Under the pieces are notes generated by a model. The model was not told where the DNA came from. It ran no database searches and worked only from the letters and a program-made list of their open reading frames with translations. A stretch of DNA of 64,000 nucleotides, from the NCBI GenBank assembly GCA_902571865.1, contig CACGDO010000007.1:1-64000 (forward strand). Direction: 5' to 3'. This stretch comes from an uncultured Alphaproteobacteria bacterium. Its GTDB lineage: Bacteria > Pseudomonadota > Alphaproteobacteria > HIMB59 > GCA-002718135. This document shows, in pieces, positions 1 through 64,000 of the stretch. A program made the position numbers and the translations under genes. The first letter of the stretch is position 1, and each line of letters starts with the position of its first letter.

Positions 1-876
1 GAGCCTATAATTATTGAAGATAAAGATTTAAAAATAGAAGGAAATACAAAACTTAATTTTACTGAAAATAGTTTTATATATATTAAGAATGGAAATTTGA
101 AAATAAATGAAGATAAAAATAAGAATGTAAATAATTTAACAATTCTACAATCTGTAAATAATGATTGGCTAGGAATATACGTTCAAAATAATAATTTTTA
201 TGAAAAATCAATAATTAATAATGCAATAATTAGAGATACGAAAAGTTTTAATCATAAATTATTTAAACTCATGGGTGGGGTAAATTTTTTTAAAACTGAT
301 GTTGAAATAAATAATCTCAAAATTGATAATTCTTTTTCAGAAGATCAAATAAATTTTATTAATTCTAATTTTATTATTAATAACTCAACTTTTCTAAATT
401 CTTATTCAGATTCAATAGATAGTGATTTTTCATATGGAATTATTAAAAACACTAATTTTAATAATATAAATGGTGATGCAATAGATACTTCTGGCTCTAA
501 AATTAAACTAAAAAATATTAAAATAAATAATGTTTACGATAAAGGGTTATCAATTGGGGAAAAAAGTAATGTAAGAGCAGAAAGTTTATTTGTTGTTAAT
601 AGTGGAGTTGGTGTTGCAATAAAAGATTCATCCAATTTAAATTTAAAAAACTTTTCAAGTGAAAATGCTATAATTGCAGATATATTATCTGTTAATAAGA
701 AGAATTTTTTTGGAAATTCTGAAGCAATAATTTATACAATAAATGAATTTAACGAAAAAATATTTCTAATTGGTCATGGTAACAAAATATACCTTAATGA
801 TAATTTGTTAGAAACTCAATCAATTGATCCAAAAGAACTATATAAACTTGAAAGAATGATAAAAAATGCAATATAG
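1..876 (+). CDS. Parallel beta-helix surface protein, C-terminal part (5' end outside window)
   Basis: The reading frame is open from base 1, so this is the 3' end of a longer gene. What is visible (about 291 residues) is dominated by Asn/Ile-rich repeats of the form hydrophobic-x-N-x-N/S (IINNSTF, IIKNTNF, LKNIKI, LNLKNFSSEN), typical of right-handed parallel beta-helix proteins of the pectate-lyase/NosD fold. No catalytic residue can be assigned. The next gene, a VTC-domain protein, overlaps it by 11 bases. In other bacteria VTC-domain genes often sit beside CotH-kinase genes, so the missing N-terminus could carry a CotH domain; that is an inference and cannot be seen here. A role in cell-surface or polymer assembly fits the glycosyltransferases downstream. 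Confidence 0.7.
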   Translation, partial: EPIIIEDKDLKIEGNTKLNFTENSFIYIKNGNLKINEDKNKNVNNLTILQSVNNDWLGIYVQNNNFYEKSIINNAIIRDTKSFNHKLFKLMGGVNFFKTDVEINNLKIDNSFSEDQINFINSNFIINNSTFLNSYSDSIDSDFSYGIIKNTNFNNINGDAIDTSGSKIKLKNIKINNVYDKGLSIGEKSNVRAESLFVVNSGVGVAIKDSSNLNLKNFSSENAIIADILSVNKKNFFGNSEAIIYTINEFNEKIFLIGHGNKIYLNDNLLETQSIDPKELYKLERMIKNAI

Positions 877-1504
877 GTATGAATTAAAGTTTCCAATTAG
901 GAAAGATCAGATTCATTTGGTAAATAATTGGATTGACTCAAACAAGTTTATAAAAAATCATCATCCTGAAAGAGAAATTAATTCTTGTTACTATGATACC
1001 CCTTTTTACAAAAATGCTAATGATAATATTGCGGGAATATCGAGAAGATTAAAACATAGATCAAGATGGTATGACGATTTAGAAAATATTTATTTTGAAA
1101 TAAAAATAAAAAAGGCAACTCTTGGTTCTAAACTGAAATGTAAACTAGAGAATTATAATATTTTAACAAAAAAATTATCAATTAATAATTTTATTAATAA
1201 TAAAGAATATTATTATAAATTTTTAGCTAATACTAAATTGTTTCCAATTGTTCATATCAAATACCTTAGAAATTATTATATCCATAATAATATTAGAATT
1301 ACTCTAGATCATAATATTAAATATAAAAATTTAAAATCTAATAATAATTTCATTAAAGATAATTTAATTCTGCTTGAAATTAAATTTGATAAAATTTATT
1401 TAAATGATGCAAAGAATTTTTTTAAAACGTTTCCATTCAGGGCAAGAAGAAATAGTAAATATTTACGTAGCTTATCATTATTAAAAATTGCAAGTTATAT
1501 ATAA
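866..1504 (+). CDS. VTC domain (polyphosphate polymerase-like, CYTH/TTM fold) protein
   Basis: A 212-residue protein with the layout of the VTC domain. It has an early strand with alternating acidic/basic residues (YELKFPI, residues 5-11), a Tyr-Asp-Thr segment (CYYDTPF), a basic strand (RRLKHRSRWY), a second E-x-K strand (FEIKIKK), a late LEIKF strand and a terminal basic RARRNSKY. These charged strands line the tunnel that binds polyphosphate or nucleotide triphosphate in the family. Bacterial stand-alone VTC proteins usually lack a defined substrate. The ATG lies inside the upstream beta-helix gene (11-base overlap), suggesting translational coupling; the next gene starts one base after the stop. 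Family assignment is good, function uncertain. Confidence 0.75.
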   Translation: MQYRYELKFPIRKDQIHLVNNWIDSNKFIKNHHPEREINSCYYDTPFYKNANDNIAGISRRLKHRSRWYDDLENIYFEIKIKKATLGSKLKCKLENYNILTKKLSINNFINNKEYYYKFLANTKLFPIVHIKYLRNYYIHNNIRITLDHNIKYKNLKSNNNFIKDNLILLEIKFDKIYLNDAKNFFKTFPFRARRNSKYLRSLSLLKIASYI

Positions 1505-1505
1505 A

Positions 1506-3797
1506 ATGAAAAAAATAATAGTAATTTCTAATCAAGCATATTCCCTTATTAACTTCAGAGGTGATCTTCTCAAGCTTCTTGTTTCAAAAAATTTAAAAAT
1601 TTATTGTTTTGCCCCTGATTATGATAATATTTTAAAAAAAGAAATTTTAGATATTGGCTGTATTCCAATTGATTATAGATTAAATAGAAGTTCAATTAAT
1701 CCATTTACTGAATTAGTAAATTGTATACGTTTATTTTTTTTAATTAAAAAAATCAAACCAGATTTGATATTTTCGTACTCAATTAAGCCAGTAATTTATG
1801 GATCTTTAATCTCATATTTTTTAAATATTCCAAATACCTTTTCATTAATTGAGGGGCTTGGATATATTTTTACAAATACAAAAGATAATAGAATATCTAC
1901 AAATTTTTTTGTTAAATTTATAGTAGTACAATTATATAAATTCTCTTTAAAATGTAATAAAAAAATCTTTTTTTTAAATAAAAGTGATATTTATGAGTTT
2001 CAATCAAAAAAACTAGTATCAATTGATCAAACATATTTTTTAGATGGAATTGGTTTGGATTTAAGTTATTTTAAATACACAAAACCAGAAATTAATAAAA
2101 AAGAATTTATTTTTTTATTTATAGGCAGATTATTAAAAGAAAAGGGTGTTTATGAATTTATATCTGCTGCTAGAAAAATTAAGGAACATTACCCAAATGT
2201 TAAATTTATGGTTGTTGGTAATACAGATAAAAATCCAGGTACAATACCTTCTTACCAAATAGAGAAATGGAAAAATGAAGGAATAATAGAATGGATTAAA
2301 TTTACAAAGGATGTACGTCCATATATTCAAAAAGCTTCTGTTTTCGTTTTGCCTTCATATTATAGAGAAGGTTTGCCAAGAGTTATACAAGAAGCTATGG
2401 CCATAGGTCGTCCAATAATAACTTGTGATTCAGTTGGTTGTAGAGAAACAGTTGTAAATAGCAAAAATGGTTATTTAGTCAAAATGAGAAATGTAGATGA
2501 TTTGATTGATAAGATGAAAATATTTTTAAATAAGCCAGAACTAATTAATAAAATGGGTCTTGAAAGTAGGATAATGGCTGAAAAAAGATTTGATGTTCAT
2601 AAAATTAACTCACAAATTTATAAAATATTAAATAATAGATATCAAAATAATAGAAAAACTATTTTCATTATATCCAATCAGTCTTTTTCTCTTATTAATT
2701 TTAGGATTTCTTTAATGAAATTATTACATAATAATGAAATGGATGTTTATGCATTAGCACCTGATTACAATGAAGTACATTTTCAAAAATTAAAGGATAA
2801 TAATATTAACTTTATTAATTATAAATTAAATAGATCATCAATAAATCCCTTAACAAATTTATTGAACTTTTTCAGTTTATTTTTTTTAATAAAAAAAAAC
2901 AAACCAGATTTAATTTTATCTTATTCTATTAAACCAGTTATTTACGGTTCCTTAATTTCATATTTAGTAAAAATTCCTAAATCTTTTTCATTGATTGAGG
3001 GTCTTGGCTATATCTTTACATTCAATTCAAATAAAAACAATTTTAAAAATAATTTTTTTAGAAATATGCTTAGGTTTATCGTTATAAATATGTATAAATT
3101 TTCATTACCTTATAACAGTAAAGTTTTCTTTTTAAATAAAAGCGATATAAATGAATTTAATAAAAGAAAATTAGTATCTTCTAAGCAAACTCAATTAATA
3201 GATGGTATTGGAGTTGATTTATCATATTTCTCTAAACAAATAAAAATTACTGATAAAAAAACAATTAATTTCTTATTTATGGGAAGGTTATTAAGGGAAA
3301 AAGGTGTTTATGAATTTATTGAGGCCGCTATCAAAATTAAAAAATTAAATTTAGATGCCTCATTTACTATAGTTGGAAATACTGACAAAAATCCTGGATC
3401 TATTCCTCTTAAGAAAATACAGGAATGGGAAAAAAATAAAATTATAAAATGGGTTAGATTTGCAGATGATGTTAGACCATATTTGCAAGATTCATCTGTA
3501 TTTGTACTTCCATCCTATAGAGAAGGTCTTTCAAGAAGTATTCAGGAAGCTATGGCAATTGGAAGACCTATAATTACATGCGACTCAATAGGTTGTAGAG
3601 AAACAGTACAAAATGGAATAAATGGTTATTTGGTTAAGGTTCAAGATTCTAATGATTTAGCAGAAAAAATGAAAATATTTATACAAAAAAAACAAATTAT
3701 TAGTCGAATGGGTACGGAAAGTAGGTTAATGGCTGAGGAAAGATTTGATCAAAATAAAATAAATAAAATATTTTTAGAAAATCTTAATTATGGTTGA
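1506..3797 (+). CDS. Tandem-duplicated (two-domain) family 4 glycosyltransferase
   Basis: A single open frame of 763 codons holding two complete copies of a GT4 (GT-B fold) glycosyltransferase: copy 1 at about residues 1-380, copy 2 from about 383 to the end. Both begin with II-x-ISNQ-x-(Y/F)-SLINFR, both contain RSSINP, LIEGLGYIFT, FLNKSDI and GVYEFI, and both keep the E-x7-E motif (REGLPRVIQEA and REGLSRSIQEA). Normal GT4 enzymes are 350-400 residues, so this is a head-to-tail duplication with no stop or ATG at the joint. An in-frame ATG at 1488 would overlap the previous gene; I prefer 1506 because family proteins begin MKKIIVIS. It likely adds one or two sugars to a lipid-linked glycan, given the WecA-like gene downstream. 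Confidence 0.88.
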   Translation: MKKIIVISNQAYSLINFRGDLLKLLVSKNLKIYCFAPDYDNILKKEILDIGCIPIDYRLNRSSINPFTELVNCIRLFFLIKKIKPDLIFSYSIKPVIYGSLISYFLNIPNTFSLIEGLGYIFTNTKDNRISTNFFVKFIVVQLYKFSLKCNKKIFFLNKSDIYEFQSKKLVSIDQTYFLDGIGLDLSYFKYTKPEINKKEFIFLFIGRLLKEKGVYEFISAARKIKEHYPNVKFMVVGNTDKNPGTIPSYQIEKWKNEGIIEWIKFTKDVRPYIQKASVFVLPSYYREGLPRVIQEAMAIGRPIITCDSVGCRETVVNSKNGYLVKMRNVDDLIDKMKIFLNKPELINKMGLESRIMAEKRFDVHKINSQIYKILNNRYQNNRKTIFIISNQSFSLINFRISLMKLLHNNEMDVYALAPDYNEVHFQKLKDNNINFINYKLNRSSINPLTNLLNFFSLFFLIKKNKPDLILSYSIKPVIYGSLISYLVKIPKSFSLIEGLGYIFTFNSNKNNFKNNFFRNMLRFIVINMYKFSLPYNSKVFFLNKSDINEFNKRKLVSSKQTQLIDGIGVDLSYFSKQIKITDKKTINFLFMGRLLREKGVYEFIEAAIKIKKLNLDASFTIVGNTDKNPGSIPLKKIQEWEKNKIIKWVRFADDVRPYLQDSSVFVLPSYREGLSRSIQEAMAIGRPIITCDSIGCRETVQNGINGYLVKVQDSNDLAEKMKIFIQKKQIISRMGTESRLMAEERFDQNKINKIFLENLNYG

Positions 3798-4953
3798 TAC
3801 AAAAAGGTTAGATTTTTCAAATTATTATTTACCTACACTTATTTTAATAAAAATTTTTTTAACATTTTTCTATTTAAATATTTATGATAATTTTTCTTCA
3901 ATTGGAGATGCAAGAGGGTATTTGCGTAGATATTTAGTACTAGATATTAATGCATACTTTCCACACATATTAACCAATAGATCTCATTTTGTAGAAACTA
4001 TTTATGCATTTTCTAATACTTTATTTTCTAATATCATTACCCCATATATTTTTTCAATTTTATCAATAATCATAATTTGGAATACGTGCAAAGTGTATTT
4101 TTTAAATTCAAGTAAAATAAATTTTTATTTATTCTTGATCATTATTTTTAGTCCAAGTTTTGCTTTATGGACCAGTGTACCATCAAAGGAGTTAATTACA
4201 GTTACGTTGTCAATTTATATGGTAAGCTGTTTAGTAAAAATATTGGTTAAAGAAAAGATTAATTTTTTATTATTTCTACTAGTAACATTAATTTTTGCAT
4301 ATATACGGCCGAACTATTTTTTAGCTTATTTTATTTTTTTATCTATTATTATAATAAAAATTTATTTTTTAGATCGAATTTGTATAAGGTATAAAATTAA
4401 AATAAGTAAAAATTATTATATTTTATTATTAGTAACGAGTATTATTTCTTTATTTTTTTTATTAAGATTTTCGGATAATTATATAATTCAAAAAATTGAA
4501 TTAATTATTTATACTTCCTATCATATGTTTTATGCATTTGATGATGTTTCTACAAGTATGAGAAATAAATATATCCAATGGAATGATTATAATGATTTTT
4601 TTAAATATATAGTTTTTGGATCTTTTGTTTCTTTTTCAGGCCCTACGATTGAAGAAATTATGTACAGACCTATTTTTGTTATATATTTCATAGAATCTTT
4701 AATAATTAATTTAATAATTATTTATTTATTTGTATCATTAATAAGCTTAAATAAATTTATACAAAATTTTTATTTTATTTATTTTTTTGGTTTTTTCTTG
4801 TGTTTTATTATAGCTTTAATAACTCATTATCCTTTAGGAATTTTTAATCTTGGATCTTCATTACGTTATAAGCAAAATTTATTAGCATTAATGATTTTTT
4901 TACCGTATATGCTCCTATGTTATAATTTTAATAAAACTGCTTCACATCAATGA
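3790..4953 (+). CDS. Polytopic membrane protein, possible polysaccharide polymerase or GT-C enzyme
   Basis: This is a 387-residue protein with about nine to ten strongly hydrophobic segments and short polar loops. An early loop contains GDARGYLRRY and a middle loop contains SVPSKELI followed by a membrane segment and YIRPNYF. It has no motif I can tie to a named family with certainty. Size, topology and position between a glycosyltransferase and a WecA-like phosphosugar transferase fit a Wzy/EpsG-type polymerase or a lipid-linked GT-C glycosyltransferase. The acidic GDA loop after the first membrane helix would suit the GT-C option. It overlaps the upstream gene by 8 bases and the downstream gene by 4, so translational coupling is likely. 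Confidence 0.6.
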   Translation: MVDTKRLDFSNYYLPTLILIKIFLTFFYLNIYDNFSSIGDARGYLRRYLVLDINAYFPHILTNRSHFVETIYAFSNTLFSNIITPYIFSILSIIIIWNTCKVYFLNSSKINFYLFLIIIFSPSFALWTSVPSKELITVTLSIYMVSCLVKILVKEKINFLLFLLVTLIFAYIRPNYFLAYFIFLSIIIIKIYFLDRICIRYKIKISKNYYILLLVTSIISLFFLLRFSDNYIIQKIELIIYTSYHMFYAFDDVSTSMRNKYIQWNDYNDFFKYIVFGSFVSFSGPTIEEIMYRPIFVIYFIESLIINLIIIYLFVSLISLNKFIQNFYFIYFFGFFLCFIIALITHYPLGIFNLGSSLRYKQNLLALMIFLPYMLLCYNFNKTASHQ

Positions 4954-5942
4954 TTTTTATTGCCCCTTTAGTATTTTTTATATGCTATTTTTTGTTAAAT
5001 AATATTGCTAAATATTATGGACTTTATGACAAAAATGAATTTCAGAATAATAAAAATATCATACCTCTAACTGGAGGAATTTATTTTTATATATCTCTAA
5101 TAACTGTTTCTCTATTTTATAGTTCAGACAAGTATTTATATTTAATGACAATAGGTTCAGTAGGAATGTTTTTAATGGGTCTAATTGATGATTTAAAAAA
5201 TATCAGTTTTAGATCAAGATTTATTTTTCAAATTTTATTTGTTTTTTTGTATATAATATATTTTGATTTATTTATTTTAGATTATGGATTTTTTGTTCTC
5301 AATGACAGTTTTATAGTATTTTCATTAATTTTTACTACTTTTGCAGTAGTTGGCTTAACTAATGCATTCAATTTTATAGATGGTGTAGATGGTTTATCAT
5401 CGAGCCTTTTCTTTATGGCGATACTATTTTTAAAAATCTATACAGTTTTATTTGATAGTAATACCTATTTTTATGAATTAGATATAATTTTACTTTTAAT
5501 CATTAGTTTCATTTTTATTAATAAAAAAATCACAAATTTAAAACAAATTTATCTTGGTGATTCTGGAAGTATGCTAATAGGATTTTTGATTTCAATATAT
5601 TTGATATATTTTTCAAATAACTTAAATATTATTTCACCCACTATAGTTTACTGGTTTGTTGCTGTTCCTATTTTCGATTTTTTTTCTGTAATTTTTATTC
5701 GTATAATAAATAAAAAAAATCCGATGGTTGGTGACAAATATCATTTTCATCATTTTCTTGTTTATAAAGGTTATTCAAATAATATAGTATTATTAATAAT
5801 GATTTTCCTATCCATAATGTTTGCAACATTTGGAATTTTTCTTGATTTCTATGTGAATAATTTTTTAAATTTTATTTTATTTGTAATTTTTATAATTTTA
5901 TCGATAGTTATAAGGGTAAGTCAAATTAAAAACTTAAATTAA
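4950..5942 (+). CDS. WecA/MraY-family undecaprenyl-phosphate sugar-1-phosphate transferase
   Basis: This integral membrane enzyme of 330 residues and about ten helices transfers a sugar-1-phosphate from a UDP-sugar to undecaprenyl phosphate, starting assembly of an O-antigen or exopolysaccharide unit. Family motifs are in the expected order: PLTGG near residue 40, the Asp pair in GLIDDLKN, NAFNFIDGVDGL, LGDSGSMLIGF and the late HFHHFL (H-x-H-H) motif that distinguishes WecA-type enzymes from MraY. Its ATG overlaps the stop of the upstream membrane protein (ATGA). Its 3' end overlaps the convergent aminotransferase gene by 9 bases. The exact sugar cannot be told from sequence. Confidence 0.88.
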   Translation: MIFIAPLVFFICYFLLNNIAKYYGLYDKNEFQNNKNIIPLTGGIYFYISLITVSLFYSSDKYLYLMTIGSVGMFLMGLIDDLKNISFRSRFIFQILFVFLYIIYFDLFILDYGFFVLNDSFIVFSLIFTTFAVVGLTNAFNFIDGVDGLSSSLFFMAILFLKIYTVLFDSNTYFYELDIILLLIISFIFINKKITNLKQIYLGDSGSMLIGFLISIYLIYFSNNLNIISPTIVYWFVAVPIFDFFSVIFIRIINKKNPMVGDKYHFHHFLVYKGYSNNIVLLIMIFLSIMFATFGIFLDFYVNNFLNFILFVIFIILSIVIRVSQIKNLN

Positions 5943-7181
5943 GTCTAGTGCTTCAATAAGCTTTTTAACATCATGATCGGAATTATAATGTGTTAAACTT
6001 AATCTAACAACACCATCATTTGTATTAATCCCTAATGCCTCTAAGCATCTCCATGCATAAAAATTATCATTTCTTGTTGCAATATTTTTTGAGATTAAAA
6101 TTTGTGATATTTCTTTTGAAGAAATTTTGTTTGAAGTAAAAGAAAATGTTGGCGCACGATTCTTATCTTTGATATAACTTTTACCAATTAATTTTAAATC
6201 TTTTCTATTTCTTAAATATTCTAAAATACGATTTCCTAAATTTTCTTCATGTATTGAGATTAATTTATTTACTTTTTTTATTTTTTCTAAAATAGATAAT
6301 TTATTATCTTTATAATGATGATTGTAAAGATCTTCAAAATACTCATAAATTCCAACAAGAGAAGCTAACTCTTCATGATTAGGTCCTCCAGGATTGATAG
6401 TATATGGATACTGTCCTTCTAAAAAAGTATGATTTTGATTAGGAAGTTTTTGAAGAATTTCTTCTTTTCCATAAAGTAAAGCCAAATGAGGTCCATAAGT
6501 TTTGTATAAAGAGAAAGTATAGAAATCGACATCTATATCTTTAACATTTGGAAATCCATGAGGAGCATACGATACCCCATCACCAATTACAAAAATGTCA
6601 TTTTCATGCGCAATATTACATATTTTTTTTAAATTATTAACACTACCAACAATATTCGAGCAATGTGTTACAGCTATAATTTTTGTATTATCGGTAATTA
6701 ATTTTTTTAGATCTTCAATTTCTAATTCTGCATTATCTAAGTTTATTTTCCATTCTTTTATATTTGCTCCTATCTCTTTTAATCTTATCCAGGGGCTAAT
6801 ATTTGCTTCATGATCTTGATTTGTAACAATGATTTCATCACCAGGTTTAACAAAAGCTTTAAGTGCGTTTGATAATACATATAAATTTATTGATGTTGAT
6901 CCACCAATTAGAATTTCATTCTGTTTAGCATTTATAATTTGTGAAAATAATTTAATTGCTTTGTCCATTTCTTCACCAGCTATTCTAGACATTTCATATT
7001 CAGCATAAGGTTGGACTTTACAAGTTGTCAAAAATTTATTCATTTTTTCTATGACTTTTTTTGGCACATAACTACCGCCAGCATTTTCAAAAAAATGCCA
7101 ATTTTTACAAATAGTGTCATCAAATGATGGAAATTGAGATCTTACAAAATCTATATCTAAGCTAATATTTTCCAATGACAA
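5934..7181 (-). CDS. Class V aminotransferase, cysteine-desulfurase-like
   Basis: This 415-residue PLP enzyme belongs to the aspartate aminotransferase fold, class V. The N-terminus has FFENAGGSYVP (substrate and phosphate region). The cofactor-binding aspartate and nearby His lie in DGVSYAPHG (Asp201), and the Schiff-base lysine is Lys227 in FSLYKTYGPH. It resembles the cysteine-desulfurase-like group (TIGR01976 type) rather than IscS/SufS: I see no Cys-containing active loop, and no suf or isc gene is nearby. The substrate is unknown. It is convergent with the polysaccharide genes and divergent from the methyltransferase gene, with an AT-rich 89-base gap upstream. Confidence 0.82.
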   Translation of the reverse strand: MSLENISLDIDFVRSQFPSFDDTICKNWHFFENAGGSYVPKKVIEKMNKFLTTCKVQPYAEYEMSRIAGEEMDKAIKLFSQIINAKQNEILIGGSTSINLYVLSNALKAFVKPGDEIIVTNQDHEANISPWIRLKEIGANIKEWKINLDNAELEIEDLKKLITDNTKIIAVTHCSNIVGSVNNLKKICNIAHENDIFVIGDGVSYAPHGFPNVKDIDVDFYTFSLYKTYGPHLALLYGKEEILQKLPNQNHTFLEGQYPYTINPGGPNHEELASLVGIYEYFEDLYNHHYKDNKLSILEKIKKVNKLISIHEENLGNRILEYLRNRKDLKLIGKSYIKDKNRAPTFSFTSNKISSKEISQILISKNIATRNDNFYAWRCLEALGINTNDGVVRLSLTHYNSDHDVKKLIEALDLI

Positions 7182-7270
7182 TTTATCTTAAAATAATTAT
7201 TAAATTTAAATTATTATATATTAAATAACCAATAATACTATAAAATTATCAATTTAATAAATGTTATGTT

Positions 7271-8164
7271 ATGATTTATAATAAGATTTATAATAAAATA
7301 TATAATTATACTTTTTATGGTTTTATCTTTGAAATTTATTCAAAAATATATATTTTCATTTTTAAAAAATTAAATAAAATTTATTTTCTTCATAAATATG
7401 AAACAAGTGTTTCAGATAATGGTTTCTATAATACATATATAAAAGAAATTACTTTAGATAATAATAAATTTAAAAATTTTAAAAGAAATCCAATTTACAG
7501 AGAAATATTAGAGCATGTATTTTATACTCAAGGTTTGCAATATCTAAAAATTGTTGAAAAAGATAATAGTAATTTAATTAAAAAAATAGATTATTTTCTT
7601 GAAAATGATAAAATTGGAAATCCATTAAGGTATTATTATCCGCAAATAAATAAAATTGCTAGCCCAACTACCTTAAGATATCTAAAAATTGCATCTGATA
7701 TTAAAAACTTATTTGGAAATAGTTTTGGAGGTAAAATTTGTGAACTTGGTGCTGGCTATGGAGGGCAATTCATTTTATTTGATAAAATTTTTAAAATTCA
7801 AACATATACAATAATAGACTTACCTGAAGTAAACGACTTGATAAAAAAATATTTACATTTTTTTAATACAAGATCAAAATATTACCTCTCTAGTATAAAT
7901 CAAAGTAAAAATTATAAATTTGATTTTTTTATAAGTAATTACGCTTTTAGTGAATTACCAAGAAAGCTTCAATTAATTTGTTTGCAAACAATTATTACTA
8001 ATTCAAAAAATGGTTATATGATTATGAATTCTGGAAAAAATAATTCCGTATATAAAAATCACCTTTCTTTACAAGAAATTAAGGTACATATACCAAATTT
8101 ACAAATTTTAGATGAAAAACCTTTAACACACACTGGTAATTATATCATTATATGGAAAAATTAA
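7271..8164 (+). CDS. SAM-dependent methyltransferase, putative sugar O-methyltransferase family
   Basis: This 297-residue protein has a class I Rossmann methyltransferase core in its second half. The SAM-binding loop is CELGAGYGGQ (about residue 158), followed by an acidic strand end (TIIDLPEV) and the later FFISNYAFSEL segment. The N-terminal 130 residues are basic and helical. This arrangement, with S-P-T-T-L-R-Y before the core, resembles the putative sugar O-methyltransferase family found in surface-glycan clusters, which fits the polysaccharide genes about 2 kb away. It is transcribed alone, divergent from the class V aminotransferase. Acceptor substrate unknown. Confidence 0.72.
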   Translation: MIYNKIYNKIYNYTFYGFIFEIYSKIYIFIFKKLNKIYFLHKYETSVSDNGFYNTYIKEITLDNNKFKNFKRNPIYREILEHVFYTQGLQYLKIVEKDNSNLIKKIDYFLENDKIGNPLRYYYPQINKIASPTTLRYLKIASDIKNLFGNSFGGKICELGAGYGGQFILFDKIFKIQTYTIIDLPEVNDLIKKYLHFFNTRSKYYLSSINQSKNYKFDFFISNYAFSELPRKLQLICLQTIITNSKNGYMIMNSGKNNSVYKNHLSLQEIKVHIPNLQILDEKPLTHTGNYIIIWKN

Positions 8165-8212
8165 TATTTTTTAGTATTATTTATATTTTAGATTAAATAT
8201 TTTACTTTTAGA

Positions 8213-9643
8213 ATGCTTGATAAACGCAATTTTTATATTAACGGACAATGGATTAGACCTAAAGAAATAAATGATTTTACAGTTATAAATCCTTCTAATG
8301 AAGAAGCATACGCTACAATATCTTTAGGTGGTGCTCATGATGTAAATTTAGCCGTATCTTATGCTAAAAAAGCTTTAATAGAATGGAGTCAATTTGATAA
8401 AAAAGAAAGAATAAATTTATTAGAAAAACTTTTAAATATTTATAAAAATAAATGGCAAGATATAACTAATACTATGTCTAATGAAATGGGTGCACCATTA
8501 GATTGGTCATCCTCTGCTCAAACAGCTTCTGGAGCAGATCATATAAATGATTTTATTTTTAGATTAAAAAATTTTCAATTTGAGGCTAAATTTAATAAAA
8601 ACTCAAATAATTATATCGTTTATGAACCTATAGGAGTATGTGCTCTTATCACGCCATGGAATTGGCCAATCAACCAAATTACATTAAAAGTAATACCTGC
8701 ATTAGCTGCAGGCTGCACCATGATTTTGAAACCTTCCGAAATAGCACCTTTGTCAGGAATGCTCTTTGCTGAAATAATTCATGAAGCAGGATTCCCTCCG
8801 GGTGTTTTTAATTTAATAAATGGAGATGGCGATGGGGTAGGTACAGATTTATCGTCTCATAGTGATATTGATATGATTTCATTTACAGGATCAACAAGAG
8901 CAGGAAAACTTATTTCTAAAAATGCTGCAGATACAATTAAAAGAGTTTGTCTAGAATTAGGTGGCAAAGGAGGTAATATTATTTTTAGTGATTCAAATCC
9001 AGAAGCAGTAAGAGAAGGTGTTAGAAATATAATGAGTAATTCTGGTCAATCTTGTGATGCACCAACCAGAATGCTAGTTGAAAAATCAATTTATAAAAGA
9101 GCAATAGAGGAGGCTGCTGATGAAGCAAATAAAATTAAAGTTGATATTGCTTCCAAAAAAGGAAATCATATTGGACCAGTTATTTCTCAGATACAATATG
9201 ATAAAATCATAAATTTGATAAATAGTGGAATCAAAGAGGGCGCCACCCTTGTTGCTGGTGGCTCTGAAAAACCAGCTGGATTAGAAAAGGGTTATTTTGT
9301 TAAGCCAACAATTTTTACCAATGTAACTAATGATATGAGAATTGCAAAAGAGGAGATTTTTGGGCCAGTACTATCTATAATTCCATTTGAAGATGAAGAT
9401 GAAGCCATATCAATTGTTAACGATACACCCTATGGTCTGGGAAACTACGTTCAAACTCAAGATAAAGAAAAGGCAAAAAGAGTTGCAAGAAAATTGAGAT
9501 CAGGGGGTGTTTATATAAATGGAAATAGCGCTGATCCAGGAACTCCTTTTGGTGGTTATAGGCAATCTGGAAATGGAAGGGAAGGCGGTAATTGGGGTTT
9601 AGAAGAATATTTAGAAATCAAAACTATTTGTGGATGGGAATAA
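8213..9643 (+). CDS. NAD(P)-dependent aldehyde dehydrogenase
   Basis: This is a 476-residue soluble ALDH-superfamily enzyme that oxidises an aldehyde to the acid. It has the usual parts: the PWNWP cofactor segment near residue 150, KPSE near 173, the FTGST glycine loop, the general base Glu248 in LELGGKGG and the nucleophile Cys281 in SGQSCDAPTRM. It ends three bases from the convergent 2OG/Fe(II) oxygenase gene. Because that neighbour resembles gamma-butyrobetaine hydroxylase, the substrate could be 4-trimethylaminobutyraldehyde, giving gamma-butyrobetaine. It could equally be the PuuC-type step missing from the putrescine cluster, or another aldehyde. Confidence 0.88.
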   Translation: MLDKRNFYINGQWIRPKEINDFTVINPSNEEAYATISLGGAHDVNLAVSYAKKALIEWSQFDKKERINLLEKLLNIYKNKWQDITNTMSNEMGAPLDWSSSAQTASGADHINDFIFRLKNFQFEAKFNKNSNNYIVYEPIGVCALITPWNWPINQITLKVIPALAAGCTMILKPSEIAPLSGMLFAEIIHEAGFPPGVFNLINGDGDGVGTDLSSHSDIDMISFTGSTRAGKLISKNAADTIKRVCLELGGKGGNIIFSDSNPEAVREGVRNIMSNSGQSCDAPTRMLVEKSIYKRAIEEAADEANKIKVDIASKKGNHIGPVISQIQYDKIINLINSGIKEGATLVAGGSEKPAGLEKGYFVKPTIFTNVTNDMRIAKEEIFGPVLSIIPFEDEDEAISIVNDTPYGLGNYVQTQDKEKAKRVARKLRSGGVYINGNSADPGTPFGGYRQSGNGREGGNWGLEEYLEIKTICGWE

Positions 9644-9644
9644 T

Positions 9645-10784
9645 TTAAACCTTTATATCATTAAAATAATTTAGTCTTCCTATGATTTCATCTCTTTCAA
9701 TATAATACCCCTGAAGATGCCTATTGCCAGAGTTTGGATCAAATTTAGTCCTCCCATGTAATACTCTTCTATTGTTAAAACAAAATATATCACCTGCCTC
9801 TAATCTAAAATCAATTTTAAATTTTTTGTTTTGAAGCATTGATGCAAAATATTGGTAGGCATCATAAAATTTTTTCATTTTTTTTGGATCAACATCAACT
9901 GCTCCCATTGCAGCCATACTAAATCTAATATCATTGAAATCATAATCTTTTGTAAGTGTTATTATTGGTGAATGAAGAATTCTGACTGCTTTTTGAGTAT
10001 AATCTGTATCTTTAAATTTTACATACGTTTGTGTTAAAATTTTAAAAACATCTTTCTCATTTTTCTTTAAATAATTTGAAACTGCAAAGCCATCTACGAC
10101 AGATGATAATCCACCATTAGCTTCATTCACTAAACAATGAAGAAACTGATAACCAGGAGCATATTCAAAATAAGGTAAGTCGGTATGATTTCTTAGTGCA
10201 TCTGCTGTATAAGCAGTGTTATTGGGGTTTGGGATATTAATTACTTCAAATGGCGTACCAAAAAATGTTTCTCTATGATGGCTTATTCTATTTAATATTC
10301 TGAATGCTGATTTTTTCCTAGTTGGAGCATTTTTAATTAAGGCAAAACCATACGTATGAAGTAAATTTAGCCATTTGCTTAAATATTTATCATTTTTAAT
10401 TACACTATTATGATCAATAATGATTTTCTTTAAATTTTTTTTAAGTTTTCCATCCCAAAAAACATAAGGTGATTGATATTTTTGTTTATTTATTTCCGTA
10501 TAACAATGATCTCGTAGCCATTTTAAATTAAATTTACTAGTATGATCACCTTCACTCCAATCAATATTGAGTTTATTTTTTTCAATTTTGTAGTTTTTAG
10601 GAAATATATTTTTACTTACAGTCAAAATATTGAATACTCTCATATTTGCAGTAGGATGTATTGCTGTTGGACAATTATCTCTTAACCACATAAAATGGAA
10701 TTTACTTTCAAAATTATCTTTCCACAAAATACTTAAGTGATCATTCTTTTTTTCTAATTTTTTTACATGATATTTACTGCTCAT
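9645..10784 (-). CDS. Gamma-butyrobetaine-hydroxylase-type 2-oxoglutarate/Fe(II) dioxygenase
   Basis: This 379-residue protein has the two-domain layout of gamma-butyrobetaine hydroxylase and trimethyllysine dioxygenase. The N-terminal domain (residues 25-100) has two W-L-R-D motifs (WLRDNCP, WLRDHC). The TauD-fold catalytic domain carries the Fe(II) facial triad as H200-x-D202 in RNHTDLPYF and His343 in VLHGRTKFD; Arg355 is the likely 2-oxoglutarate anchor. BBOX-type enzymes hydroxylate gamma-butyrobetaine to L-carnitine, and carnitine-degrading genes lie 27 kb away in this window. The same family contains TmpA, which hydroxylates 2-(trimethylammonio)ethylphosphonate, so substrate choice is open. 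The N-terminal zinc-site cysteines are only partly conserved. Confidence 0.82.
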   Translation of the reverse strand: MSSKYHVKKLEKKNDHLSILWKDNFESKFHFMWLRDNCPTAIHPTANMRVFNILTVSKNIFPKNYKIEKNKLNIDWSEGDHTSKFNLKWLRDHCYTEINKQKYQSPYVFWDGKLKKNLKKIIIDHNSVIKNDKYLSKWLNLLHTYGFALIKNAPTRKKSAFRILNRISHHRETFFGTPFEVINIPNPNNTAYTADALRNHTDLPYFEYAPGYQFLHCLVNEANGGLSSVVDGFAVSNYLKKNEKDVFKILTQTYVKFKDTDYTQKAVRILHSPIITLTKDYDFNDIRFSMAAMGAVDVDPKKMKKFYDAYQYFASMLQNKKFKIDFRLEAGDIFCFNNRRVLHGRTKFDPNSGNRHLQGYYIERDEIIGRLNYFNDIKV

Positions 10785-10834
10785 TTTAAAATATTTATAT
10801 CTGAATAAATTATCTTAGTATATTTAACAAATTA

Positions 10835-11695
10835 ATGAAATCGAAAAATAATAATCTCTTGGGAATTTCTTTCATGTTGTTGTCTATGTTTTGTCTAAGT
10901 ATAAATGATATCACGTATAAATATTTAAGCTTTCATTTTCCTGTATGGGAATCTATATTCTTCAGAGCGTTAAGTGGAAGTATTATTGCAACTTTTTTAG
11001 CAATGTATTTTGGGTTTGATAAGTTAAAAACTAAAAAACCAGTTGGACATGCTATCCGAGCCCTTTCTGCTTCTGCTTGTGTTGTATTCTATATTTACGG
11101 AATTAATCATTTAATGTTATCTGAAAATATTGCTATTGCTCATTCTGCACCCATTATTGCTGCTTTTCTTGCTGTACCAATACTTGGTGAGAGAATTGGG
11201 ATTTTTAGAACTGCTGCAATATTAATTGGTTTTATTGGTGTCTTAATAATTGTAAAGCCTGGTACTGATTTGTTTAAATTACAAACACTTTATCCTCTAA
11301 TATCTGCAGCTTTTATGGCTTCTGTTTATTTATCAACTAGATCAGTAATGAGCACTGACTCAAGTGTTGCAATTGTTTTTTATTATTCTTTTGCATTATT
11401 AATTACGTCAATAATATTTTTCCCTGATAATTTTATTATGCCAAATGGAATTCAATTAATTTTAGCTATGAGTTTAGGTGTGATGGGATCATTAGGACAT
11501 TTATTTATGTCTCAGGCAGCTAAATACGCAGATGTTGCAATAACTTCTCCCTTTGAATACTCATCTTTTATATTTGTAGGAATAATGGGATATTTAATTT
11601 ATTCTGAGGTTCCAACTTTAAGTATTTATTTAGGGGGAACAATAATTATTAGTACTGGAATATTTATAGCTTACAGAGAAAGAAAAAATAGCTAA
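10835..11695 (+). CDS. EamA-family (drug/metabolite transporter superfamily) permease
   Basis: This is a 286-residue inner-membrane protein with about ten transmembrane helices in two EamA repeats. The first repeat begins GISFMLLSMFCLSINDITYKY and contains FFRALSGS. The repeat end PILGERIGIFRTAAILIGF, with Gly-Glu before a helix, is typical of the family, and the second repeat ends in YLIYSEVPTLSIYLGG. EamA proteins export or import small metabolites by an uncertain mechanism. The gene is divergent from the 2OG oxygenase (50-base gap) and convergent with the PrpD-family gene (1-base gap), so it may export a product of either pathway; that is inference. Confidence 0.85.
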   Translation: MKSKNNNLLGISFMLLSMFCLSINDITYKYLSFHFPVWESIFFRALSGSIIATFLAMYFGFDKLKTKKPVGHAIRALSASACVVFYIYGINHLMLSENIAIAHSAPIIAAFLAVPILGERIGIFRTAAILIGFIGVLIIVKPGTDLFKLQTLYPLISAAFMASVYLSTRSVMSTDSSVAIVFYYSFALLITSIIFFPDNFIMPNGIQLILAMSLGVMGSLGHLFMSQAAKYADVAITSPFEYSSFIFVGIMGYLIYSEVPTLSIYLGGTIIISTGIFIAYRERKNS

Positions 11696-11696
11696 A

Positions 11697-13022
11697 TTAA
11701 AAAATTATTTCTTTTAAATTTTTCTTCTTATATTTTTGATTTCTAATTTTATTTAAAATATTTTTTTTACCTCCACACATTAAAAATTTATTATCTATAT
11801 CTTCGTCTTTTAAAGGGTTATTTTTTCCTCCTTTAATATGTGATATTTTTTCAATCAATATACTTCCATCATTCATTATTACTTTAATTATCTCAGGATA
11901 CTTAGGATCATAGTCTTCAAAATTATTCGGCACTTTGTAAGTGACTAGTTTAATCTTTCTAGTCATATTTAAACTTTTTTTATTTTTGTAAATATTTAAA
12001 CTACTTAAATCAAATTTACCATTAATGAGAGCGGTTGCTAAACAATAACTCAATGAAAATCTAGCTTCAGTAGAATTTTTAGGTATATGAAATTTTGATA
12101 CTCTGAACCAAGGTTCTGGAAACTCAATTGTAATAGATTTAATATTTTTTTTTATAAAAATTTTTTTATTTAAAATTAATCCTCCTTGTATTACTCTTTG
12201 TGAATAACTACAAACTGGCCAAAACTTAATGAAATTTGGAAATTTAATTATTGCATTTCCTAAATCTGATCTTTTAAAATTATCATTTAATTTTTTAGAA
12301 AATTTACTACCATACAATTCAATAAACCCTCTCTCAATATTCCAAATATCTTGATTAGCTGTCCCTCCATTTTTTGCTAGTAAGGCTGATTGTACCCCTG
12401 CTTGTGCGGCAAACCCTATATGAAAAGCTTTTGTATCTTTTCCGAATTGTTGTTTTAAACCAGATGAAAAACTTGTTGCAATAGAAATTGCATTTGCCAT
12501 TTGATCTGCATTTAATTTTAACACTTTAGATACTGCTGCAGCAGTTCCAACCACGCCTATTGTATTTGCTGAATGCCATCCTTTATAATAATGATCATAG
12601 CTAAGTGCTTGTCCTAATTTTATTATTAATTCATATCCTACTACCCATCCCTGATATGTTTCCTCAATTGAGATGTTTTTCATTTGAGCAATAGATATTA
12701 GAGCTGAAAAAATTGGCGCACTAGGATGAGATCCTGCTACATATTCGTAATCATCAAAGTCTATAGACGCTGATCTGACTCCATGTAAAAAACATGCAGC
12801 AGAAATAGATAATTTTTTTCCTCCTCCAAAAATCATTATTTTTCCTGAATTATTATTTTCTAAACAGTACTTTAAGGCAACCTTTGATTGTTTTTCTTTA
12901 ACACCTGATATTATGCAAGCTAAAGTATCTATAAATGCATTTTCTGCTCTTTTATAAGTTAACTTATTGATATTAATTTTTTTTTGTGATGCCCAATTAC
13001 AAAATTTTTTATGAAAACTCAT
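11697..13022 (-). CDS. MmgE/PrpD family protein
   Basis: This 441-residue protein of the MmgE/PrpD family includes 2-methylcitrate dehydratase and cis-aconitate decarboxylase. Family features are the early A-x-x-x-x-D-T-L-A-C segment (AFIDTLACIISG), SASIDFDDYEYVAGSHPSAP around residues 80-97 with the conserved D-D and HPSAP, and YKGWHSANTIGV near residue 145. The family is broad and substrate specificity cannot be read from these motifs. No methylcitrate synthase or lyase is nearby, so a PrpD role is unlikely. It follows the HTD2-type dehydratase with a 4-base overlap, so the two probably act on related dicarboxylic or branched intermediates. Confidence 0.82.
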   Translation of the reverse strand: MSFHKKFCNWASQKKININKLTYKRAENAFIDTLACIISGVKEKQSKVALKYCLENNNSGKIMIFGGGKKLSISAACFLHGVRSASIDFDDYEYVAGSHPSAPIFSALISIAQMKNISIEETYQGWVVGYELIIKLGQALSYDHYYKGWHSANTIGVVGTAAAVSKVLKLNADQMANAISIATSFSSGLKQQFGKDTKAFHIGFAAQAGVQSALLAKNGGTANQDIWNIERGFIELYGSKFSKKLNDNFKRSDLGNAIIKFPNFIKFWPVCSYSQRVIQGGLILNKKIFIKKNIKSITIEFPEPWFRVSKFHIPKNSTEARFSLSYCLATALINGKFDLSSLNIYKNKKSLNMTRKIKLVTYKVPNNFEDYDPKYPEIIKVIMNDGSILIEKISHIKGGKNNPLKDEDIDNKFLMCGGKKNILNKIRNQKYKKKNLKEIIF

Positions 13023-13837
13023 TTTTTATATTTTGCAATCATTGTAATTTCTTGTTTTTCATTAAGAATTCTTCCAATAATTTCATCATCTTGATTTTTA
13101 CCAATTTCTACAAAGAAATTATTATTATATACAAGAGGTGCTGTGGCTTTATATTCAAAAGAATTGAACTCAATCTCATTTTTTCTTGCAAGATTTAAAA
13201 GATAAGTTGCTTGAAGAGGTGCATGGACTAATAATCCCATATGGCCCTCATAATTTTTTGTATAATCATTATCATAATGAATCTTATGTCCATTAAAAGT
13301 TAAAGCAGAATATCTAAATAGCAAAGTTGATGAACTAAAAATTTCTACTTTATCAATTAACTTTAATTCATCTTTTATTTTATAAGTAATGGCGTTCTTA
13401 TTTATTTTTTCTCTATAAACAGCAGTTTGATCCTCTGATACTATTAATTTATTTTTATTTAAATATTCATGATTAATATTAACAAAACATAGATTTCCTG
13501 ATCTACCTTCTTTAAATTCAATACTTGAAATTGTTGAATTCTTTTTAATTTCAGATCCAATTTCAAATTCATGAAATATTTTTATTTTACCACCAGCCCA
13601 CATTCTAATTTTATAAGGTAACTTAGGTAAGAAAATTCCTAATTTTGTATTTCCATCTTTGTCTAGATCATTTATTGAAGCTACATCTGGGCATAAGCAT
13701 AAAAAAACTCCCTCTGGCACACTTTGATTACTTAAACATTTTTGATCGATTGTTTTTTTTAAATGATCAACTAATCGAGGACTAATAATATCACTTCTTG
13801 AAATTTTCTTTCCAATCCAATCTTTGTAATTATTCAT
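13019..13837 (-). CDS. HTD2/MaoC-type acyl-CoA hydratase (mesaconyl-C4-CoA hydratase-like)
   Basis: This 272-residue protein has a double hotdog layout. An N-terminal FAS1-like dehydratase domain (residues 1-150) includes LPYKIRMWAGGKIKIF and EGRSGNLCFVNINHEY, and ends with the conserved E-D-Q-T-A-V-Y-R segment. A C-terminal MaoC-like half contains FNGHKIHYDNDYTK (H-x-x-H plus acidic residue) and GLLVHAPLQATYLL. Characterised members of this group hydrate mesaconyl-C4-CoA or itaconyl-CoA. It is first of a two-gene minus-strand unit with the MmgE/PrpD gene and divergent from the GMC oxidoreductase, with about 60 AT-rich bases between. Confidence 0.78.
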   Translation of the reverse strand: MNNYKDWIGKKISRSDIISPRLVDHLKKTIDQKCLSNQSVPEGVFLCLCPDVASINDLDKDGNTKLGIFLPKLPYKIRMWAGGKIKIFHEFEIGSEIKKNSTISSIEFKEGRSGNLCFVNINHEYLNKNKLIVSEDQTAVYREKINKNAITYKIKDELKLIDKVEIFSSSTLLFRYSALTFNGHKIHYDNDYTKNYEGHMGLLVHAPLQATYLLNLARKNEIEFNSFEYKATAPLVYNNNFFVEIGKNQDDEIIGRILNEKQEITMIAKYKK

Positions 13838-13897
13838 ATTTTATATACTCGAGTTTACTTATAAATTAATAATTAGTATAATTTATATTTTTAAAAA

Positions 13898-15535
13898 ATG
13901 AAAAAAACATTTGACTATATAATAGCAGGAGGAGGTTCTGCTGGCTGTACATTAGCATCAAGATTATCTGAAAATAAAGATATAAAGGTATTACTAATAG
14001 AAGCAGGAGGGTCAGGAAAAAGTTTATTCACTCAAATGCCCGGTGGTAACGGATATATTTTTGGAAATCCTAAATTTGATTGGGGTTTTGAGTCAACACC
14101 TCAGCCATCTTTAAATAATAGAAAAATTTTATACCCTAGAGGTAAAGGACTAGGGGGATCCTCTCTTTTAAACGGTATGATTTACATGAGAGGTGCTCCA
14201 GGTGATTTTAATAGATGGAGACAAAAGGGCTTAGAGGGTTGGTCATATAATGATGTATTACCATATTTCAAAAGATCTGCTTCAGCTTTCCATAGAGAAA
14301 AAAATGAATATCACTCTCATTCAGGTCCTTTAAAGCTTACACCAGCTGGTAATTACAATTCCATCGATAAAGCATTTATTAATGCATGTGTTGAAGCTGG
14401 GGCAGAAATTAATAATGATTTTTACAATGGCAATCTAAATGGAGTAGGCCGATATGATGTTAAAGTATGGAATGGAAAAAGACAATCCTCTGCAGAAGCT
14501 TATTTAAAATTTAAACCTAGCAACTTAACAATTTATAAAAATACATCTGTAATAAAAATTTTAATTGAGAAAAATAAAGCTAAAGGATTACTTTTATCAA
14601 ATGGTGAAGTTTATGCATCATCAGAGGTAATATTATCTTTAGGAGCATTCGGTAGTCCGAAATGTTTAATGTTGTCAGGAATTGGCCCAGAAGAACATTT
14701 AAAAGAAAAAAATATAGAATTATTAATTAACTTACCTGGAGTAGGTGAAAACCTTCACGATCATCCTGTTATGCCAATGAATTGGGGTTTTCAAAACAAC
14801 AATTTAAGTTTCTCTAAATATCAAAGGATCGATAAAGCTATTATTGTGGGATTAAAATATATTTTATTTAAACAAGGATTAGCTGCAGCTCCTTTTTGGT
14901 CAACAAATCTATTTCATGCAATAAGAGAAAAAGATATGCCTGAAATACAAGTGTTCATGACACCTATGTGTTTTAAAGAAGAAAAAGATAACTGGTCTAT
15001 GAGTTTAGATAATTTATTAAATTTTGGTTCATTATTTTTTTCTAGAGGTAAAAAAGCTTTTCCAGGATTACACTTTCAAATTAATTTATTAAGACCAAAG
15101 AGCACAGGAAGTGTAAAACTTAAAAGTTCAAATCCTAATGATGAACTTAATATAAATCCAAATTGGTTCATCGATCCATCTGATATGGAAGATATGATAG
15201 AAGGGATAAAGCATACAAGAGAAGTATTGTCAAAACCCAGTTTAGCAAAAATTGTTTCGGAAGAATTACTTCCAGGAAAAAAAATTAAAAGCGACCAGGA
15301 TTTAAAAGAGTCAGTTCGAAATCATGTACAAACTGGCCATCATCCTGCATCTACTTGCGCAATGGGTTCAAGTAATAACAAAATGGCTGTACTTGATAAT
15401 CAGCTTAAAGTCAGAGGAATAGACAATCTGAGAGTAGTAGACGCTTCTTCTTTCCCAGATATGATTAGTGGAAATATAAATGCATCTGTAATTATGTTAG
15501 CAGAAAAAGCATCAGATATGATATTAAAAAATTAA
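13898..15535 (+). CDS. GMC-family FAD oxidoreductase
   Basis: This 545-residue flavoenzyme of the glucose-methanol-choline family oxidises an alcohol to an aldehyde. The N-terminal dinucleotide fold has AGGGSAGCTLASRLSE followed by LLIEAGG, and the GMC signature is PRGKGLGGSSLLNGMIYMRG near residue 90. The catalytic pair is His481/His482 in TGHHPAS and Asn528 in SGNINAS. It is followed by an aldehyde dehydrogenase 49 bases downstream and then a fatty-acid-hydroxylase-family gene, so the likely route is alcohol to aldehyde to acid. Choline dehydrogenase is one family member, but the final motif (GHHPASTCAMG) differs from the choline type. Confidence 0.88.
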   Translation: MKKTFDYIIAGGGSAGCTLASRLSENKDIKVLLIEAGGSGKSLFTQMPGGNGYIFGNPKFDWGFESTPQPSLNNRKILYPRGKGLGGSSLLNGMIYMRGAPGDFNRWRQKGLEGWSYNDVLPYFKRSASAFHREKNEYHSHSGPLKLTPAGNYNSIDKAFINACVEAGAEINNDFYNGNLNGVGRYDVKVWNGKRQSSAEAYLKFKPSNLTIYKNTSVIKILIEKNKAKGLLLSNGEVYASSEVILSLGAFGSPKCLMLSGIGPEEHLKEKNIELLINLPGVGENLHDHPVMPMNWGFQNNNLSFSKYQRIDKAIIVGLKYILFKQGLAAAPFWSTNLFHAIREKDMPEIQVFMTPMCFKEEKDNWSMSLDNLLNFGSLFFSRGKKAFPGLHFQINLLRPKSTGSVKLKSSNPNDELNINPNWFIDPSDMEDMIEGIKHTREVLSKPSLAKIVSEELLPGKKIKSDQDLKESVRNHVQTGHHPASTCAMGSSNNKMAVLDNQLKVRGIDNLRVVDASSFPDMISGNINASVIMLAEKASDMILKN

Positions 15536-15584
15536 TTAATCACAAATAAGTTGACCAATGAAAATATTTAAGTTTAAATAAATT

Positions 15585-17057
15585 ATGTCTGAAATTCAAA
15601 CCTACAAATTTTATGCAGGAAATAGATGGCATAAACCTTCTTCTGAAAAATATTTTGAAAGTGAAGATCCATCTATAGGTAAAGTATGGGCAAAGGTCCC
15701 TGACTGTAATGAAAAAGATATTAATCTTGCAGTATCATCTGCTAAACAGGCTTATTATGAAGGCCCTTATGGCAAAATGCATCCAGCAGAAAGAGGGAGA
15801 ATGTTGACTAGAATTGGAGATGTTATTGCTAAAAATGCAGAACGTATTGGTCAAATAGAAACTAAAGACAACGGCAAACTTCCAAAAAATATCACTCCTT
15901 CTTTAACCAGCTGGCAGACTGAGAGTTTTTATTATTATGCAGGTATGTGTGACAAGTATGAAGGTAGATTGATACCTTCAGAGGTTCCAAATATGCATAA
16001 TTATTTAAAATGGGAACCATTTGGAGTTGTTGCACTTATTCTTCCTTGGAACTCACCAATTGGAACATTAATCTGGAAATTAGCTCCAGCAATAGCAGCT
16101 GGCAATACTGTTGTAATTAAACCTTCAGAAAGAGCATCATGCTCTACATTAGAGTTAATGAAAATTTTAGAAGAAGCCGATCTACCAGAAGGTTTGATTA
16201 ATGTTGTTACTGGTTTTGGCCCTACAACCGGAGCAACTCTTATTGAACATCAAGATGTTAGGATGATAAGTTTTACAGGCGGAACAAAAGGTGGGAGTGC
16301 AGCAAGTTTAAGTGCATCGAAAAATGTTAAACCAATCATTATGGAGCTAGGAGGAAAATCACCACAAATTATATTTAAAGATGCTGATTTAACTTTATCA
16401 GTAAATGGAGTTGTTTCGGGTATCTTTCCAGTTTCAGGTCATAGCTGTATTTCGGGATCAAGAATATTAGTCCATAAAGATATAAAAGATAAATTTACTC
16501 AAAATTTATTAGAAGTTGTTAAAAAGGCTAAAGTTGGTCATCCAAATGATACTGCAACACAAATAGGACCTATAGCAAATAAAGAGCAATATGATTTTAT
16601 TTTATCTAAAATAGAAGCGGCTCAAAAAAGAGGTTTAAAATTATTAATTGATGGAAGAAAAGAACAAAAATCTGAAGGGTACTATATTGGGCCAACTATT
16701 TTTGATAATGTTCCAAATGAAGATGATTTAGCTCAAAATGAAGTATTTGGACCAGTTGCCTCATTACAATCTTGGGATAATGAAGATGAAGTAATTAAAA
16801 TTGCAAACGATACTATTTATGGACTTGCAGCAGGTATTTGGACTAAGGATACTAATAAAGCTATACGTTTAGCGGATAAGATAGAGGCTGGAACTGTTTA
16901 TATAAATAATTATTTTAATGCTTCTACTCAATCTCCAGTTGGAGGTTTCAAGCAATCAGGATACGGTCGAGAAAATGGATGGGAGGGAATGCAAAGTTAC
17001 ATGCAGACCAAATCTACATGGTTAGCAACTAATCCTTCTCAACCAGATCCATTTTAA
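15585..17057 (+). CDS. NAD(P)-dependent aldehyde dehydrogenase
   Basis: This is a 490-residue ALDH-superfamily enzyme. The cofactor region has LPWNSPIG near residue 153 and IKPSERAS near 178. The general base is Glu254 in MELGGKSP and the nucleophile is Cys288 in SGHSCISGSR. The end has NNYFNASTQSPVGGFKQSGYGRE in two conserved stretches. It lies between a GMC oxidoreductase and a fatty-acid-hydroxylase-family gene, with one base to the latter, and probably oxidises the aldehyde produced by the GMC enzyme. It is clearly a different ALDH subgroup from the gene at 8213. Confidence 0.88.
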   Translation: MSEIQTYKFYAGNRWHKPSSEKYFESEDPSIGKVWAKVPDCNEKDINLAVSSAKQAYYEGPYGKMHPAERGRMLTRIGDVIAKNAERIGQIETKDNGKLPKNITPSLTSWQTESFYYYAGMCDKYEGRLIPSEVPNMHNYLKWEPFGVVALILPWNSPIGTLIWKLAPAIAAGNTVVIKPSERASCSTLELMKILEEADLPEGLINVVTGFGPTTGATLIEHQDVRMISFTGGTKGGSAASLSASKNVKPIIMELGGKSPQIIFKDADLTLSVNGVVSGIFPVSGHSCISGSRILVHKDIKDKFTQNLLEVVKKAKVGHPNDTATQIGPIANKEQYDFILSKIEAAQKRGLKLLIDGRKEQKSEGYYIGPTIFDNVPNEDDLAQNEVFGPVASLQSWDNEDEVIKIANDTIYGLAAGIWTKDTNKAIRLADKIEAGTVYINNYFNASTQSPVGGFKQSGYGRENGWEGMQSYMQTKSTWLATNPSQPDPF

Positions 17058-17058
17058 A

Positions 17059-17994
17059 ATGAGTTTAAAAAATCGTCATGAATGGAATTGGAAACCAACT
17101 TTACCAATTGAATTATCACCAATATTAGATTGGCCACCAAACTTTTTATTGCTTTACAAATGGCTAGCTTCTTATTGGCTTCACATTAGTTCAATTATAA
17201 TTGAAGTTTTACTTGCTATATTTATATTCTATTTGTTTCACCCATCTGCTGAAGAAATGAAAAACTTTTCTTTTTCGTGGATTTCACAGTTATGGATTAG
17301 AAATTGTATTCTAATTACTCTTGTTGCCGGTTCTCTACACTTTTGGTTTTATTACTTAAAAGGACAAAGCAAAAAACTAAAATTTGAAAAAAAATTTATA
17401 GATGAAAAAGTAAAAAAATTTACTTTCAATAATCAACTTTTTGATAATATTTTTTGGACAATTATAAGTGGCGTTACTATTTGGACAATATTTGAAAGTT
17501 TTTATTTTTGGGCAGCAAGTAATGATATCGTTCCTATCATGTTTTGGTATGATAACCCTTTTTGGTATGGAATATTTTTTATTATAATTCCTATTTGGTC
17601 TAGTGCGCACTTTTATATTATTCATCGATTATTGCATTATACTTTTCTTTATAAAACTGTTCACAATTTACATCATAGAAATATAAGTCCAGGACCTTGG
17701 AGTGGTATATCTATGCATCCTATCGAACATATTTTATACTTTTCAACTGTAGTTATACATTTTGTTGTTCCTTCAAGTCCAATACATGTGCTTTTTCATT
17801 TTTATCAACAAGGATTAAATCCAGCTTTTAGCCATTCAGGTTTTGATAGTATCGTGATCAAAGATAAAAAAAGACTAAAAGCAGGTGATTTCTTTCACCA
17901 ACTTCACCACCGATACTTTAATTGTAATTATGGAACTATAGAAATGCCATGGGATAGATTTTTTGGAACTTTTAATGATGGTACAAAAAAATAA
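17059..17994 (+). CDS. Fatty acid hydroxylase / sterol desaturase superfamily protein
   Basis: This 311-residue membrane protein has four or five hydrophobic segments and the histidine boxes that bind a non-haem di-iron centre: H184 followed by HRLLH (189-193), HNLHH (202-206), a middle MHPIEH, and HQLHH (280-284). The superfamily includes C-5 sterol desaturases, carotene hydroxylases and lipid hydroxylases, which insert oxygen into or desaturate a lipid-like substrate. The gene starts one base after the aldehyde dehydrogenase stop, so it is in the same operon as the GMC and ALDH genes. The trio could successively hydroxylate and oxidise one substrate, but the order and substrate are inference. 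Confidence 0.85.
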   Translation: MSLKNRHEWNWKPTLPIELSPILDWPPNFLLLYKWLASYWLHISSIIIEVLLAIFIFYLFHPSAEEMKNFSFSWISQLWIRNCILITLVAGSLHFWFYYLKGQSKKLKFEKKFIDEKVKKFTFNNQLFDNIFWTIISGVTIWTIFESFYFWAASNDIVPIMFWYDNPFWYGIFFIIIPIWSSAHFYIIHRLLHYTFLYKTVHNLHHRNISPGPWSGISMHPIEHILYFSTVVIHFVVPSSPIHVLFHFYQQGLNPAFSHSGFDSIVIKDKKRLKAGDFFHQLHHRYFNCNYGTIEMPWDRFFGTFNDGTKK

Positions 17995-17998
17995 GAAA

Positions 17999-18790
17999 TT
18001 ATTCTTTCCAATTTGGTTCTCGTTTTTCTAAAAAAGCATCAATGCCTTCCTTGGAATCATCATGTAACATATTCTCTGTCATTACATTTGAAGTAAAAGT
18101 ATATGCGTCTTCTAAATTCATATCTTTTTGTTTGTAAAAAGCTTCTTTACCAATTTTAATAGTATTAGAAGATTTAGAGGATATTTTTTTTGCTATTTGA
18201 AAAACTTTTTCTTTTAAACTATCTTCTTCAAAAACATCGTTTATTAAACCAATCCTTAATGCTTTATTTGCATTTATAAGATCTCCAGTAAGAAGCATTT
18301 CCATTGCTTGCTTTTTACCTACAGTTCTTGATAATGGAACCATTGGTGTAGAGCAAAATAATCCAATATTAACACCAGGAGTTGCATATTTTGCTCTACT
18401 ACTTGAGTAAGCTAAATCACAGCTAGAAATTAACTGACAGCCTGCTGCAGTAGCAATACCATCAACCATAGCTATAATTGGTTTATTATTTTTATTAATC
18501 TTCAACATAAGTTGAGAGCACATTTGAAATATTTTTTTAAAATAGCTTTCACCTTTGTCATTTTGCAATCTTTGTGAATTTAAATCTTTTAAATTATGTC
18601 CAGCGCAAAAAATATTACCTTTTGATGATAAAATAATTACTTTTAATTCATTATCTTTATCAGCAATGTCTAGTGCTGATGTTAATTCATTGATCATGTT
18701 TTCACTTAAAGTATTTTGGTTTTTTTGATCATTAAGAATAATATTAAAAATATTATTATTTTTTTCAGTTAATATTAGATTAAAATTCAT
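17999..18790 (-). CDS. Crotonase-fold protein, ECHDC3-like (enoyl-CoA hydratase family)
   Basis: This 263-residue crotonase-superfamily protein has oxyanion-hole segments at FCAGHNLKDL and GIATAAGCQLI. The positions that hold the two catalytic glutamates in true enoyl-CoA hydratase appear changed: Gln in AGCQL and Gly in TPGVNIGLFCSTP. That pattern, with ATAAGCQL and TPGVNIGLFCSTP, matches what I know of the ECHDC3 subgroup, whose reaction is not established. It is last in an operon with OsmC and a DmdA-like demethylase, zero bases after OsmC. In other marine bacteria DMSP demethylation uses a crotonase (DmdD), but the missing glutamates argue against a simple DmdD role. Confidence 0.8.
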   Translation of the reverse strand: MNFNLILTEKNNNIFNIILNDQKNQNTLSENMINELTSALDIADKDNELKVIILSSKGNIFCAGHNLKDLNSQRLQNDKGESYFKKIFQMCSQLMLKINKNNKPIIAMVDGIATAAGCQLISSCDLAYSSSRAKYATPGVNIGLFCSTPMVPLSRTVGKKQAMEMLLTGDLINANKALRIGLINDVFEEDSLKEKVFQIAKKISSKSSNTIKIGKEAFYKQKDMNLEDAYTFTSNVMTENMLHDDSKEGIDAFLEKREPNWKE

Positions 18791-19237
18791 TTAATTGATT
18801 TGAATTTCAACATCTTTGGATAGGGAATTAGCGATGAAACAATATTTATGTGATCTCTCTTTCATCTTTTTCATTTCTTCATCAGAAATAGTAAAATTGT
18901 CTTCAAATACTATATCTGGATTAAGTTCTATTTTGTTGACGTACATTCTTCCCTCTGCATTTTTTCCTAAATACGAAATTGCTTTATCTTTATAATTAAT
19001 AACTGGCCATTTCATTTTTGCAGCTAAAGCTAAAAACGTCATCATAAAACAACTACTTACTGCCGCAGCTAGTTTTTGCTCTGGATTAATATTACTTTCG
19101 CTTCCTCCATAATCTGGAGATGATCCTGCATCAATAGATACATTTTCGTTAAGTATTACAGTGTGATCAGTTAAGTATTTTCCAAATTCGAGTTTTTGAT
19201 CTCCTAACTCCCACTTTAATTCAATTGAATGACTCAT
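18791..19237 (-). CDS. OsmC/Ohr-family peroxiredoxin-like protein
   Basis: This 148-residue OsmC-family protein has its two redox cysteines in AAAVSSCFMMTFL and SHKYCFIANSL, the usual spacing for the family, which reduces organic hydroperoxides. I start it at the ATG encoding MSHSIELKW (19237): this lies one base past the upstream stop, and a longer frame from 19285 would overlap the upstream gene with an unrelated N-terminus. It is co-transcribed with the DmdA-like gene upstream and the crotonase downstream. It may protect against peroxides from the operon's flavoenzyme or act on a thiol intermediate; both are inference. Confidence 0.85.
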   Translation of the reverse strand: MSHSIELKWELGDQKLEFGKYLTDHTVILNENVSIDAGSSPDYGGSESNINPEQKLAAAVSSCFMMTFLALAAKMKWPVINYKDKAISYLGKNAEGRMYVNKIELNPDIVFEDNFTISDEEMKKMKERSHKYCFIANSLSKDVEIQIN

Positions 19238-19238
19238 T

Positions 19239-20360
19239 TTAAGAATAATTAAAAGGTAGTGAGCACACTTTACCTTTTCTCTCAATATTGTCTGGTGTTA
19301 ATACGATAACATCCTGCCCATCATTCCAATAATCTCTATCAACCATTGATAACCCAATATTAGTTTTTAAAAATGGTGAATAAATACCAGAGGTGATATT
19401 ACCAATTTGAAATCTATTTTTTGAGTATACAGGAAAAGGTATTGAGCACGGAGGAGTCGGGGAACCATCAAATGTAATTCCTTTTATTTTTTTTTCTATT
19501 CCATGTTTTAATATTTTTTTTAGTGCATTTTTTCCAATGAAATCATGAGATAAATTGTTACAATAATTATCAAATCCACATTCAATTGGATTATTTTCTA
19601 AAGTAAATTCATTACCATAGGATAATAAGCCACCTTCTATTCTATCAATCAAATTTGGACATCCAGGTGAAATATTAAAATCTTTTCCTGCTTCCCAAAT
19701 AGTTTCCCAAAGTTTTTTTCCTAAACTAAAACCTTTAAGATAAATCTCAAAACCATCTTGTTTGCTATATCCTGATCTTGCAATTATCTGCTTTGTTCCT
19801 TCAAATTCAAAAAAAGAAAAATGAAAGAATTTTAATTTTTTAATTTTTTCTCCAAATATTGATGACATTAATTCTTCAGATTTTGGACCTTGAATTGCTA
19901 GGGGGTAAATATCTGGTTCTATAATATCAACTTTAAAATTTCTTCCTACAGCCAATCCCTTTGCCCAAAGAAGAACATCTGAGTCTGCAACTGATAGCCA
20001 ATATTTGTTTTCACTTAATTTTAAAAGTACGGGATCATTTATCATCCCTGCATTTTCATCAATCATTGGATAATAGTAACATTTACCAATAGGCATATCT
20101 TCTATTGATCTTGGAGACATGAGTTGTATTAATTTTGTAGCATCTTCTCCTATTATTTGAACCTGTCGTTGACATGAAACATCCCAAATTTGAGTATTTT
20201 TAGATAAGTGCCAATAATCTTCTTCTACTGTTGCTTTATATGATTTTGGAAGAAGCATATGATTAACTACAGTAAAACCACTTACACCAGCCTCGATTAC
20301 TTTCTCGGTATAGGGAGTTCTCCTAATACGTCTAGACATGTTTAATCCTGAATTACTCAT
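19239..20360 (-). CDS. dmdA: DmdA-like tetrahydrofolate-dependent demethylase (DMSP demethylase family)
   Basis: This 373-residue GcvT/DmdA-fold protein is about the length of SAR11 DmdA. As I recall the DmdA family, matching stretches are SRRIRRTP at the start, TVVNHMLLP, EEDYWHL, IWDVSCQRQV, INDPVLLKL, SDVLLWAKGLA, LAIQGPKSEEL, IARSGYSKQDGFEIYL, GCPNLIDRIEGGLLSYGN and NPIECGF. DmdA moves a methyl group from dimethylsulfoniopropionate to tetrahydrofolate, leaving methylmercaptopropionate. Paralogues with other methylated substrates exist, so the gene symbol is tentative. The start at 20360 leaves one base after the upstream stop; an in-frame ATG at 20390 would overlap that gene. No dmdB/dmdC genes are seen nearby. 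Confidence 0.72.
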   Translation of the reverse strand: MSNSGLNMSRRIRRTPYTEKVIEAGVSGFTVVNHMLLPKSYKATVEEDYWHLSKNTQIWDVSCQRQVQIIGEDATKLIQLMSPRSIEDMPIGKCYYYPMIDENAGMINDPVLLKLSENKYWLSVADSDVLLWAKGLAVGRNFKVDIIEPDIYPLAIQGPKSEELMSSIFGEKIKKLKFFHFSFFEFEGTKQIIARSGYSKQDGFEIYLKGFSLGKKLWETIWEAGKDFNISPGCPNLIDRIEGGLLSYGNEFTLENNPIECGFDNYCNNLSHDFIGKNALKKILKHGIEKKIKGITFDGSPTPPCSIPFPVYSKNRFQIGNITSGIYSPFLKTNIGLSMVDRDYWNDGQDVIVLTPDNIERKGKVCSLPFNYS

Positions 20361-20361
20361 T

Positions 20362-20697
20362 TTATTTAGACCACCATATTGAGTATCCATTTGGAGAAAT
20401 AATAAGAGGTATGTGGTATTTTTTAAGAGGATCTTTCATTTTAAATTTAACACTTATTGAATTAATTATTTCGCTTGTATTTTTAAAAAATTTACCAGAA
20501 TTAATTATCATTTCATAATCACTTTCACAATCTTCTTTCGTTAATTCAAATTCTTTAAGCATTCTTCCAGAACTATCTGTTTTATCTTCTAGAAATACAA
20601 CTTTGTTATTATTATTCACTTTATAAATAACAATTTCTACATCACTTGCATGCGTACCATCTATTGAGTTTAGTAAATGTGTAGAAAAAATTGCCAT
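20362..20697 (-). CDS. Transthyretin-like / 5-hydroxyisourate hydrolase-like small protein with altered C-terminus
   Basis: This 111-residue protein matches the transthyretin-like fold: STHLLNSIDGTHASDVEI at the start (with the conserved His), DSSGRMLKEF in the middle (conserved Arg), and YHIPLIISPNGYS near the end (conserved His). True 5-hydroxyisourate hydrolases end in Y-R-G-S; here the terminus is W-W-S-K. No other urate or purine-ring degradation gene is in the window. It sits 3 bases after a ThDP enzyme and 1 base before a DmdA-like gene. It may have been recruited to hydrolyse or bind another cyclic or polar substrate; the function is unknown. Confidence 0.78.
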   Translation of the reverse strand: MAIFSTHLLNSIDGTHASDVEIVIYKVNNNNKVVFLEDKTDSSGRMLKEFELTKEDCESDYEMIINSGKFFKNTSEIINSISVKFKMKDPLKKYHIPLIISPNGYSIWWSK

Positions 20698-20700
20698 GAC

Positions 20701-22443
20701 CTATTCTATAGACGCTTTATCTCTTTTATCACTAACTGCAGCAACTATTGGACTTATAACGCCTTTAGCCTTAACATTTACACATGCAGTTTTACCACTT
20801 TCTAATGCTCTTTTTAAAGCGGGTCCTAAATCTTCTCTTTTAGTAACTAATTCTCCATGCCCTCCAAAACCTTCAAAAATTGAATGAAATGGAATATCTC
20901 TAAAATCAGTTGCAAAGTGTTTCCCACTTTCAAATAACCTTTCTTGTTGTTGAGAAATACAGTCAAGACCTCCATTGTTATCGATAACTACAACAATAGG
21001 TTTTTTTTCTTGAAATGCAGCTTCAATTGATAATCCCCCAGATAAAAATGCCCCATCTCCACTTATTAAAACGACATTAGATTTAGGATTAAGATTTTTC
21101 GCTGATACTGCAAAAGGAACTCCAACACCTAACATACTAAAAGTACCTGGATGCAATATTCCTCCAAGTTTTTTACCTTTTGATCCAGCAATATTAATTG
21201 CAATCTCGGACCAGAAATGTGTGTTACCACCATCAATAACCAACCAATCATTTTCAGTTAATACTTCTTGAACATCTAAAGCTAATTGAAGAGGATGGAT
21301 TTTTCCACCATTTTTTTTCGTCTCTTCAGTTTCTTCATTTAATTCATCTAATGTTTTATCAATCCAATTTTTTTTCTCTTTTTTATTCTTATCAAACCAA
21401 TCATTATTTAATTTCCATTTATTATTTTTCTTTAATTCTACGAGTTTATCCAAAAAGACTCCAGGATCACAAAGTAAATTAATATCTGCAGCTCTATTTA
21501 ATTCTATTTCTTCATGTGATCCATTAATACAAACAAGCTTTGTGCTTTTTGGAAAAAGTGGAGGATTACCAAAATTCATTTGATTATCAAGACGTGCACC
21601 AATCATAAGAACCAAATCTGATTCATGGAGAGCCATTTTTGAAGGTGGATATTGATGAATATCTGCCAGACCCATGTATGTATCTGCCTCTTCACCTAAA
21701 AGTTTTTGGTGGTATGGTATATTAAATATTGGAATATTTAATTCAAACCCAGCATGCTCTAATTTTTTTTCTGCACTAGACCACCAAACTCCATGCCCTC
21801 CAATAAAAACTGGTTTTTTAGCATTAATTGCAAGATCAAATATTTCATTTAAACTCTCAGGATCCGGCCAAGCTTTTGCTAAAGGTTTTTTTTGTTGAGT
21901 AAATGGCCTTTCTTCTAAACCTGCATCATCTGCAAATGATGAAAACATTATATCTACTGGCACACTTAAATGTACTGCACCTGGATATCCATTTGTTGCT
22001 ATTCTATAAGCTTTATCTACAAACTCCCTTATTCTATTGCCATCTGTTATACTGGCACTGTATTTTGTTAATGGTGCAGCAATAGATACATCATCTATTT
22101 CCTTAAAACCTCCTGCTCCTTGTCTTTTTAAGCTACTAGATCCAGTAATAAAAATAACAGGGGATCTTTCACCCCATGCTTCCATCATTGAGGGTACTGC
22201 ATTTGCGAAACCTTCTGGTCCAACAATACAAACAGATGGTTTTCTTGATATTCTAGTATGACCATCAGCTAAATGACCAGCAATTTGTTCATGAGGACAA
22301 TTAATTACATTAATTTGACACTCCATAAATCCTTCAAGCGCTGGATTACAAAAACCTCCAGAAAGTGTAAAAACATTATCAATGCCTTTGTCTCTAAGAG
22401 CTCTTGCAACTAATGCCCCACCTCTAATCATTTTATTTCCCAT
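20701..22443 (-). CDS. Thiamine-diphosphate-dependent enzyme (acetolactate synthase / 2-oxoacid decarboxylase family)
   Basis: This 580-residue protein has the three-domain ThDP layout. The N-terminal Pyr domain has the activating Glu52 in CPHEQIAGH; the central domain contains GARLDNQMNFG; the C-terminal PP domain has the ThDP/Mg motif starting GDGAF at residue 462 and ending with Asn489-Asn490. The family includes acetolactate synthase, benzoylformate decarboxylase, sulfopyruvate decarboxylase-like and oxalyl-CoA decarboxylase enzymes. The next gene upstream, one base away, is an FMN 2-hydroxyacid dehydrogenase, so a route of 2-hydroxyacid to 2-oxoacid to aldehyde is plausible, as in mandelate catabolism. 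Substrate unknown. Confidence 0.85.
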   Translation of the reverse strand: MGNKMIRGGALVARALRDKGIDNVFTLSGGFCNPALEGFMECQINVINCPHEQIAGHLADGHTRISRKPSVCIVGPEGFANAVPSMMEAWGERSPVIFITGSSSLKRQGAGGFKEIDDVSIAAPLTKYSASITDGNRIREFVDKAYRIATNGYPGAVHLSVPVDIMFSSFADDAGLEERPFTQQKKPLAKAWPDPESLNEIFDLAINAKKPVFIGGHGVWWSSAEKKLEHAGFELNIPIFNIPYHQKLLGEEADTYMGLADIHQYPPSKMALHESDLVLMIGARLDNQMNFGNPPLFPKSTKLVCINGSHEEIELNRAADINLLCDPGVFLDKLVELKKNNKWKLNNDWFDKNKKEKKNWIDKTLDELNEETEETKKNGGKIHPLQLALDVQEVLTENDWLVIDGGNTHFWSEIAINIAGSKGKKLGGILHPGTFSMLGVGVPFAVSAKNLNPKSNVVLISGDGAFLSGGLSIEAAFQEKKPIVVVIDNNGGLDCISQQQERLFESGKHFATDFRDIPFHSIFEGFGGHGELVTKREDLGPALKRALESGKTACVNVKAKGVISPIVAAVSDKRDKASIE

Positions 22444-22444
22444 T

Positions 22445-23608
22445 TTAATACTTTATATCCTTAAAAAATTTCTCTGCTATAATTTTTTTATCAACTTCAT
22501 TTATATCGGTTAATCCCACTAAGCCAAGATTTGTACTTAACTCTTCTTTAATTAGGTTAATGATTCTTCTAAGGCCTCTTGCACCATCTGCTCCAATAGC
22601 ATACATCAAAGGTCTGCCAAACATAACAAAGTTAGCTCCCAGAGCTAATGCGCGTAAAATATCACTACCACTTCTAATGCCACTATCAAAAAGTATTGGA
22701 AAATCGTCTCCTAAAGCTTTTCGTATTAATGGCAAAGCATTAATAGAAGCAGTAGCACTATCTAATTGCCTTCCACCATGATTTGATACTTGAATTGCAT
22801 CAGCACCAGCCTCTTTAATTTTCAAAGCATCTTCAGAATTCATTACTCCTTTGATTATTAATTTTCCTTTCCAAGCGTCTCGAACTCTTTTTAGAGTATT
22901 CCAATCAGTTGCTCCTCTACTTTCTTTTCGTCTAAAAATTTGATCACCACTTTTAGAGGTAACATAATTCATTGGTTGTGGAGCGCCTTTAAACAAAGTT
23001 GTTAAACTCCATTGAGGATGTAGTGCAAAATCTAAAAATTGTTTTGGGCCAATTTTAAATGGATAACCAAAGCCATTTCTATCATCTCTAGCTCTTCTTG
23101 AAAGAATTGGAACATCAACAGTGAGGATCAAAACCTTGTATCCAATACTTTCTGCTCTTTTTAATAATTCCATAATAAATTCTTCACTTTGAAAAATATA
23201 TATTTGCATCCACGAATGACCTTCTGAAAAAGTAAACATATCTTCTAGCGTAGTACTAGAAGCCATTGAAACACATGTTGGTATATTATTGTACGCACTT
23301 TCTTTTGCTATCATTTTATCTGCATCAGGCCATGAAAGATTTGTCATTCCCATTGGTGCAAATCCAAATGGATAATCAAAATGAAAATCAAATATTTTTT
23401 TACTTAAATTTCTATTCTCAACATTTCTAAAAACCTTAGGCTCAAGTCTAATTTGATCTAATGCTGTACTATTAATTTCTGCAAGTTTGTCATCTCCTGA
23501 TGCTCCATCAATAAAGTCAAAGACTAATTTTGGTAATCTTTTTTTAGATAGTCTTATTGCATCATTAATTGTGTGAATTTTTGTGCTAGGTTTAATGAAA
23601 TCATTCAT
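22445..23608 (-). CDS. FMN-dependent 2-hydroxyacid dehydrogenase (LldD / mandelate dehydrogenase family)
   Basis: This 387-residue TIM-barrel flavoenzyme oxidises an L-2-hydroxyacid to the 2-oxoacid. Family residues include FAPMGMTNL near the FMN site, Lys253 in IIKGVMN, the catalytic His277 and Arg280 in VSNHGGRQLD, and the FMN phosphate loop FDSGIRSGSDILRAL followed by FGRPLMYA. There is no obvious long membrane insertion, only a moderately hydrophobic 190-215 region. One base separates it from the ThDP enzyme, suggesting sequential reactions. Lactate, mandelate, glycolate or sulfolactate-like acids are all possible substrates. Confidence 0.88.
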   Translation of the reverse strand: MNDFIKPSTKIHTINDAIRLSKKRLPKLVFDFIDGASGDDKLAEINSTALDQIRLEPKVFRNVENRNLSKKIFDFHFDYPFGFAPMGMTNLSWPDADKMIAKESAYNNIPTCVSMASSTTLEDMFTFSEGHSWMQIYIFQSEEFIMELLKRAESIGYKVLILTVDVPILSRRARDDRNGFGYPFKIGPKQFLDFALHPQWSLTTLFKGAPQPMNYVTSKSGDQIFRRKESRGATDWNTLKRVRDAWKGKLIIKGVMNSEDALKIKEAGADAIQVSNHGGRQLDSATASINALPLIRKALGDDFPILFDSGIRSGSDILRALALGANFVMFGRPLMYAIGADGARGLRRIINLIKEELSTNLGLVGLTDINEVDKKIIAEKFFKDIKY

Positions 23609-23656
23609 TTTAATATTTGTATTCTAATATAATTTATAATTCTATTACAAAATATA

Positions 23657-24886
23657 TTAGTTTTTTGAAATACCCTTCCAAGGTATTGGACTAGATGGAA
23701 TATCTTCTTTTAAACCTCTTTGTATTTCTCCTTTCTCATCATACATTGGTAAAGTACATATTTCACCTTTTTGCACACTACCATCATCACATCTAACATC
23801 TACTATTGTGTCTGGCCCAAATTCTGCTTTATCCATATGAACTATAGCAACACCACAAACTTGAAATGGCGACCACGTACTTGAAGTTACAATTCCAACT
23901 TTTTTATTATCAATAGAAATTTCAGAATCAACCAACGCAAAGCTATTTTCCACTCTCATACCCCATGTTAAACAATCTTTGTTTGCATTAAGTAAATAAT
24001 CTCTTCCAATAAAATCTCCTTTATTAAAATCTATAAACTTTCCTAATCCAACGGCAAATGGAGATCTGTCTCTTGTAAAATCTCTCCCTGCAGATAAGAG
24101 ACCTGCCTCAATTCTTCTACATCTAAATCCTGGTGAGGCTGTTAGAATCATTCCCATTTCTTCGCCTTTACTGAGTATTAAGTCTCCAATTTTTTTTGAA
24201 TCATTTTCTGGTCTTAAATAAATTTCCCAGCCAAGTTCATTTGTAAACCCTGTTCTGCTTATAATCACTTCTTCTGAATCAATTGAAGTTTCAACCCAAT
24301 CAAAATAATTAAAATTATTTTTTAATGGTATATCAACTAGTTTTTCTAAAAGTTTTAGAGATTTAGGGCCTTGTATTTGACTTACCCAAACGTTTGGATC
24401 TTTAATTTCAACATCTAAATTTTTCGAATGAGCTTTGTACCAACTGTATAAATGTCCATCACCTTGTGCAAACCAAAATTTATTTTTTTCTAATCTTAAT
24501 AATAATCCATCTGAAATCATTCCTCCATCATGGTAACAAGCAAATTGATAAGAACATCGTCCTATTTTTACTTTTGAAATATCTCTAGGAAATATTTGTT
24601 GAAGTAAATTTTCAGCATCCGGACCAGAGATTTCGTATGGATGCTCACCTGTATGACGTAAAATTATTTCTTGTCTAGCTTTCCAATACATTTCATCTGC
24701 TGTAGCATGAGATAATTTTTCAAGCGTAAATCTCCCATCGGCGTAGTTAGTATATTCTGGGTTAAGTGGTAACTCTTGATAAGTTAAAGGATGTATTTTC
24801 ATGGGTCTAGCCAAATCTAGAGATCTACCAGTTTCTTTAATAACTGGCTTTACAACAAATCTGTAATTACTAACTAAATCTCGCAT
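23657..24886 (-). CDS. GcvT-like aminomethyltransferase / demethylase family protein
   Basis: This 409-residue protein has the folate-binding GcvT fold: RHTGEHPYEISGPDAENLL near residue 75, GMISDGLLLRL, VSQIQGPKSLKLLEKL, SRTGFTNELGWEIYL, and FRCRRIEAGLLSAGRDF. It is longer than GcvT of the glycine cleavage system, with an extra N-terminal 60 residues, and no gcvH or gcvP is nearby. It is distinct from the DmdA-like protein three genes downstream, so the operon has two folate-type one-carbon transferases. Possible substrates are methylated amines such as dimethylglycine or sarcosine, or sulfonium compounds. Confidence 0.82.
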   Translation of the reverse strand: MRDLVSNYRFVVKPVIKETGRSLDLARPMKIHPLTYQELPLNPEYTNYADGRFTLEKLSHATADEMYWKARQEIILRHTGEHPYEISGPDAENLLQQIFPRDISKVKIGRCSYQFACYHDGGMISDGLLLRLEKNKFWFAQGDGHLYSWYKAHSKNLDVEIKDPNVWVSQIQGPKSLKLLEKLVDIPLKNNFNYFDWVETSIDSEEVIISRTGFTNELGWEIYLRPENDSKKIGDLILSKGEEMGMILTASPGFRCRRIEAGLLSAGRDFTRDRSPFAVGLGKFIDFNKGDFIGRDYLLNANKDCLTWGMRVENSFALVDSEISIDNKKVGIVTSSTWSPFQVCGVAIVHMDKAEFGPDTIVDVRCDDGSVQKGEICTLPMYDEKGEIQRGLKEDIPSSPIPWKGISKN

Positions 24887-24927
24887 AAAATTTATTCAAT
24901 TTATCATAAAATATTGAAAAAAAAATT

Positions 24928-25851
24928 TTAAAATAAATTCTTAATAGCTTCAATATGTCGTGGCTTTACTTCACAGCATCCACCAACTAGAGTAACACCT
25001 TCATTTAAAGAATTTAAAACAAACATTTTATATTTTTCTTCTCCAAATTCTTCATTTCGAGTGCCAAGTAACTCAATGGGATCAATATAATCATAATGTC
25101 CTTCAAAACCTTCTGAATTAAATTTTTCTTCATTACTAGTAGGCAGTTCTTTAAATAAATTCATTTTATAACCAAAAGGAAGCTTTTGTTTATTAAATAT
25201 CGGAATACTCAAATTAACGATTTCAGGTGATACGCAGGCTGATACTATCCCGCAACAATTAAATTTTTGAATAGTTTCAAAAAGTTCATCAAGACTTTCC
25301 CCAGATGGTAATTTTCCATCATAACGTAAGTGTGCACCTACAAGAACTTGTTTATTAAATTCTTTTGAAGCTTCTAAAGCAATTTTTATTTCTTTGATAG
25401 AACACAAAACATCTAAGTAAAATATATCGACATAATCTTTTAATATTTTTGCAATTTCATGAAAATAATTAAACATTGTTTCATCAGTTTCAAAATGTAT
25501 TGGGGAATATGTATTACCTTGATTAGGCAATGAGCCTGCAATAATAACTTTTTTTTCACTTTCATTTTTTGCTTTTAATGCAAGTGCTCCAGCAGATCTT
25601 ATTCCAAATTCAAATTTATCAAGTAAATTATATTTTTTTAGTAGCCTCCTTCTAACACTAAAATTTGAAGTGACTATTAATTGTGATCCAGCATTTATAA
25701 AATTTTTATGCATTTCTAAGACCATTTGGTGATTATTTTCATTTAATAAAGCTTGTGCTGACCAAAGATCACCTGTTGTCTCTAAACCCATTTCCATTAA
25801 AGTTTGACCGGAACCTCCATCAAAGAGGTATTTCTTATTTTTTAAAAACAT
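24928..25851 (-). CDS. Homocysteine S-methyltransferase family protein
   Basis: This 307-residue TIM-barrel protein belongs to the zinc-dependent family that includes betaine-, S-methylmethionine- and DMSP-homocysteine methyltransferases. It has the N-terminal FDGGSGQTLMEMG and the three zinc cysteines: Cys206 in IVSACVSPE and Cys292-Cys293 in VGGCCEVKP. It would move a methyl group from a methylated onium compound to homocysteine, giving methionine. It is the first enzyme gene after the solute-binding protein and 41 bases before the GcvT-like gene, which supports an operon for methyl-group recovery. The methyl donor is not determined. Confidence 0.87.
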   Translation of the reverse strand: MFLKNKKYLFDGGSGQTLMEMGLETTGDLWSAQALLNENNHQMVLEMHKNFINAGSQLIVTSNFSVRRRLLKKYNLLDKFEFGIRSAGALALKAKNESEKKVIIAGSLPNQGNTYSPIHFETDETMFNYFHEIAKILKDYVDIFYLDVLCSIKEIKIALEASKEFNKQVLVGAHLRYDGKLPSGESLDELFETIQKFNCCGIVSACVSPEIVNLSIPIFNKQKLPFGYKMNLFKELPTSNEEKFNSEGFEGHYDYIDPIELLGTRNEEFGEEKYKMFVLNSLNEGVTLVGGCCEVKPRHIEAIKNLF

Positions 25852-25876
25852 TTTTTTGGAAGATTAGTAGAAATAG

Positions 25877-25900
25877 TGTGGCGCATTTAAATGCGCCACA
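25877..25900. terminator. 24-bp perfect palindrome after the solute-binding protein gene
   Basis: A perfect 12+12 bp palindrome with a GC-rich outer half (TGTGGCGC...GCGCCACA) and an AT centre, placed 16 bases past the stop of the solute-binding protein gene and 26 bases before the next gene on the same strand. There is no long T tract on either strand, so it is more likely a partial terminator or an mRNA 3'-stabilising hairpin that lets the binding protein be expressed above the downstream enzymes. Regulator binding to the DNA palindrome is an alternative. Confidence 0.6.
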
Positions 25901-25915
25901 AAGAAAATTAATATT

Positions 25916-27544
25916 TTATGCAAACCACCAACGTTCAGAAAGTTTGTTACCGTCACTTTCCCAGTTACCAGCAACATCTTCACCGTGAGCAAGTTTTTTA
26001 GAACCAGCACCAACGTATTGGTTAAATGCATAAACAATTGCACCACCATCGTAGTTACAAAGAGCTTGTGCTTCCCAGTACATTGATTTTCTTTTTTCTG
26101 CATCAAGTTCTGATCTAGCAGATCTAACTAGTTCATTGAAACGAACAGTTGAATCAGTTTGAACTAGATTACCCCAGGCAGCTTCGTTCCACTCTGTGTC
26201 ATCTGTGAATGCAGCAGACCACATCATATCTTCTGTAGGTCTTCCACCCCAAGAACTCATACTGAAACCTTTAGTGTTCCATACGTTACTCCAGTAACCA
26301 TCTTCAGGTTCTTTTTTAACTCGAAGATCGATACCACATTCTTGAGCAGATGCTGCTATCAAGTTAGTTGCATCTGTACATCCTGCATAAGGAACCTCAG
26401 AAGTACTAATTTCAATTGGTCCACTTACTCCAGATTTTTTCCAGTGATAAGCAGCTTTATCAGCATCGAACTCTCTCTGCTCTAAAGCGCTATTATGGTA
26501 TGGGTGAGCAGTAGAGATCGGATGATCATTACCAACAGTACCATATCCAAGCATAATCTTATCAACAATTTCCTGTCTTTTGATTGCAAACTTCATTGCC
26601 ATACGCACATCAAAGTTATCAAACGGTGGAACGTTCAATCTCATTGGAGCTGTATAGTGAGCGTAACCAGAAGCTGCTGTAATTTCTACACTAGGATTTC
26701 TAGTCAATAGATTAGCAGTTCTAAGATCAACACCATTCATCCAGTCAATTTCACCGTTTAATAATGCTGCTTGTCTAGTAGCAGGATCATTAATTCCGAT
26801 TACTTCAACTGAATCAAAGTGCGCAACACTATCACCTTTGAAATAATTTGGATTTCTTTTTCCAAATTTTGCACCAACACCAGGATTGAATTCATCCATA
26901 ATATATGGACCAGTTCCAATCGTTGATTGAGCATCAACAACTCCATCTTTTGTTGGTTTAATCATAATATGATAGTCAGTAGTTATTGCAGGCCAATCGG
27001 CATTTGCGCCTTTAAGCTTAAAAATAACTCTGTCATTTCCATCAGCAGAAACTGTTTCAATTTGAGATAAAAGCCCACCTGCTGCCGAAGCAGTATCTGG
27101 ATTCATATGATACTGATAGTTGAGCACAACATCTTCTGCTGTCATTGATTTACCATTATGGAATTCAACACCTTTGCGAAGATTATATACCCATGTTTGA
27201 GCATCGTCTGATTCAATTGACTCAGCAAGCTCTCCAACAATTGTGTGATCTGAATCAACAACAGTTAGACAGTTCTGATATGACCAAGCAGTAGCTTGCA
27301 TAAATGAGCTCTGATAAGTTGCTGGATCAAGAGTATCAGTTGCATCTGCTGCACTATTACCCCATCTTAAATGTCCACCTTTTTTTGGTGTAGCTGCAAC
27401 TGCTTTATCTGCTAATGATAATGCAATTGGTAGCGTGACCCCAGTAGCAAGGACAGACATCATGAACTGTCTTCTATCAATAAGCCCTTTTGTTAGCTTT
27501 GAAGACTGTTCTTCAATGTATTTGTCTATTTTCTTATTTTTCAT
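25916..27544 (-). CDS. ABC transporter solute-binding protein, family 5 (peptide/nickel/opine type), Tat-exported
   Basis: This 542-residue periplasmic binding protein of the DppA/OppA family starts at 27544, where a strong Shine-Dalgarno precedes the ATG; an in-frame upstream ATG at 27640 lacks one. The N-terminus has a twin-arginine motif, DRRQFMMS, then a hydrophobic stretch and an AVAA cleavage site, so export is probably by Tat. Family features include the early DTLDPATYQSS, VEFHNGKSMTAEDVVLNY and FDNFDVRMAMKFAI. It is divergent from the cognate permease genes and heads the methyl-metabolism operon, so the ligand is likely a substrate of that operon rather than a peptide. Confidence 0.9.
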   Translation of the reverse strand: MKNKKIDKYIEEQSSKLTKGLIDRRQFMMSVLATGVTLPIALSLADKAVAATPKKGGHLRWGNSAADATDTLDPATYQSSFMQATAWSYQNCLTVVDSDHTIVGELAESIESDDAQTWVYNLRKGVEFHNGKSMTAEDVVLNYQYHMNPDTASAAGGLLSQIETVSADGNDRVIFKLKGANADWPAITTDYHIMIKPTKDGVVDAQSTIGTGPYIMDEFNPGVGAKFGKRNPNYFKGDSVAHFDSVEVIGINDPATRQAALLNGEIDWMNGVDLRTANLLTRNPSVEITAASGYAHYTAPMRLNVPPFDNFDVRMAMKFAIKRQEIVDKIMLGYGTVGNDHPISTAHPYHNSALEQREFDADKAAYHWKKSGVSGPIEISTSEVPYAGCTDATNLIAASAQECGIDLRVKKEPEDGYWSNVWNTKGFSMSSWGGRPTEDMMWSAAFTDDTEWNEAAWGNLVQTDSTVRFNELVRSARSELDAEKRKSMYWEAQALCNYDGGAIVYAFNQYVGAGSKKLAHGEDVAGNWESDGNKLSERWWFA

Positions 27545-27548
27545 TTGT

Positions 27549-27556
27549 CCTCCCTT
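27549..27556 (-). promoter_or_regulatory. Strong Shine-Dalgarno of the solute-binding protein gene
   Basis: AAGGGAGG on the minus strand, four bases before the ATG at 27544. It decides the start of the solute-binding protein in favour of the ATG that gives a clean Tat signal peptide. Most genes in this window have no visible Shine-Dalgarno. Confidence 0.8.
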
Positions 27557-27561
27557 ATAAT

Positions 27562-27588
27562 TGAACAAAAACCTAAGATTTTTGTTCA
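27562..27588 (-). promoter_or_regulatory. Stem-loop in the leader of the solute-binding protein mRNA
   Basis: A perfect 10-bp inverted repeat (TGAACAAAAA / TTTTTGTTCA) with a 7-base spacer, ending five bases upstream of the Shine-Dalgarno on the minus strand. It could fold as an RNA hairpin next to the ribosome site or act as a DNA operator between the two divergent transporter units. The arms are AT-rich, so some chance of coincidence remains. Confidence 0.4.
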
Positions 27589-27688
27589 TAATTTCTAGAA
27601 ATTTAACAAAAAACAAACTTAAGTTAATATATAAAAACATATATAACGTTTTAATTCAACGTATAAATTATTAATTTTAGCTTACATG

Positions 27689-27717
27689 TTGACCTAATTT
27701 AGACAAAACTTTAAGAA
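27689..27717 (+). promoter_or_regulatory. Weak candidate sigma-70 promoter for the permease operon
   Basis: TTGACC followed after 16-17 bases by TTAAGA/TAAGAA, upstream of the Shine-Dalgarno at 27733. The -35 element is good, the -10 element poor. In such AT-rich DNA this is only a candidate. Confidence 0.25.
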
Positions 27718-27732
27718 TTAAGATTGTATCTT

Positions 27733-27741
27733 TAAGGAGGG
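27733..27741 (+). promoter_or_regulatory. Strong Shine-Dalgarno pointing to an ATT start codon
   Basis: TAAGGAGGG lies four bases before an in-frame ATT (27746) but 37 bases before the first conventional start (TTG, 27779) of the permease gene. Its spacing to ATT equals that of the strong sites ahead of the two solute-binding protein genes (27544 and 41484). Confidence 0.7.
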
Positions 27742-27778
27742 TAATATTAGTAGAATTCATCCAATATTTAGAACAATT

Positions 27779-28744
27779 TTGTTAAGGCTTAGCCTCGGTC
27801 TCGTTACAGTTTTTGCATTTTCGGTAATAATATTTAGTACATTCTCTTTTTTACCGGGAGACTTTGCCACGGAAATATTAGGTCAAAGTGCAACAAAATC
27901 TGCAGTAAAAGCCCTAAGAGCAGAATTGGGTTTAGATAAACCTCCGGTAACAAGATATTTTGATTGGTTAGGAAATGTTTTTCAAGGAGATTTTGGTAGT
28001 TCTTTCTCTGGAAGATCTAAAGTTCAAGGGGATCAAGGTGATAGGTCTAGAGAAGTTGTTGGTTTAATTGTCCCCAGATTAAAGAATACATTATTTCTAA
28101 CAGGGGTTGCCGCCATGTTGGCTATTCCTCTATCTTTAATCTTAGGTATCTCAGCAGCATTATACAGAAACTCTTATTATGATAGGTCAGCAACTGGAGT
28201 TAGCTTAGTAACCGTATCTTCACCAGAATTTTTTACAGCCTATATTTTTATTCTTTTACTAGCGACACTGTTTCCAGTTTTTCCAACAATTTCTAATGTG
28301 GATGAAGCTTCAACTTTGGCTGAAAGATTTTACAGGACTGCTCTTCCAGTTTTTACTTTGACATTAATTACTATGGGTCACATGATGAGAATGACAAGGT
28401 CAGCGATAATAAATATCTTATCAAGTGAATATATTGAAATGGCAAAATTATCGGGAGCTTCTAGATACGAGGTAATTGTTAAACACGCACTTCCAAATGC
28501 TTGGGCACCTATTTCTCAAGTAATTGCAATAAACTTAGCTTATATGCTGATTGGCTCAGTTGTTGTTGAATATGTTTTTAACTATCAAGGTATTGGTAGG
28601 TTGATGGTCGGATCAGTCTATAATCGAGATTTACCCGTTGTTCAAGCTTGTGCATTAATTTTTGCATCAACATATGTAATATTAAATTTAATTGCTGACT
28701 TGATCGGAATTATTTCTAACCCAAGGTTACTATATCCCAAATGA
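27779..28744 (+). CDS. ABC transporter permease, DppB type
   Basis: This inner-membrane subunit has six helices and, as listed, 321 residues from a TTG codon. It has the DppB hallmarks: LPGD near residue 24, the periplasmic region after the first helix, and the EAA loop MAKLSGASRYEVIVKHALPN (E, A/G and P in register) that contacts the ATPase. The listed start is probably too far downstream: the only good Shine-Dalgarno precedes an in-frame ATT at 27746, which would add SRIHPIFRTIL ahead of the first helix, as family members normally have. It overlaps the next permease gene by 4 bases. Confidence 0.9.
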   Translation: MLRLSLGLVTVFAFSVIIFSTFSFLPGDFATEILGQSATKSAVKALRAELGLDKPPVTRYFDWLGNVFQGDFGSSFSGRSKVQGDQGDRSREVVGLIVPRLKNTLFLTGVAAMLAIPLSLILGISAALYRNSYYDRSATGVSLVTVSSPEFFTAYIFILLLATLFPVFPTISNVDEASTLAERFYRTALPVFTLTLITMGHMMRMTRSAIINILSSEYIEMAKLSGASRYEVIVKHALPNAWAPISQVIAINLAYMLIGSVVVEYVFNYQGIGRLMVGSVYNRDLPVVQACALIFASTYVILNLIADLIGIISNPRLLYPK

Positions 28745-29661
28745 GCGAAAATTTATCTTATTCTGCAAAAAGTGAAGTTGCAAATTTAATTAAAAGAAGA
28801 ACTAGATTAGAAAGATTAAAAATTGCCTTATCAAAAGCTCCAATCTCAGCTTGGTTTGGTATGATTGTACTATTTATATATTTTTTTGCTGCAATATTTG
28901 CTCCCTTAATTGCTCCACATGGAGAAGCAGAAATATTCCCAGTAGCTTATGCTCCTTGGGGTGATGGTCATATATTTGGTACTGATCAAATTGGAAGAGA
29001 TATTTTTTCTCGCATTATCTATGCTGCAAGAAATACAATTGGTATTTGTTTATTGGCTACTTTTATTGCTTTAGGAATTGGAACAGTATTTGGAATTATA
29101 GCTGCTCTGGATAGAAGGTATTTAGATCAGCTATTAAGTAGAATAGTAGACACTCTTATGGCTATACCTGTAATGATTTTTACTTTTATACTTTTATCAG
29201 TTTTTGGACCTACTAATTTTAATTTAATTGTCATTTTAGGAATTTTGGAGTCAACTAGATTTTTTAGAATATCAAGATCAGTTGCTGTTGGTCAAGTTGT
29301 TCTAGAGTATGTAGAGGTCGCGAGATTAAGAGGTGAAAATTTATCATATATTATTTTCAGAGAAATACTTCCTAATATAGCTTCACCTTTGATTATTGAG
29401 TTTGGTTTAAGGTTCATATTTATAATTTTTACAATATCTAGTTTAAGTTTTTTAGGAATTGGCATTCAACCCCCTTCAGCAGATTGGGCATCAATGGTGA
29501 GGGAAAATGCAATACTTATTCAATATGCGCAATATGATATAACAGCAGGTTTAACACCATTAATTCCAGCTGCTGCAATTGCTTTACTTTGTGTATCAAT
29601 TAATTTTGTTGTTGATTGGTATCTTTACATTACTAGTGGATTAAAAGATGACGTTAAATAA
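28741..29661 (+). CDS. ABC transporter permease, DppC type
   Basis: This is the second membrane subunit (306 residues) of the peptide-type importer. It has a cytoplasmic N-terminal 40 residues, a first helix (WFGMIVLFIYFFAAIFAPLI), then HIFGTDQIGRDIFSRIIYAAR, which is the characteristic DppC segment, and the EAA loop VARLRGENLSYIIFREILPN. It overlaps the DppB-type gene by 4 bases and the ATPase gene by 14, so translation is coupled. Confidence 0.92.
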   Translation: MSENLSYSAKSEVANLIKRRTRLERLKIALSKAPISAWFGMIVLFIYFFAAIFAPLIAPHGEAEIFPVAYAPWGDGHIFGTDQIGRDIFSRIIYAARNTIGICLLATFIALGIGTVFGIIAALDRRYLDQLLSRIVDTLMAIPVMIFTFILLSVFGPTNFNLIVILGILESTRFFRISRSVAVGQVVLEYVEVARLRGENLSYIIFREILPNIASPLIIEFGLRFIFIIFTISSLSFLGIGIQPPSADWASMVRENAILIQYAQYDITAGLTPLIPAAAIALLCVSINFVVDWYLYITSGLKDDVK

Positions 29662-31261
29662 ATCAAAAGAACTCCTGCTTGAAATGAAAAATATCCATAT
29701 TGATGGATTTTCAGATGAGAGATGGCATAAAATTTTAAAAGGTGTAGATTTGACTTTACACAGAGGAGAAATACTAGGATTAATTGGAGAGAGTGGTGCC
29801 GGAAAATCTACTATGGGTAAAGCTGCAATGGGCTATACCCAACCAGGTTGTAAGATTATAAAGGGAGAAATTAATTTTAATGGCATAGACCTCGCTAAAC
29901 TAAATGAATTTGAAAAGAGAAAGATTTGGGGAACTAAAATATCTTATGTTGCTCAATCAGCAGCAGCATCTTTTAATCCTGCTCATAGATTAATGGAGCA
30001 AACAATCAGTGCTGCTAATAGATTAAAAATAAATCCAACGGATGTATTAAAAAAAGATGCGGTTCAACTTTATGAATCACTACAGCTTCCAGATGCGGAA
30101 AATATAGGAGATAGATACCCGCATCAAGTATCTGGAGGGCAACTACAAAGAATAATGACTGCAATGGCTATGTCCCCAAGACCAGAGTTAATTATATTTG
30201 ATGAGCCCACAACAGCTTTAGATGTAACAACTCAAGTTGAAGTATTATCTGCTATGAGATCTATAGTAGATAAATTTAATACAGCAGCAATTTATATTAC
30301 TCATGATTTAGCCGTAGTTGCGCAAATGGCTGATAGAATAAAAGTTTTGCGATACGGTGAAGAAGTTGAAGAAGCTGAAACAAGAGATATGTTATCAAAC
30401 CCAAAAGAAGAATACACCAAATCTCTATGGTCAGTAAGATCACTGATCAAGCCTGAAGAAACAAATGAAGATTATATGTTGTCTATTAAAAATATTGATG
30501 CAGCATATGGCTCATCAAAGGTCTTACACAATGTTTCTATAGATATTCCTAAAGGTAAAACAGTAGCTATAGTTGGAGAAAGTGGATCAGGAAAATCAAC
30601 AACAGCAAGAGTAATTACAGGCTTACTTCCTCAATTAAAAGGAGAAATAATTTTTGATGGAAAAAAATTGTCTCCAAAACTTGAGCAAAGGTCAAAAGAA
30701 GAATTAAGAAGAATTCAAATAATTTTTCAAATGCCTGACACTGCAATGAACCCTCGTCAAACTGTCGATGAAATAATAGGAAGGCCAATAGAATTTTATC
30801 AAGGTATAAAAGGGAAAGAAAGAGAAGCAAAAGTTATTGAATTATTAAAAATGATTGAGCTAGATGAAACTTTTTTAGATAGATTACCATCCGAATTATC
30901 TGGAGGTCAAAAACAGAGAATATGCATTGCAAGAGCTTTAGCGGCTAACCCAGATTTAATTATTTGTGATGAAGTGACATCAGCGCTAGATCAAATTGTT
31001 CAAGAAGGAATATTAAAATTACTCCAAAAATTACAAAAAGAACTTGGTGTAACTTATATTTTTATTACTCATGATATAGCAACAGTTAAAGCAATCTCAG
31101 ATGAAATAGTTGTTATGTATCAAGGTGAGGTAGTGGAACAGGGTTTGAAAAGTAAAATTTTAAATCCACCATATCCTGATTATACAGAACTTTTATTGTC
31201 TTCAGTACCAGAAATGGATCCTGATTGGCTAACCAATCTTCTGAATAAAAGATCTTCCTAG
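29648..31261 (+). CDS. ABC transporter ATP-binding protein, fused DppD-DppF type (two ATPase domains)
   Basis: This 537-residue protein contains two complete ABC cassettes. Domain 1: Walker A GESGAGKST, signature VSGGQLQR, Walker B IIFDEPTTALD. Domain 2 (from about residue 280): Walker A GESGSGKST, signature LSGGQKQR, Walker B IICDEVTSALD, where the usual Pro after DE is Val. In Dpp/Opp systems the two ATPases are normally separate proteins; the fused form is common for this transporter type in other alphaproteobacteria. The C-terminal NPPYPDYTELLLSSVPEMDP segment is typical of the oligopeptide ATPase tail. Confidence 0.92.
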   Translation: MTLNKSKELLLEMKNIHIDGFSDERWHKILKGVDLTLHRGEILGLIGESGAGKSTMGKAAMGYTQPGCKIIKGEINFNGIDLAKLNEFEKRKIWGTKISYVAQSAAASFNPAHRLMEQTISAANRLKINPTDVLKKDAVQLYESLQLPDAENIGDRYPHQVSGGQLQRIMTAMAMSPRPELIIFDEPTTALDVTTQVEVLSAMRSIVDKFNTAAIYITHDLAVVAQMADRIKVLRYGEEVEEAETRDMLSNPKEEYTKSLWSVRSLIKPEETNEDYMLSIKNIDAAYGSSKVLHNVSIDIPKGKTVAIVGESGSGKSTTARVITGLLPQLKGEIIFDGKKLSPKLEQRSKEELRRIQIIFQMPDTAMNPRQTVDEIIGRPIEFYQGIKGKEREAKVIELLKMIELDETFLDRLPSELSGGQKQRICIARALAANPDLIICDEVTSALDQIVQEGILKLLQKLQKELGVTYIFITHDIATVKAISDEIVVMYQGEVVEQGLKSKILNPPYPDYTELLLSSVPEMDPDWLTNLLNKRSS

Positions 31262-31280
31262 TAAATCTATATTTTAAATA

Positions 31281-31547
31281 ATGAATATATTTAAATTTTT
31301 ACTTAATTTTTTTTCTAGCAAAGAAAATAGAATAGATAATCTAGAGGCAAAAAATATAATGATAATTGAGAACAATTTTAATAAAGATAATTTAACATTA
31401 GGTTCTATTTACAAAGTAAATCAAAATATAAAACTAAAAAATTTTAAAAATAAAATTCTTGAAGACAACTTAACAATAGTAGTTACTGACAATAAAGGTA
31501 AAACTATTGGATATATTTCTAAAAAAGAGATAGATAATATTCAATAA
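31281..31547 (+). CDS. Small protein of unknown function (possible half CBS-like motif)
   Basis: This 88-residue, basic, Asn/Lys-rich protein has an N-terminal amphipathic or weakly hydrophobic stretch (MNIFKFLLNFFSS). Its C-terminal half ends LTIVVTDNKGKTIGYISKKE, which looks like the strand-turn-strand of a single CBS motif, but the rest of a CBS domain is not evident. It starts 19 bases after the transporter ATPase and its stop is immediately followed by the ATG of the SDR gene, so it belongs to the same operon. I do not recognise a family. Confidence 0.55.
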   Translation: MNIFKFLLNFFSSKENRIDNLEAKNIMIIENNFNKDNLTLGSIYKVNQNIKLKNFKNKILEDNLTIVVTDNKGKTIGYISKKEIDNIQ

Positions 31548-32330
31548 ATGAAAATTAATCTTAGTAAAAAAAATTATATCATTTCTGCTGGTGCAGATGG
31601 CTTAGGTTTTGCTATTGCAAATAAAATAATCAGTTCAGGTGGAAAAGTATATTTATCTGATATAAATAAATCAAAAATTGATAAAATAAATTTAAACAAA
31701 AAATATCGTAATAAAATATTTGCAAAACACTTAGACTGCACAAATCCAAAAGACATTAAAGAATATTTTAAGTCTCTATCTAACTTAAAAAAAATACATG
31801 GATTAATAAATAATATAGGCATTGCAGGACCTACAAAATATCTTCAAAATATTTCGATAGATGAATGGGATAACACGATTAAAACCAATTTAAGTTCACA
31901 TTTTTATTTCACAAAATTTGCTATTCCATTTTTAAAAAATGCTAAAAAAGGATCTATTATTAATTTATCTTCAACTGCAGGATTATATGGTTTTGCTCAA
32001 CGTTCACCATATGCATCAAGTAAATGGGCAGTAATTGGATTAACTAAAACATTAGCAGTTGAATTAGGAAAATTTAAAATACGTGTGAATGCAATTTGTC
32101 CTGGTTCTGTTAATGGCGATAGAATGGATAGGGTAATAAATGCAAAAGCTAAATTAATAAATTCTTCAAATAAAAAAGTAAGAAAAGAATTAGAGTCAAT
32201 GGTTTCATTAAAAACATTTGTAGAAAAAGAAGATATTGCATCAATGGCATTATTTTTATTGAGCGATGCTTCAGAAAATGTATCTGGTCAAATCATGACT
32301 GTTGATGGAAATACTGAAAGAATGAATTAG
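31548..32330 (+). CDS. SDR-family oxidoreductase (NAD(P)-dependent dehydrogenase)
   Basis: This 260-residue classical short-chain dehydrogenase has an N-terminal cofactor loop (SAGADGLGFAIA, a variant of G-x3-G-x-G), NNIGIAG in place of NNAG, the catalytic Ser in LSSTAG, Tyr-x3-Lys in YASSKWAV, and the late SGQIMTVDGN characteristic of the family. It oxidises or reduces a hydroxyl/keto group; substrate unknown. It is translated right after the 88-residue protein, and its stop overlaps the start of the GMC oxidoreductase by one base, so the two redox enzymes may act on the imported compound. Confidence 0.85.
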   Translation: MKINLSKKNYIISAGADGLGFAIANKIISSGGKVYLSDINKSKIDKINLNKKYRNKIFAKHLDCTNPKDIKEYFKSLSNLKKIHGLINNIGIAGPTKYLQNISIDEWDNTIKTNLSSHFYFTKFAIPFLKNAKKGSIINLSSTAGLYGFAQRSPYASSKWAVIGLTKTLAVELGKFKIRVNAICPGSVNGDRMDRVINAKAKLINSSNKKVRKELESMVSLKTFVEKEDIASMALFLLSDASENVSGQIMTVDGNTERMN

Positions 32331-33931
32331 TGGATATAAACGCTGACTACATCATTGTTGGAGCAGGGTCAGCAGGTTGTGTTTTAGCTAACAGATTGTC
32401 TTCACAATCAAAGAATTCTGTAATTTTATTAGAAGCTGGCCCATCCAGTAAAACCTGGAAAGTTGATATGCCAAGTGCACTTCTATATGCAATGCATGAC
32501 CCAAAATATAATTGGAAATATTATACTGAGCCTGAGCCATTTCTAAATAATAGATCTTTATATTGTCCAAGAGGTAAAATGATCGGTGGGTGCTCTTCGC
32601 ATAACGGAATGGTTTTCGCTAGAGGTCATAAAGAGGATTTTGATAGATGGTCTTCAAGTGGTTTAACTAATTGGTCATATGAAAAAGTTTTACCTTTTTT
32701 TAAAAAATTAGAAACTTGGTCTCATGATAGTAATGTAAGAGGTAAAGATGGACCATTAAAAGTAAATAAATCAAACATAGATAAAAAATACCCTCTATTT
32801 AAAAAAGTTTTAGAAGCTGCACAAGAAGCTGGATATAAAATATTTAATGACTCTAACAGTATTGATAAGGAAGGCTTTGGAACTTTTGATGTAACAATAA
32901 ACAAAGGTGTAAGACAAAGTGTTGCTAAGGCATATTTAGAGCCAATCCAAAATAGAAAAAATCTAAGAATAATAAATAATATTGATGTTAAAAAAATTCT
33001 TTTTAAAAATAAAACTGCAATTGGTGTTGAAACGATTAAAAAAAATATAACCAATAATTATTTAGCCAATAAAGAAGTTATACTTTGTGCTGGTTCAATT
33101 AATTCACCTAAAATTCTTCAATTATCCGGAATAGGTGATGAAACGTATCTTAAAAGCTTGGGAATAGAAGTGATTAATAATTTAGTTGGGGTGGGAGAAA
33201 ATTTACAAGATCATTTAGAGATGTATATTCAATATAAATCTAAAATAAATGAAACATTACATTCTTTAGCAACAAATTTTCTATATCAAGCAATAGAAGG
33301 ATCAAAATGGTTTTTATTTAAAAAAGGTAGGTTAGCAAACTCACACTTAGAGTTAGGAGGTTTTGTTAAATCTGACAAATCATATAATCACCCAAACCTA
33401 CAATTTCATTTTTTTCCCTACTTAGTTATTAATCATGGTTTAGAAAATCCTGATTTTGAAGCTTTTCAATTTCATGTTTGTCCAAATAGACCAAAAAGTA
33501 GGGGGTTTGTAAAAATTAAAACAAATAACTATAAAGATGATCCTAAAATACAATTTAATTATCTTAAGCATGAAGACGATTTAAAACAAATGAGAGAAGG
33601 TGTAGGAATTGCTAAAAAAATTTTGTCTCAAAAAGCACTTAAAGAATATGTTGGCACAGAAATTAGGCCTGGGAAGAATGTATCTAATCAAAATGAATTA
33701 GATGAAGTTATTAAAAATACATCTGAATCTGCGTATCATCCGTCATGCACAAATAAAATGGGTGAGGACAAAACCTCAGTTGTAGATCAAGACCTAAGGG
33801 TTTATGGAATTCAAAATTTAAGAGTTGTTGATGCTTCTGTAATGCCAGATATTGTTAGTGCTAACTTAAATGCAACAACTATTATGATAGCTGAAAAAGT
33901 TTACGACCAAATTAATAGTACCGTTAGTTAG
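32330..33931 (+). CDS. GMC-family FAD oxidoreductase (choline-dehydrogenase-like)
   Basis: This 533-residue flavoenzyme starts at GTG, which overlaps the SDR stop by one base. The FAD fold is IIVGAGSAGCVLANRL with LLEAG, the GMC signature is CPRGKMIGGCSSHNGM, and the catalytic residues are His470 in SAYHPSCTNKMG and Asn514 in SANLNATT. The YHPSCTxKMG block is the form I know from BetA-type choline dehydrogenases, so an amino-alcohol such as choline is a reasonable candidate. It is the last gene of the transporter operon and is followed by a stem-loop with a T run. Confidence 0.86.
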   Translation: MDINADYIIVGAGSAGCVLANRLSSQSKNSVILLEAGPSSKTWKVDMPSALLYAMHDPKYNWKYYTEPEPFLNNRSLYCPRGKMIGGCSSHNGMVFARGHKEDFDRWSSSGLTNWSYEKVLPFFKKLETWSHDSNVRGKDGPLKVNKSNIDKKYPLFKKVLEAAQEAGYKIFNDSNSIDKEGFGTFDVTINKGVRQSVAKAYLEPIQNRKNLRIINNIDVKKILFKNKTAIGVETIKKNITNNYLANKEVILCAGSINSPKILQLSGIGDETYLKSLGIEVINNLVGVGENLQDHLEMYIQYKSKINETLHSLATNFLYQAIEGSKWFLFKKGRLANSHLELGGFVKSDKSYNHPNLQFHFFPYLVINHGLENPDFEAFQFHVCPNRPKSRGFVKIKTNNYKDDPKIQFNYLKHEDDLKQMREGVGIAKKILSQKALKEYVGTEIRPGKNVSNQNELDEVIKNTSESAYHPSCTNKMGEDKTSVVDQDLRVYGIQNLRVVDASVMPDIVSANLNATTIMIAEKVYDQINSTVS

Positions 33932-33940
33932 AGAGATAAA

Positions 33941-33957
33941 ATCTAATTTAATTAGAT
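33941..33957. terminator. Likely bidirectional terminator between convergent genes
   Basis: ATCTAATT-T-AATTAGAT forms a short stem followed by CGTTTTT on the plus strand and TTTTAT on the minus strand. It lies 9 bases past the GMC gene stop and covers the stop codon of the convergent 59-residue gene. The stem is AT-only in its inner part, so strength is uncertain. Confidence 0.5.
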
Positions 33958-34131
33958 CGTTTTTCTTCTAAGAGTCCAACCGTATCTTTCGCTGTAGTAT
34001 GCTTCGATACCATCAGCAAGATTAAGGTCATAATTTGAGTCTATAGATCCTTCAAGAACCTTCTTCTCAATAGAACTCTGCTCTAGGCTTTCTTTTTGGT
34101 TATTAATATTTTCTGTTAATTTACTGTTCAT
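33952..34131 (-). CDS. Small conserved-looking protein of unknown function (59 aa)
   Basis: An ATG at 34131 opens a 59-residue frame ending at TAA 33952-33954. The product is charged and Glu/Ser/Asn-rich in the first half (KLTENINNQKESLEQSS), then carries SNYDLNLADGIEAYYSERY and a basic end GWTLRRKTI. The sequence is not low-complexity, uses a balanced set of codons, ends exactly in a terminator-like hairpin and fills what would otherwise be a 308-base gap in a very compact genome, so I consider it a real gene. It is divergent from the ScfR-like regulator, 108 bases away, and may be controlled by it. Function unknown. Confidence 0.6.
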   Translation of the reverse strand: MNSKLTENINNQKESLEQSSIEKKVLEGSIDSNYDLNLADGIEAYYSERYGWTLRRKTI

Positions 34132-34141
34132 ATTTACAGAT

Positions 34142-34240
34142 TTTACAAATACATAATAAAATAAAAAAAAACTAGAGTTTTTCTTAATTTTAATGTAAAG
34201 AAAATTACTTTGAATTTATTATTTTTGTAAATTTTGTAAA
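34142..34240. promoter_or_regulatory. Three TTTGTAAA octamers in the regulator upstream region (candidate operators)
   Basis: TTTGTAAA occurs at 34224-34231 and 34233-34240 (direct repeats, 9-base period, touching the regulator start codon) and once inverted as TTTACAAA at 34142-34149. Corynebacterial RamB, a relative of the downstream regulator, recognises TTTGCAAA-like sites, so these may be autoregulatory sites that also control the divergent 59-residue gene. AT-rich background makes chance matches likely enough to keep confidence low. Confidence 0.35.
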
Positions 34241-35679
34241 TGAATATTGAATCTGACATAAATTTTGGCCCAAGGTTAAAAAAACAAAGGATAAGTAAAG
34301 GTTTTTCACAAGCTGAATTATCAAAAACTATTGGCATATCTCCTAGTTATTTAAATTTAATTGAAAGTGGAAAAAGAAAAATACCACTTTCCTTACTAAT
34401 TAAAGCAGCTGATAAATTAGATTTATCAATTAAAGACTTCTCAACAGAATCTAGCAAACGACTTCTTTCAGACGTAATGGATGTTTTAAGCAATGAGGTT
34501 TTTGATGATTTAAAGATAACCAATCACGACACAAGTGACTTTATTGGTTCAAATCCTAACATAGCTAAAGCATTACTGACAATAAATGATTCTTTTAAAA
34601 GTTTTAAAGAAGATATGCAAAATCGACTTGAAACGATGGATGTCAATGCAAATCAAATTGAAAAACCAACAAGACTACCTGTAGAAATCGTTTCAGATAT
34701 TCTTCAAGAAAATAAAAATTACTTTCATGATTTAGAAGTAAGTTCTGAAAATCTAAGAAAAGAAATAGGTCTTGAAACTGGGCCTAACATTGGTTCTGGA
34801 TCTAAATTATCACTTTATCTTAAAGAAAAACATGGAATTGAAGTTAAAATAGTAACCATAAACGAAGATGAAAAAATAGTTAAAAGATTTGATGAAAATT
34901 CAAAGATTTTTTATCTTTCTGAAATGTTAACTTATACATCAAGAAATTTTCATTTAGCATCACAAGTTGCTTATTTAGAGGCTAATGATGTTATCAATAA
35001 AGTTATTAAAGATAATAACGTCGAATCAGAAGAAGTAGAACCTTTGCTTAAACTATCTTTACTAAATTATTATGCTGCTGCTTTTATGATGCCTTATAAC
35101 GATTTTTTAAAAAGTGCTAAATTACATAAATATGATGTAGAAATTTTGATGCATCATTATGCTTGTAGTTTTGAACAAGTTACACATAGATTAACAAATC
35201 TTCAAAGACCTGGAAACGAAGGAGTGCCATTTCATTTTTTAAAAACAGATATTGCTGGAAATGTCTCAAAGCGATTTTCTTTATCTGGTATTCATATACC
35301 AAGACATGGAGGTTCTTGTCCTAGATGGAATGTTTATACTGCTTTTTTAAATCCTGGAAAAATTCATCCTCAAATATCTAAAATGCCAGATGGACGAGTA
35401 TATTTTTGTATCGCAAGAGCTTTTGAGAAAGGAATTGAAAAACATGGAATGCCTAAAAGCTTTGTTTCGATTGGTTTAGGTTGTGATATGAAATACGCTA
35501 AAGATCTAATTTATTCTGAAGGAATTGATCTAAATAATAAAAAATTACAAATGCCAATTGGAGTTTCTTGTAGGATATGTCCTAGAGTGGAATGTCAGCA
35601 AAGAGCTTTTCCTCCAATTGATAAAGAACTTAAATTAGATATTAAATATAGAGGGACATCACCATACGTTACAATTTAG
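34240..35679 (+). CDS. XRE-family regulator of ScfR/RamB type (short-chain fatty acid regulator)
   Basis: This 479-residue transcription factor has an N-terminal helix-turn-helix (residues 6-60: LKKQRISKGFSQAELSKTIGIS, then a recognition helix with SYLNLIESGKR), a middle IrrE-like region with helices around YYAAAFMMPYNDFLKSAK, and a C-terminal domain with HIPRHGGSCPRWN and the cysteine set Cys444, Cys447, Cys452 in SCRICPRVECQQRAFPP. Relatives control acetate, propionate and glyoxylate metabolism in response to CoA-linked intermediates. It lies end to end with the carnitine-degradation operon (stop codons adjacent), and may regulate it or the neighbouring genes; that is inference. Confidence 0.85.
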   Translation: MNIESDINFGPRLKKQRISKGFSQAELSKTIGISPSYLNLIESGKRKIPLSLLIKAADKLDLSIKDFSTESSKRLLSDVMDVLSNEVFDDLKITNHDTSDFIGSNPNIAKALLTINDSFKSFKEDMQNRLETMDVNANQIEKPTRLPVEIVSDILQENKNYFHDLEVSSENLRKEIGLETGPNIGSGSKLSLYLKEKHGIEVKIVTINEDEKIVKRFDENSKIFYLSEMLTYTSRNFHLASQVAYLEANDVINKVIKDNNVESEEVEPLLKLSLLNYYAAAFMMPYNDFLKSAKLHKYDVEILMHHYACSFEQVTHRLTNLQRPGNEGVPFHFLKTDIAGNVSKRFSLSGIHIPRHGGSCPRWNVYTAFLNPGKIHPQISKMPDGRVYFCIARAFEKGIEKHGMPKSFVSIGLGCDMKYAKDLIYSEGIDLNNKKLQMPIGVSCRICPRVECQQRAFPPIDKELKLDIKYRGTSPYVTI

Positions 35680-36687
35680 CTAAATTTTAACTAACATTTT
35701 ACCTAAATTTTTACCATTCAGTAGATCTATAAATGCTTTTGGAGCATTTTCTATATTTTCATAGATTGTTTCTTTAAACTTTATTTTTCCTTCAGATAGC
35801 CAATTTCGCATATCAGTTTCAAAAGGCTCATTATCATTTTCATGATCAAAAATTAAAAAACCTTTTATAGTTAATCTTTTTACTAATACATGAGCCATAT
35901 TTTTTAGTCCAGCAGGTGCAGAAGTTGAATTCATTTGAGATATTCTTCCACAAATAATAATTCTTCCAAAATTTTTCATTCGAAAAATTGCAGACTCTAA
36001 AAAATTACCTCCTACATTATCAAAGTATAAGTCAAATCCTTCAGGACAAATTTCTTTTAAGTGCACAACAAGGTTATCAATTTTTTTATAATTAAATGCT
36101 ACATCAACATTTAATTCATTTTTTAACCAATCAACTTTTTCATCTGATCCAGTACTAGCATATACTTTGCATCCTAAATTTTTTGCAATTTGACAAACTG
36201 TTGAACCAACACTTCCACCTGCTGAAGATACAAGAATACTTTGTCCCTTTTGTATATTCCCATGATTAAAAAGACCAATATATGCAGTTTGCCCTGTCAT
36301 TCCTAAAGGCCCAAGATAAGTTTGCAATGGAAGATTGGAATTTTTTATTTTTTTTAAATCGCCGCCTTTGCAAACGAAGTTATCTCTCATTCCAAAATTA
36401 CTGAAAACAACATCTCCTTCTTTAAATTGTGAATCTTTTGATTTTTGGACTGACCCAATTGCATAACCTTCCATTTCCTCGCCTAGTAAAAAGGGTGGTT
36501 TATAATTTTTACGTTCTGTCATCCTTGCTCTCATATACGGATCAACAGATATCCATGAATTAAGAACATGAATATTATTTGTTTCATCTAATTCTAAAGT
36601 TTTAGATTTAATTTCAAAATCTTCTTCTTTAGGTAACCCAGTTGGTATATAATTTTTTAAAGCTACATATTTTGAGATTATTGTCAT
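35680..36687 (-). CDS. NADPH-dependent MDR oxidoreductase (CurA / PTGR-like)
   Basis: This 335-residue zinc-free medium-chain dehydrogenase/reductase has WISVDPYMRARM near residue 45, GEEMEGYAIG, the LGPLGMTGQTAYIGL block, the cofactor loop SAGGSVGSTVCQIAK and the NVGG segment with YFDNVGG. Members reduce alpha,beta-unsaturated ketones or aldehydes using NADPH. It is the last gene of the unit BKACE - carnitine dehydrogenase - MDR (2-base gap), so it may remove a reactive enone arising in that pathway; no such role is established to my knowledge. Confidence 0.85.
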   Translation of the reverse strand: MTIISKYVALKNYIPTGLPKEEDFEIKSKTLELDETNNIHVLNSWISVDPYMRARMTERKNYKPPFLLGEEMEGYAIGSVQKSKDSQFKEGDVVFSNFGMRDNFVCKGGDLKKIKNSNLPLQTYLGPLGMTGQTAYIGLFNHGNIQKGQSILVSSAGGSVGSTVCQIAKNLGCKVYASTGSDEKVDWLKNELNVDVAFNYKKIDNLVVHLKEICPEGFDLYFDNVGGNFLESAIFRMKNFGRIIICGRISQMNSTSAPAGLKNMAHVLVKRLTIKGFLIFDHENDNEPFETDMRNWLSEGKIKFKETIYENIENAPKAFIDLLNGKNLGKMLVKI

Positions 36688-36689
36688 AA

Positions 36690-37610
36690 TTATAATTTAT
36701 ATTTTTTCTTTAATTCTAGCAAATCTATTAAGAAATTATCTCTTATGTTACTTAAATCTTTTATAGAATGATTCTTTGATTGTTTTTTTGTGCCTTTAAT
36801 GATTTTTTCTTTAAGTTTTTTTGTTAGTTTTGGAGATTTGAGTTTAGTCCATGGAAGCTTCAATGCTGGTCCAAACTGATCTAGCATATGTTTCATACCC
36901 ATTTCTCCTCCCGCTAAGTGAAATGTCAAAAAAGTTCCCATTAGAGCCCATCTCATACCAGGACCATAAGTAATCGCTTCGTCTAAATCTTTTGTTGAAG
37001 CATATCCATCGTTTACAATATGCAAACCCTCTCTCCACAAAGCTTCTTGCAATCTATCAGATAAGAAGCCAGGTAATTCTTTTTCTACCAATAATGTTTT
37101 CATTTTAATTTTTTGATAAAATTTTTTTGCTTTATTAAAATATAAATTTGTAGTTTTTTTACCTTTTACAATTTCAACCAAAGGGAGAATATATACAGGG
37201 TTAAATGGATGAGCTATGATTAACCTTTTTGGATTAATACATTTTGATTGTAAATCTGATGGAAGTAAACCAGATGAACTTGAAGCAATTATTGAATTTG
37301 AGGGTGAATATTTACTTATATTTTTTATAACATCTTTTTTTAAAGTTAATCTTTCGGGTACATTTTCCTGAATTAAATCTGCATTTTTTACTGCTTCTTC
37401 AATACTGTCTACGATTTCCAAATTTTTGAAATTAATCTTTGTATTATATAATTTTTTTATAATTAAGTTTGTTCTTGCTATTTCTGCTTTTAGAAAATTT
37501 ATTTGTCGAGAATTTTTATCAAATGCTTTGACTTTTATACCATTAGCAAGAAATCTAAGTATCCAGCCAGTTCCAATTACACCAGTTCCAATGACAGCAA
37601 TATTTTTCAA
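36690..37610 (-). CDS. L-carnitine 3-dehydrogenase
   Basis: This 306-residue member of the 3-hydroxyacyl-CoA dehydrogenase superfamily oxidises L-carnitine to 3-dehydrocarnitine with NAD. It has the Rossmann loop VIGTGVIGTGW, the family block SSSSGLLPSDLQ, AHPFNPVYILPLVEIV with the catalytic His, and a C-terminal domain containing YGPGMRWALMGTFLTFHLAGGEMGMKH in adjacent conserved stretches, QFGPALKLPWTKL; this last part is what I associate with carnitine dehydrogenase rather than with fatty-acid enzymes. The next upstream gene is a BKACE enzyme (1-base gap) and a thioesterase is divergent, the set known for carnitine degradation. Confidence 0.86.
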   Translation of the reverse strand: MKNIAVIGTGVIGTGWILRFLANGIKVKAFDKNSRQINFLKAEIARTNLIIKKLYNTKINFKNLEIVDSIEEAVKNADLIQENVPERLTLKKDVIKNISKYSPSNSIIASSSSGLLPSDLQSKCINPKRLIIAHPFNPVYILPLVEIVKGKKTTNLYFNKAKKFYQKIKMKTLLVEKELPGFLSDRLQEALWREGLHIVNDGYASTKDLDEAITYGPGMRWALMGTFLTFHLAGGEMGMKHMLDQFGPALKLPWTKLKSPKLTKKLKEKIIKGTKKQSKNHSIKDLSNIRDNFLIDLLELKKKYKL

Positions 37611-37611
37611 A

Positions 37612-38502
37612 TTAAAAATGTTTTTTTAGTTTTAATTTCTCTCTAGTCTGTTGAGGTGATAAAATAGAAGCTCCCATATCTTCAACAATACATCTTGCCT
37701 TTTCAACCAACTGTGCATTTGATGCAAAAACTCCTTTTTTTAAATAAAGATTGTCTTCAAGTCCCACACGAACATTTCCTCCCAAAATAACTGCCTGTGC
37801 AGCCATAGGCATTTGTGATCTTCCTATTCCAAACCCAGACCAAACACCTTCAGAAGGTACCATTTCAGCCATAGCTTTCATTGCGCTCGTTGTTGCAGGT
37901 GATCCCCAAGGTATGCCAAGGCATATTTGATAAAAAGGAGGGCCATCAATTAAACCTTCTTTATAAAGTTGGTTAGCAAACCATAAATGACCCATTTCAA
38001 AAGCTTCCATTTCTGGTTTCACTCCAAGCTCCTGCATTTTTTTTGCTGCAGTTCTTAGTTGTATCGGTGTATGAATAAAAGTCATGTTTGAGTCACCAAA
38101 ATTTAGTGAGCCGCAGTCTAAAGTACAAATTTCAGGCAATAACTCTTCAACATGTTCTAATCTGCTTAATGCATCGATCATATCAGTATTTGCTCCTACT
38201 GGATTTAAAGGATCTTTACCTGTTCCAACTTCAAAATCACCACCCATACCTGTAGTAAAATTTAAAACTACATCAGTTTCAGAGGAGCGAATTCTATCTG
38301 CCACTTCTTTATAATAACTTAAATTCCTAGAAGGTTTGCCATCAGGTTCTCTTACATGTACATGAGCTATTGCTGCACCCGCTTTGGCAGCTTCAATTGA
38401 AGCATCAGCAATTTGTTTTGGTGTTATAGGTAATTCAGGATGTTTACCTGCTGTATCACCAGATCCTGTTACAGCACACGAAATTATTACTTCATTATTC
38501 AT
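37612..38502 (-). CDS. BKACE-family enzyme, probable 3-dehydrocarnitine cleavage enzyme
   Basis: This 296-residue TIM-barrel protein belongs to the beta-keto acid cleavage family (formerly DUF849; includes 3-keto-5-aminohexanoate cleavage enzyme). The zinc-site histidines are His47 and His49 in [14 protein letters not shown], with the conserved Glu249 in [14 protein letters not shown] enzymes react a beta-keto acid with acetyl-CoA; with dehydrocarnitine the products are acetoacetate and betainyl-CoA. Placement next to carnitine dehydrogenase and a thioesterase supports that specificity. It is the first gene of the minus-strand unit, with a 42-base divergent promoter region before it. Confidence 0.88.
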
Positions 38503-38544
38503 TATTTTAAACTACTATATTTTTTGAATTAATAAAGAAAAACA

Positions 38545-39012
38545 ATGAAGATATATTTAAATTCAGGAAGAGTAAAAAAAGAATGGACCGATTACAATGG
38601 TCATATGAATTTGGCATTTTATATTCATCTTTTTGATGCTGGATGGGAAGTTCTTTTACAAAAATTTAATATGGGTGAAACTTCTGCAAAAACAGAGAAG
38701 AAAACTACTTTTGCCGTAGAGTCACACACAACTTATGACAAAGAAGTGAAAGAGGGTGATGAAGTAGATATTAATTTATTATTTCTTGATAGGGATAAAA
38801 AAAGATTAATTTATAAATTAGAAATGACACATAAACTTGAAGGTTACAGAGCAGCAACAACAGAGGTTTGTTCTTTGTATGTTGATTTAAATGTTAGAAA
38901 AGTTTCTGAATTAGAATTAGAAAAGCAAAAAGATATAGATAAATTTATTCAAGAAAATAAAAATAATTTTGATCCAGGTAACCTTACACTAATCAATAAG
39001 CTAAAAAAATAA
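38545..39012 (+). CDS. Hotdog-fold thioesterase, probable betainyl-CoA thioesterase
   Basis: This 155-residue 4-hydroxybenzoyl-CoA thioesterase-type protein has the active-site motif TDYNGHMN (residues 15-22, Asp16 and His20) followed by YIHLFDAGWEVLL, then the central strands with ESHTTYDKEV and VCSLYVDL. In carnitine-degrading bacteria a thioesterase, sometimes fused to carnitine dehydrogenase, releases glycine betaine from betainyl-CoA. Here it is a separate gene, divergent from the BKACE gene and sharing its short promoter region, which supports that role. It ends one base from the convergent HD-domain gene. Confidence 0.82.
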   Translation: MKIYLNSGRVKKEWTDYNGHMNLAFYIHLFDAGWEVLLQKFNMGETSAKTEKKTTFAVESHTTYDKEVKEGDEVDINLLFLDRDKKRLIYKLEMTHKLEGYRAATTEVCSLYVDLNVRKVSELELEKQKDIDKFIQENKNNFDPGNLTLINKLKK

Positions 39013-39591
39013 TTATAAATTTCTATAAGGTGTTCTATTAAATATTCTTTGAACCATTGGAACAAATTCTTTTAGAGGAATTGTATCATAATTTGGATCA
39101 AATGATGCTTGATCCCATCTTTCACAAAAATCTATAGTGTCTTTAAAGAATTCATGACCTATGAACTTATCTCTTAGATTTCTATCTTTTCCATAATAAT
39201 GATTATAGTAGTAGGCTTGAAACAAACCGTGTTGTTCTACAATCCATCTTGTTTTTTCAGACACAAAAGGTTTTAATACTGCAGCTGCAAGTTCAGAATG
39301 ATTAAGAGGTGCAATTTCATCACCTATATCATGCAATAAGGAGGCTACTACCATTTCTTCAGAAGCTTGTTCACGTAACGCTCTTGATGCAGTTTGAAGA
39401 GAATGTTCTAATCTAGATACCTTATAGCCACCTAAAGAATTGTCTAAACTTTCTAGCACTCTTACTATTCGATCAGCTGTACCTTCAATAAATTTATCTT
39501 CAAAATTAGCAAGGAGTTCATAATCCTCTTTATCACCATGTTTCATTTCAGTGAATTTTACTTCATCTTTAGACATGAAATAATTATACAT
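39013..39591 (-). CDS. HD-domain protein with PhnZ/TmpB-like metal ligands
   Basis: This 192-residue HD-superfamily protein has apparent metal ligands His63 (RLEHSLQTA), His87-Asp88 (LLHDIGDE), His98 (PLNHSE), His121 (EQHGLF) and Asp160 (ERWDQ). The 24-residue step from the first His to the HD pair matches what I recall for the di-iron oxygenase PhnZ. The Tyr-x-x-Glu gating pair of PhnZ would fall at Leu53 and Tyr56 (SLGGYKV), so the substrate or reaction probably differs. It may be an oxygenase that cleaves a C-P or C-C bond, or an ordinary phosphohydrolase. It is convergent with the thioesterase. An alternative ATG at 39576 shortens it by five residues. Confidence 0.75.
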   Translation of the reverse strand: MYNYFMSKDEVKFTEMKHGDKEDYELLANFEDKFIEGTADRIVRVLESLDNSLGGYKVSRLEHSLQTASRALREQASEEMVVASLLHDIGDEIAPLNHSELAAAVLKPFVSEKTRWIVEQHGLFQAYYYNHYYGKDRNLRDKFIGHEFFKDTIDFCERWDQASFDPNYDTIPLKEFVPMVQRIFNRTPYRNL

Positions 39592-39604
39592 ATTTTTAAA
39601 TTTT

Positions 39605-40588
39605 ATGAAACTAATTCCTGAATGGCATGAAAACCAATATTGTTTGATTGCTTGGCCATGTAATAAAGATCTTTATGGTAAAATTATTAATAAGGCTAGA
39701 GATGAAGTTGCAAATGTAATTAATGAAATTGCAAAAACTGAGCAGGTTATTGTTTTGTCAAATAAAGAAGACATTAATGAAATTCAAAATAAAACTGATC
39801 ATAAAAATATAGATATTATAGAATGTAAATTAGATGATTCTTGGATGCGAGATATTGCACCAATTTTTTATAATGAAAATGAAAAATTAAAATCAATTAG
39901 TTTTGAATTTAATGGTTATGGAAAATATCCAGATTATTTAAATGATAATAAAATATCAAAATTTATTTCAAACTATTTAAATATCCCAACAAAAATTTCT
40001 GACTTAGTTATTGAAGGAGGAGCAATAACTTATGATGATAAAAAAAATTTATTTAGCACTAAAAATGTAATATTTAATAAAAATAGAAAACAAAAACATA
40101 ATAGTGAATATATTATTAAAGAATTAAAGCTCTTGTTTGACTTAAATTATATTTTTTTATTTGAAAATGGACTAATGGAGGATGATACAGATGGTCATGT
40201 CGATAATTTATTATGTCCGATAGGAAAAAATCAATATTTAATTGCCACAACTCACAAATTAGATCCTAATTATGAAATATTAGAAAAAAACAAAGCTGAT
40301 CTTATTAAATTTTTTAGAGATACTAATCAGACATTTGATTTAATTGAAGTTCCTTTACCTACAAGAAAAAAGATTAATAATAAGAATATTATTAGTTCAT
40401 ATATAAATTTCTATTTCAGTAAAAATAAAATTATCTTACCTAAATTCAATGTTAAGGAAGATAATGAGGTAAAATTAATTTTTGAAAAGTTATTCCCAAA
40501 TCGAGAAATTATGATGTTGGAAACAGAAAATATAAATTATGGTGGTGGAAATATTCATTGTATAACAATGAATGTACCAAAAATATGA
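39605..40588 (+). CDS. aguA: Agmatine deiminase
   Basis: This 327-residue guanidine-modifying enzyme converts agmatine to N-carbamoylputrescine and ammonia. Family motifs are LIAWPCNKDLYG at the start, DDSWMRDIAPIF (substrate-binding Asp and Arg), FEFNGYGKYPDYLND (a lightly changed N-x-W-G-x-K region, with Tyr in place of Trp), IEGGAI, TDGHVDNLLCPI with the catalytic His and Asp, and the nucleophile Cys in YGGGNIHCITMNVP at the extreme C-terminus. It overlaps the next gene (N-carbamoylputrescine amidase) by 4 bases (ATGA), so they form the agmatine-to-putrescine pathway. Confidence 0.9.
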   Translation: MKLIPEWHENQYCLIAWPCNKDLYGKIINKARDEVANVINEIAKTEQVIVLSNKEDINEIQNKTDHKNIDIIECKLDDSWMRDIAPIFYNENEKLKSISFEFNGYGKYPDYLNDNKISKFISNYLNIPTKISDLVIEGGAITYDDKKNLFSTKNVIFNKNRKQKHNSEYIIKELKLLFDLNYIFLFENGLMEDDTDGHVDNLLCPIGKNQYLIATTHKLDPNYEILEKNKADLIKFFRDTNQTFDLIEVPLPTRKKINNKNIISSYINFYFSKNKIILPKFNVKEDNEVKLIFEKLFPNREIMMLETENINYGGGNIHCITMNVPKI

Positions 40589-41443
40589 AAATAAAAGTAG
40601 CAACATCACAATTCAAGGCTATTAAAGGAGACTTTGACGCTAATTTAAATAAAGCAATTAGTTTAGTTGAAAAAGCATCAAATGAAAATGTTGATATTTT
40701 ACTTCTGCAAGAATTATTTCAAGATTATTATTTTTGTTCAACAAAAAACAATAAATTTTTTGATCTTGCAATTGATTTTCCTTCTAATCCAATGTTCGAA
40801 AAATTATCTAATATTTGTGAAGATAAAAAGATTTCATTACCAATTAGTTTTTTTTCAAAAAAAGGAAAATAAGTTTTTTAACTCTTTAGTTATGATTGAT
40901 TCTTTCGGTAAAATAAGTGAAGTCTATAATAAATCTCACATCCCTGAAGGGCCTGGATATAATGAGAAGTATTATTTTGAAAAAGGCAACACAGGCTTTA
41001 TGGTTTTTGACACCCCTCTGGCAAAAGTTGGCTGTGCAATTTGTTGGGATCAGTGGTTTCCTGAATGTGCAAGAATTTTAACGTTGAAAGGTGCAGATTT
41101 AATTTTTTATCCATCAGCAATTGGCTCTGAGCCACACATGCCTGAATTAAATTCAAAGGATCATTGGATTAATACAATGGTAGGACATGCTGCTGCAAAT
41201 CAAATCCCTATAGTAACTTCGAATAGAATAGGGAAGGAGGTCGAAGCTGATATTGAATTAAATTTTTATGGTAATTCTTTTATATTGGACCATCTTGGAA
41301 ATGTAATAAATCGTATGAATGATAAGGATGAGGGAATAATAACTGCAACTTTAGATTTGTTAATTTCAAGAGAATATAGAAAATTATGGGGTAACTTTAG
41401 AGACAGAAGGCCTGATCTATATAAAAAAATTCTCGATTTTTAA
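40585..41443 (+). pseudogene. aguB: N-carbamoylputrescine amidase with a frameshift in a T8-C-A7 run
   Basis: The gene starts at ATG 40585, overlapping aguA, and reads KIKVATSQFKAIKGDFDANL... with the nitrilase Glu in LLLQELFQ, but stops at 40872. The rest continues in the next frame (NKFFNSLVMIDSFG...) with the catalytic Lys in YNKSHIPEG and the Cys in GCAICWDQWFPE, ending at 41443. Removing one base near 40848-40865 (eight T, C, seven A, GG) restores a product of about 285 residues, the normal AguB length. All three catalytic residues are intact across the two frames, so this is a recent break, a sequencing or assembly error, or slippage on the homopolymers. Confidence 0.85.
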
Positions 41444-41471
41444 TTTATTTTATTTAATGTAATTTTTATTT

Positions 41472-41479
41472 AGGAGGGG
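41472..41479 (+). promoter_or_regulatory. Strong Shine-Dalgarno of the polyamine-binding protein gene
   Basis: AGGAGGGG four bases before the ATG at 41484, one of the few strong ribosome sites in the window, in keeping with high expression of a periplasmic binding protein. Confidence 0.8.
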
Positions 41480-41483
41480 AATA

Positions 41484-42530
41484 ATGCTTAAGTATTTTAT
41501 ATCTCTATTAGTTTTAATTTCTTTTTCAGCTCAGGCTAAAGAAGAATTATTTATTTACAATTGGTCTGACTACATTGCCGAAGATACAATTGAAAATTTT
41601 GAAAATGAATTTGGCATTGATGTAACTTATGATGTTTTTGATTCAAATGAGGTTCTTGAAGCTAAACTTTTAGCTGGTGGGTCTGGCTATGATATTGTTG
41701 TGCCTTCAGGTTCTTTTTTAGAAAACCAAATTAAGGCTGGAGTTTTTCAAAAACTTGATAAATCTGAGTTATCTAACTTAGGAAATTTAGATCCAGAAGT
41801 TTTATCAAAGATAGATGCACATGATCCAGGCGGTCAGTATTCAGTAAACTATATGTATGGCACAACCGGTATTGGTTACAATACTGATAAGGTTGATGAA
41901 GATGAGGTTACTAGTTGGAGTGTTTTATTTGATCCAGCTATAGCCTCCAAATATGAAGATTGTGGTATAGCAATGTTAGATGCACCATCTGAAGTAATGG
42001 AAATTGCCTTAAAATATGTAGGTAAAGATCCTAACACTGAAGACGAAAATGATTATAAAGCTGCTCTTTCAATGTTGCAGGAAATTAGACCTTTCATTAG
42101 GTATTTTGATTCTTCTCAATATATAGATGATCTTGCCAATGGTGAAATTTGTCTAGCTATGGGATGGTCAGGTGATGTTTTTATTGCAGCTTACGAAGAA
42201 ATAGAACCAGTTTGGTATTCTATTCCTTCAGAGGGGACAGTAATTTGGTTTGATATGATGGCAATTCCAGCAGATGCAAAAAATGTCTTAAATGCACATA
42301 AGTTTATAAATTATATTTTGCGCCCTGAAGTTGCTGCAGATATTACAAATTATGTTTGGTATTCTAATCCAAACAAAGCAGCTAATGAGCTAGTTGATCC
42401 AGAAATTTTAGGAGATCCAGCTATTTATCCAGATGAAGCAACTTTAAGTATGCTATTTGCTGATACTGCTGACTCACCTAAAAAAGCACAATTATCAACT
42501 AAATATTTTAATAAATTTAAATCAAATTAA
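41484..42530 (+). CDS. potF: Spermidine/putrescine-binding periplasmic protein
   Basis: This 348-residue type 1 solute-binding protein has a Sec signal peptide (hydrophobic LKYFISLLVLISFSAQA, cleavage after AQA) and the mature start EELFIYNWSDYIAEDTIENF, diagnostic of PotD/PotF. Other features are GYDIVVPSGSFL, YSVNYMYGTTGIGYN and the late VIWFDMMAIPADAKN. Several ligand-site acidic and aromatic residues of the family (W/Y in NWSDY, Asp in YDIVVPSG-type loops) are present. The surrounding agmatine and putrescine genes favour putrescine as ligand. A stem-loop follows the stop, then the ATPase and two permeases. Confidence 0.9.
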   Translation: MLKYFISLLVLISFSAQAKEELFIYNWSDYIAEDTIENFENEFGIDVTYDVFDSNEVLEAKLLAGGSGYDIVVPSGSFLENQIKAGVFQKLDKSELSNLGNLDPEVLSKIDAHDPGGQYSVNYMYGTTGIGYNTDKVDEDEVTSWSVLFDPAIASKYEDCGIAMLDAPSEVMEIALKYVGKDPNTEDENDYKAALSMLQEIRPFIRYFDSSQYIDDLANGEICLAMGWSGDVFIAAYEEIEPVWYSIPSEGTVIWFDMMAIPADAKNVLNAHKFINYILRPEVAADITNYVWYSNPNKAANELVDPEILGDPAIYPDEATLSMLFADTADSPKKAQLSTKYFNKFKSN

Positions 42531-42545
42531 AAAATATACTTCATT

Positions 42546-42575
42546 TCAGCACTAATATATTAATATTAGTGCTGA
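42546..42575. terminator. 13-bp stem-loop between binding-protein and ATPase genes
   Basis: TCAGCACTAATAT pairs perfectly with ATATTAGTGCTGA around a 4-base ATTA loop, in the 51-base gap between potF and potG, followed only by TTTAAG. It is probably a partial terminator or mRNA 3'-end stabiliser giving more binding protein than membrane subunits. The same layout occurs after the other binding-protein gene (25877-25900). Confidence 0.6.
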
Positions 42576-42581
42576 TTTAAG

Positions 42582-43649
42582 ATGGACAATAATTTTCTTG
42601 TAATTGAAAATATTTCTAAATCCTTTGGTGACAACAAAGTTTTAGAAAATATAAATTTAAATATTTCAAAATCTGAATTTTTTGGTCTCTTAGGATCTTC
42701 GGGTTCAGGTAAAACTACCTTACTAAGAATACTAGGTGGATTTGAGAAGCCAGATTCAGGACGTGTAATACTCGACGGAATGGACATAACTAACCTAGAA
42801 CCTTTTGATAGACCATTAAACTATATGTTTCAATCGTATGCTCTATTTCCTCACTTAAACGTATTTAATAATTTAGCTTTTGGAATAAAAGAAAATTTTA
42901 CCCAAAAAGAAATTGATATAAATGTAAGAAATTTTGCAGAACTTTTATCTATTGAACATCTATTAAATAGAAGAATTAAGCAATTATCAGGTGGAGAGCA
43001 ACAACGAGTTGCCCTTGGAAGGTGCTTAATAAAAAAACCTAAGTTATTATTATTAGATGAGCCTCTTGCAGCACTAGATAAAAAACTAAGATCAAAAACA
43101 CAATTAGAGTTAACAACACTCCAAAAAAAACTAAAAATTACATTTGTTTTCGTCACCCATGATCAGGAAGAAGCAATGTCCTTATCTGATAGAATGGCAA
43201 TAATGAAGAATGGTCTTATTTTGGAATGTTCTAGCCCTGAAGAGATTTATGAAAATCCTAAAAGTCTTTATACTGCCAATTTTATAGGAATTGCAAACAT
43301 AATTGAGATTTATAAGAAAGATGAAAATTTGTATTCTGATGATTTAGGTATAAATTTTAAATTAAATAAAGAATTAAAAAATACAAAAACTAATATTTTA
43401 CTTAGACCAGAGAAAATAAAAATACAATCAATAAATAATTTGAAAACAGGTTCATTTAATTCATTTAGTGGAGAAATTTTAGAAAAATCATATTTGGGAA
43501 GCTTTACACGTTATGAAATTAAAATTAATGATATGATAATTTCAGTTTTAGATCAGAATTTTAACTCCAACTCAAATTATAATTTCCCAAAAGGGGAAAA
43601 AGTCATTTGTAGTTGGGAAAGTGAATCAATTAAGATTTTAGAGGATTAA
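42582..43649 (+). CDS. potG: Spermidine/putrescine ABC transporter ATP-binding protein
   Basis: This 355-residue ATPase of the PotA/PotG group has Walker A GSSGSGKTTLL, Q-loop MFQSYALFPHLNVFNN, signature LSGGEQQRVALGR, Walker B LLLLDEPLAALD, the switch His in FVTHDQEEA, and a C-terminal TOBE domain (residues 250-355) with ILLRPEKIKI. It energises polyamine uptake with the permeases that follow directly. Stop and next start abut (TAA then TTG). PotA and PotG cannot be told apart by sequence alone; potG is used because the pathway is for putrescine. Confidence 0.9.
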   Translation: MDNNFLVIENISKSFGDNKVLENINLNISKSEFFGLLGSSGSGKTTLLRILGGFEKPDSGRVILDGMDITNLEPFDRPLNYMFQSYALFPHLNVFNNLAFGIKENFTQKEIDINVRNFAELLSIEHLLNRRIKQLSGGEQQRVALGRCLIKKPKLLLLDEPLAALDKKLRSKTQLELTTLQKKLKITFVFVTHDQEEAMSLSDRMAIMKNGLILECSSPEEIYENPKSLYTANFIGIANIIEIYKKDENLYSDDLGINFKLNKELKNTKTNILLRPEKIKIQSINNLKTGSFNSFSGEILEKSYLGSFTRYEIKINDMIISVLDQNFNSNSNYNFPKGEKVICSWESESIKILED

Positions 43650-44537
43650 TTGAAAAATAAATTATTTGAAAAATATTTTGTTTTTAGTCCTTATTTTTGG
43701 CTTGTTCTATTTTTTTTTATTCCATTAGCTATAATTTTTAAAATATCAATTTCGGTATCAGAATGGGGGATGCCTCCTTATCAAGATATTTTTCTTTTTG
43801 ATAATGGATTTAAGATCAATACTACCTTAGAAAACTATGTTTATATTTTTAGTGATTATTACTACATTGGATCTTTTGTAAACTCTTTGATTCTAGCTGT
43901 AATATCTACTTTTTTTTGTCTACTTATTGGGTTCCCGTTAGCTTTTTATATTGCGACTTCAAATATTAGATTAAGAAATATTTTATTAGTTTTAGTAGTT
44001 ATTCCATTTTGGTCATCATTTTTATTAAGAGTATATGCATGGAAAATAATTTTACAGAATAATGGAATTTTAAATGTAATACTTCTAAACCTAGGCATAA
44101 CATCAGAACCACTTCAATTATTATACAATCAATATGCTGTCATTATGGGAATTGTATACACTTATTTACCTTTGATGATTTTACCACTCTATGGATACTT
44201 AAATAAATTTGATTTAAATTTAATTGAAGCATCAAAAGATTTAGGACTAAATCGTACTAAAACCTTTTTTAAAGTTATACTTCCTTTGTCTGTTCCAGGA
44301 ATTGTTGCTGGATCTTTATTAGTTTTTATACCTGTTGTTGGAGAATTTATTATACCTGAAATGTTAGGTGGTAGTGATAGATTGTATTATGGAAAAATAT
44401 TATGGGAGGAATTCTTTGTTAATAGAAATTGGCCAGGTGCTAGTGCTTTAGCTTTTAGTGGAATTATTATTTTGGTTTTACCAATTGTTATTTTTCAAAT
44501 ACTTTATTCTCGTTGGAGTCAAAAAAATGAAATCTAG
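43650..44537 (+). CDS. potH: Spermidine/putrescine ABC transporter permease (PotB/PotH type)
   Basis: This 295-residue inner-membrane protein has six helices. It starts at TTG, supported by GAGGA eight bases upstream, immediately after the ATPase stop. It has the family pattern: first helix WLVLFFFIPLAIIFKISIS, periplasmic ENYVYIFSDYYYIGSFVNSL, and the EAA loop IEASKDLGLNRTKTFFKVILPLS. It overlaps the second permease by 11 bases. Confidence 0.9.
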   Translation: MKNKLFEKYFVFSPYFWLVLFFFIPLAIIFKISISVSEWGMPPYQDIFLFDNGFKINTTLENYVYIFSDYYYIGSFVNSLILAVISTFFCLLIGFPLAFYIATSNIRLRNILLVLVVIPFWSSFLLRVYAWKIILQNNGILNVILLNLGITSEPLQLLYNQYAVIMGIVYTYLPLMILPLYGYLNKFDLNLIEASKDLGLNRTKTFFKVILPLSVPGIVAGSLLVFIPVVGEFIIPEMLGGSDRLYYGKILWEEFFVNRNWPGASALAFSGIIILVLPIVIFQILYSRWSQKNEI

Positions 44538-45321
44538 TTTAATCAAAAGTACAGTTATTTTTTTAGGTTTATTTTTTTTATATTTCCCAATTTTAGTTTT
44601 AATTTTTTACTCATTTAACGAAAATAAGAGAGTAATGGTTTGGAAAGGATTTTCTTTAAGATGGTACAATGAATTATTTAATAATGAACAAATAATTGAG
44701 GCATTTATTATTAGTATTAAAATTGCAGCTTTATCTGCAACATTTGCTACAATTTTAGGAGTTATGATTGGATATTCACTTGTAAGAATAAGAAAAATTC
44801 CTTTTAAATCATTCTATATTTTTCTTTCTTCAACACCTTTGGTTTTACCAGAATTAATTTTAGGTCTTTCAATGTTACTTTTTTTTATAAGCTTAAATAA
44901 TGTAATTGGATTTCCATCATCTAGAGGGCAATTAACTATTTTTATATCACACGTTACTTTTTGTATTGCATTTGTCGCAATTATTATTCAAGCAAGATTA
45001 ACTGACTTTAACAAAAATATTGAGGAAGCTGCGATGGATCTAGGCTATAATTATACCAAGGTACTATATAAAATAACTTTACCAATAATTTTACCTTCTA
45101 TTATTGCTGGTTGGTTATTAGCTTTTACAATTTCTTTAGATGATCTAGTTGTTGCTAGTTTTACTACTGGGCCTGGAGCTAACACATTGCCAATTGTAGT
45201 TTTTTCTAAAGTTAGATTAGGATTGAGTCCTGAAGTAAACGCATTATCAGCAATTTTAATGTTTGCTTTAATAATAATTGGTTTATTTTATTTTTATTTT
45301 AATAAAAAATTTAAACATTAA
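44527..45321 (+). CDS. potI: Spermidine/putrescine ABC transporter permease (PotC/PotI type)
   Basis: This is a 264-residue second permease. I start it at ATG 44527 (MKSSLIKSTVIF), which gives the usual short cytoplasmic N-terminus before the first helix; a longer frame from 44458 would lie mostly inside potH. It contains YSFNENKRVMVWKGFSLRWY, the PotC-type segment after helix 1, and the EAA loop EEAAMDLGYNYTKVLYKITLP. Its 3' end overlaps the convergent glutamine-synthetase-family gene by 11 bases. Confidence 0.9.
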   Translation: MKSSLIKSTVIFLGLFFLYFPILVLIFYSFNENKRVMVWKGFSLRWYNELFNNEQIIEAFIISIKIAALSATFATILGVMIGYSLVRIRKIPFKSFYIFLSSTPLVLPELILGLSMLLFFISLNNVIGFPSSRGQLTIFISHVTFCIAFVAIIIQARLTDFNKNIEEAAMDLGYNYTKVLYKITLPIILPSIIAGWLLAFTISLDDLVVASFTTGPGANTLPIVVFSKVRLGLSPEVNALSAILMFALIIIGLFYFYFNKKFKH

Positions 45322-46678
45322 GTAATAAATATTCTCGCTCCCAAGAACTTATTACTGATAAATAAGCTTGATACTCAACTCTTCTTATTGCAGCAATCGA
45401 CCTTACAAATTTTTCATTAAATATGGATTTTATATCTTCATCATTTTCAAAGAGAGTTAACGATTCATCCATATTTTTAGGAAGATTAGAATTTTTATCT
45501 TTAAATGCACTATCTTTAGTTTCTGGATTTGGTTTTAAATTGTTTTTCATTCCTAAATATCCTGAAGCTAAATTAGCTGCAAAAACTAGATATGGATTTG
45601 TATCAGATCCAGGAATTCTATTTTCAATACGTATATTCCTTTCCTCAATTGATGGAATTCTAAAACCACAACTTCTATTACCTATTCCCCATTTAACATT
45701 TTTAGGAGCACCCCAAGTTGCAAACAATCTTCTAAATGAATTTATATTTGGAGCGTATATTGGCATTAATAATGGAGTATATTTTTCCAAACCGCCTAAA
45801 TAGTTTTTCATTTTTTTTGAAATTTTAGTTGATTGATTAAAAAAAATATTTTTATTTTTTTCATTATATATTGATTGATGTATGTGCATTGCACTACCAG
45901 GTTGGTTCTCCATAGGTTTTGCCATAAATGTTGCATGAAGTTTATGTTTCAAAGCTGACTGTCTTAGAGTTCGTTTAAATAAGAATACCTGGTCTGCTAG
46001 ATCTAAAGGATCGCCATGCTGAAAATTAATTTCCATCTGAGCTGAGCCAGATTCATGATTAATAGTATCAATTTCTATATTTTGTGCTTCACAATAATTA
46101 TATACATCCTCAAAAAGATGATCAAATTCGTTAACAGCATCTATACCCAAGGCTTGTTTACCTGTTTCTTGTCTACCTGATTGACCAACTGGCACTTCTA
46201 GGGGGTAATCTGAGTCAGCATTAGGTTTCACTAAATAAAATTCTAACTCCGGTGAAACAATTGGAGTTAATTTATCTTTTTTATAAAGTTTAAGAATATT
46301 TTTTAGAGCATTCCTACTAGAATTTATAACATCATCTCCATTAAGATTTATTGCATCGCAGATAATTTGTGCAGTAGGGTCGTCGTACCATGGCACTACT
46401 CTCATTGTATCAAAATCTGGTTTTAAAATTACATCAATGTCAGTAGGATTGTAAACACTTCTTGGTAAAGCACCAGCAGAGTCCTCAGTTGCATAATCTC
46501 CTGATATGGTTTGAATAAAAGTTGATTGTGGTAATCTGTGACTTTCATCTTCCAATCCTTTTAAAAATTTATTTGTCGGTAAAATTTTTCCCCTTGCTAT
46601 ACCCCCAAGATCTGGAACTAAACATTCAACTTCTGTAATAGAGTTTTCCTGAAACCAATTTTGAAATTTTTCAATCAT
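45311..46678 (-). CDS. puuA: Glutamine-synthetase-family gamma-glutamylputrescine synthetase
   Basis: This 455-residue protein has the glutamine synthetase fold: N-terminal beta-grasp with VECLVPDLGGIARGK, catalytic domain with SPELEFYLV, NHESGSAQMEINFQHGDPL in adjacent stretches, metal-site HATFMAKPMENQPGSAMHIHQS (split over conserved blocks) and the Arg block RRLFATWGAPKNVKWG. PuuA ligates glutamate to putrescine using ATP. Position beside the putrescine transporter and a PuuB-like oxidase supports this over ammonia assimilation. It is convergent with potI and divergent from puuB. Confidence 0.85.
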   Translation of the reverse strand: MIEKFQNWFQENSITEVECLVPDLGGIARGKILPTNKFLKGLEDESHRLPQSTFIQTISGDYATEDSAGALPRSVYNPTDIDVILKPDFDTMRVVPWYDDPTAQIICDAINLNGDDVINSSRNALKNILKLYKKDKLTPIVSPELEFYLVKPNADSDYPLEVPVGQSGRQETGKQALGIDAVNEFDHLFEDVYNYCEAQNIEIDTINHESGSAQMEINFQHGDPLDLADQVFLFKRTLRQSALKHKLHATFMAKPMENQPGSAMHIHQSIYNEKNKNIFFNQSTKISKKMKNYLGGLEKYTPLLMPIYAPNINSFRRLFATWGAPKNVKWGIGNRSCGFRIPSIEERNIRIENRIPGSDTNPYLVFAANLASGYLGMKNNLKPNPETKDSAFKDKNSNLPKNMDESLTLFENDEDIKSIFNEKFVRSIAAIRRVEYQAYLSVISSWEREYLLLNV

Positions 46679-46728
46679 ATTGAGACTGTTTGTTTACTAA
46701 TTATTATTAAACCATTAAAGATAAGTTA

Positions 46729-48051
46729 ATGTTTACTACAAAAAAAAGGACTTTTAATCAACATGATAATGAAAAAGAGAGTTTTTATAAATTTTCAGCA
46801 CCTAATTTTTCTAATCAAAGTAAATTAAATGAGAATATTTCAACTGATGTATGTATTATTGGAGGTGGTTTAACAGGTATTTCTTCAGCATTAAATTTAT
46901 CTAATCAAGGTTTATCAATAACTATTTTGGAAGCAAATAAAGTTGGATCTGGTGCTTCTGGTAGGAATGGTGGTCAACTAGGAATTGGAATGAGAAAAGA
47001 TCAATTCTACTTAGAAAAAAAATTTGGTATTGAAAAAGCAAAATTTTTTTGGAAAGTTGGATTAGATGCTGTTTCAAATGTAGTTAATTTAATTGAAAAA
47101 TACAAAATTGACTGTGCGCTTAGACAAGGTGTTCTTCATGTAGGCAACACAAAAAAAGATTATAAATATTTTCAAGATGAAATTGAGCATATGCAAAAGA
47201 ATTATAATTATAATAATTATGAATACTTTGACCACAATTCAATAAGAGATGAAGTTAATAGTGACAGATATTTTTCTGGAATGCTTTTAAAAGATTCCTA
47301 TCATTTAAACCCATTAAAACTGACATATGGTTTAGCAGAACAGTGTTTAGCGAATGGTATAAATATATATGAAAATTCTCCGGCTGATAAAATTGTTGAT
47401 AATCAAAAAGAAGTTATAATTCACTCTGGAAAAAATATTATTAAAGCAAAGAAAGTAATTATTGGTTGCAATGGTTATCTTGACAATCTTTTAGGATCAA
47501 AGAGAAATTATTTTATGCCTATAAATAATTATATTATTGCAACAGAACCTCTCGGAAAAGATCTGGCAAGTAAATTAATCAAAAGAAATTGTGGCGTAAT
47601 AGATTCTAGATTTATGATTGATTATTATAGATTTTCAGAAGACTACAGACTTCTTTTTGGAGGACCTGAAACAATTACATCTCATTTTGTAAAAGATGCA
47701 AAGAGTTTTGTCTCTAAACGAATGTATAAAGTTTTTCCTGAATTAAAAAAATTTAAAATTGAATTTTCTTGGGGAGGTACCTTGGCAATATCGATTAATA
47801 GATTGCCTATTTTTGGAACTATAATGAATCAAAAGTTATATTATGCTCATGCTTACTCTGGGCATGGGTTAGCTATGAGTATTATGGGAGGAAAAATGGT
47901 AGCTGAAAAAATTTTAAATAAATCAAATAATTTTGATATGTTTGAGCAAATTAATCATTTTAAAATTCCAGGTGGCAACATGTTTAGAAGACCATTGTAT
48001 TCTTCAGCCATTATTTACTATAGGTTAATGGATTATTTAAATAGATTGTAA
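46729..48051 (+). CDS. puuB: FAD-dependent gamma-glutamylputrescine oxidase
   Basis: This 440-residue DAO-family flavoenzyme oxidises gamma-glutamylputrescine to the aminoaldehyde with H2O2 formation. The FAD loop is IIGGGLTGISSAL, followed by EANKVGSGASGRNGGQLGIG, which is characteristic of PuuB/OrdL proteins. It has a late WGGTLAISINRLPIFG and HAYSGHGLAMSIMGGK. It is divergent from puuA with a 50-base gap and probably shares its regulation. The following steps (aldehyde dehydrogenase PuuC, hydrolase PuuD) are not adjacent; aldehyde dehydrogenases at 8213 and 15585 are possible PuuC candidates. Confidence 0.86.
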   Translation: MFTTKKRTFNQHDNEKESFYKFSAPNFSNQSKLNENISTDVCIIGGGLTGISSALNLSNQGLSITILEANKVGSGASGRNGGQLGIGMRKDQFYLEKKFGIEKAKFFWKVGLDAVSNVVNLIEKYKIDCALRQGVLHVGNTKKDYKYFQDEIEHMQKNYNYNNYEYFDHNSIRDEVNSDRYFSGMLLKDSYHLNPLKLTYGLAEQCLANGINIYENSPADKIVDNQKEVIIHSGKNIIKAKKVIIGCNGYLDNLLGSKRNYFMPINNYIIATEPLGKDLASKLIKRNCGVIDSRFMIDYYRFSEDYRLLFGGPETITSHFVKDAKSFVSKRMYKVFPELKKFKIEFSWGGTLAISINRLPIFGTIMNQKLYYAHAYSGHGLAMSIMGGKMVAEKILNKSNNFDMFEQINHFKIPGGNMFRRPLYSSAIIYYRLMDYLNRL

Positions 48052-48969
48052 TTACTTAATTGCTCTTCTTAATCTGTCATTTATTGTTTTGCCAAGCCCT
48101 TTATCAGGTATTTCTACTACAGCAATTTTTTTGCATCTACTTTGATCTAATTTATGAAGATAATGATAAAAATTTTTTGCTGCTTCATTTAAATTTTTTT
48201 TATTACTCAAATTTAAATTAATTATTTTAGACTTTAATTTATTATTGCCAAAATTTAATAAACCTTCATTTTTTAGTATTCTCCTAGCATTCATTCTTAT
48301 TGGCTTTAAAGTTGAGTAATGTTTTTTTAAATTACCAGGAGAAATAGATGATTTCTTTTTAATTTTTACTTTTGCATATTTATTTAGCTCTTCAACAGTT
48401 ATGCTGCCATATCTTAATACTTCAATTTCATTATTGTTATCAATTCTAACAACTGTGGACTCTAGTCCATGAGAAGACTGTTTATCTTTTAAAACAAATA
48501 TTTTTTTTACAAGAATAGGATCGATATCCATAATATTGGTTACTGAAGTTCTTTCTGATAGATTAGCACTAGGGGCTGCAATAGGTAGGTCAAATAAAGT
48601 AATTAATTTTTTAGCCAATTTATTACCGGGAATTCTGCAGCCAACTAAAGTTGAGTTGTTAGAGACTAATTTTGATATTTTAGAATTTTTCTTTTTTTGT
48701 AATATTATTGTCAAAGGACCAGGCCAGAATGTTGAACCTAATTTTTTTTCAAATTTATTTAAAATAAAATATTTTTCTATTTGTTTAATACTTTTAAAGT
48801 GACAGATAATGGGATTACTTTGTGGTCTTTTTTTTACTTTAAATATAGATTTTACAGCCTCATCATTTGTTGCATCTGCTCCAAGACCAAATACTGTTTC
48901 TGTGGGAAATATTACAAGTTCTCCACTGCTTAATAATTTTTTTGCAATATCTAACTTATTTTTTTTCAT
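48052..48969 (-). CDS. tsaC: L-threonylcarbamoyladenylate synthase (Sua5/YrdC type)
   Basis: This 305-residue enzyme makes threonylcarbamoyl-AMP for the t6A37 modification of tRNAs that read ANN codons. The N-terminal YrdC domain has FPTETVFGLGADA and the nucleotide-binding KRPQSNPIICH, followed by LVGCRIPGN and PIAAPSANLSER. A C-terminal Sua5 domain follows a linker with SPGNLKKHYSTLKPI, so it is the long Sua5 form rather than short TsaC. It is convergent with puuB (stop codons abut) and divergent from the ParA-like gene. Confidence 0.92.
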   Translation of the reverse strand: MKKNKLDIAKKLLSSGELVIFPTETVFGLGADATNDEAVKSIFKVKKRPQSNPIICHFKSIKQIEKYFILNKFEKKLGSTFWPGPLTIILQKKKNSKISKLVSNNSTLVGCRIPGNKLAKKLITLFDLPIAAPSANLSERTSVTNIMDIDPILVKKIFVLKDKQSSHGLESTVVRIDNNNEIEVLRYGSITVEELNKYAKVKIKKKSSISPGNLKKHYSTLKPIRMNARRILKNEGLLNFGNNKLKSKIINLNLSNKKNLNEAAKNFYHYLHKLDQSRCKKIAVVEIPDKGLGKTINDRLRRAIK

Positions 48970-49026
48970 ATTTTTTTATAAAATGTTTCCATCTATCTTT
49001 AAAATAGTTATTATCAATACTTGTAT

Positions 49027-49659
49027 ATGGGAAAAGTTATAGCATTTTCGAATCAAAAAGGTGGTTCAGGTAAATCGACTCTTTCAGCAAATTTATCAGT
49101 TTTGTGGAGCAATAGTGGTTACAAAGTAGCTGTTATAGATGCTGATGCACAAAAAAGTCTATCATATTGGCTTGAAGCAAGAAAATCTTATTATGGTGAA
49201 GATGATATTGGGATAACTCAATTAAATTTTGATATAAGGAATTTAATAGATGAAATTAAAGCCATAAAAAGAAAGTACGACTTTATAATAATTGATAGCC
49301 CTCCATCTATAACTTTTGAAACAATGCAGGTTGTAAAAGCTTCTGATAGGGTATTTGTTCCAGTACAACCAAGTCCAGTAGACTTAATGGCTACACTTCC
49401 TTTTTTAAAAATTGCAAAACAAGAAAGAAAAAATCCAATAATTATTCTTAATAGGGTGATGCCGAGAGCAAAATTAACTGACGCAATGATTTTGCGTCTA
49501 AGATATGCTGGTGCTAAAATTGCTCGCTCCCGACTGTCTAGCAAAGTATTATTTGCAGAAACATTCTCAGTTGGAAGGGGTGTAGTAGATATAAGTATTA
49601 CATCAGATGCTTCAAAAGAAATAATTAATGTTGGAAACGAAATTTTAAGAAATTTCTAA
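49027..49659 (+). CDS. ParA-family ATPase (orphan)
   Basis: This 210-residue deviant Walker ATPase has KGGSGKSTLSANLS (signature Lys at the start), a Walker A' DADAQKS with a SLSYWLEAR helix, and Walker B FIIIDSPPS followed by VFVPVQPSPVDL. I start it at ATG 49027; a TTG two codons upstream is less likely. No parB or parS-like gene neighbours it, and the length is that of small ParA proteins used for positioning cargo other than chromosomes. Partner and role unknown. It is followed four bases later by glmU. Confidence 0.86.
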   Translation: MGKVIAFSNQKGGSGKSTLSANLSVLWSNSGYKVAVIDADAQKSLSYWLEARKSYYGEDDIGITQLNFDIRNLIDEIKAIKRKYDFIIIDSPPSITFETMQVVKASDRVFVPVQPSPVDLMATLPFLKIAKQERKNPIIILNRVMPRAKLTDAMILRLRYAGAKIARSRLSSKVLFAETFSVGRGVVDISITSDASKEIINVGNEILRNF

Positions 49660-49663
49660 CTTA

Positions 49664-50962
49664 ATGTCTGATATCACAACTGTTATACTTGCTGCAGGCA
49701 ATAGTACGAGATTTAAAGCAAGTAAATCAAAGCTTGTTTATCCATTATGCGGGTTACCAATTGTTTCACATATTTTTAATATTGCAAAAAAAATATCTGG
49801 TAAAAATATATTAGTTGTATCTAATGAAAAAAATAAAGAAGAATTAAAGTTAATATTAAATACCTCAAAGTTAGTTGTTCAAAAAAAACAAAAAGGAACC
49901 GCTGATGCAATTGAGCAAGTTAAAAAATATGTTAAATCAAAAAATATTTTAATTTTATTTGGTGATACACCTTTAGTTGAAGTTAAAGATATAAGAAAAC
50001 TAGTAAGTAAATTTAAAAAAAGTAAAGTGAAAGCTTCGTTAATTGCATTTAATACTTTAGAGCCACATGGTTATGGTAGGTTATTATTAAATAACAACTA
50101 CGTTGAAGAAATAATTGAGCAAATCAATTTAAAACCTGAACAAAAAAAAATCAATTTATGTAATTCTGGTATTTTGATAGCAAATACTAAATTATTATTT
50201 GATAATTTAAAATATATTAAAGAAAATAAAATTAAAAAAGAAAGATATCTTCCTGATATATGCAAAATTTTTTCAAAAAAAAATATTCCTATCAATTATA
50301 TTGAGTGCAACAAAGAAACAATGTTGGGCATAAATACATTGGATGATTTTAATGTTGTACAAAATATCTTGCAAAAAAAATACGTAAAAAATTTTATAAA
50401 AAATGGAGTCAATTTTTTAAAACCCAATACTTGTTATTTAAGCTATGACACCAAAATTGAACCTACTGTTACAATTGAAAGCAATGTTACAATAAAGGAA
50501 AAAACAATTATAAAAAAAGGTTCAATAATTAAAAGTAATTCATACTTAGAAGAGGTTACAATAGATGAAAATTCACATATTGGCCCAAGTGCTAGATTAA
50601 GACCAAAAACAAAAATCGGAAAAAAATCAAAGATTGGTAACTTTGTTGAAATAAAAAATTCTAAAATTGGAAATAATGTTTCTATTGCTCATCTTTCATA
50701 TGTTGGAGATTCAGAAATAGGAAATAATGTGAATATAGGTGCTGGCACAATAACTTGTAACTATGATGGAAAGAAAAAACACAAAACGATAATAAAAGAT
50801 AATGTATTTATAGGTTCAAACACATCACTCATTGCTCCAGTTGTAATTGAGTCTAAATCTAGAATTGGCGCAGGTAGTGTTATCACTAAAAATATTCCCA
50901 AAAATTCACTTGCTATTGAAAGATCAGCCTTAAAAATTCTAAGAAATAAAAGATCTAAATAA
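49664..50962 (+). CDS. glmU: Bifunctional UDP-N-acetylglucosamine pyrophosphorylase / glucosamine-1-phosphate acetyltransferase
   Basis: This 432-residue enzyme makes UDP-GlcNAc for peptidoglycan and lipopolysaccharide. The N-terminal uridyltransferase domain has VILAAGNSTRFKASKSK, QKGTADAI and FGDTPLV; the C-terminal left-handed beta-helix (from about 250) has IGPSARLRP, GNFVEIKNSKIG, GAGTITCNYDG with the catalytic region, and IGSNTSLIAPV. It is slightly shorter than the usual 450-460 residues. UDP-GlcNAc is also the probable substrate of the WecA-like enzyme at 4950. Confidence 0.93.
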   Translation: MSDITTVILAAGNSTRFKASKSKLVYPLCGLPIVSHIFNIAKKISGKNILVVSNEKNKEELKLILNTSKLVVQKKQKGTADAIEQVKKYVKSKNILILFGDTPLVEVKDIRKLVSKFKKSKVKASLIAFNTLEPHGYGRLLLNNNYVEEIIEQINLKPEQKKINLCNSGILIANTKLLFDNLKYIKENKIKKERYLPDICKIFSKKNIPINYIECNKETMLGINTLDDFNVVQNILQKKYVKNFIKNGVNFLKPNTCYLSYDTKIEPTVTIESNVTIKEKTIIKKGSIIKSNSYLEEVTIDENSHIGPSARLRPKTKIGKKSKIGNFVEIKNSKIGNNVSIAHLSYVGDSEIGNNVNIGAGTITCNYDGKKKHKTIIKDNVFIGSNTSLIAPVVIESKSRIGAGSVITKNIPKNSLAIERSALKILRNKRSK

Positions 50963-51009
50963 TAACCCTTGTTTCAAGATATATTAGGGTTTATGAGCCT
51001 TTTCAAATT

Positions 51010-52383
51010 ATGAGCGATAAATGGTCACCAAATAGTTGGAGAAATAAAAATGCTCTTCATATGCCTAACTATCAGAATGAAGATCATCTAAATAAAACTC
51101 TAAATGAAATTTCCAAATATCCACCTTTAGTTTTTGCTGGAGAAGCGAGACTATTAAAAAAGAAACTTGGAGAAGTTTCAAACGGAAATGCTTTTTTATT
51201 ACAAGGTGGAGATTGTGCAGAAAGTTTTGCAGATTTTCATCCAGATAATATTAGAGATACATTTAAAGTTATTTTACAAATGGCTGTTGTATTAACGTTT
51301 GGCGCTTCTTGTCCAATTGTTAAAGTAGGAAGAATTGCTGGACAGTTTGCAAAGCCAAGATCATCTGCCACAGAAGTTATTAATGATTTAGAACTTGAGT
51401 CTTATAAAGGTGATATAATTAATGGGATAGACTTCAATCAAAAAGACAGAGATCCTAATCCAGATAGATTAATTCAGGCCTACAATCAGTCTGCATCTAC
51501 ACTTAATCTTTTAAGAGCTTTTTCTCAGGGTGGTTTTGCCAATTTAAATAAAATACATCAATGGAACCTAAATTTTGTTAAAGGTGAGAATGCTGCTAAA
51601 TTTAGAGAGATATCTTCTAGAATTGACGAATGCTTATCTTTTATGGAGGCATGTGGAATAAATGGAAACAGTGTAAGACAATTAAATGAAACAGACTTCT
51701 TTACAAGTCATGAAGCTTTACTTCTTCAATATGAGGAAGCATTAACAAGAATAGATAGTACTTCAGGTAAGTGGTACGATGTTTCAGCTCACATGTTGTG
51801 GGTAGGTGACAGAACACGACAACTTGATGGAGCACATATTGAATTTTTAAGAGGTATTGAGAACCCTATAGGTATTAAAGTGGGTCCAAGCACAAAGACA
51901 GAAGAACTATTAAAGATATTAGATGTGTTGAATCCAAATAATGAAGCTGGAAAAATAACTCTGATATGTAGAATGGGTCATGAAAAAGTTAGTGGAATAC
52001 TTCCAAAAATAATTAGATCAGTTAATTCAGCTGGTAAAAATGTTGTATGGACTTGTGACCCCATGCATGGAAATACTATCAAATCTAACACGGGTTTTAA
52101 AACTAGGCCATTAAAAGATATAATTTCTGAAATTCAGCAATTTTTTCAAATTCACAGAAGCGAAGGAACATATCCAGGCGGCGTACATTTAGAAATGACT
52201 GGTCAAGATGTTACAGAATGTATGGGAGGTCTTCAAGAAATAACAGATGAAGATCTAAAAAATAGATATCATACATATTGTGATCCGAGACTAAATGCCT
52301 CGCAGTCTCTAGAATTGGCTTTTTTATTATCAGATTTTTTAAAAGAAGAAAAATTGCTCTCAAAGCATTCTTCAAATTTATAA
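51010..52383 (+). CDS. Class II 3-deoxy-7-phosphoheptulonate synthase (DAHP synthase)
   Basis: This 457-residue enzyme of the plant/mycobacterial type II family condenses phosphoenolpyruvate and erythrose-4-phosphate, the first step of the shikimate pathway. Markers are WSPNSWRNKNALHMPNY at the N-terminus, FLLQGGDCAESFADF (metal Cys), GRIAGQFAKPRS, SAHMLWVGDRTRQLDGAH in adjacent blocks, IGIKVGPS and CDPMHGNT, and late GGVHLEMTGQDVTEC. No regulatory domain beyond the family core is evident. It is part of a run of same-strand housekeeping genes. Confidence 0.93.
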   Translation: MSDKWSPNSWRNKNALHMPNYQNEDHLNKTLNEISKYPPLVFAGEARLLKKKLGEVSNGNAFLLQGGDCAESFADFHPDNIRDTFKVILQMAVVLTFGASCPIVKVGRIAGQFAKPRSSATEVINDLELESYKGDIINGIDFNQKDRDPNPDRLIQAYNQSASTLNLLRAFSQGGFANLNKIHQWNLNFVKGENAAKFREISSRIDECLSFMEACGINGNSVRQLNETDFFTSHEALLLQYEEALTRIDSTSGKWYDVSAHMLWVGDRTRQLDGAHIEFLRGIENPIGIKVGPSTKTEELLKILDVLNPNNEAGKITLICRMGHEKVSGILPKIIRSVNSAGKNVVWTCDPMHGNTIKSNTGFKTRPLKDIISEIQQFFQIHRSEGTYPGGVHLEMTGQDVTECMGGLQEITDEDLKNRYHTYCDPRLNASQSLELAFLLSDFLKEEKLLSKHSSNL

Positions 52384-52404
52384 ATTTATATTTATATATT
52401 ACTT

Positions 52405-53145
52405 ATGAATTCAAAAAATAAGATCGTATATATTTCTAATTGGATTAAAGATTACGCTAAATCTATAAATAATCATCCAACTACACTAGTAATAGGAGTG
52501 TCAGGAGGAGTGGACTCAGCTCTTACTAGCACCTTATGTGCTCAAACTGGTTTAAAAACTATAGCAGTTTCAATGCCTATTAAACAAAATTCATCACAAC
52601 ATGATTTAAGTTTAAGACATTTAGAATTTTTAGAGCAAAATTACCCAAATGTAGAAACAAAAATAATCGAGCTAGATAATGTTTTTAAAACATTTCAAAA
52701 TACGATGCAAAATTTTGATAGTGAGTTAGCTTTTGCAAATTCAAGATCTAGACTAAGAATGGTAACTCTATACCAAATAGCTCAAAGTAATAATGGTATA
52801 GTTGTTGGTACTGGAAATAAAGTTGAAGATTTTGGTGTTGGATTTTATACAAAATATGGTGATGGAGGTGTAGATATATCGCCAATAGCAGATTGTACTA
52901 AAACTGAGGTGTGGGAATTAGCTGAAGAAATTGGGGTTATAAAAGATATTATTAGCGCAGCACCGACAGATGGTTTATGGGATGATAGTAGAAATGATGA
53001 AAGCCAGCTTGGCCTTTCATATAAGCAATTAGAAGAAGCAATGGAAAATAAGTCTAGTGAATACTACAGTAGATACGAAGAAATTAGAAAGCCAAATCTT
53101 CATAAGATGAAGCCTATTCCTGTTTGCGAAATTCCCAAAGAATAA
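52405..53145 (+). CDS. nadE: NH3-dependent NAD synthetase
   Basis: This 246-residue enzyme amidates deamido-NAD to NAD. It has the PP-loop VIGVSGGVDSALT near residue 30, GTGNKVEDFGVGFYTKYGDGG with the ATP/substrate-binding residues, DISPIADCTKTEVWELA, and the APTDGLWDDSRNDE substrate loop. The length matches the short, ammonia-using type with no N-terminal glutaminase domain. It lies 21 bases after the DAHP synthase and one base before gltX. Confidence 0.92.
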   Translation: MNSKNKIVYISNWIKDYAKSINNHPTTLVIGVSGGVDSALTSTLCAQTGLKTIAVSMPIKQNSSQHDLSLRHLEFLEQNYPNVETKIIELDNVFKTFQNTMQNFDSELAFANSRSRLRMVTLYQIAQSNNGIVVGTGNKVEDFGVGFYTKYGDGGVDISPIADCTKTEVWELAEEIGVIKDIISAAPTDGLWDDSRNDESQLGLSYKQLEEAMENKSSEYYSRYEEIRKPNLHKMKPIPVCEIPKE

Positions 53146-53146
53146 T

Positions 53147-54481
53147 ATGAAGTGTAGGTTCGCTCCTAGCCCTACAGGAAAAATACATATCGGTAATGCT
53201 AGATCAGCAATTTTGAATTGGATTTTTTGTCAAAAAAATCAAGGTGAGTTTGTATTAAGAATTGATGATACTGATGCTAATAGGAGTTCTAAAGAATTTG
53301 AGACAAGTATCAAAGATGATCTTAAATGGCTTGGATTAAATTGGAGTTACACTTTTAATCAGTCCTCTAGACAGAATATTTACAATGAGAAAATCCAAAT
53401 TCTAAAACAAAAGAAAAGACTTTATCCATGTTTTGAAACAGAAGAGGAATTAGCTTTAAAGAAAAAATCTTTGTTATCATCTGGGAAACCACCTATTTAT
53501 GATAGATCATCATTAAATCTAAGTGATGAAGAAGTAGAAAAAAAAATAGAATCTGGAATCCAACCCCATTGGAGATTCAAATTAGATCATGAAAATATTG
53601 GTTGGAAAGATATCATTAAAGGAGATGTTTCATTTGATGCAAAAAATTTGAGTGATCCTGTTTTAATTAGAGCTGATGGAACATTGTTATACCATTTACC
53701 TTCAGTAATTGATGATATTGAAGAAAAAATTACGCATATTATTAGAGGGGAAGATCACATTGCTAATACAGCTTATCATATTCAAATTTTTAAGGCTCTT
53801 GAATCTTCTATTCCATCATTTGCTCATCATCCATTCTTAGTTGATGAAACTGGTAAGGGTTTTAGCAAAAGACTTGGCAGTCTTTCAATTGAAAATTTTA
53901 GAGACGAAGGATACGAAAATATATCTTTACTTAATTATTTTCTTTTTATTGGTTCGAGCAGTAATATTGATCCAATCAAAGATTTAAATGAAATAGTAAA
54001 AAAATTTGATATTCAAAGCTTATCTAGATCTTCTGCTAAATTTTCAATTGAATCCTTAAGAAATCTTAATGAAAATACTATCAAATTATTTAGTTATAAT
54101 GAGATTAGTCATAAGTTAAAAAACATAAAATCTAATTTTCAAAAAGAGAGTTTTTGGCGTTTTATTAAAAATAATATTTCATTTGTTAATCAAGCTAAAG
54201 AATGGGAAGAAGTAATTTCAAAAATAAATAATGCTAAAGATTTAAATATTGATGATAGTTTTATTAATATGGCAGTTGATGAATTGCCCGAGGGTCCTTT
54301 TGATGAAACAACATGGGATCATTGGACATCAAAAATTAACAAAAAAACTGGGCTTAAAGGAAAAGATTTATTTATGCCTTTGAGGTTAATTTTGACAGGA
54401 AAATCTCATGGACCCGAATTAAAATATCTACTACCATTATTTGATAGAGACGAAATCTTGCAAAAACTTGGAAAAATCTAG
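53147..54481 (+). CDS. gltX: Glutamate--tRNA ligase
   Basis: This 444-residue class I aminoacyl-tRNA synthetase has the HIGH-type motif in SPTGKIHIGNARSAI, the catalytic-domain FVLRIDDTDANRS, HIIRGEDHIANTAYHIQIF in adjacent blocks, and the KMSKS equivalent as GFSKRLGSLSIE. The C-terminal anticodon-binding part is helical and divergent. Alphaproteobacteria often have two GltX proteins, one charging tRNA-Gln with Glu; which one this is cannot be decided without the second copy. Confidence 0.92.
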   Translation: MKCRFAPSPTGKIHIGNARSAILNWIFCQKNQGEFVLRIDDTDANRSSKEFETSIKDDLKWLGLNWSYTFNQSSRQNIYNEKIQILKQKKRLYPCFETEEELALKKKSLLSSGKPPIYDRSSLNLSDEEVEKKIESGIQPHWRFKLDHENIGWKDIIKGDVSFDAKNLSDPVLIRADGTLLYHLPSVIDDIEEKITHIIRGEDHIANTAYHIQIFKALESSIPSFAHHPFLVDETGKGFSKRLGSLSIENFRDEGYENISLLNYFLFIGSSSNIDPIKDLNEIVKKFDIQSLSRSSAKFSIESLRNLNENTIKLFSYNEISHKLKNIKSNFQKESFWRFIKNNISFVNQAKEWEEVISKINNAKDLNIDDSFINMAVDELPEGPFDETTWDHWTSKINKKTGLKGKDLFMPLRLILTGKSHGPELKYLLPLFDRDEILQKLGKI

Positions 54482-54519
54482 TAAATTTTAATTTATACTC
54501 TATTAGCGATCTAGTAATT

Positions 54520-56106
54520 ATGGAAGATAAAGTATATTTATTCGATACCACACTTAGAGATGGTCAGCAAACAACAGGAGTTAATTTTTCTGTTAGTGAT
54601 AAAATGAATATATCCCAACATCTTGATGATTTAGGAATAGATTACATTGAAGGTGGATGGCCTGGAGCAAATCCTACCGATAATGATTTTTTTTCTAGAA
54701 ATACAAAATTTTCAAAAAGTAAATTGACTGCCTTTGGTATGACAAGAAGACCAGGTAGAAGTGCAGATAACGATCCAGGATTAAATGCACTTATTAATTC
54801 AAGCGCAAGTTGTGTTTGTATTGTAGGTAAATCATCATCATTTCACGTAAAAAACGCTTTAGAAATATCTGAAGATGAAAATTTAAAAATGATCAGTGAT
54901 AGTATTCAATCAATAAAAAATAAAAACAAAGAGCCAATTTTTGATGCAGAACATTTTTTTGATGGCTTTAAAGAAAATAAAGAGTTTGCATTGAATTGTA
55001 TTAAAGCAGCGTATGACGCTGGTGCAAGATGGGTTGTGCTTTGTGATACAAATGGGGGAACTCTTCCAGATGAAATTTACAATATTGTTTCAGAAGTAGT
55101 AAAAGTTATACCAGGTCAAAATGTTGGCATACACGCTCACAATGATACTGACAATGCAGTTGCAAATGCATTAGCAGCTATTAATGCTGGAGCAAGACAG
55201 ATACAGGGAACAATTAATGGTTTAGGAGAAAGATGTGGAAATACTAATTTAATTTCCTTAATTCCATCTTTGGTTCTAAAAACAAAATATAAAACAAATA
55301 TTTCAAAAGATAAGTTAAAAAATTTAATTCATATTTCTAGAACATTAAACGATATTCTAAACATTCCTTCAAGAAAAAATGCTCCATATGTTGGAGATCA
55401 TGCTTTCTCTCATAAAGGTGGATTACATGCATCTGCCATAGAAAAAAATTCTTCAACTTATGAACATATTAAACCAGAAATTGTTGGTAATTCTAGAAAC
55501 GTAGTAATTTCAAATCAGGCAGGAAGATCTAATATATTAAATCAATTAAATAAGATTAATATTGATCTACCTAAAAATGAAATCAACAATATCTTAGAGA
55601 TTATCAAGGAAAAAGAATCAGAAGGATATTCATTTGATACTGCTTTAGCTAGTTTTGAACTATTAGTAAGACGTCATCTTGGTCATTTTGAGGATTTTTA
55701 TAATTTAGAAAAATTTAGAGTCACAGATGAAAGAAGATGGAATGCTAAAGGTGAAATTGTTACTGAAGCAGAGGCTACGATATTTTTAAAAGTTAAAGAT
55801 TCAAATATGATGACAGTGGGTACTGGAAATGGTCCAGTAAATGCTATTGATAGTGCATTAAGAAAAGCCCTAATTGATTATTATCCTGATCTTAAAGATT
55901 TAAAGTTAACTGATTACAAAGTTATGATTCTTTCATCAGAAAAAGGTACTGGCGCTATCACAAGAGTTTTAATTGAATCATCTGATTCCACTAATACACA
56001 TTGGACAACTATTGGCGTATCTCCAAATATTATTGATGCATCTTACAGCGCTATTTTTGATAGCATTACTTTTAAGCTATTAAATGATTTAAAGAATAAA
56101 AATTGA
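54520..56106 (+). CDS. cimA: Citramalate synthase
   Basis: This 528-residue enzyme of the isopropylmalate/homocitrate synthase family makes (R)-citramalate from pyruvate and acetyl-CoA, a threonine-independent route to isoleucine. The TIM-barrel start FDTTLRDGQQTTGVNFSV and IEGGWPGANPTDNDFF are of the citramalate subgroup; GIHAHNDTDNAVANALA contains the metal histidines; the helical linker has HKGGLHASAI; and the C-terminal LeuA-dimer regulatory domain covers about 400-525 with GNGPVNAIDSALRKAL. The stop overlaps the TTG start of trmJ. Confidence 0.9.
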   Translation: MEDKVYLFDTTLRDGQQTTGVNFSVSDKMNISQHLDDLGIDYIEGGWPGANPTDNDFFSRNTKFSKSKLTAFGMTRRPGRSADNDPGLNALINSSASCVCIVGKSSSFHVKNALEISEDENLKMISDSIQSIKNKNKEPIFDAEHFFDGFKENKEFALNCIKAAYDAGARWVVLCDTNGGTLPDEIYNIVSEVVKVIPGQNVGIHAHNDTDNAVANALAAINAGARQIQGTINGLGERCGNTNLISLIPSLVLKTKYKTNISKDKLKNLIHISRTLNDILNIPSRKNAPYVGDHAFSHKGGLHASAIEKNSSTYEHIKPEIVGNSRNVVISNQAGRSNILNQLNKINIDLPKNEINNILEIIKEKESEGYSFDTALASFELLVRRHLGHFEDFYNLEKFRVTDERRWNAKGEIVTEAEATIFLKVKDSNMMTVGTGNGPVNAIDSALRKALIDYYPDLKDLKLTDYKVMILSSEKGTGAITRVLIESSDSTNTHWTTIGVSPNIIDASYSAIFDSITFKLLNDLKNKN

Positions 56107-56813
56107 CTCCAAAAAATCCAAACATAATTTTAGTTAGACCCCAACTTCCTGAAAACATTGGAATGGTTGCTCGTGTTATGCACAACTTTGGTTTAAAAGA
56201 TCTAATTATTGTTTCGCCAAGAGATAAATGGTTAAACAAAAAATCAATAAATGCAGCAAAAAAAGCAACGAAAATTATTAAGAATATTAAAGTTTATGAT
56301 GATTTAGAAATTGCACTTTCTAATTTTTCTTATGTTGTGGCCACAACGAATAGAAGAAGATATTTGGAAAAAAATTCTACTAACGATTTTAAATTCATTA
56401 AAAGAAAAATTGTTGTTAATAAAAAAACAGCAATACTTTTTGGACCTGAAAATTCAGGACTTTCAAATGAGGATTTGAGATTATCTGATATTATTTTTAC
56501 TATTGAAACAAGTAGTAAAAGTAATTCATTAAATCTTTCTCATGCAGTTACTGTTTTATGTCATAAATTATTTGAATTGAATAATTTAAAAATTACTAAT
56601 TCTATTTCAATTGAAAAAGATAATATTAGTAAATATCAATTATCTAAATTCTTAAATTATGTGATTGAGAAACTTGAAAATAAAAAATTTTTTACTCCAA
56701 GTGAAAAAAAAGAAAGTATGAAAAATAATATTTATAGTATTTTCACAAAAATCCCTCTCACAAAGAAAGAATTGCAGACATTATGGGGAATTACTAAAAA
56801 ACTTAATAAATAA
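56103..56813 (+). CDS. trmJ: tRNA (cytidine/uridine-2'-O-)-methyltransferase TrmJ-type
   Basis: This 236-residue SPOUT-fold methyltransferase modifies the ribose of tRNA nucleotide 32 in E. coli. It starts at TTG inside the cimA stop codon. Motifs are ILVRPQLPENIGMVARVMHNFG at the start (split conserved block with N-x-G-x-x-A-R), AATNRRRYLEKNS-like VVATTNRRR, LFGPENSGLSNEDL and SNSLNLSHAV, forming the knot. A C-terminal helical extension with FFTPSEKKESMKNN and LTKKELQTLWGI is typical of TrmJ rather than TrmL. Confidence 0.88.
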   Translation: MTPKNPNIILVRPQLPENIGMVARVMHNFGLKDLIIVSPRDKWLNKKSINAAKKATKIIKNIKVYDDLEIALSNFSYVVATTNRRRYLEKNSTNDFKFIKRKIVVNKKTAILFGPENSGLSNEDLRLSDIIFTIETSSKSNSLNLSHAVTVLCHKLFELNNLKITNSISIEKDNISKYQLSKFLNYVIEKLENKKFFTPSEKKESMKNNIYSIFTKIPLTKKELQTLWGITKKLNK

Positions 56814-56836
56814 GCCAAAAATTGAGTATATTAAAT

Positions 56837-56864
56837 TTGACATAGTACTTTAAATCACTATATA
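56837..56864 (+). promoter_or_regulatory. Sigma-70 promoter of rpsD
   Basis: A perfect -35 TTGACA, a 16-base spacer and a near-consensus -10 TATATA, 12 bases before the rpsD ATG. It is the best promoter match in the window, and its position implies a very short leader. Confidence 0.72.
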
Positions 56865-56876
56865 CCCCTCATAATA

Positions 56877-57497
56877 ATGACAAAAAGAAATAACGCTAAA
56901 TACAAAATTGACAGAAGGTTGGGTGTTAACTTATGGGGGAGACCTAAAAGCCCTTTTAATAGAAGAAACTCAAAGCCTGGTCAGCATGGTGTACAGGGAC
57001 AAAGAAAGAAACTATCAGATTATGGAAATCAGTTATTTGCTAAGCAAAAACTTAAATTTTATTATGGTGATTTAACTGAAAGACAATTTAGGAATATTTT
57101 CAAAAAAGCTTCTAATATTAAAGGTGATACAAGTCAGATTTTAATTGAACTTTTAGAAAGAAGATTAGATGCTACTGTTTATAGAATGAAATTTGTACCT
57201 ACAATTTTTTCTGCAAGACAGCTAGTTAATCATGGTCATGTAAAGGTCAATGGAAAAAGAGTGAACATTCCATCTTATAGTGTTAGCGATGGAGATGAAA
57301 TCTCAATAAGAGATAAGAGTAAAGAAATTAATTTAATTGTAGAATCAGTTAGTTCTCAAGAAAGAGAAATTCCAGAATACCTAGAAGTTGATGTAAAAGA
57401 GTTGAAAGGTCGTTTTTTAAGAGCACCTCTAATTCATGATGTTCCTTATCCTGTAACTATGGAACCTAATTTAGTTATTGAGTATTATTCAAGATAA
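56877..57497 (+). CDS. rpsD: 30S ribosomal protein S4
   Basis: This 206-residue primary 16S rRNA-binding protein of the small subunit has the bacterial S4 start [21 protein letters not shown], the basic [19 protein letters not shown], and the S4 RNA-binding domain with [13 protein letters not shown] and [18 protein letters not shown]. It has its own strong promoter and stands alone rather than in the alpha operon, as is common in alphaproteobacteria. Its 3' end overlaps the convergent rarD gene by 23 bases. Confidence 0.96.
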
Positions 57498-58374
57498 TTT
57501 CTTTTTTATAACTATCATAAATATAAATTATTATTCCTATCCAAATAATTATAAATGATATTAACTTAATTTGTAAAATTTCTTCATTAAGAATAAATAC
57601 TGAAGTTATAAAATGAAATGTTGGTGCTAAGTAAAATAAAACTCCAGCAAGACCTAATTGAATAAATTTTAAACCCAAATTAAAAAAAAATAATGGAAAA
57701 ATCGTTACAGCTCCTGTTAGAATTAAAAATAATGATGTCTTCAAATCAATATTAAAGATACTATTTTCATTTTGCCAAAATAAATAAACTAAGTATGGGA
57801 TAGAAATTAAAGATATTATGAATGTCTCATATAGTAAGCCAATTGAAGGATTAACATTAACTTGTTTTCTTAATAATCCATATATTGCCCATGATGTTCC
57901 AATCCAAACTATTAGTAATGGAAATTGATTTAAATTAATAAATAAGAATAATATACCTGATAACATTAGACATACAGATGCAAATTTAGGCTTAGTTATT
58001 TTCTCATTTAAAAAAAAATAACCAAGAATAATACTTATCATTGGAGTAATAAAATAACCCATTGATGCATCTTGAACTCTTTCTTTTCCTACAGAATAAA
58101 TAAAGCCTGCCCAGTTACCTGCAATAAGAAAAGCTGTAATTGTTAAAATAAAAATTCTTTTTCTAGATTTAAATATTTCAATAAAATCACTTATGTTTGA
58201 AATTAAAATTAGTAATAAAAATAAAAAGATAAATGACCAGAAACCTCTATGAGCTACAACTTCAATAGTCTCAACGTGATTTAATTCATTAAAAAAAAGG
58301 GGTTGTGGAAGTCCCCAAAAAATTGCTGCAATACAGGAAAATATTACACCTTTGGAAAATTTATTATTTAACAA
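57475..58374 (-). CDS. rarD: RarD-type EamA permease
   Basis: This 299-residue inner-membrane protein has ten predicted helices in two EamA repeats and the RarD hallmarks: [21 protein letters not shown] at the start, [14 protein letters not shown] after helix 1, [23 protein letters not shown] in conserved pieces, FFLNEKI and [12 protein letters not shown]. RarD proteins were named for a chloramphenicol-related phenotype; the natural substrate is unknown. It starts one base after the glutaredoxin stop on the same strand. Confidence 0.88.
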
Positions 58375-58375
58375 A

Positions 58376-58717
58376 CTAGGACGGGTTTACGTCTATTCCA
58401 TTTGTATTGAATAATTCTAATAATTCACCACTTTCAAACATTTCAGTTATGATATCACACCCACCTATAAATTCTTTCTTAACATAAAGTTGTGGTATGG
58501 TTGGCCAATTAGAATATATTTTAATACCTTCTCTCATTTCATCACTCTCTAACACATTCAAACTTCCAAATTTAACACCTACTTTATTTAATATTTCAAC
58601 TACTCTTGCAGAAAATCCACACATTGGAAATACGGGGGTACCCTTCATGAAAAGCATTACATCATTAGAGTTAATTTCATTTTCTATATTTTGAGATACA
58701 TGGTCGTTATTATTCAT
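58376..58717 (-). CDS. grxD: Monothiol CGFS glutaredoxin (Grx4 type)
   Basis: This 113-residue glutaredoxin has the CGFS motif in FPMCGFSARVVEIL, the preceding VMLFMKGTP, and NWPTIPQLYVKKEFIGGCDIITEM, which includes the cis-Pro and the glutathione-binding G-G-C-D. CGFS glutaredoxins carry or transfer [2Fe-2S] clusters, usually with BolA proteins, and here bolA is directly upstream with a two-base gap, which strongly supports that role. Confidence 0.95.
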   Translation of the reverse strand: MNNNDHVSQNIENEINSNDVMLFMKGTPVFPMCGFSARVVEILNKVGVKFGSLNVLESDEMREGIKIYSNWPTIPQLYVKKEFIGGCDIITEMFESGELLELFNTNGIDVNPS

Positions 58718-58719
58718 TA

Positions 58720-58950
58720 TTACTCCGTTACAGTTTTTAGCTTAAGTGCGTGCAAATCACTACCCATTTTACCATTGAAAGCATCATAAACCATCTTATG
58801 TTGTTCTACTCTAGTTTTTCCAGAAAAAGATTTTGATGTTACTGTAGCACTGTAATGATCACCGTCTCCTTTAAGATCTTCAATTTCAACAGTTGCATCT
58901 GGTATAGCTTCTTTAATAAATTGCTCAATTTGTTTAACAGTCATAGGCAT
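58720..58950 (-). CDS. bolA: BolA-family protein
   Basis: This 76-residue single-domain BolA protein has the conserved TVEIEDLKGDGDHYSATVTS with an invariant His, FSGKTRVEQHKMVYDAF with the second His, and LHALKLKT at the end. With the CGFS glutaredoxin next to it, it can form an iron-sulfur-bridged heterodimer in iron-sulfur trafficking. It is first in the bolA-grxD-rarD unit and 37 bases after purB on the same strand. Confidence 0.94.
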   Translation of the reverse strand: MPMTVKQIEQFIKEAIPDATVEIEDLKGDGDHYSATVTSKSFSGKTRVEQHKMVYDAFNGKMGSDLHALKLKTVTE

Positions 58951-58987
58951 AACTATAAAATAGTTCAGATATTAGTAAAAATAAAGG

Positions 58988-60280
58988 TTATTTAATTTTA
59001 TTTTTAAAAATCCAATCAATTTTCTTTAGATCATTATCATCTTTAATGATTTTCACGATTTCTTTTGAATTTAATATTTTATTTAATTCTTTATTTTTTT
59101 GAAAAACTTGGGAAAAATTCTTATTATTATTCCATGTTTCCATGGCACTTTCTTGAACAATTTTATAAGCTTGTTGTCTTTTCAATCCTTTTTCAATTAA
59201 TTTTAACATAATATTGTGAGTTCTATGTAAGCCTCCAAGCATATTCAAATTTTTCAACATATTTTTTGGATAGACTTTTAAATTCTTTATAATTCCATTT
59301 AAACGATTCAGCGCAAAATCAGTTGCAATTGTAATATCTGGAGTCATAATTCTTTCAACACTAGAATGACTAATATCTCTCTCATGCCAAAGTACGACAT
59401 TTTCTAGTGAAGGTATTACACCACTTCTAATATATCGTGAAATACCTGTTAAGTTCTCACTTAATACCGGATTACGTTTGTGAGGCATTGCAGAAGAACC
59501 TTTTTGGTTAGAAGAAAAACTTTCTTCAACTTCTAATACCTCTGTTTTTTGTAGATTTCGAATTTCCACAGCAAATCTCTCAATAGAAGATGCTAAAATT
59601 CCTAGTACTGAGAAAAAATATGCATGCCTGTCTCTTGGAATTACTTGAGTTGATATATCTTCAGAATTTAGCTTAAGTTTTTTTGCTACATAATCTTGAA
59701 CTCGTGGGTCAATAGAATTAAAAGTTCCAACAGGTCCAGAAATAGCACAAACAGATACTTCGTTGATCGCTTGATCAAGTCTTTCTAAATTTCTTTTAAA
59801 CTCAAAATAAAAGGAAGATAATTTTAATCCAAAAGTAATAGGTTCAGCATGTATCCCATGACTTCTTCCAATCATTAAAGTGTCTTTATATTTTTTAGAT
59901 TTGATTTTTAAACTTTGAATACACTCTACTAAACTTTTTCTTATTATTTCTGAGGTTTGCTTAAGTTGTACAGAAAATGAAGTATCAATAATATCACTTG
60001 ATGTTACACCAAAATGAAAATACTTTGATGAGCTTCCAATATATTTGCTTGCATTATTAATATAAGCAACAACATCATGCTTTGTTTCTTTTTCAATTTT
60101 TTCTATTTCTCTAACATTGAATTTTGCTTTATTTCTTATTTCTTTTGCAGCTTTTTTAGGAATAACGCCGAGCATTGCTTGTTTTTCTGCAATCAAACAC
60201 TCAATCTCTGTCCAAATTGTAAATTTATTTTCTAATGACCAAATCTTTTCAATTTTAGGTCTATTATATCTAGGTATCAT
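58988..60280 (-). CDS. purB: Adenylosuccinate lyase
   Basis: This 430-residue enzyme of the fumarase/aspartase superfamily acts twice in purine synthesis (SAICAR to AICAR, adenylosuccinate to AMP). It begins IPRYNRPKIEKIWSLENKF, has KHDVVAYINN, HFGVTSSDIIDT, GRSHGIHAEPITFG with the catalytic His, and the flexible signature loop GSSAMPHKRNPV with the catalytic Ser. It is downstream of map on the same strand (9-base gap), and upstream of bolA. Confidence 0.94.
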   Translation of the reverse strand: MIPRYNRPKIEKIWSLENKFTIWTEIECLIAEKQAMLGVIPKKAAKEIRNKAKFNVREIEKIEKETKHDVVAYINNASKYIGSSSKYFHFGVTSSDIIDTSFSVQLKQTSEIIRKSLVECIQSLKIKSKKYKDTLMIGRSHGIHAEPITFGLKLSSFYFEFKRNLERLDQAINEVSVCAISGPVGTFNSIDPRVQDYVAKKLKLNSEDISTQVIPRDRHAYFFSVLGILASSIERFAVEIRNLQKTEVLEVEESFSSNQKGSSAMPHKRNPVLSENLTGISRYIRSGVIPSLENVVLWHERDISHSSVERIMTPDITIATDFALNRLNGIIKNLKVYPKNMLKNLNMLGGLHRTHNIMLKLIEKGLKRQQAYKIVQESAMETWNNNKNFSQVFQKNKELNKILNSKEIVKIIKDDNDLKKIDWIFKNKIK

Positions 60281-60289
60281 TTTATTTAC

Positions 60290-61084
60290 TTATATATCCT
60301 TTATTGGAAAAGATGTATTATTTTTAGATAATGTAAATATTTCATTTCCTTCTTCTGTTATTCCAATTGTATGCTCGAATTGAGCAGATAAAGATTTATC
60401 TTTTGTTACAGCTGTCCATCCATCATTTAGTATTTTTGTTTGCCAACCACCTAAATTAATCATTGGTTCAATTGTTAAAAACATTCCAGGCTCTAACATC
60501 GGTCCTTCACCTGGTTCTCCAAAGTGTAAAACACTAGGTGGAGTATGAAATTCTTTCCCAATTCCATGACCACAAAAATCTCTTACTACAGAATAACCTT
60601 TTCCTTCAGCAAGTTTCTGAATTTTATTTCCAATATCACCAATATGCTTACCAGGTTTAGCTTCGCTAATACCAATTAATAGAGACTCATAAGTTATTTT
60701 TAAAAATTCATAATTTTTTTTATTTGTCTTACCTGCTACAAACATTCTGGAACTATCACCATGCCAACCATTTAGTATAACTGTTACATCTACATTTACT
60801 ATATCACCATCAGATAGAATTTTTCTTTCAGAAGGAATTCCATGACAAACAACATGATTTACAGATGTACAAACTGATTTTGGAAAACCTTTATAATTTA
60901 AAGGAGCTGGTATTGCTTTGTTTAGAATAATTTGATCATGACATATGTCATTTATTTCTTGAGTACTTATTCCTGGAACAATCTTTTCACTTAAAGAATC
61001 TAGAACATCAGCAGCTAAAGAACCAGCTTCCCTCATGCCCTCAAAATCTTTTTTCGTATGTATTGGGATATTGTTGTTTCTCAT
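60290..61084 (-). CDS. map: Methionine aminopeptidase, type I
   Basis: This 264-residue metallo-enzyme removes the initiator methionine. Metal ligands are in conserved places: VNVDVTVILNGWHGDSSRMF (two Asp), GHGIGKEFHTPPSVLHFGEP (His), LTIEPMI (Glu) and QFEHTIGITEEG (Glu). There is no N-terminal zinc-finger extension, so it is the short bacterial type. It is divergent from the CinA-type gene. Confidence 0.95.
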   Translation of the reverse strand: MRNNNIPIHTKKDFEGMREAGSLAADVLDSLSEKIVPGISTQEINDICHDQIILNKAIPAPLNYKGFPKSVCTSVNHVVCHGIPSERKILSDGDIVNVDVTVILNGWHGDSSRMFVAGKTNKKNYEFLKITYESLLIGISEAKPGKHIGDIGNKIQKLAEGKGYSVVRDFCGHGIGKEFHTPPSVLHFGEPGEGPMLEPGMFLTIEPMINLGGWQTKILNDGWTAVTKDKSLSAQFEHTIGITEEGNEIFTLSKNNTSFPIKDI

Positions 61085-61141
61085 TTAAAAAATAATTACT
61101 TACGATTAATAAATAATATATAGAAAATATCAATTAATCAT

Positions 61142-61888
61142 ATGAGTTCTTTTACTGCAGGAGTTATTGTTATTGGTGATGAAATACTTTCTGGTAGAAC
61201 TCAAGATACAAACTCAAATTATATTGCAAAAAAATTATTAGAAGCTGGTATTAAGTTAGAAGAAGTTATTGTTATTCAGGATGAGAAAAAAACAATAATA
61301 GACAATGTTTTAAAATATAGCTCAAAATATTCTTATGTTTTTACTACTGGAGGAATTGGACCAACTCATGATGATATAACTTCAGAAAGTATATCTGAAG
61401 CCTTTAATTTACAATATGAAACAAATAAAATGGCTTTTGAAATTCTTAAAAATTATTATCCAAAAGGTGAATTTAATGAAAGTAGGCAAAGAATGGCGAA
61501 AATGCCATTTGGTTCAGAGCTTATTTTAAATCCAATGACCGCTGCACCAGGATTTATTGTAAAAAATATTTATGTTTTACCAGGTGTGCCAGAAATAATG
61601 CAAGTTATGTTTGAGGAATTATTGAAAAAAATTAAAAAAGGTAACCCAAAACTTGTTACAACAATTAATACTAATTTATACGAAAGTAAAATTGCAAAAA
61701 ATTTAAAAAATATTCAAAACAATTATGCAAATGCATCAATCGGAAGTTACCCATATTTTAATATTGCAGCTAAAACAGGTGGTGTTAACATAGTTGTTTC
61801 ATCATGGGATATGAAATCTATCCAACCAATAGTTGATGATATAACTAAGATGATTGAATTAAATGGTGGAAAAAGTTCTATAGTTTGA
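61142..61888 (+). CDS. Molybdopterin-binding domain protein, CinA N-terminal type
   Basis: This 248-residue protein has the MoCF-binding fold: GVIVIGDEILSGRTQDTNSNYIA at the start, FTTGGIGPTHDDITSESI (the molybdopterin-like loop T-G-G-x-G-P-T) and MTAAPGFIVKNIYVLPGVP. CinA proteins normally also have a C-terminal nicotinamide-nucleotide amidase domain; that is absent here. Relatives act as ADP-ribose or FAD pyrophosphatase-like proteins, but the function is not settled. It ends 16 bases before tRNA-Leu. Confidence 0.85.
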   Translation: MSSFTAGVIVIGDEILSGRTQDTNSNYIAKKLLEAGIKLEEVIVIQDEKKTIIDNVLKYSSKYSYVFTTGGIGPTHDDITSESISEAFNLQYETNKMAFEILKNYYPKGEFNESRQRMAKMPFGSELILNPMTAAPGFIVKNIYVLPGVPEIMQVMFEELLKKIKKGNPKLVTTINTNLYESKIAKNLKNIQNNYANASIGSYPYFNIAAKTGGVNIVVSSWDMKSIQPIVDDITKMIELNGGKSSIV

Positions 61889-61904
61889 TATTAGTCCAAA
61901 GATA

Positions 61905-61989
61905 GGCCTCGTGGTGGAATGGTAGACACAAAGGACTTAAAATCCTTGCCCTTTTGGGAGTGCCGGTTCAAGTCCGGCCGAGGCTACCA
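61905..61989 (+). tRNA. tRNA-Leu, anticodon UAA
   Basis: This 85-base class II tRNA has a 7-bp acceptor stem (GGCCTCG with CGAGGCT, one G-U), D arm GTGG-AATGGTAGA-CAC, anticodon stem AAGGA/TCCTT around the loop CTTAAAA giving anticodon TAA, variable arm from GCCC/GGG around TTTT, T arm GCCGG-TTCAAGT-CCGGC, discriminator A and an encoded CCA. It lies 16 bases after the CinA-type gene and 11 bases before a VOC-family gene, so the leaders are minimal. No integrase or att-type duplication is seen at its 3' end. Confidence 0.95.
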
Positions 61990-62000
61990 ATCTCTAAATT

Positions 62001-62375
62001 ATGTTTGCTTTTATTACCATTGGAACAAATAATTTAAAAAAATCATCTTCATTTTATAGTAAAATTTTAAAACCTCTAAAAATTAAAAAAGTTTTATCTC
62101 ATAACCGTTATTATGGATATGCTAAAAAAGAAACTCCTCAAAAAATAGAATTATACCTGATTAGACCTCATAACAAAAAAAAAGCAACCATAGGAAATGG
62201 TACAATGATTACTTTTAAAGCTAATTCTAAAAAAACTGTTAATGAATTTTATAAAATTGGAATTAGTCTTGGAGCAAAAGATGAAGGAATGCCTGGGCCC
62301 AGACATGGTAAAGATTATTATGCATATTTAAGGGATTTAGATGGCAACAAGATTTGTATTTTTAAAAAAATTTGA
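62001..62375 (+). CDS. VOC-family protein (glyoxalase/bleomycin resistance/dioxygenase fold)
   Basis: This 124-residue protein has the vicinal-oxygen-chelate layout of two beta-alpha-beta-beta-beta modules: FITIGTNNLKKSSSFYSKIL, in the pattern of a glyoxalase-like N-terminus, and the end YYAYLRDLDGNKICIFKK with the typical D-P/L-D-G-N-x-I/L segment. Candidate metal ligands are not clear enough to assign an activity. It starts 11 bases after tRNA-Leu and is convergent with nadK. Confidence 0.8.
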   Translation: MFAFITIGTNNLKKSSSFYSKILKPLKIKKVLSHNRYYGYAKKETPQKIELYLIRPHNKKKATIGNGTMITFKANSKKTVNEFYKIGISLGAKDEGMPGPRHGKDYYAYLRDLDGNKICIFKKI

Positions 62376-62377
62376 TC

Positions 62378-63136
62378 TTAATAATTAAATTGCTCATTCA
62401 AAATTTTATCTTCAATAGAGTGCTTACTATCAAATAATACAGTACATTTATTTTCATCTGAAGAAACAATATTCACTTTACTAATATCTCTAAATTCAAC
62501 ATTGTCTGCTGTTACGCTAGATGATCGTTCATCATTATTTAATACCTCAAAATCAATTTTACTAATTTCAGATAACAGAGCACCTCTCCATCTTCTTGGT
62601 CTAAAGGCACTAATTGGAGTTAATGCAAGTATATTTGAATCTAAAGGTAGAATGCTACCGTGCGCGGATAGATTATAAGCTGTACTTCCTGCTGATGTAG
62701 ATAACAAAACACCATCACATATTAATTCTTCCATTTTTACTTTCTCATTTATTTTGATTTTAATTTTTGATGCTAAATGAGTCTGTCTCATAAGAGATAC
62801 TTCATTATAAGCATATGCCTCAAATATCTCATTATTTACACTTTGCGCTGTCATTTTTAATGGTTTAAAAGTAGATTTTTTAGAATTGGAAATCATATCA
62901 TTTAAATTTTCATTACTAAGATTATTCATTAAAAACCCAATTGAACCAAAGTTTATTCCAAAAAATGGTTTGTTTAGTTTATTAAAATTATGGAGTGATT
63001 TTAAAAGTAATCCATCTCCTCCAATTGGAATAATGTAGTCGGCATCTTCAACAGAATTTTGTCCAAATAATTCTGTTAGTTTTTTTTCTGTATTTTTTGC
63101 CTCAGGATTGTTTGATGATAAAAAATGAAATTTCAT
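62378..63136 (-). CDS. nadK: NAD kinase
   Basis: This 252-residue NAD kinase phosphorylates NAD to NADP. It has the ATP-NAD kinase GGDG motif in IPIGGDGLLLKSLH (catalytic Asp), GINFGSIGFLMN, NEVSLMR, and CDGVLLSTSAGSTAYNLSAHG with the substrate loop. Its start overlaps the moaA stop region by one base, so it is in the same unit as moaA and is translated after it. Confidence 0.93.
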   Translation of the reverse strand: MKFHFLSSNNPEAKNTEKKLTELFGQNSVEDADYIIPIGGDGLLLKSLHNFNKLNKPFFGINFGSIGFLMNNLSNENLNDMISNSKKSTFKPLKMTAQSVNNEIFEAYAYNEVSLMRQTHLASKIKIKINEKVKMEELICDGVLLSTSAGSTAYNLSAHGSILPLDSNILALTPISAFRPRRWRGALLSEISKIDFEVLNNDERSSSVTADNVEFRDISKVNIVSSDENKCTVLFDSKHSIEDKILNEQFNY

Positions 63137-64000
63137 TATCCACCTGTTACGTTCATATGTCTTTTCATATATTTATTAATTTTTTCTCCAATCATGAAAT
63201 CATGTTGTTTTGGTTTAATATTAAGAGCAAACTTAATTTTTTCTTTGATATAATCATCACTATAATCTTTTCTCATTATTTCTCTAAAATCAACAAAGTC
63301 ATTCTGACCAAGGCACATGAAAAGTTTACCTGTGCTTGATATTCTTACTCTATTGCAAGAGGCACAAAAATTATTTGTTAAAGGACTTATAAACCCAATT
63401 TTATTAGAAACTAAATCACTAGTATAAAATCTTGCTGGACCTCCAGTACTATAATCAATTTTAGAAAAATTATATATTTTGTCTAGTTTTGAAAAAGTAT
63501 CAGATAATGAGATAAACTGATATTCTCTTGATATATCTGTTTCTTCCATTGGCATTACCTCGATAAATGTAAGATCAATTTTTTTATTACTAGTCCAATT
63601 TATTAATTCTTCAATTTCATATTCATTAAAATCTTTAATTACTACAGTATTAATTTTAATTTTTATGTTGTTATCAAGTGCTTCATTGATTCCATCAAAA
63701 ACTTTTTCAATATTTCCAAATCTTGTTATTTTATTATATTTTTCAGGATTAATTGTATCTAGAGAAACATTAATCCTATTAATACCATTTAGCTTCAGTA
63801 GTTTGGCATATTTTTTTAATAATGTACCATTTGTCGTCAGTGTTATTTCCTTTAGATTTGTTTTTTCTTTTTTGGTATTAAGTTTTTCAATTAATTTTAT
63901 AATATCATTTCTTACCAAAGGCTCACCCCCAGTTAATCTAATTTTTTCAACTCCGAGTTCTATAAAGTTGTCACATAATCTTTCAATTTCTTCTAAAGTG
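63136..64000 (-). CDS. moaA: GTP 3',8-cyclase MoaA (5' end outside window)
   Basis: This is the C-terminal 288 or so residues of the radical-SAM enzyme that starts molybdenum cofactor synthesis. The open frame continues past base 64000, so the N-terminal radical-SAM cluster is not seen. Visible are VEKIRLTGGEPLVRND, LTTNGTLLKKY, INVSLDTI, the C-terminal cluster cysteines in NNFCASCNRVRISSTGKLFMC, and the functional C-terminal Gly-Gly. A protein ending in GG and a full cluster argue for an active enzyme. It precedes nadK with a one-base overlap. Confidence 0.94.
   Translation of the reverse strand, partial: TLEEIERLCDNFIELGVEKIRLTGGEPLVRNDIIKLIEKLNTKKEKTNLKEITLTTNGTLLKKYAKLLKLNGINRINVSLDTINPEKYNKITRFGNIEKVFDGINEALDNNIKIKINTVVIKDFNEYEIEELINWTSNKKIDLTFIEVMPMEETDISREYQFISLSDTFSKLDKIYNFSKIDYSTGGPARFYTSDLVSNKIGFISPLTNNFCASCNRVRISSTGKLFMCLGQNDFVDFREIMRKDYSDDYIKEKIKFALNIKPKQHDFMIGEKINKYMKRHMNVTGG

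Follow-up and report, generated by a model that had tools for sequence, protein, structure and literature searches.

The window, as the whole stretch of 64,000 nucleotides under analysis is called here, carries close to its first base a gene for a fused glycosyltransferase (GT). The gene is a single open frame encoding 763 aa, which begins with an ATG at 1506 and meets its first stop at the frame end (Table 1). Its start lies one base past the stop that closes the upstream gene, and its end overlaps the next gene; the fused gene is therefore part of a tight operon. The gene order was the same in the window genome (G000) and in two other genomes of the genus (G016 and G109): DUF4956, a 901-aa protein, a VTC-domain protein, the fused GT, a membrane protein and a WecA-like polyprenyl-phosphate sugar-1-phosphate transferase, then a class-V aminotransferase on the opposite strand. 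Window positions 1–876 hold the end of the 901-aa gene, the DUF4956 gene and most of the 901-aa gene being beyond the contig end. Contig C7 ends at window base 1, so whatever precedes these genes in the glycan locus lies elsewhere in the window genome. Further GT genes are present upstream at this locus in G016 and G109. Among the genes read (window 1–7200, G016 and G109, the rest of the G000 locus being beyond the contig end), there were no WbdD or Wzm/Wzt export genes. A promoter and terminator scan gave nothing above shuffled expectation.

Two side observations concern neighbouring genes. The DUF4956, 901-aa and VTC-domain proteins form an operon module beside polysaccharide genes (L022 632–4645; window 1–876 and 866–1504). 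No Pfam family matched the 901-aa protein, whose end resembles a right-handed beta-helix and which we take to be CotH-like. Elsewhere in the window (40558–41443), what is presumably a nitrilase/amidase-like gene follows a presumed agmatine-deiminase-like gene and consists of two overlapping ORFs in different frames; it looks frame-broken, whether in reality or by sequencing error.

Table 1. Features of the operon and the fused gene, in window positions, and of the second tandem family, in positions of its own loci (L)
Feature	Position	Strand	Evidence and remarks
VTC-domain protein, same operon	866..1504	+	PF09359
Fused PglA-like GT4-GT4 gene, 763 aa	1506..3797	+	Open frame; full-length orthologues in G016 and G109 at 76–77%
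Domain A, full GT-B/GT4	1506..2654	+	Pfam; model pLDDT 87.6; PglA 8dqd Z 44.3
A: E116, CcPglA E113 equivalent	1851..1853	+	Alignment
A: R208 and K213; R208 aligns with CcPglA R203	2127..2144	+	Both invariant in 37/37 singles
A: E-x7-E motif, E288...E296; P291, CcPglA P281 equivalent	2367..2393	+	Alignment
Domain B, full GT-B/GT4	2655..3794	+	Pfam; model residues 384–763; PglA 8dqd Z 44.0
B: E498, CcPglA E113 equivalent	2997..2999	+	Alignment
B: R594 and K599, equivalent R/K pair	3285..3302	+	Alignment
B: E-x7-E motif, E673...E681; S676, CcPglA P281 equivalent	3522..3548	+	Alignment
Multi-spanning membrane protein, polymerase/EpsG-like by appearance	3790..4953	+	No Pfam match; conserved in G016 and G109
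WecA-like polyprenyl-phosphate sugar-1-phosphate transferase, likely acceptor maker	4950..5942	+	PF00953; TIGR02380 146.6 bits vs cut-off 326
Class-V aminotransferase, conserved flank of variable glycan island	5934..7181	−	PF00266; in 79/102 genomes
Second tandem GT4 family	L048 3327–5597; L049 4065–6335 (−); L060 6445–8730		Genomes G081, G108, G111

Two glycosyltransferase domains in one chain

The product of the fused gene is confirmed to be two complete PglA-like GT-B/GT4 domains, head to tail with a short linker. Half A (residues 1–383) and half B (384–763) aligned with 59% identity over 379 aa (E 1e-149), and each half alone matched PF00534 (Glycos_transf_1) and PF13692 (Glyco_trans_1_4) far above cut-off, as well as PF13477 (Glyco_trans_4_2). 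These results bear out the reading in an earlier note of two full GT4 domains in one frame. PglA-type GTs are single-domain proteins of ~375 aa; the fused protein instead has the two GT modules per chain that mark WbdA-type enzymes. The same note had reported no stop or ATG at the joint, and indeed the frame is open throughout and the window genome has no in-frame ATG, GTG or TTG in the 80 nt that precede the joint or the 45 nt that follow it, so that domain B is not obviously made separately there. In G016 and G109 an in-frame ATG lies 24 nt ahead of the joint. The sequence blocks listed as common to both halves (SNQ..SLINFR, RSSINP, LIEGLGYIFT, FLNKSDI and E-x7-E) were all recovered in each; they are not of equal length throughout, since A has SYYREGL and B SYREGL, a one-residue difference. 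Third codon positions have diverged as widely as had been said, the synonymous sites between the halves being saturated (pS 0.61). Those between G000 and G016 are saturated as well (pS 0.57–0.62), and the duplication is therefore not datable by dS.

The integrity of the halves was measured against 37 single-domain relatives, a column being called conserved when one residue occupied it in at least 80% of them. All 37 conserved columns are retained in half A and 36 in half B, which lacks only the start Met; among the singles the number ranges from 28 to 37 (median 34). Omega between G000 and G016 was 0.11 for A and 0.15 for B, and between G016 and G109 it was 0.11 for both. Judged by omega, the two halves are shown to be under similar purifying selection in the three genomes. 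A dead second half was rejected on the conserved columns together with omega. The E-x7-E motif and the R/K diphosphate-binding pair of CAZy GT4 and retaining GT-B enzymes are present in both halves.

Structural models gave the same picture for each domain. Both half models have the GT-B fold, with two Rossmann domains per catalytic unit, and the PDB entries that match them best are GT-B enzymes of the GT4 type. First among the matches listed, by sequence and by model, was Campylobacter concisus PglA (CcPglA; 8dqd/8dvw/8dvz), with sequence E values of 5e-39 for A and 7e-42 for B. VIA-align fitted half A to 8dqd at an rmsd of 2.3 over 360 aligned residues and residues 384–763 at an rmsd of 2.3 over 357, with Z ~44 in each case; the next structural entries stood at Z ~35. 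The positions of PglA R203, R282 and E113 are kept in both halves. The earlier note had proposed modelling to see whether both UDP-sugar sites are intact; A and B both model as PglA and retain every conserved donor-site and catalytic column. AlphaFold scored half A alone at pTM 0.85 and the full protein at pLDDT 83.5 and pTM 0.54; because of this last value, the full model gives two good domains and no readable mutual placement of them.

The halves differ in a patterned way. A site was counted as a fixed difference when it was constant within A and within B across the three genomes and unlike between them. Such differences made up 17 of 36 informative sites in residues 1–48 (19 shared) and 37 of 206 in the rest to residue 360 (169 shared). 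The clustering in the first 48 residues (Fisher p 0.0003) is to be read as a lead, the segment having been picked after seeing the data, and the contrast between whole N and C domains was weak (35/94 vs 19/94, p 0.06). Around the E-x7-E motif, 3 of 44 sites were fixed differently: P291/S676, V293/S678 and V310/I695. The first of these is the CcPglA Pro281 position, where each of the three genomes has Pro in A and Ser in B. The 37 singles have 28 Pro, 8 Ser and 1 Ala there. In five singles aligned separately all were Pro, so the Ser in B is probably derived. Pro281 adjoins R282, which was mutated by the depositors of one CcPglA structure (8dvz, R282V; 8dvw carries R203Q). In PglA, Pro281 reportedly steers the enzyme to GalNAc over GlcNAc, and P291 and S676 align with this residue of donor preference. 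At the CcPglA E113 position, all six halves from the three genomes have Glu, as do 4 of the 37 singles. Glu113 is said in the PglA structure paper to bind the donor and to be peculiar to PglA; E116 and E498 are its equivalents in A and B.

Origin and distribution of the fusion

Within the genus, the full fused gene was found in at least 3 of 102 genomes, a lower bound because the genomes are incomplete (those listed are 53–96% complete). The other two, G016 and G109, are the independently assembled records AG-337-F02 and AG-891-E15 of uncultured Alphaproteobacteria; their fused genes have no stops, and the proteins are 76–77% identical to the window protein over the whole length. That the fusion is an assembly or stop-loss artefact joining two separate tandem genes has next to no chance of being right and is regarded as ruled out: although the window starts at a contig end of a 23-contig draft assembly, the same fusion stands in three assemblies, the joint in the window genome has no start codon nearby, and both halves are under constraint.

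A tree was built of 43 rows, comprising the three A halves, the three B halves and the 37 singles. The A halves formed one clade and the B halves another, and A and B were joined at 100/100 apart from the singles; a single duplication and fusion therefore preceded the split of the three genomes. The tree, the conserved columns, the constraint and the models agree with the earlier proposal of an old tandem duplication with two apparently intact active sites, and on such comparisons of sequence we consider it shown that one PglA-like gene was duplicated in tandem and its copies fused in frame to give the present gene. Recent gene conversion in the window gene was rejected, as the longest exact DNA run between the halves is 17 nt in G000, 26 in G016 and 21 in G109.

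Wider scans, in which the top 2–3 candidates per genome were scored, found no fusion outside the genus, the other matches covering one half only. Matches were obtained in 14 of 289 genomes of the class (at 1e-50 or better) and in 28 of 398 of the phylum (at 1e-60 or better), the window's own genome being included in both counts. Two class matches with long frames, G242 (1045 aa) and G244 (766 aa), were read as single GTs. Long frames were read in the four of the 27 other phylum matches that had 761–801 aa, frames of 461–525 aa being set aside: in two, a lone GT occupies part of the long frame; the third is a single GT whose stop is read through, and the fourth a single GT adjoining an unlike GT gene. 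The plasmid and phage matches read among those listed (25 of 496 plasmid records, 10 of 16 phage matches) were single genes of ~370–420 aa, each matching both halves. Viral sequences matched the fused query at 27% only, and a contig scan with narrow patterns returned 3 loci. The plasmid-borne GT4 of small E. coli and Shigella plasmids, which we take to be the WbbP/Rfp galactosyltransferase, falls in the nearest clade (41% to the fused query, 43% to half A) and has a single domain in contrast to the two fused here; nothing on it was found in open-licence PMC.

Proposed function of the fused enzyme

We consider it probable that the fused gene makes a bifunctional, retaining GT of the PglA/EpsD kind, which would take over from a WecA-like enzyme and make two transfers in succession during the building of a surface sugar chain. 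The candidate for the WecA-like enzyme is encoded two genes downstream and, its score being below the equivalog cut-off, would tentatively be assigned the loading of HexNAc-phosphate onto undecaprenyl phosphate. One domain would then add a second sugar to Und-PP-HexNAc, analogous to the PglA and EpsD steps, and the other would add a third sugar to that product without its release from the membrane surface. Either domain could act first, the order of A and B being left free. On this proposal the acceptor side (the first 48 residues) would have been re-tuned between A and B, with the donor core nearly unchanged save for the Pro-to-Ser change. Because that change falls at the reported GalNAc/GlcNAc preference position of PglA, the two added sugars would be related but may differ. 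The fusion would set a 1:1 ratio of the domains and may channel the lipid-linked intermediate.

Known systems offer partial parallels. According to PMC5792488, PglA takes Und-PP-type acceptors, GlcNAc included, and PglH is a GT with one active site able to add several sugars, for which reason the presence of two domains is no proof that two linkages are made. PglA itself has one domain of ~377 aa, whereas here two are fused and half B has Ser at the Pro281 position. EpsD of B. subtilis, to which the fused GT is likened by description, is PglA-like and second-step, acting on Und-PP-diNAcBac, according to PMC10653937, and is single-domain. WbdA (E. coli O9a, K. pneumoniae O3) is, according to PMC11231755 and PMC5529442, a dual-module GT with a different linkage made by each module, which makes too strong the earlier statement that GT4 enzymes act singly and that no such build is described. 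The likeness to WbdA is again by description; WbdA differs in being a mannosyltransferase polymerase that has WbdD as its partner and belongs to an ABC-transporter pathway, the operon part read here having no WbdD-like gene. We take WbdA, too, to belong to CAZy family GT4. Dual-module bacterial GTs are thus already known, and the PglA type of the present one appears to be the new part, no PglA-type dual enzyme having been found in the open-licence PMC literature on tandem or dual GT4 enzymes.

Three other assignments of the domains were weighed. Both might perform the same single transfer, the fusion merely doubling dosage or tethering the enzyme to the membrane. The near-alike donor cores and the match of both domains to the same PglA structures are in keeping with this, but the long-kept fixed differences clustered in the N-terminal 48 residues, and the Pro/Ser difference adjoining the donor site in each of the three genomes, make it unlikely. 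Duplicated enzyme domains commonly end with one catalytic copy and one that serves as scaffold, regulator or membrane dock. Such a fate has a rather small probability here, since neither half has lost a conserved column, the start Met of B aside, omega is alike, and E-x7-E, the R/K pair and the PglA-type Glu are in both. Finally, the domains might add non-adjacent sugars, for instance at different stages of one repeat unit; the step order is not set by sequence, and the additional GTs upstream in G016 and G109 leave room for it. We think this improbable, as both halves are PglA-type with Glu at the E113 position, a group that we take to be early-step enzymes on Und-PP-monosaccharide. Two successive transfers by one chain remain our preferred reading.

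A second tandem family in the same island

Another fused GT4-GT4 of 756–761 aa was found in 3 of the 102 genus genomes (Table 1), and single relatives of it at 36–40% in three further genomes. Like the window gene, it is a head-to-tail GT4 pair (~757 aa) in the same genomic island, but it belongs to another GT4 subfamily and to a separate clade. In a tree of its N-terminal parts the A halves formed one clade and the B halves another, apart from family 1; this tree includes the single L077, which may separate the A from the B halves. As placed by the trees, the second tandem GT4 is of separate origin from the window fusion. Its halves share exact DNA tracts of 293, 241 and 244 nt over the E-x7-E core in the three genes, with N-terminal parts at 42–50% protein identity; compared from genome to genome, the tract has 80–93% protein identity. 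Repeated gene conversion would be the simplest reading, and repeat collapse in the draft assemblies could instead account for the identical cores.

The location of the GTs was followed at 35 loci, 34 from the genus scan plus G111. The aminotransferase flank lay within 20 kb on the same contig at 31 and on another contig at 2, and was not listed at the remaining 2. Since 31 of 35 loci are near this flank, the single GTs and both fused families share one variable glycan island. The search for single copies in related genomes, advised in the earlier note, turned up single GTs in the same island besides the fusions.

Taken tentatively, and with rather less confidence than the two-step function itself, one hypervariable island of this streamlined marine genus may have gained head-to-tail GT4 fusions twice, each a disaccharide-adding enzyme with diverging acceptor halves. 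The donor sites of family 2 would be kept identical by gene conversion, so that the same sugar is added twice, and the Pro-to-Ser change in the donor loop of family 1 would give two different sugars. If true, this would be an evolutionary series from one GT to a two-step enzyme, duplication followed by fusion being a plausible route to bifunctional polysaccharide synthases. To our knowledge, it is rare for one locus to offer a clear series in which single, fused-diverged and fused-converted forms are all represented; the present forms come from close relatives and can be mapped on a solved structure, that of PglA. Should both halves be active, the pair would allow a test of which few residues set acceptor recognition at the first step apart from that at the second, and GalNAc-type apart from GlcNAc-type donors. 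The case bears on surface-glycan variation in ocean bacteria, on which we infer that phage pressure is likely to act. The genus also holds, in G014 (L051 2854–5016), a two-GT chain of a third kind, 720 aa long and with two GT4-type domains that are unlike each other.
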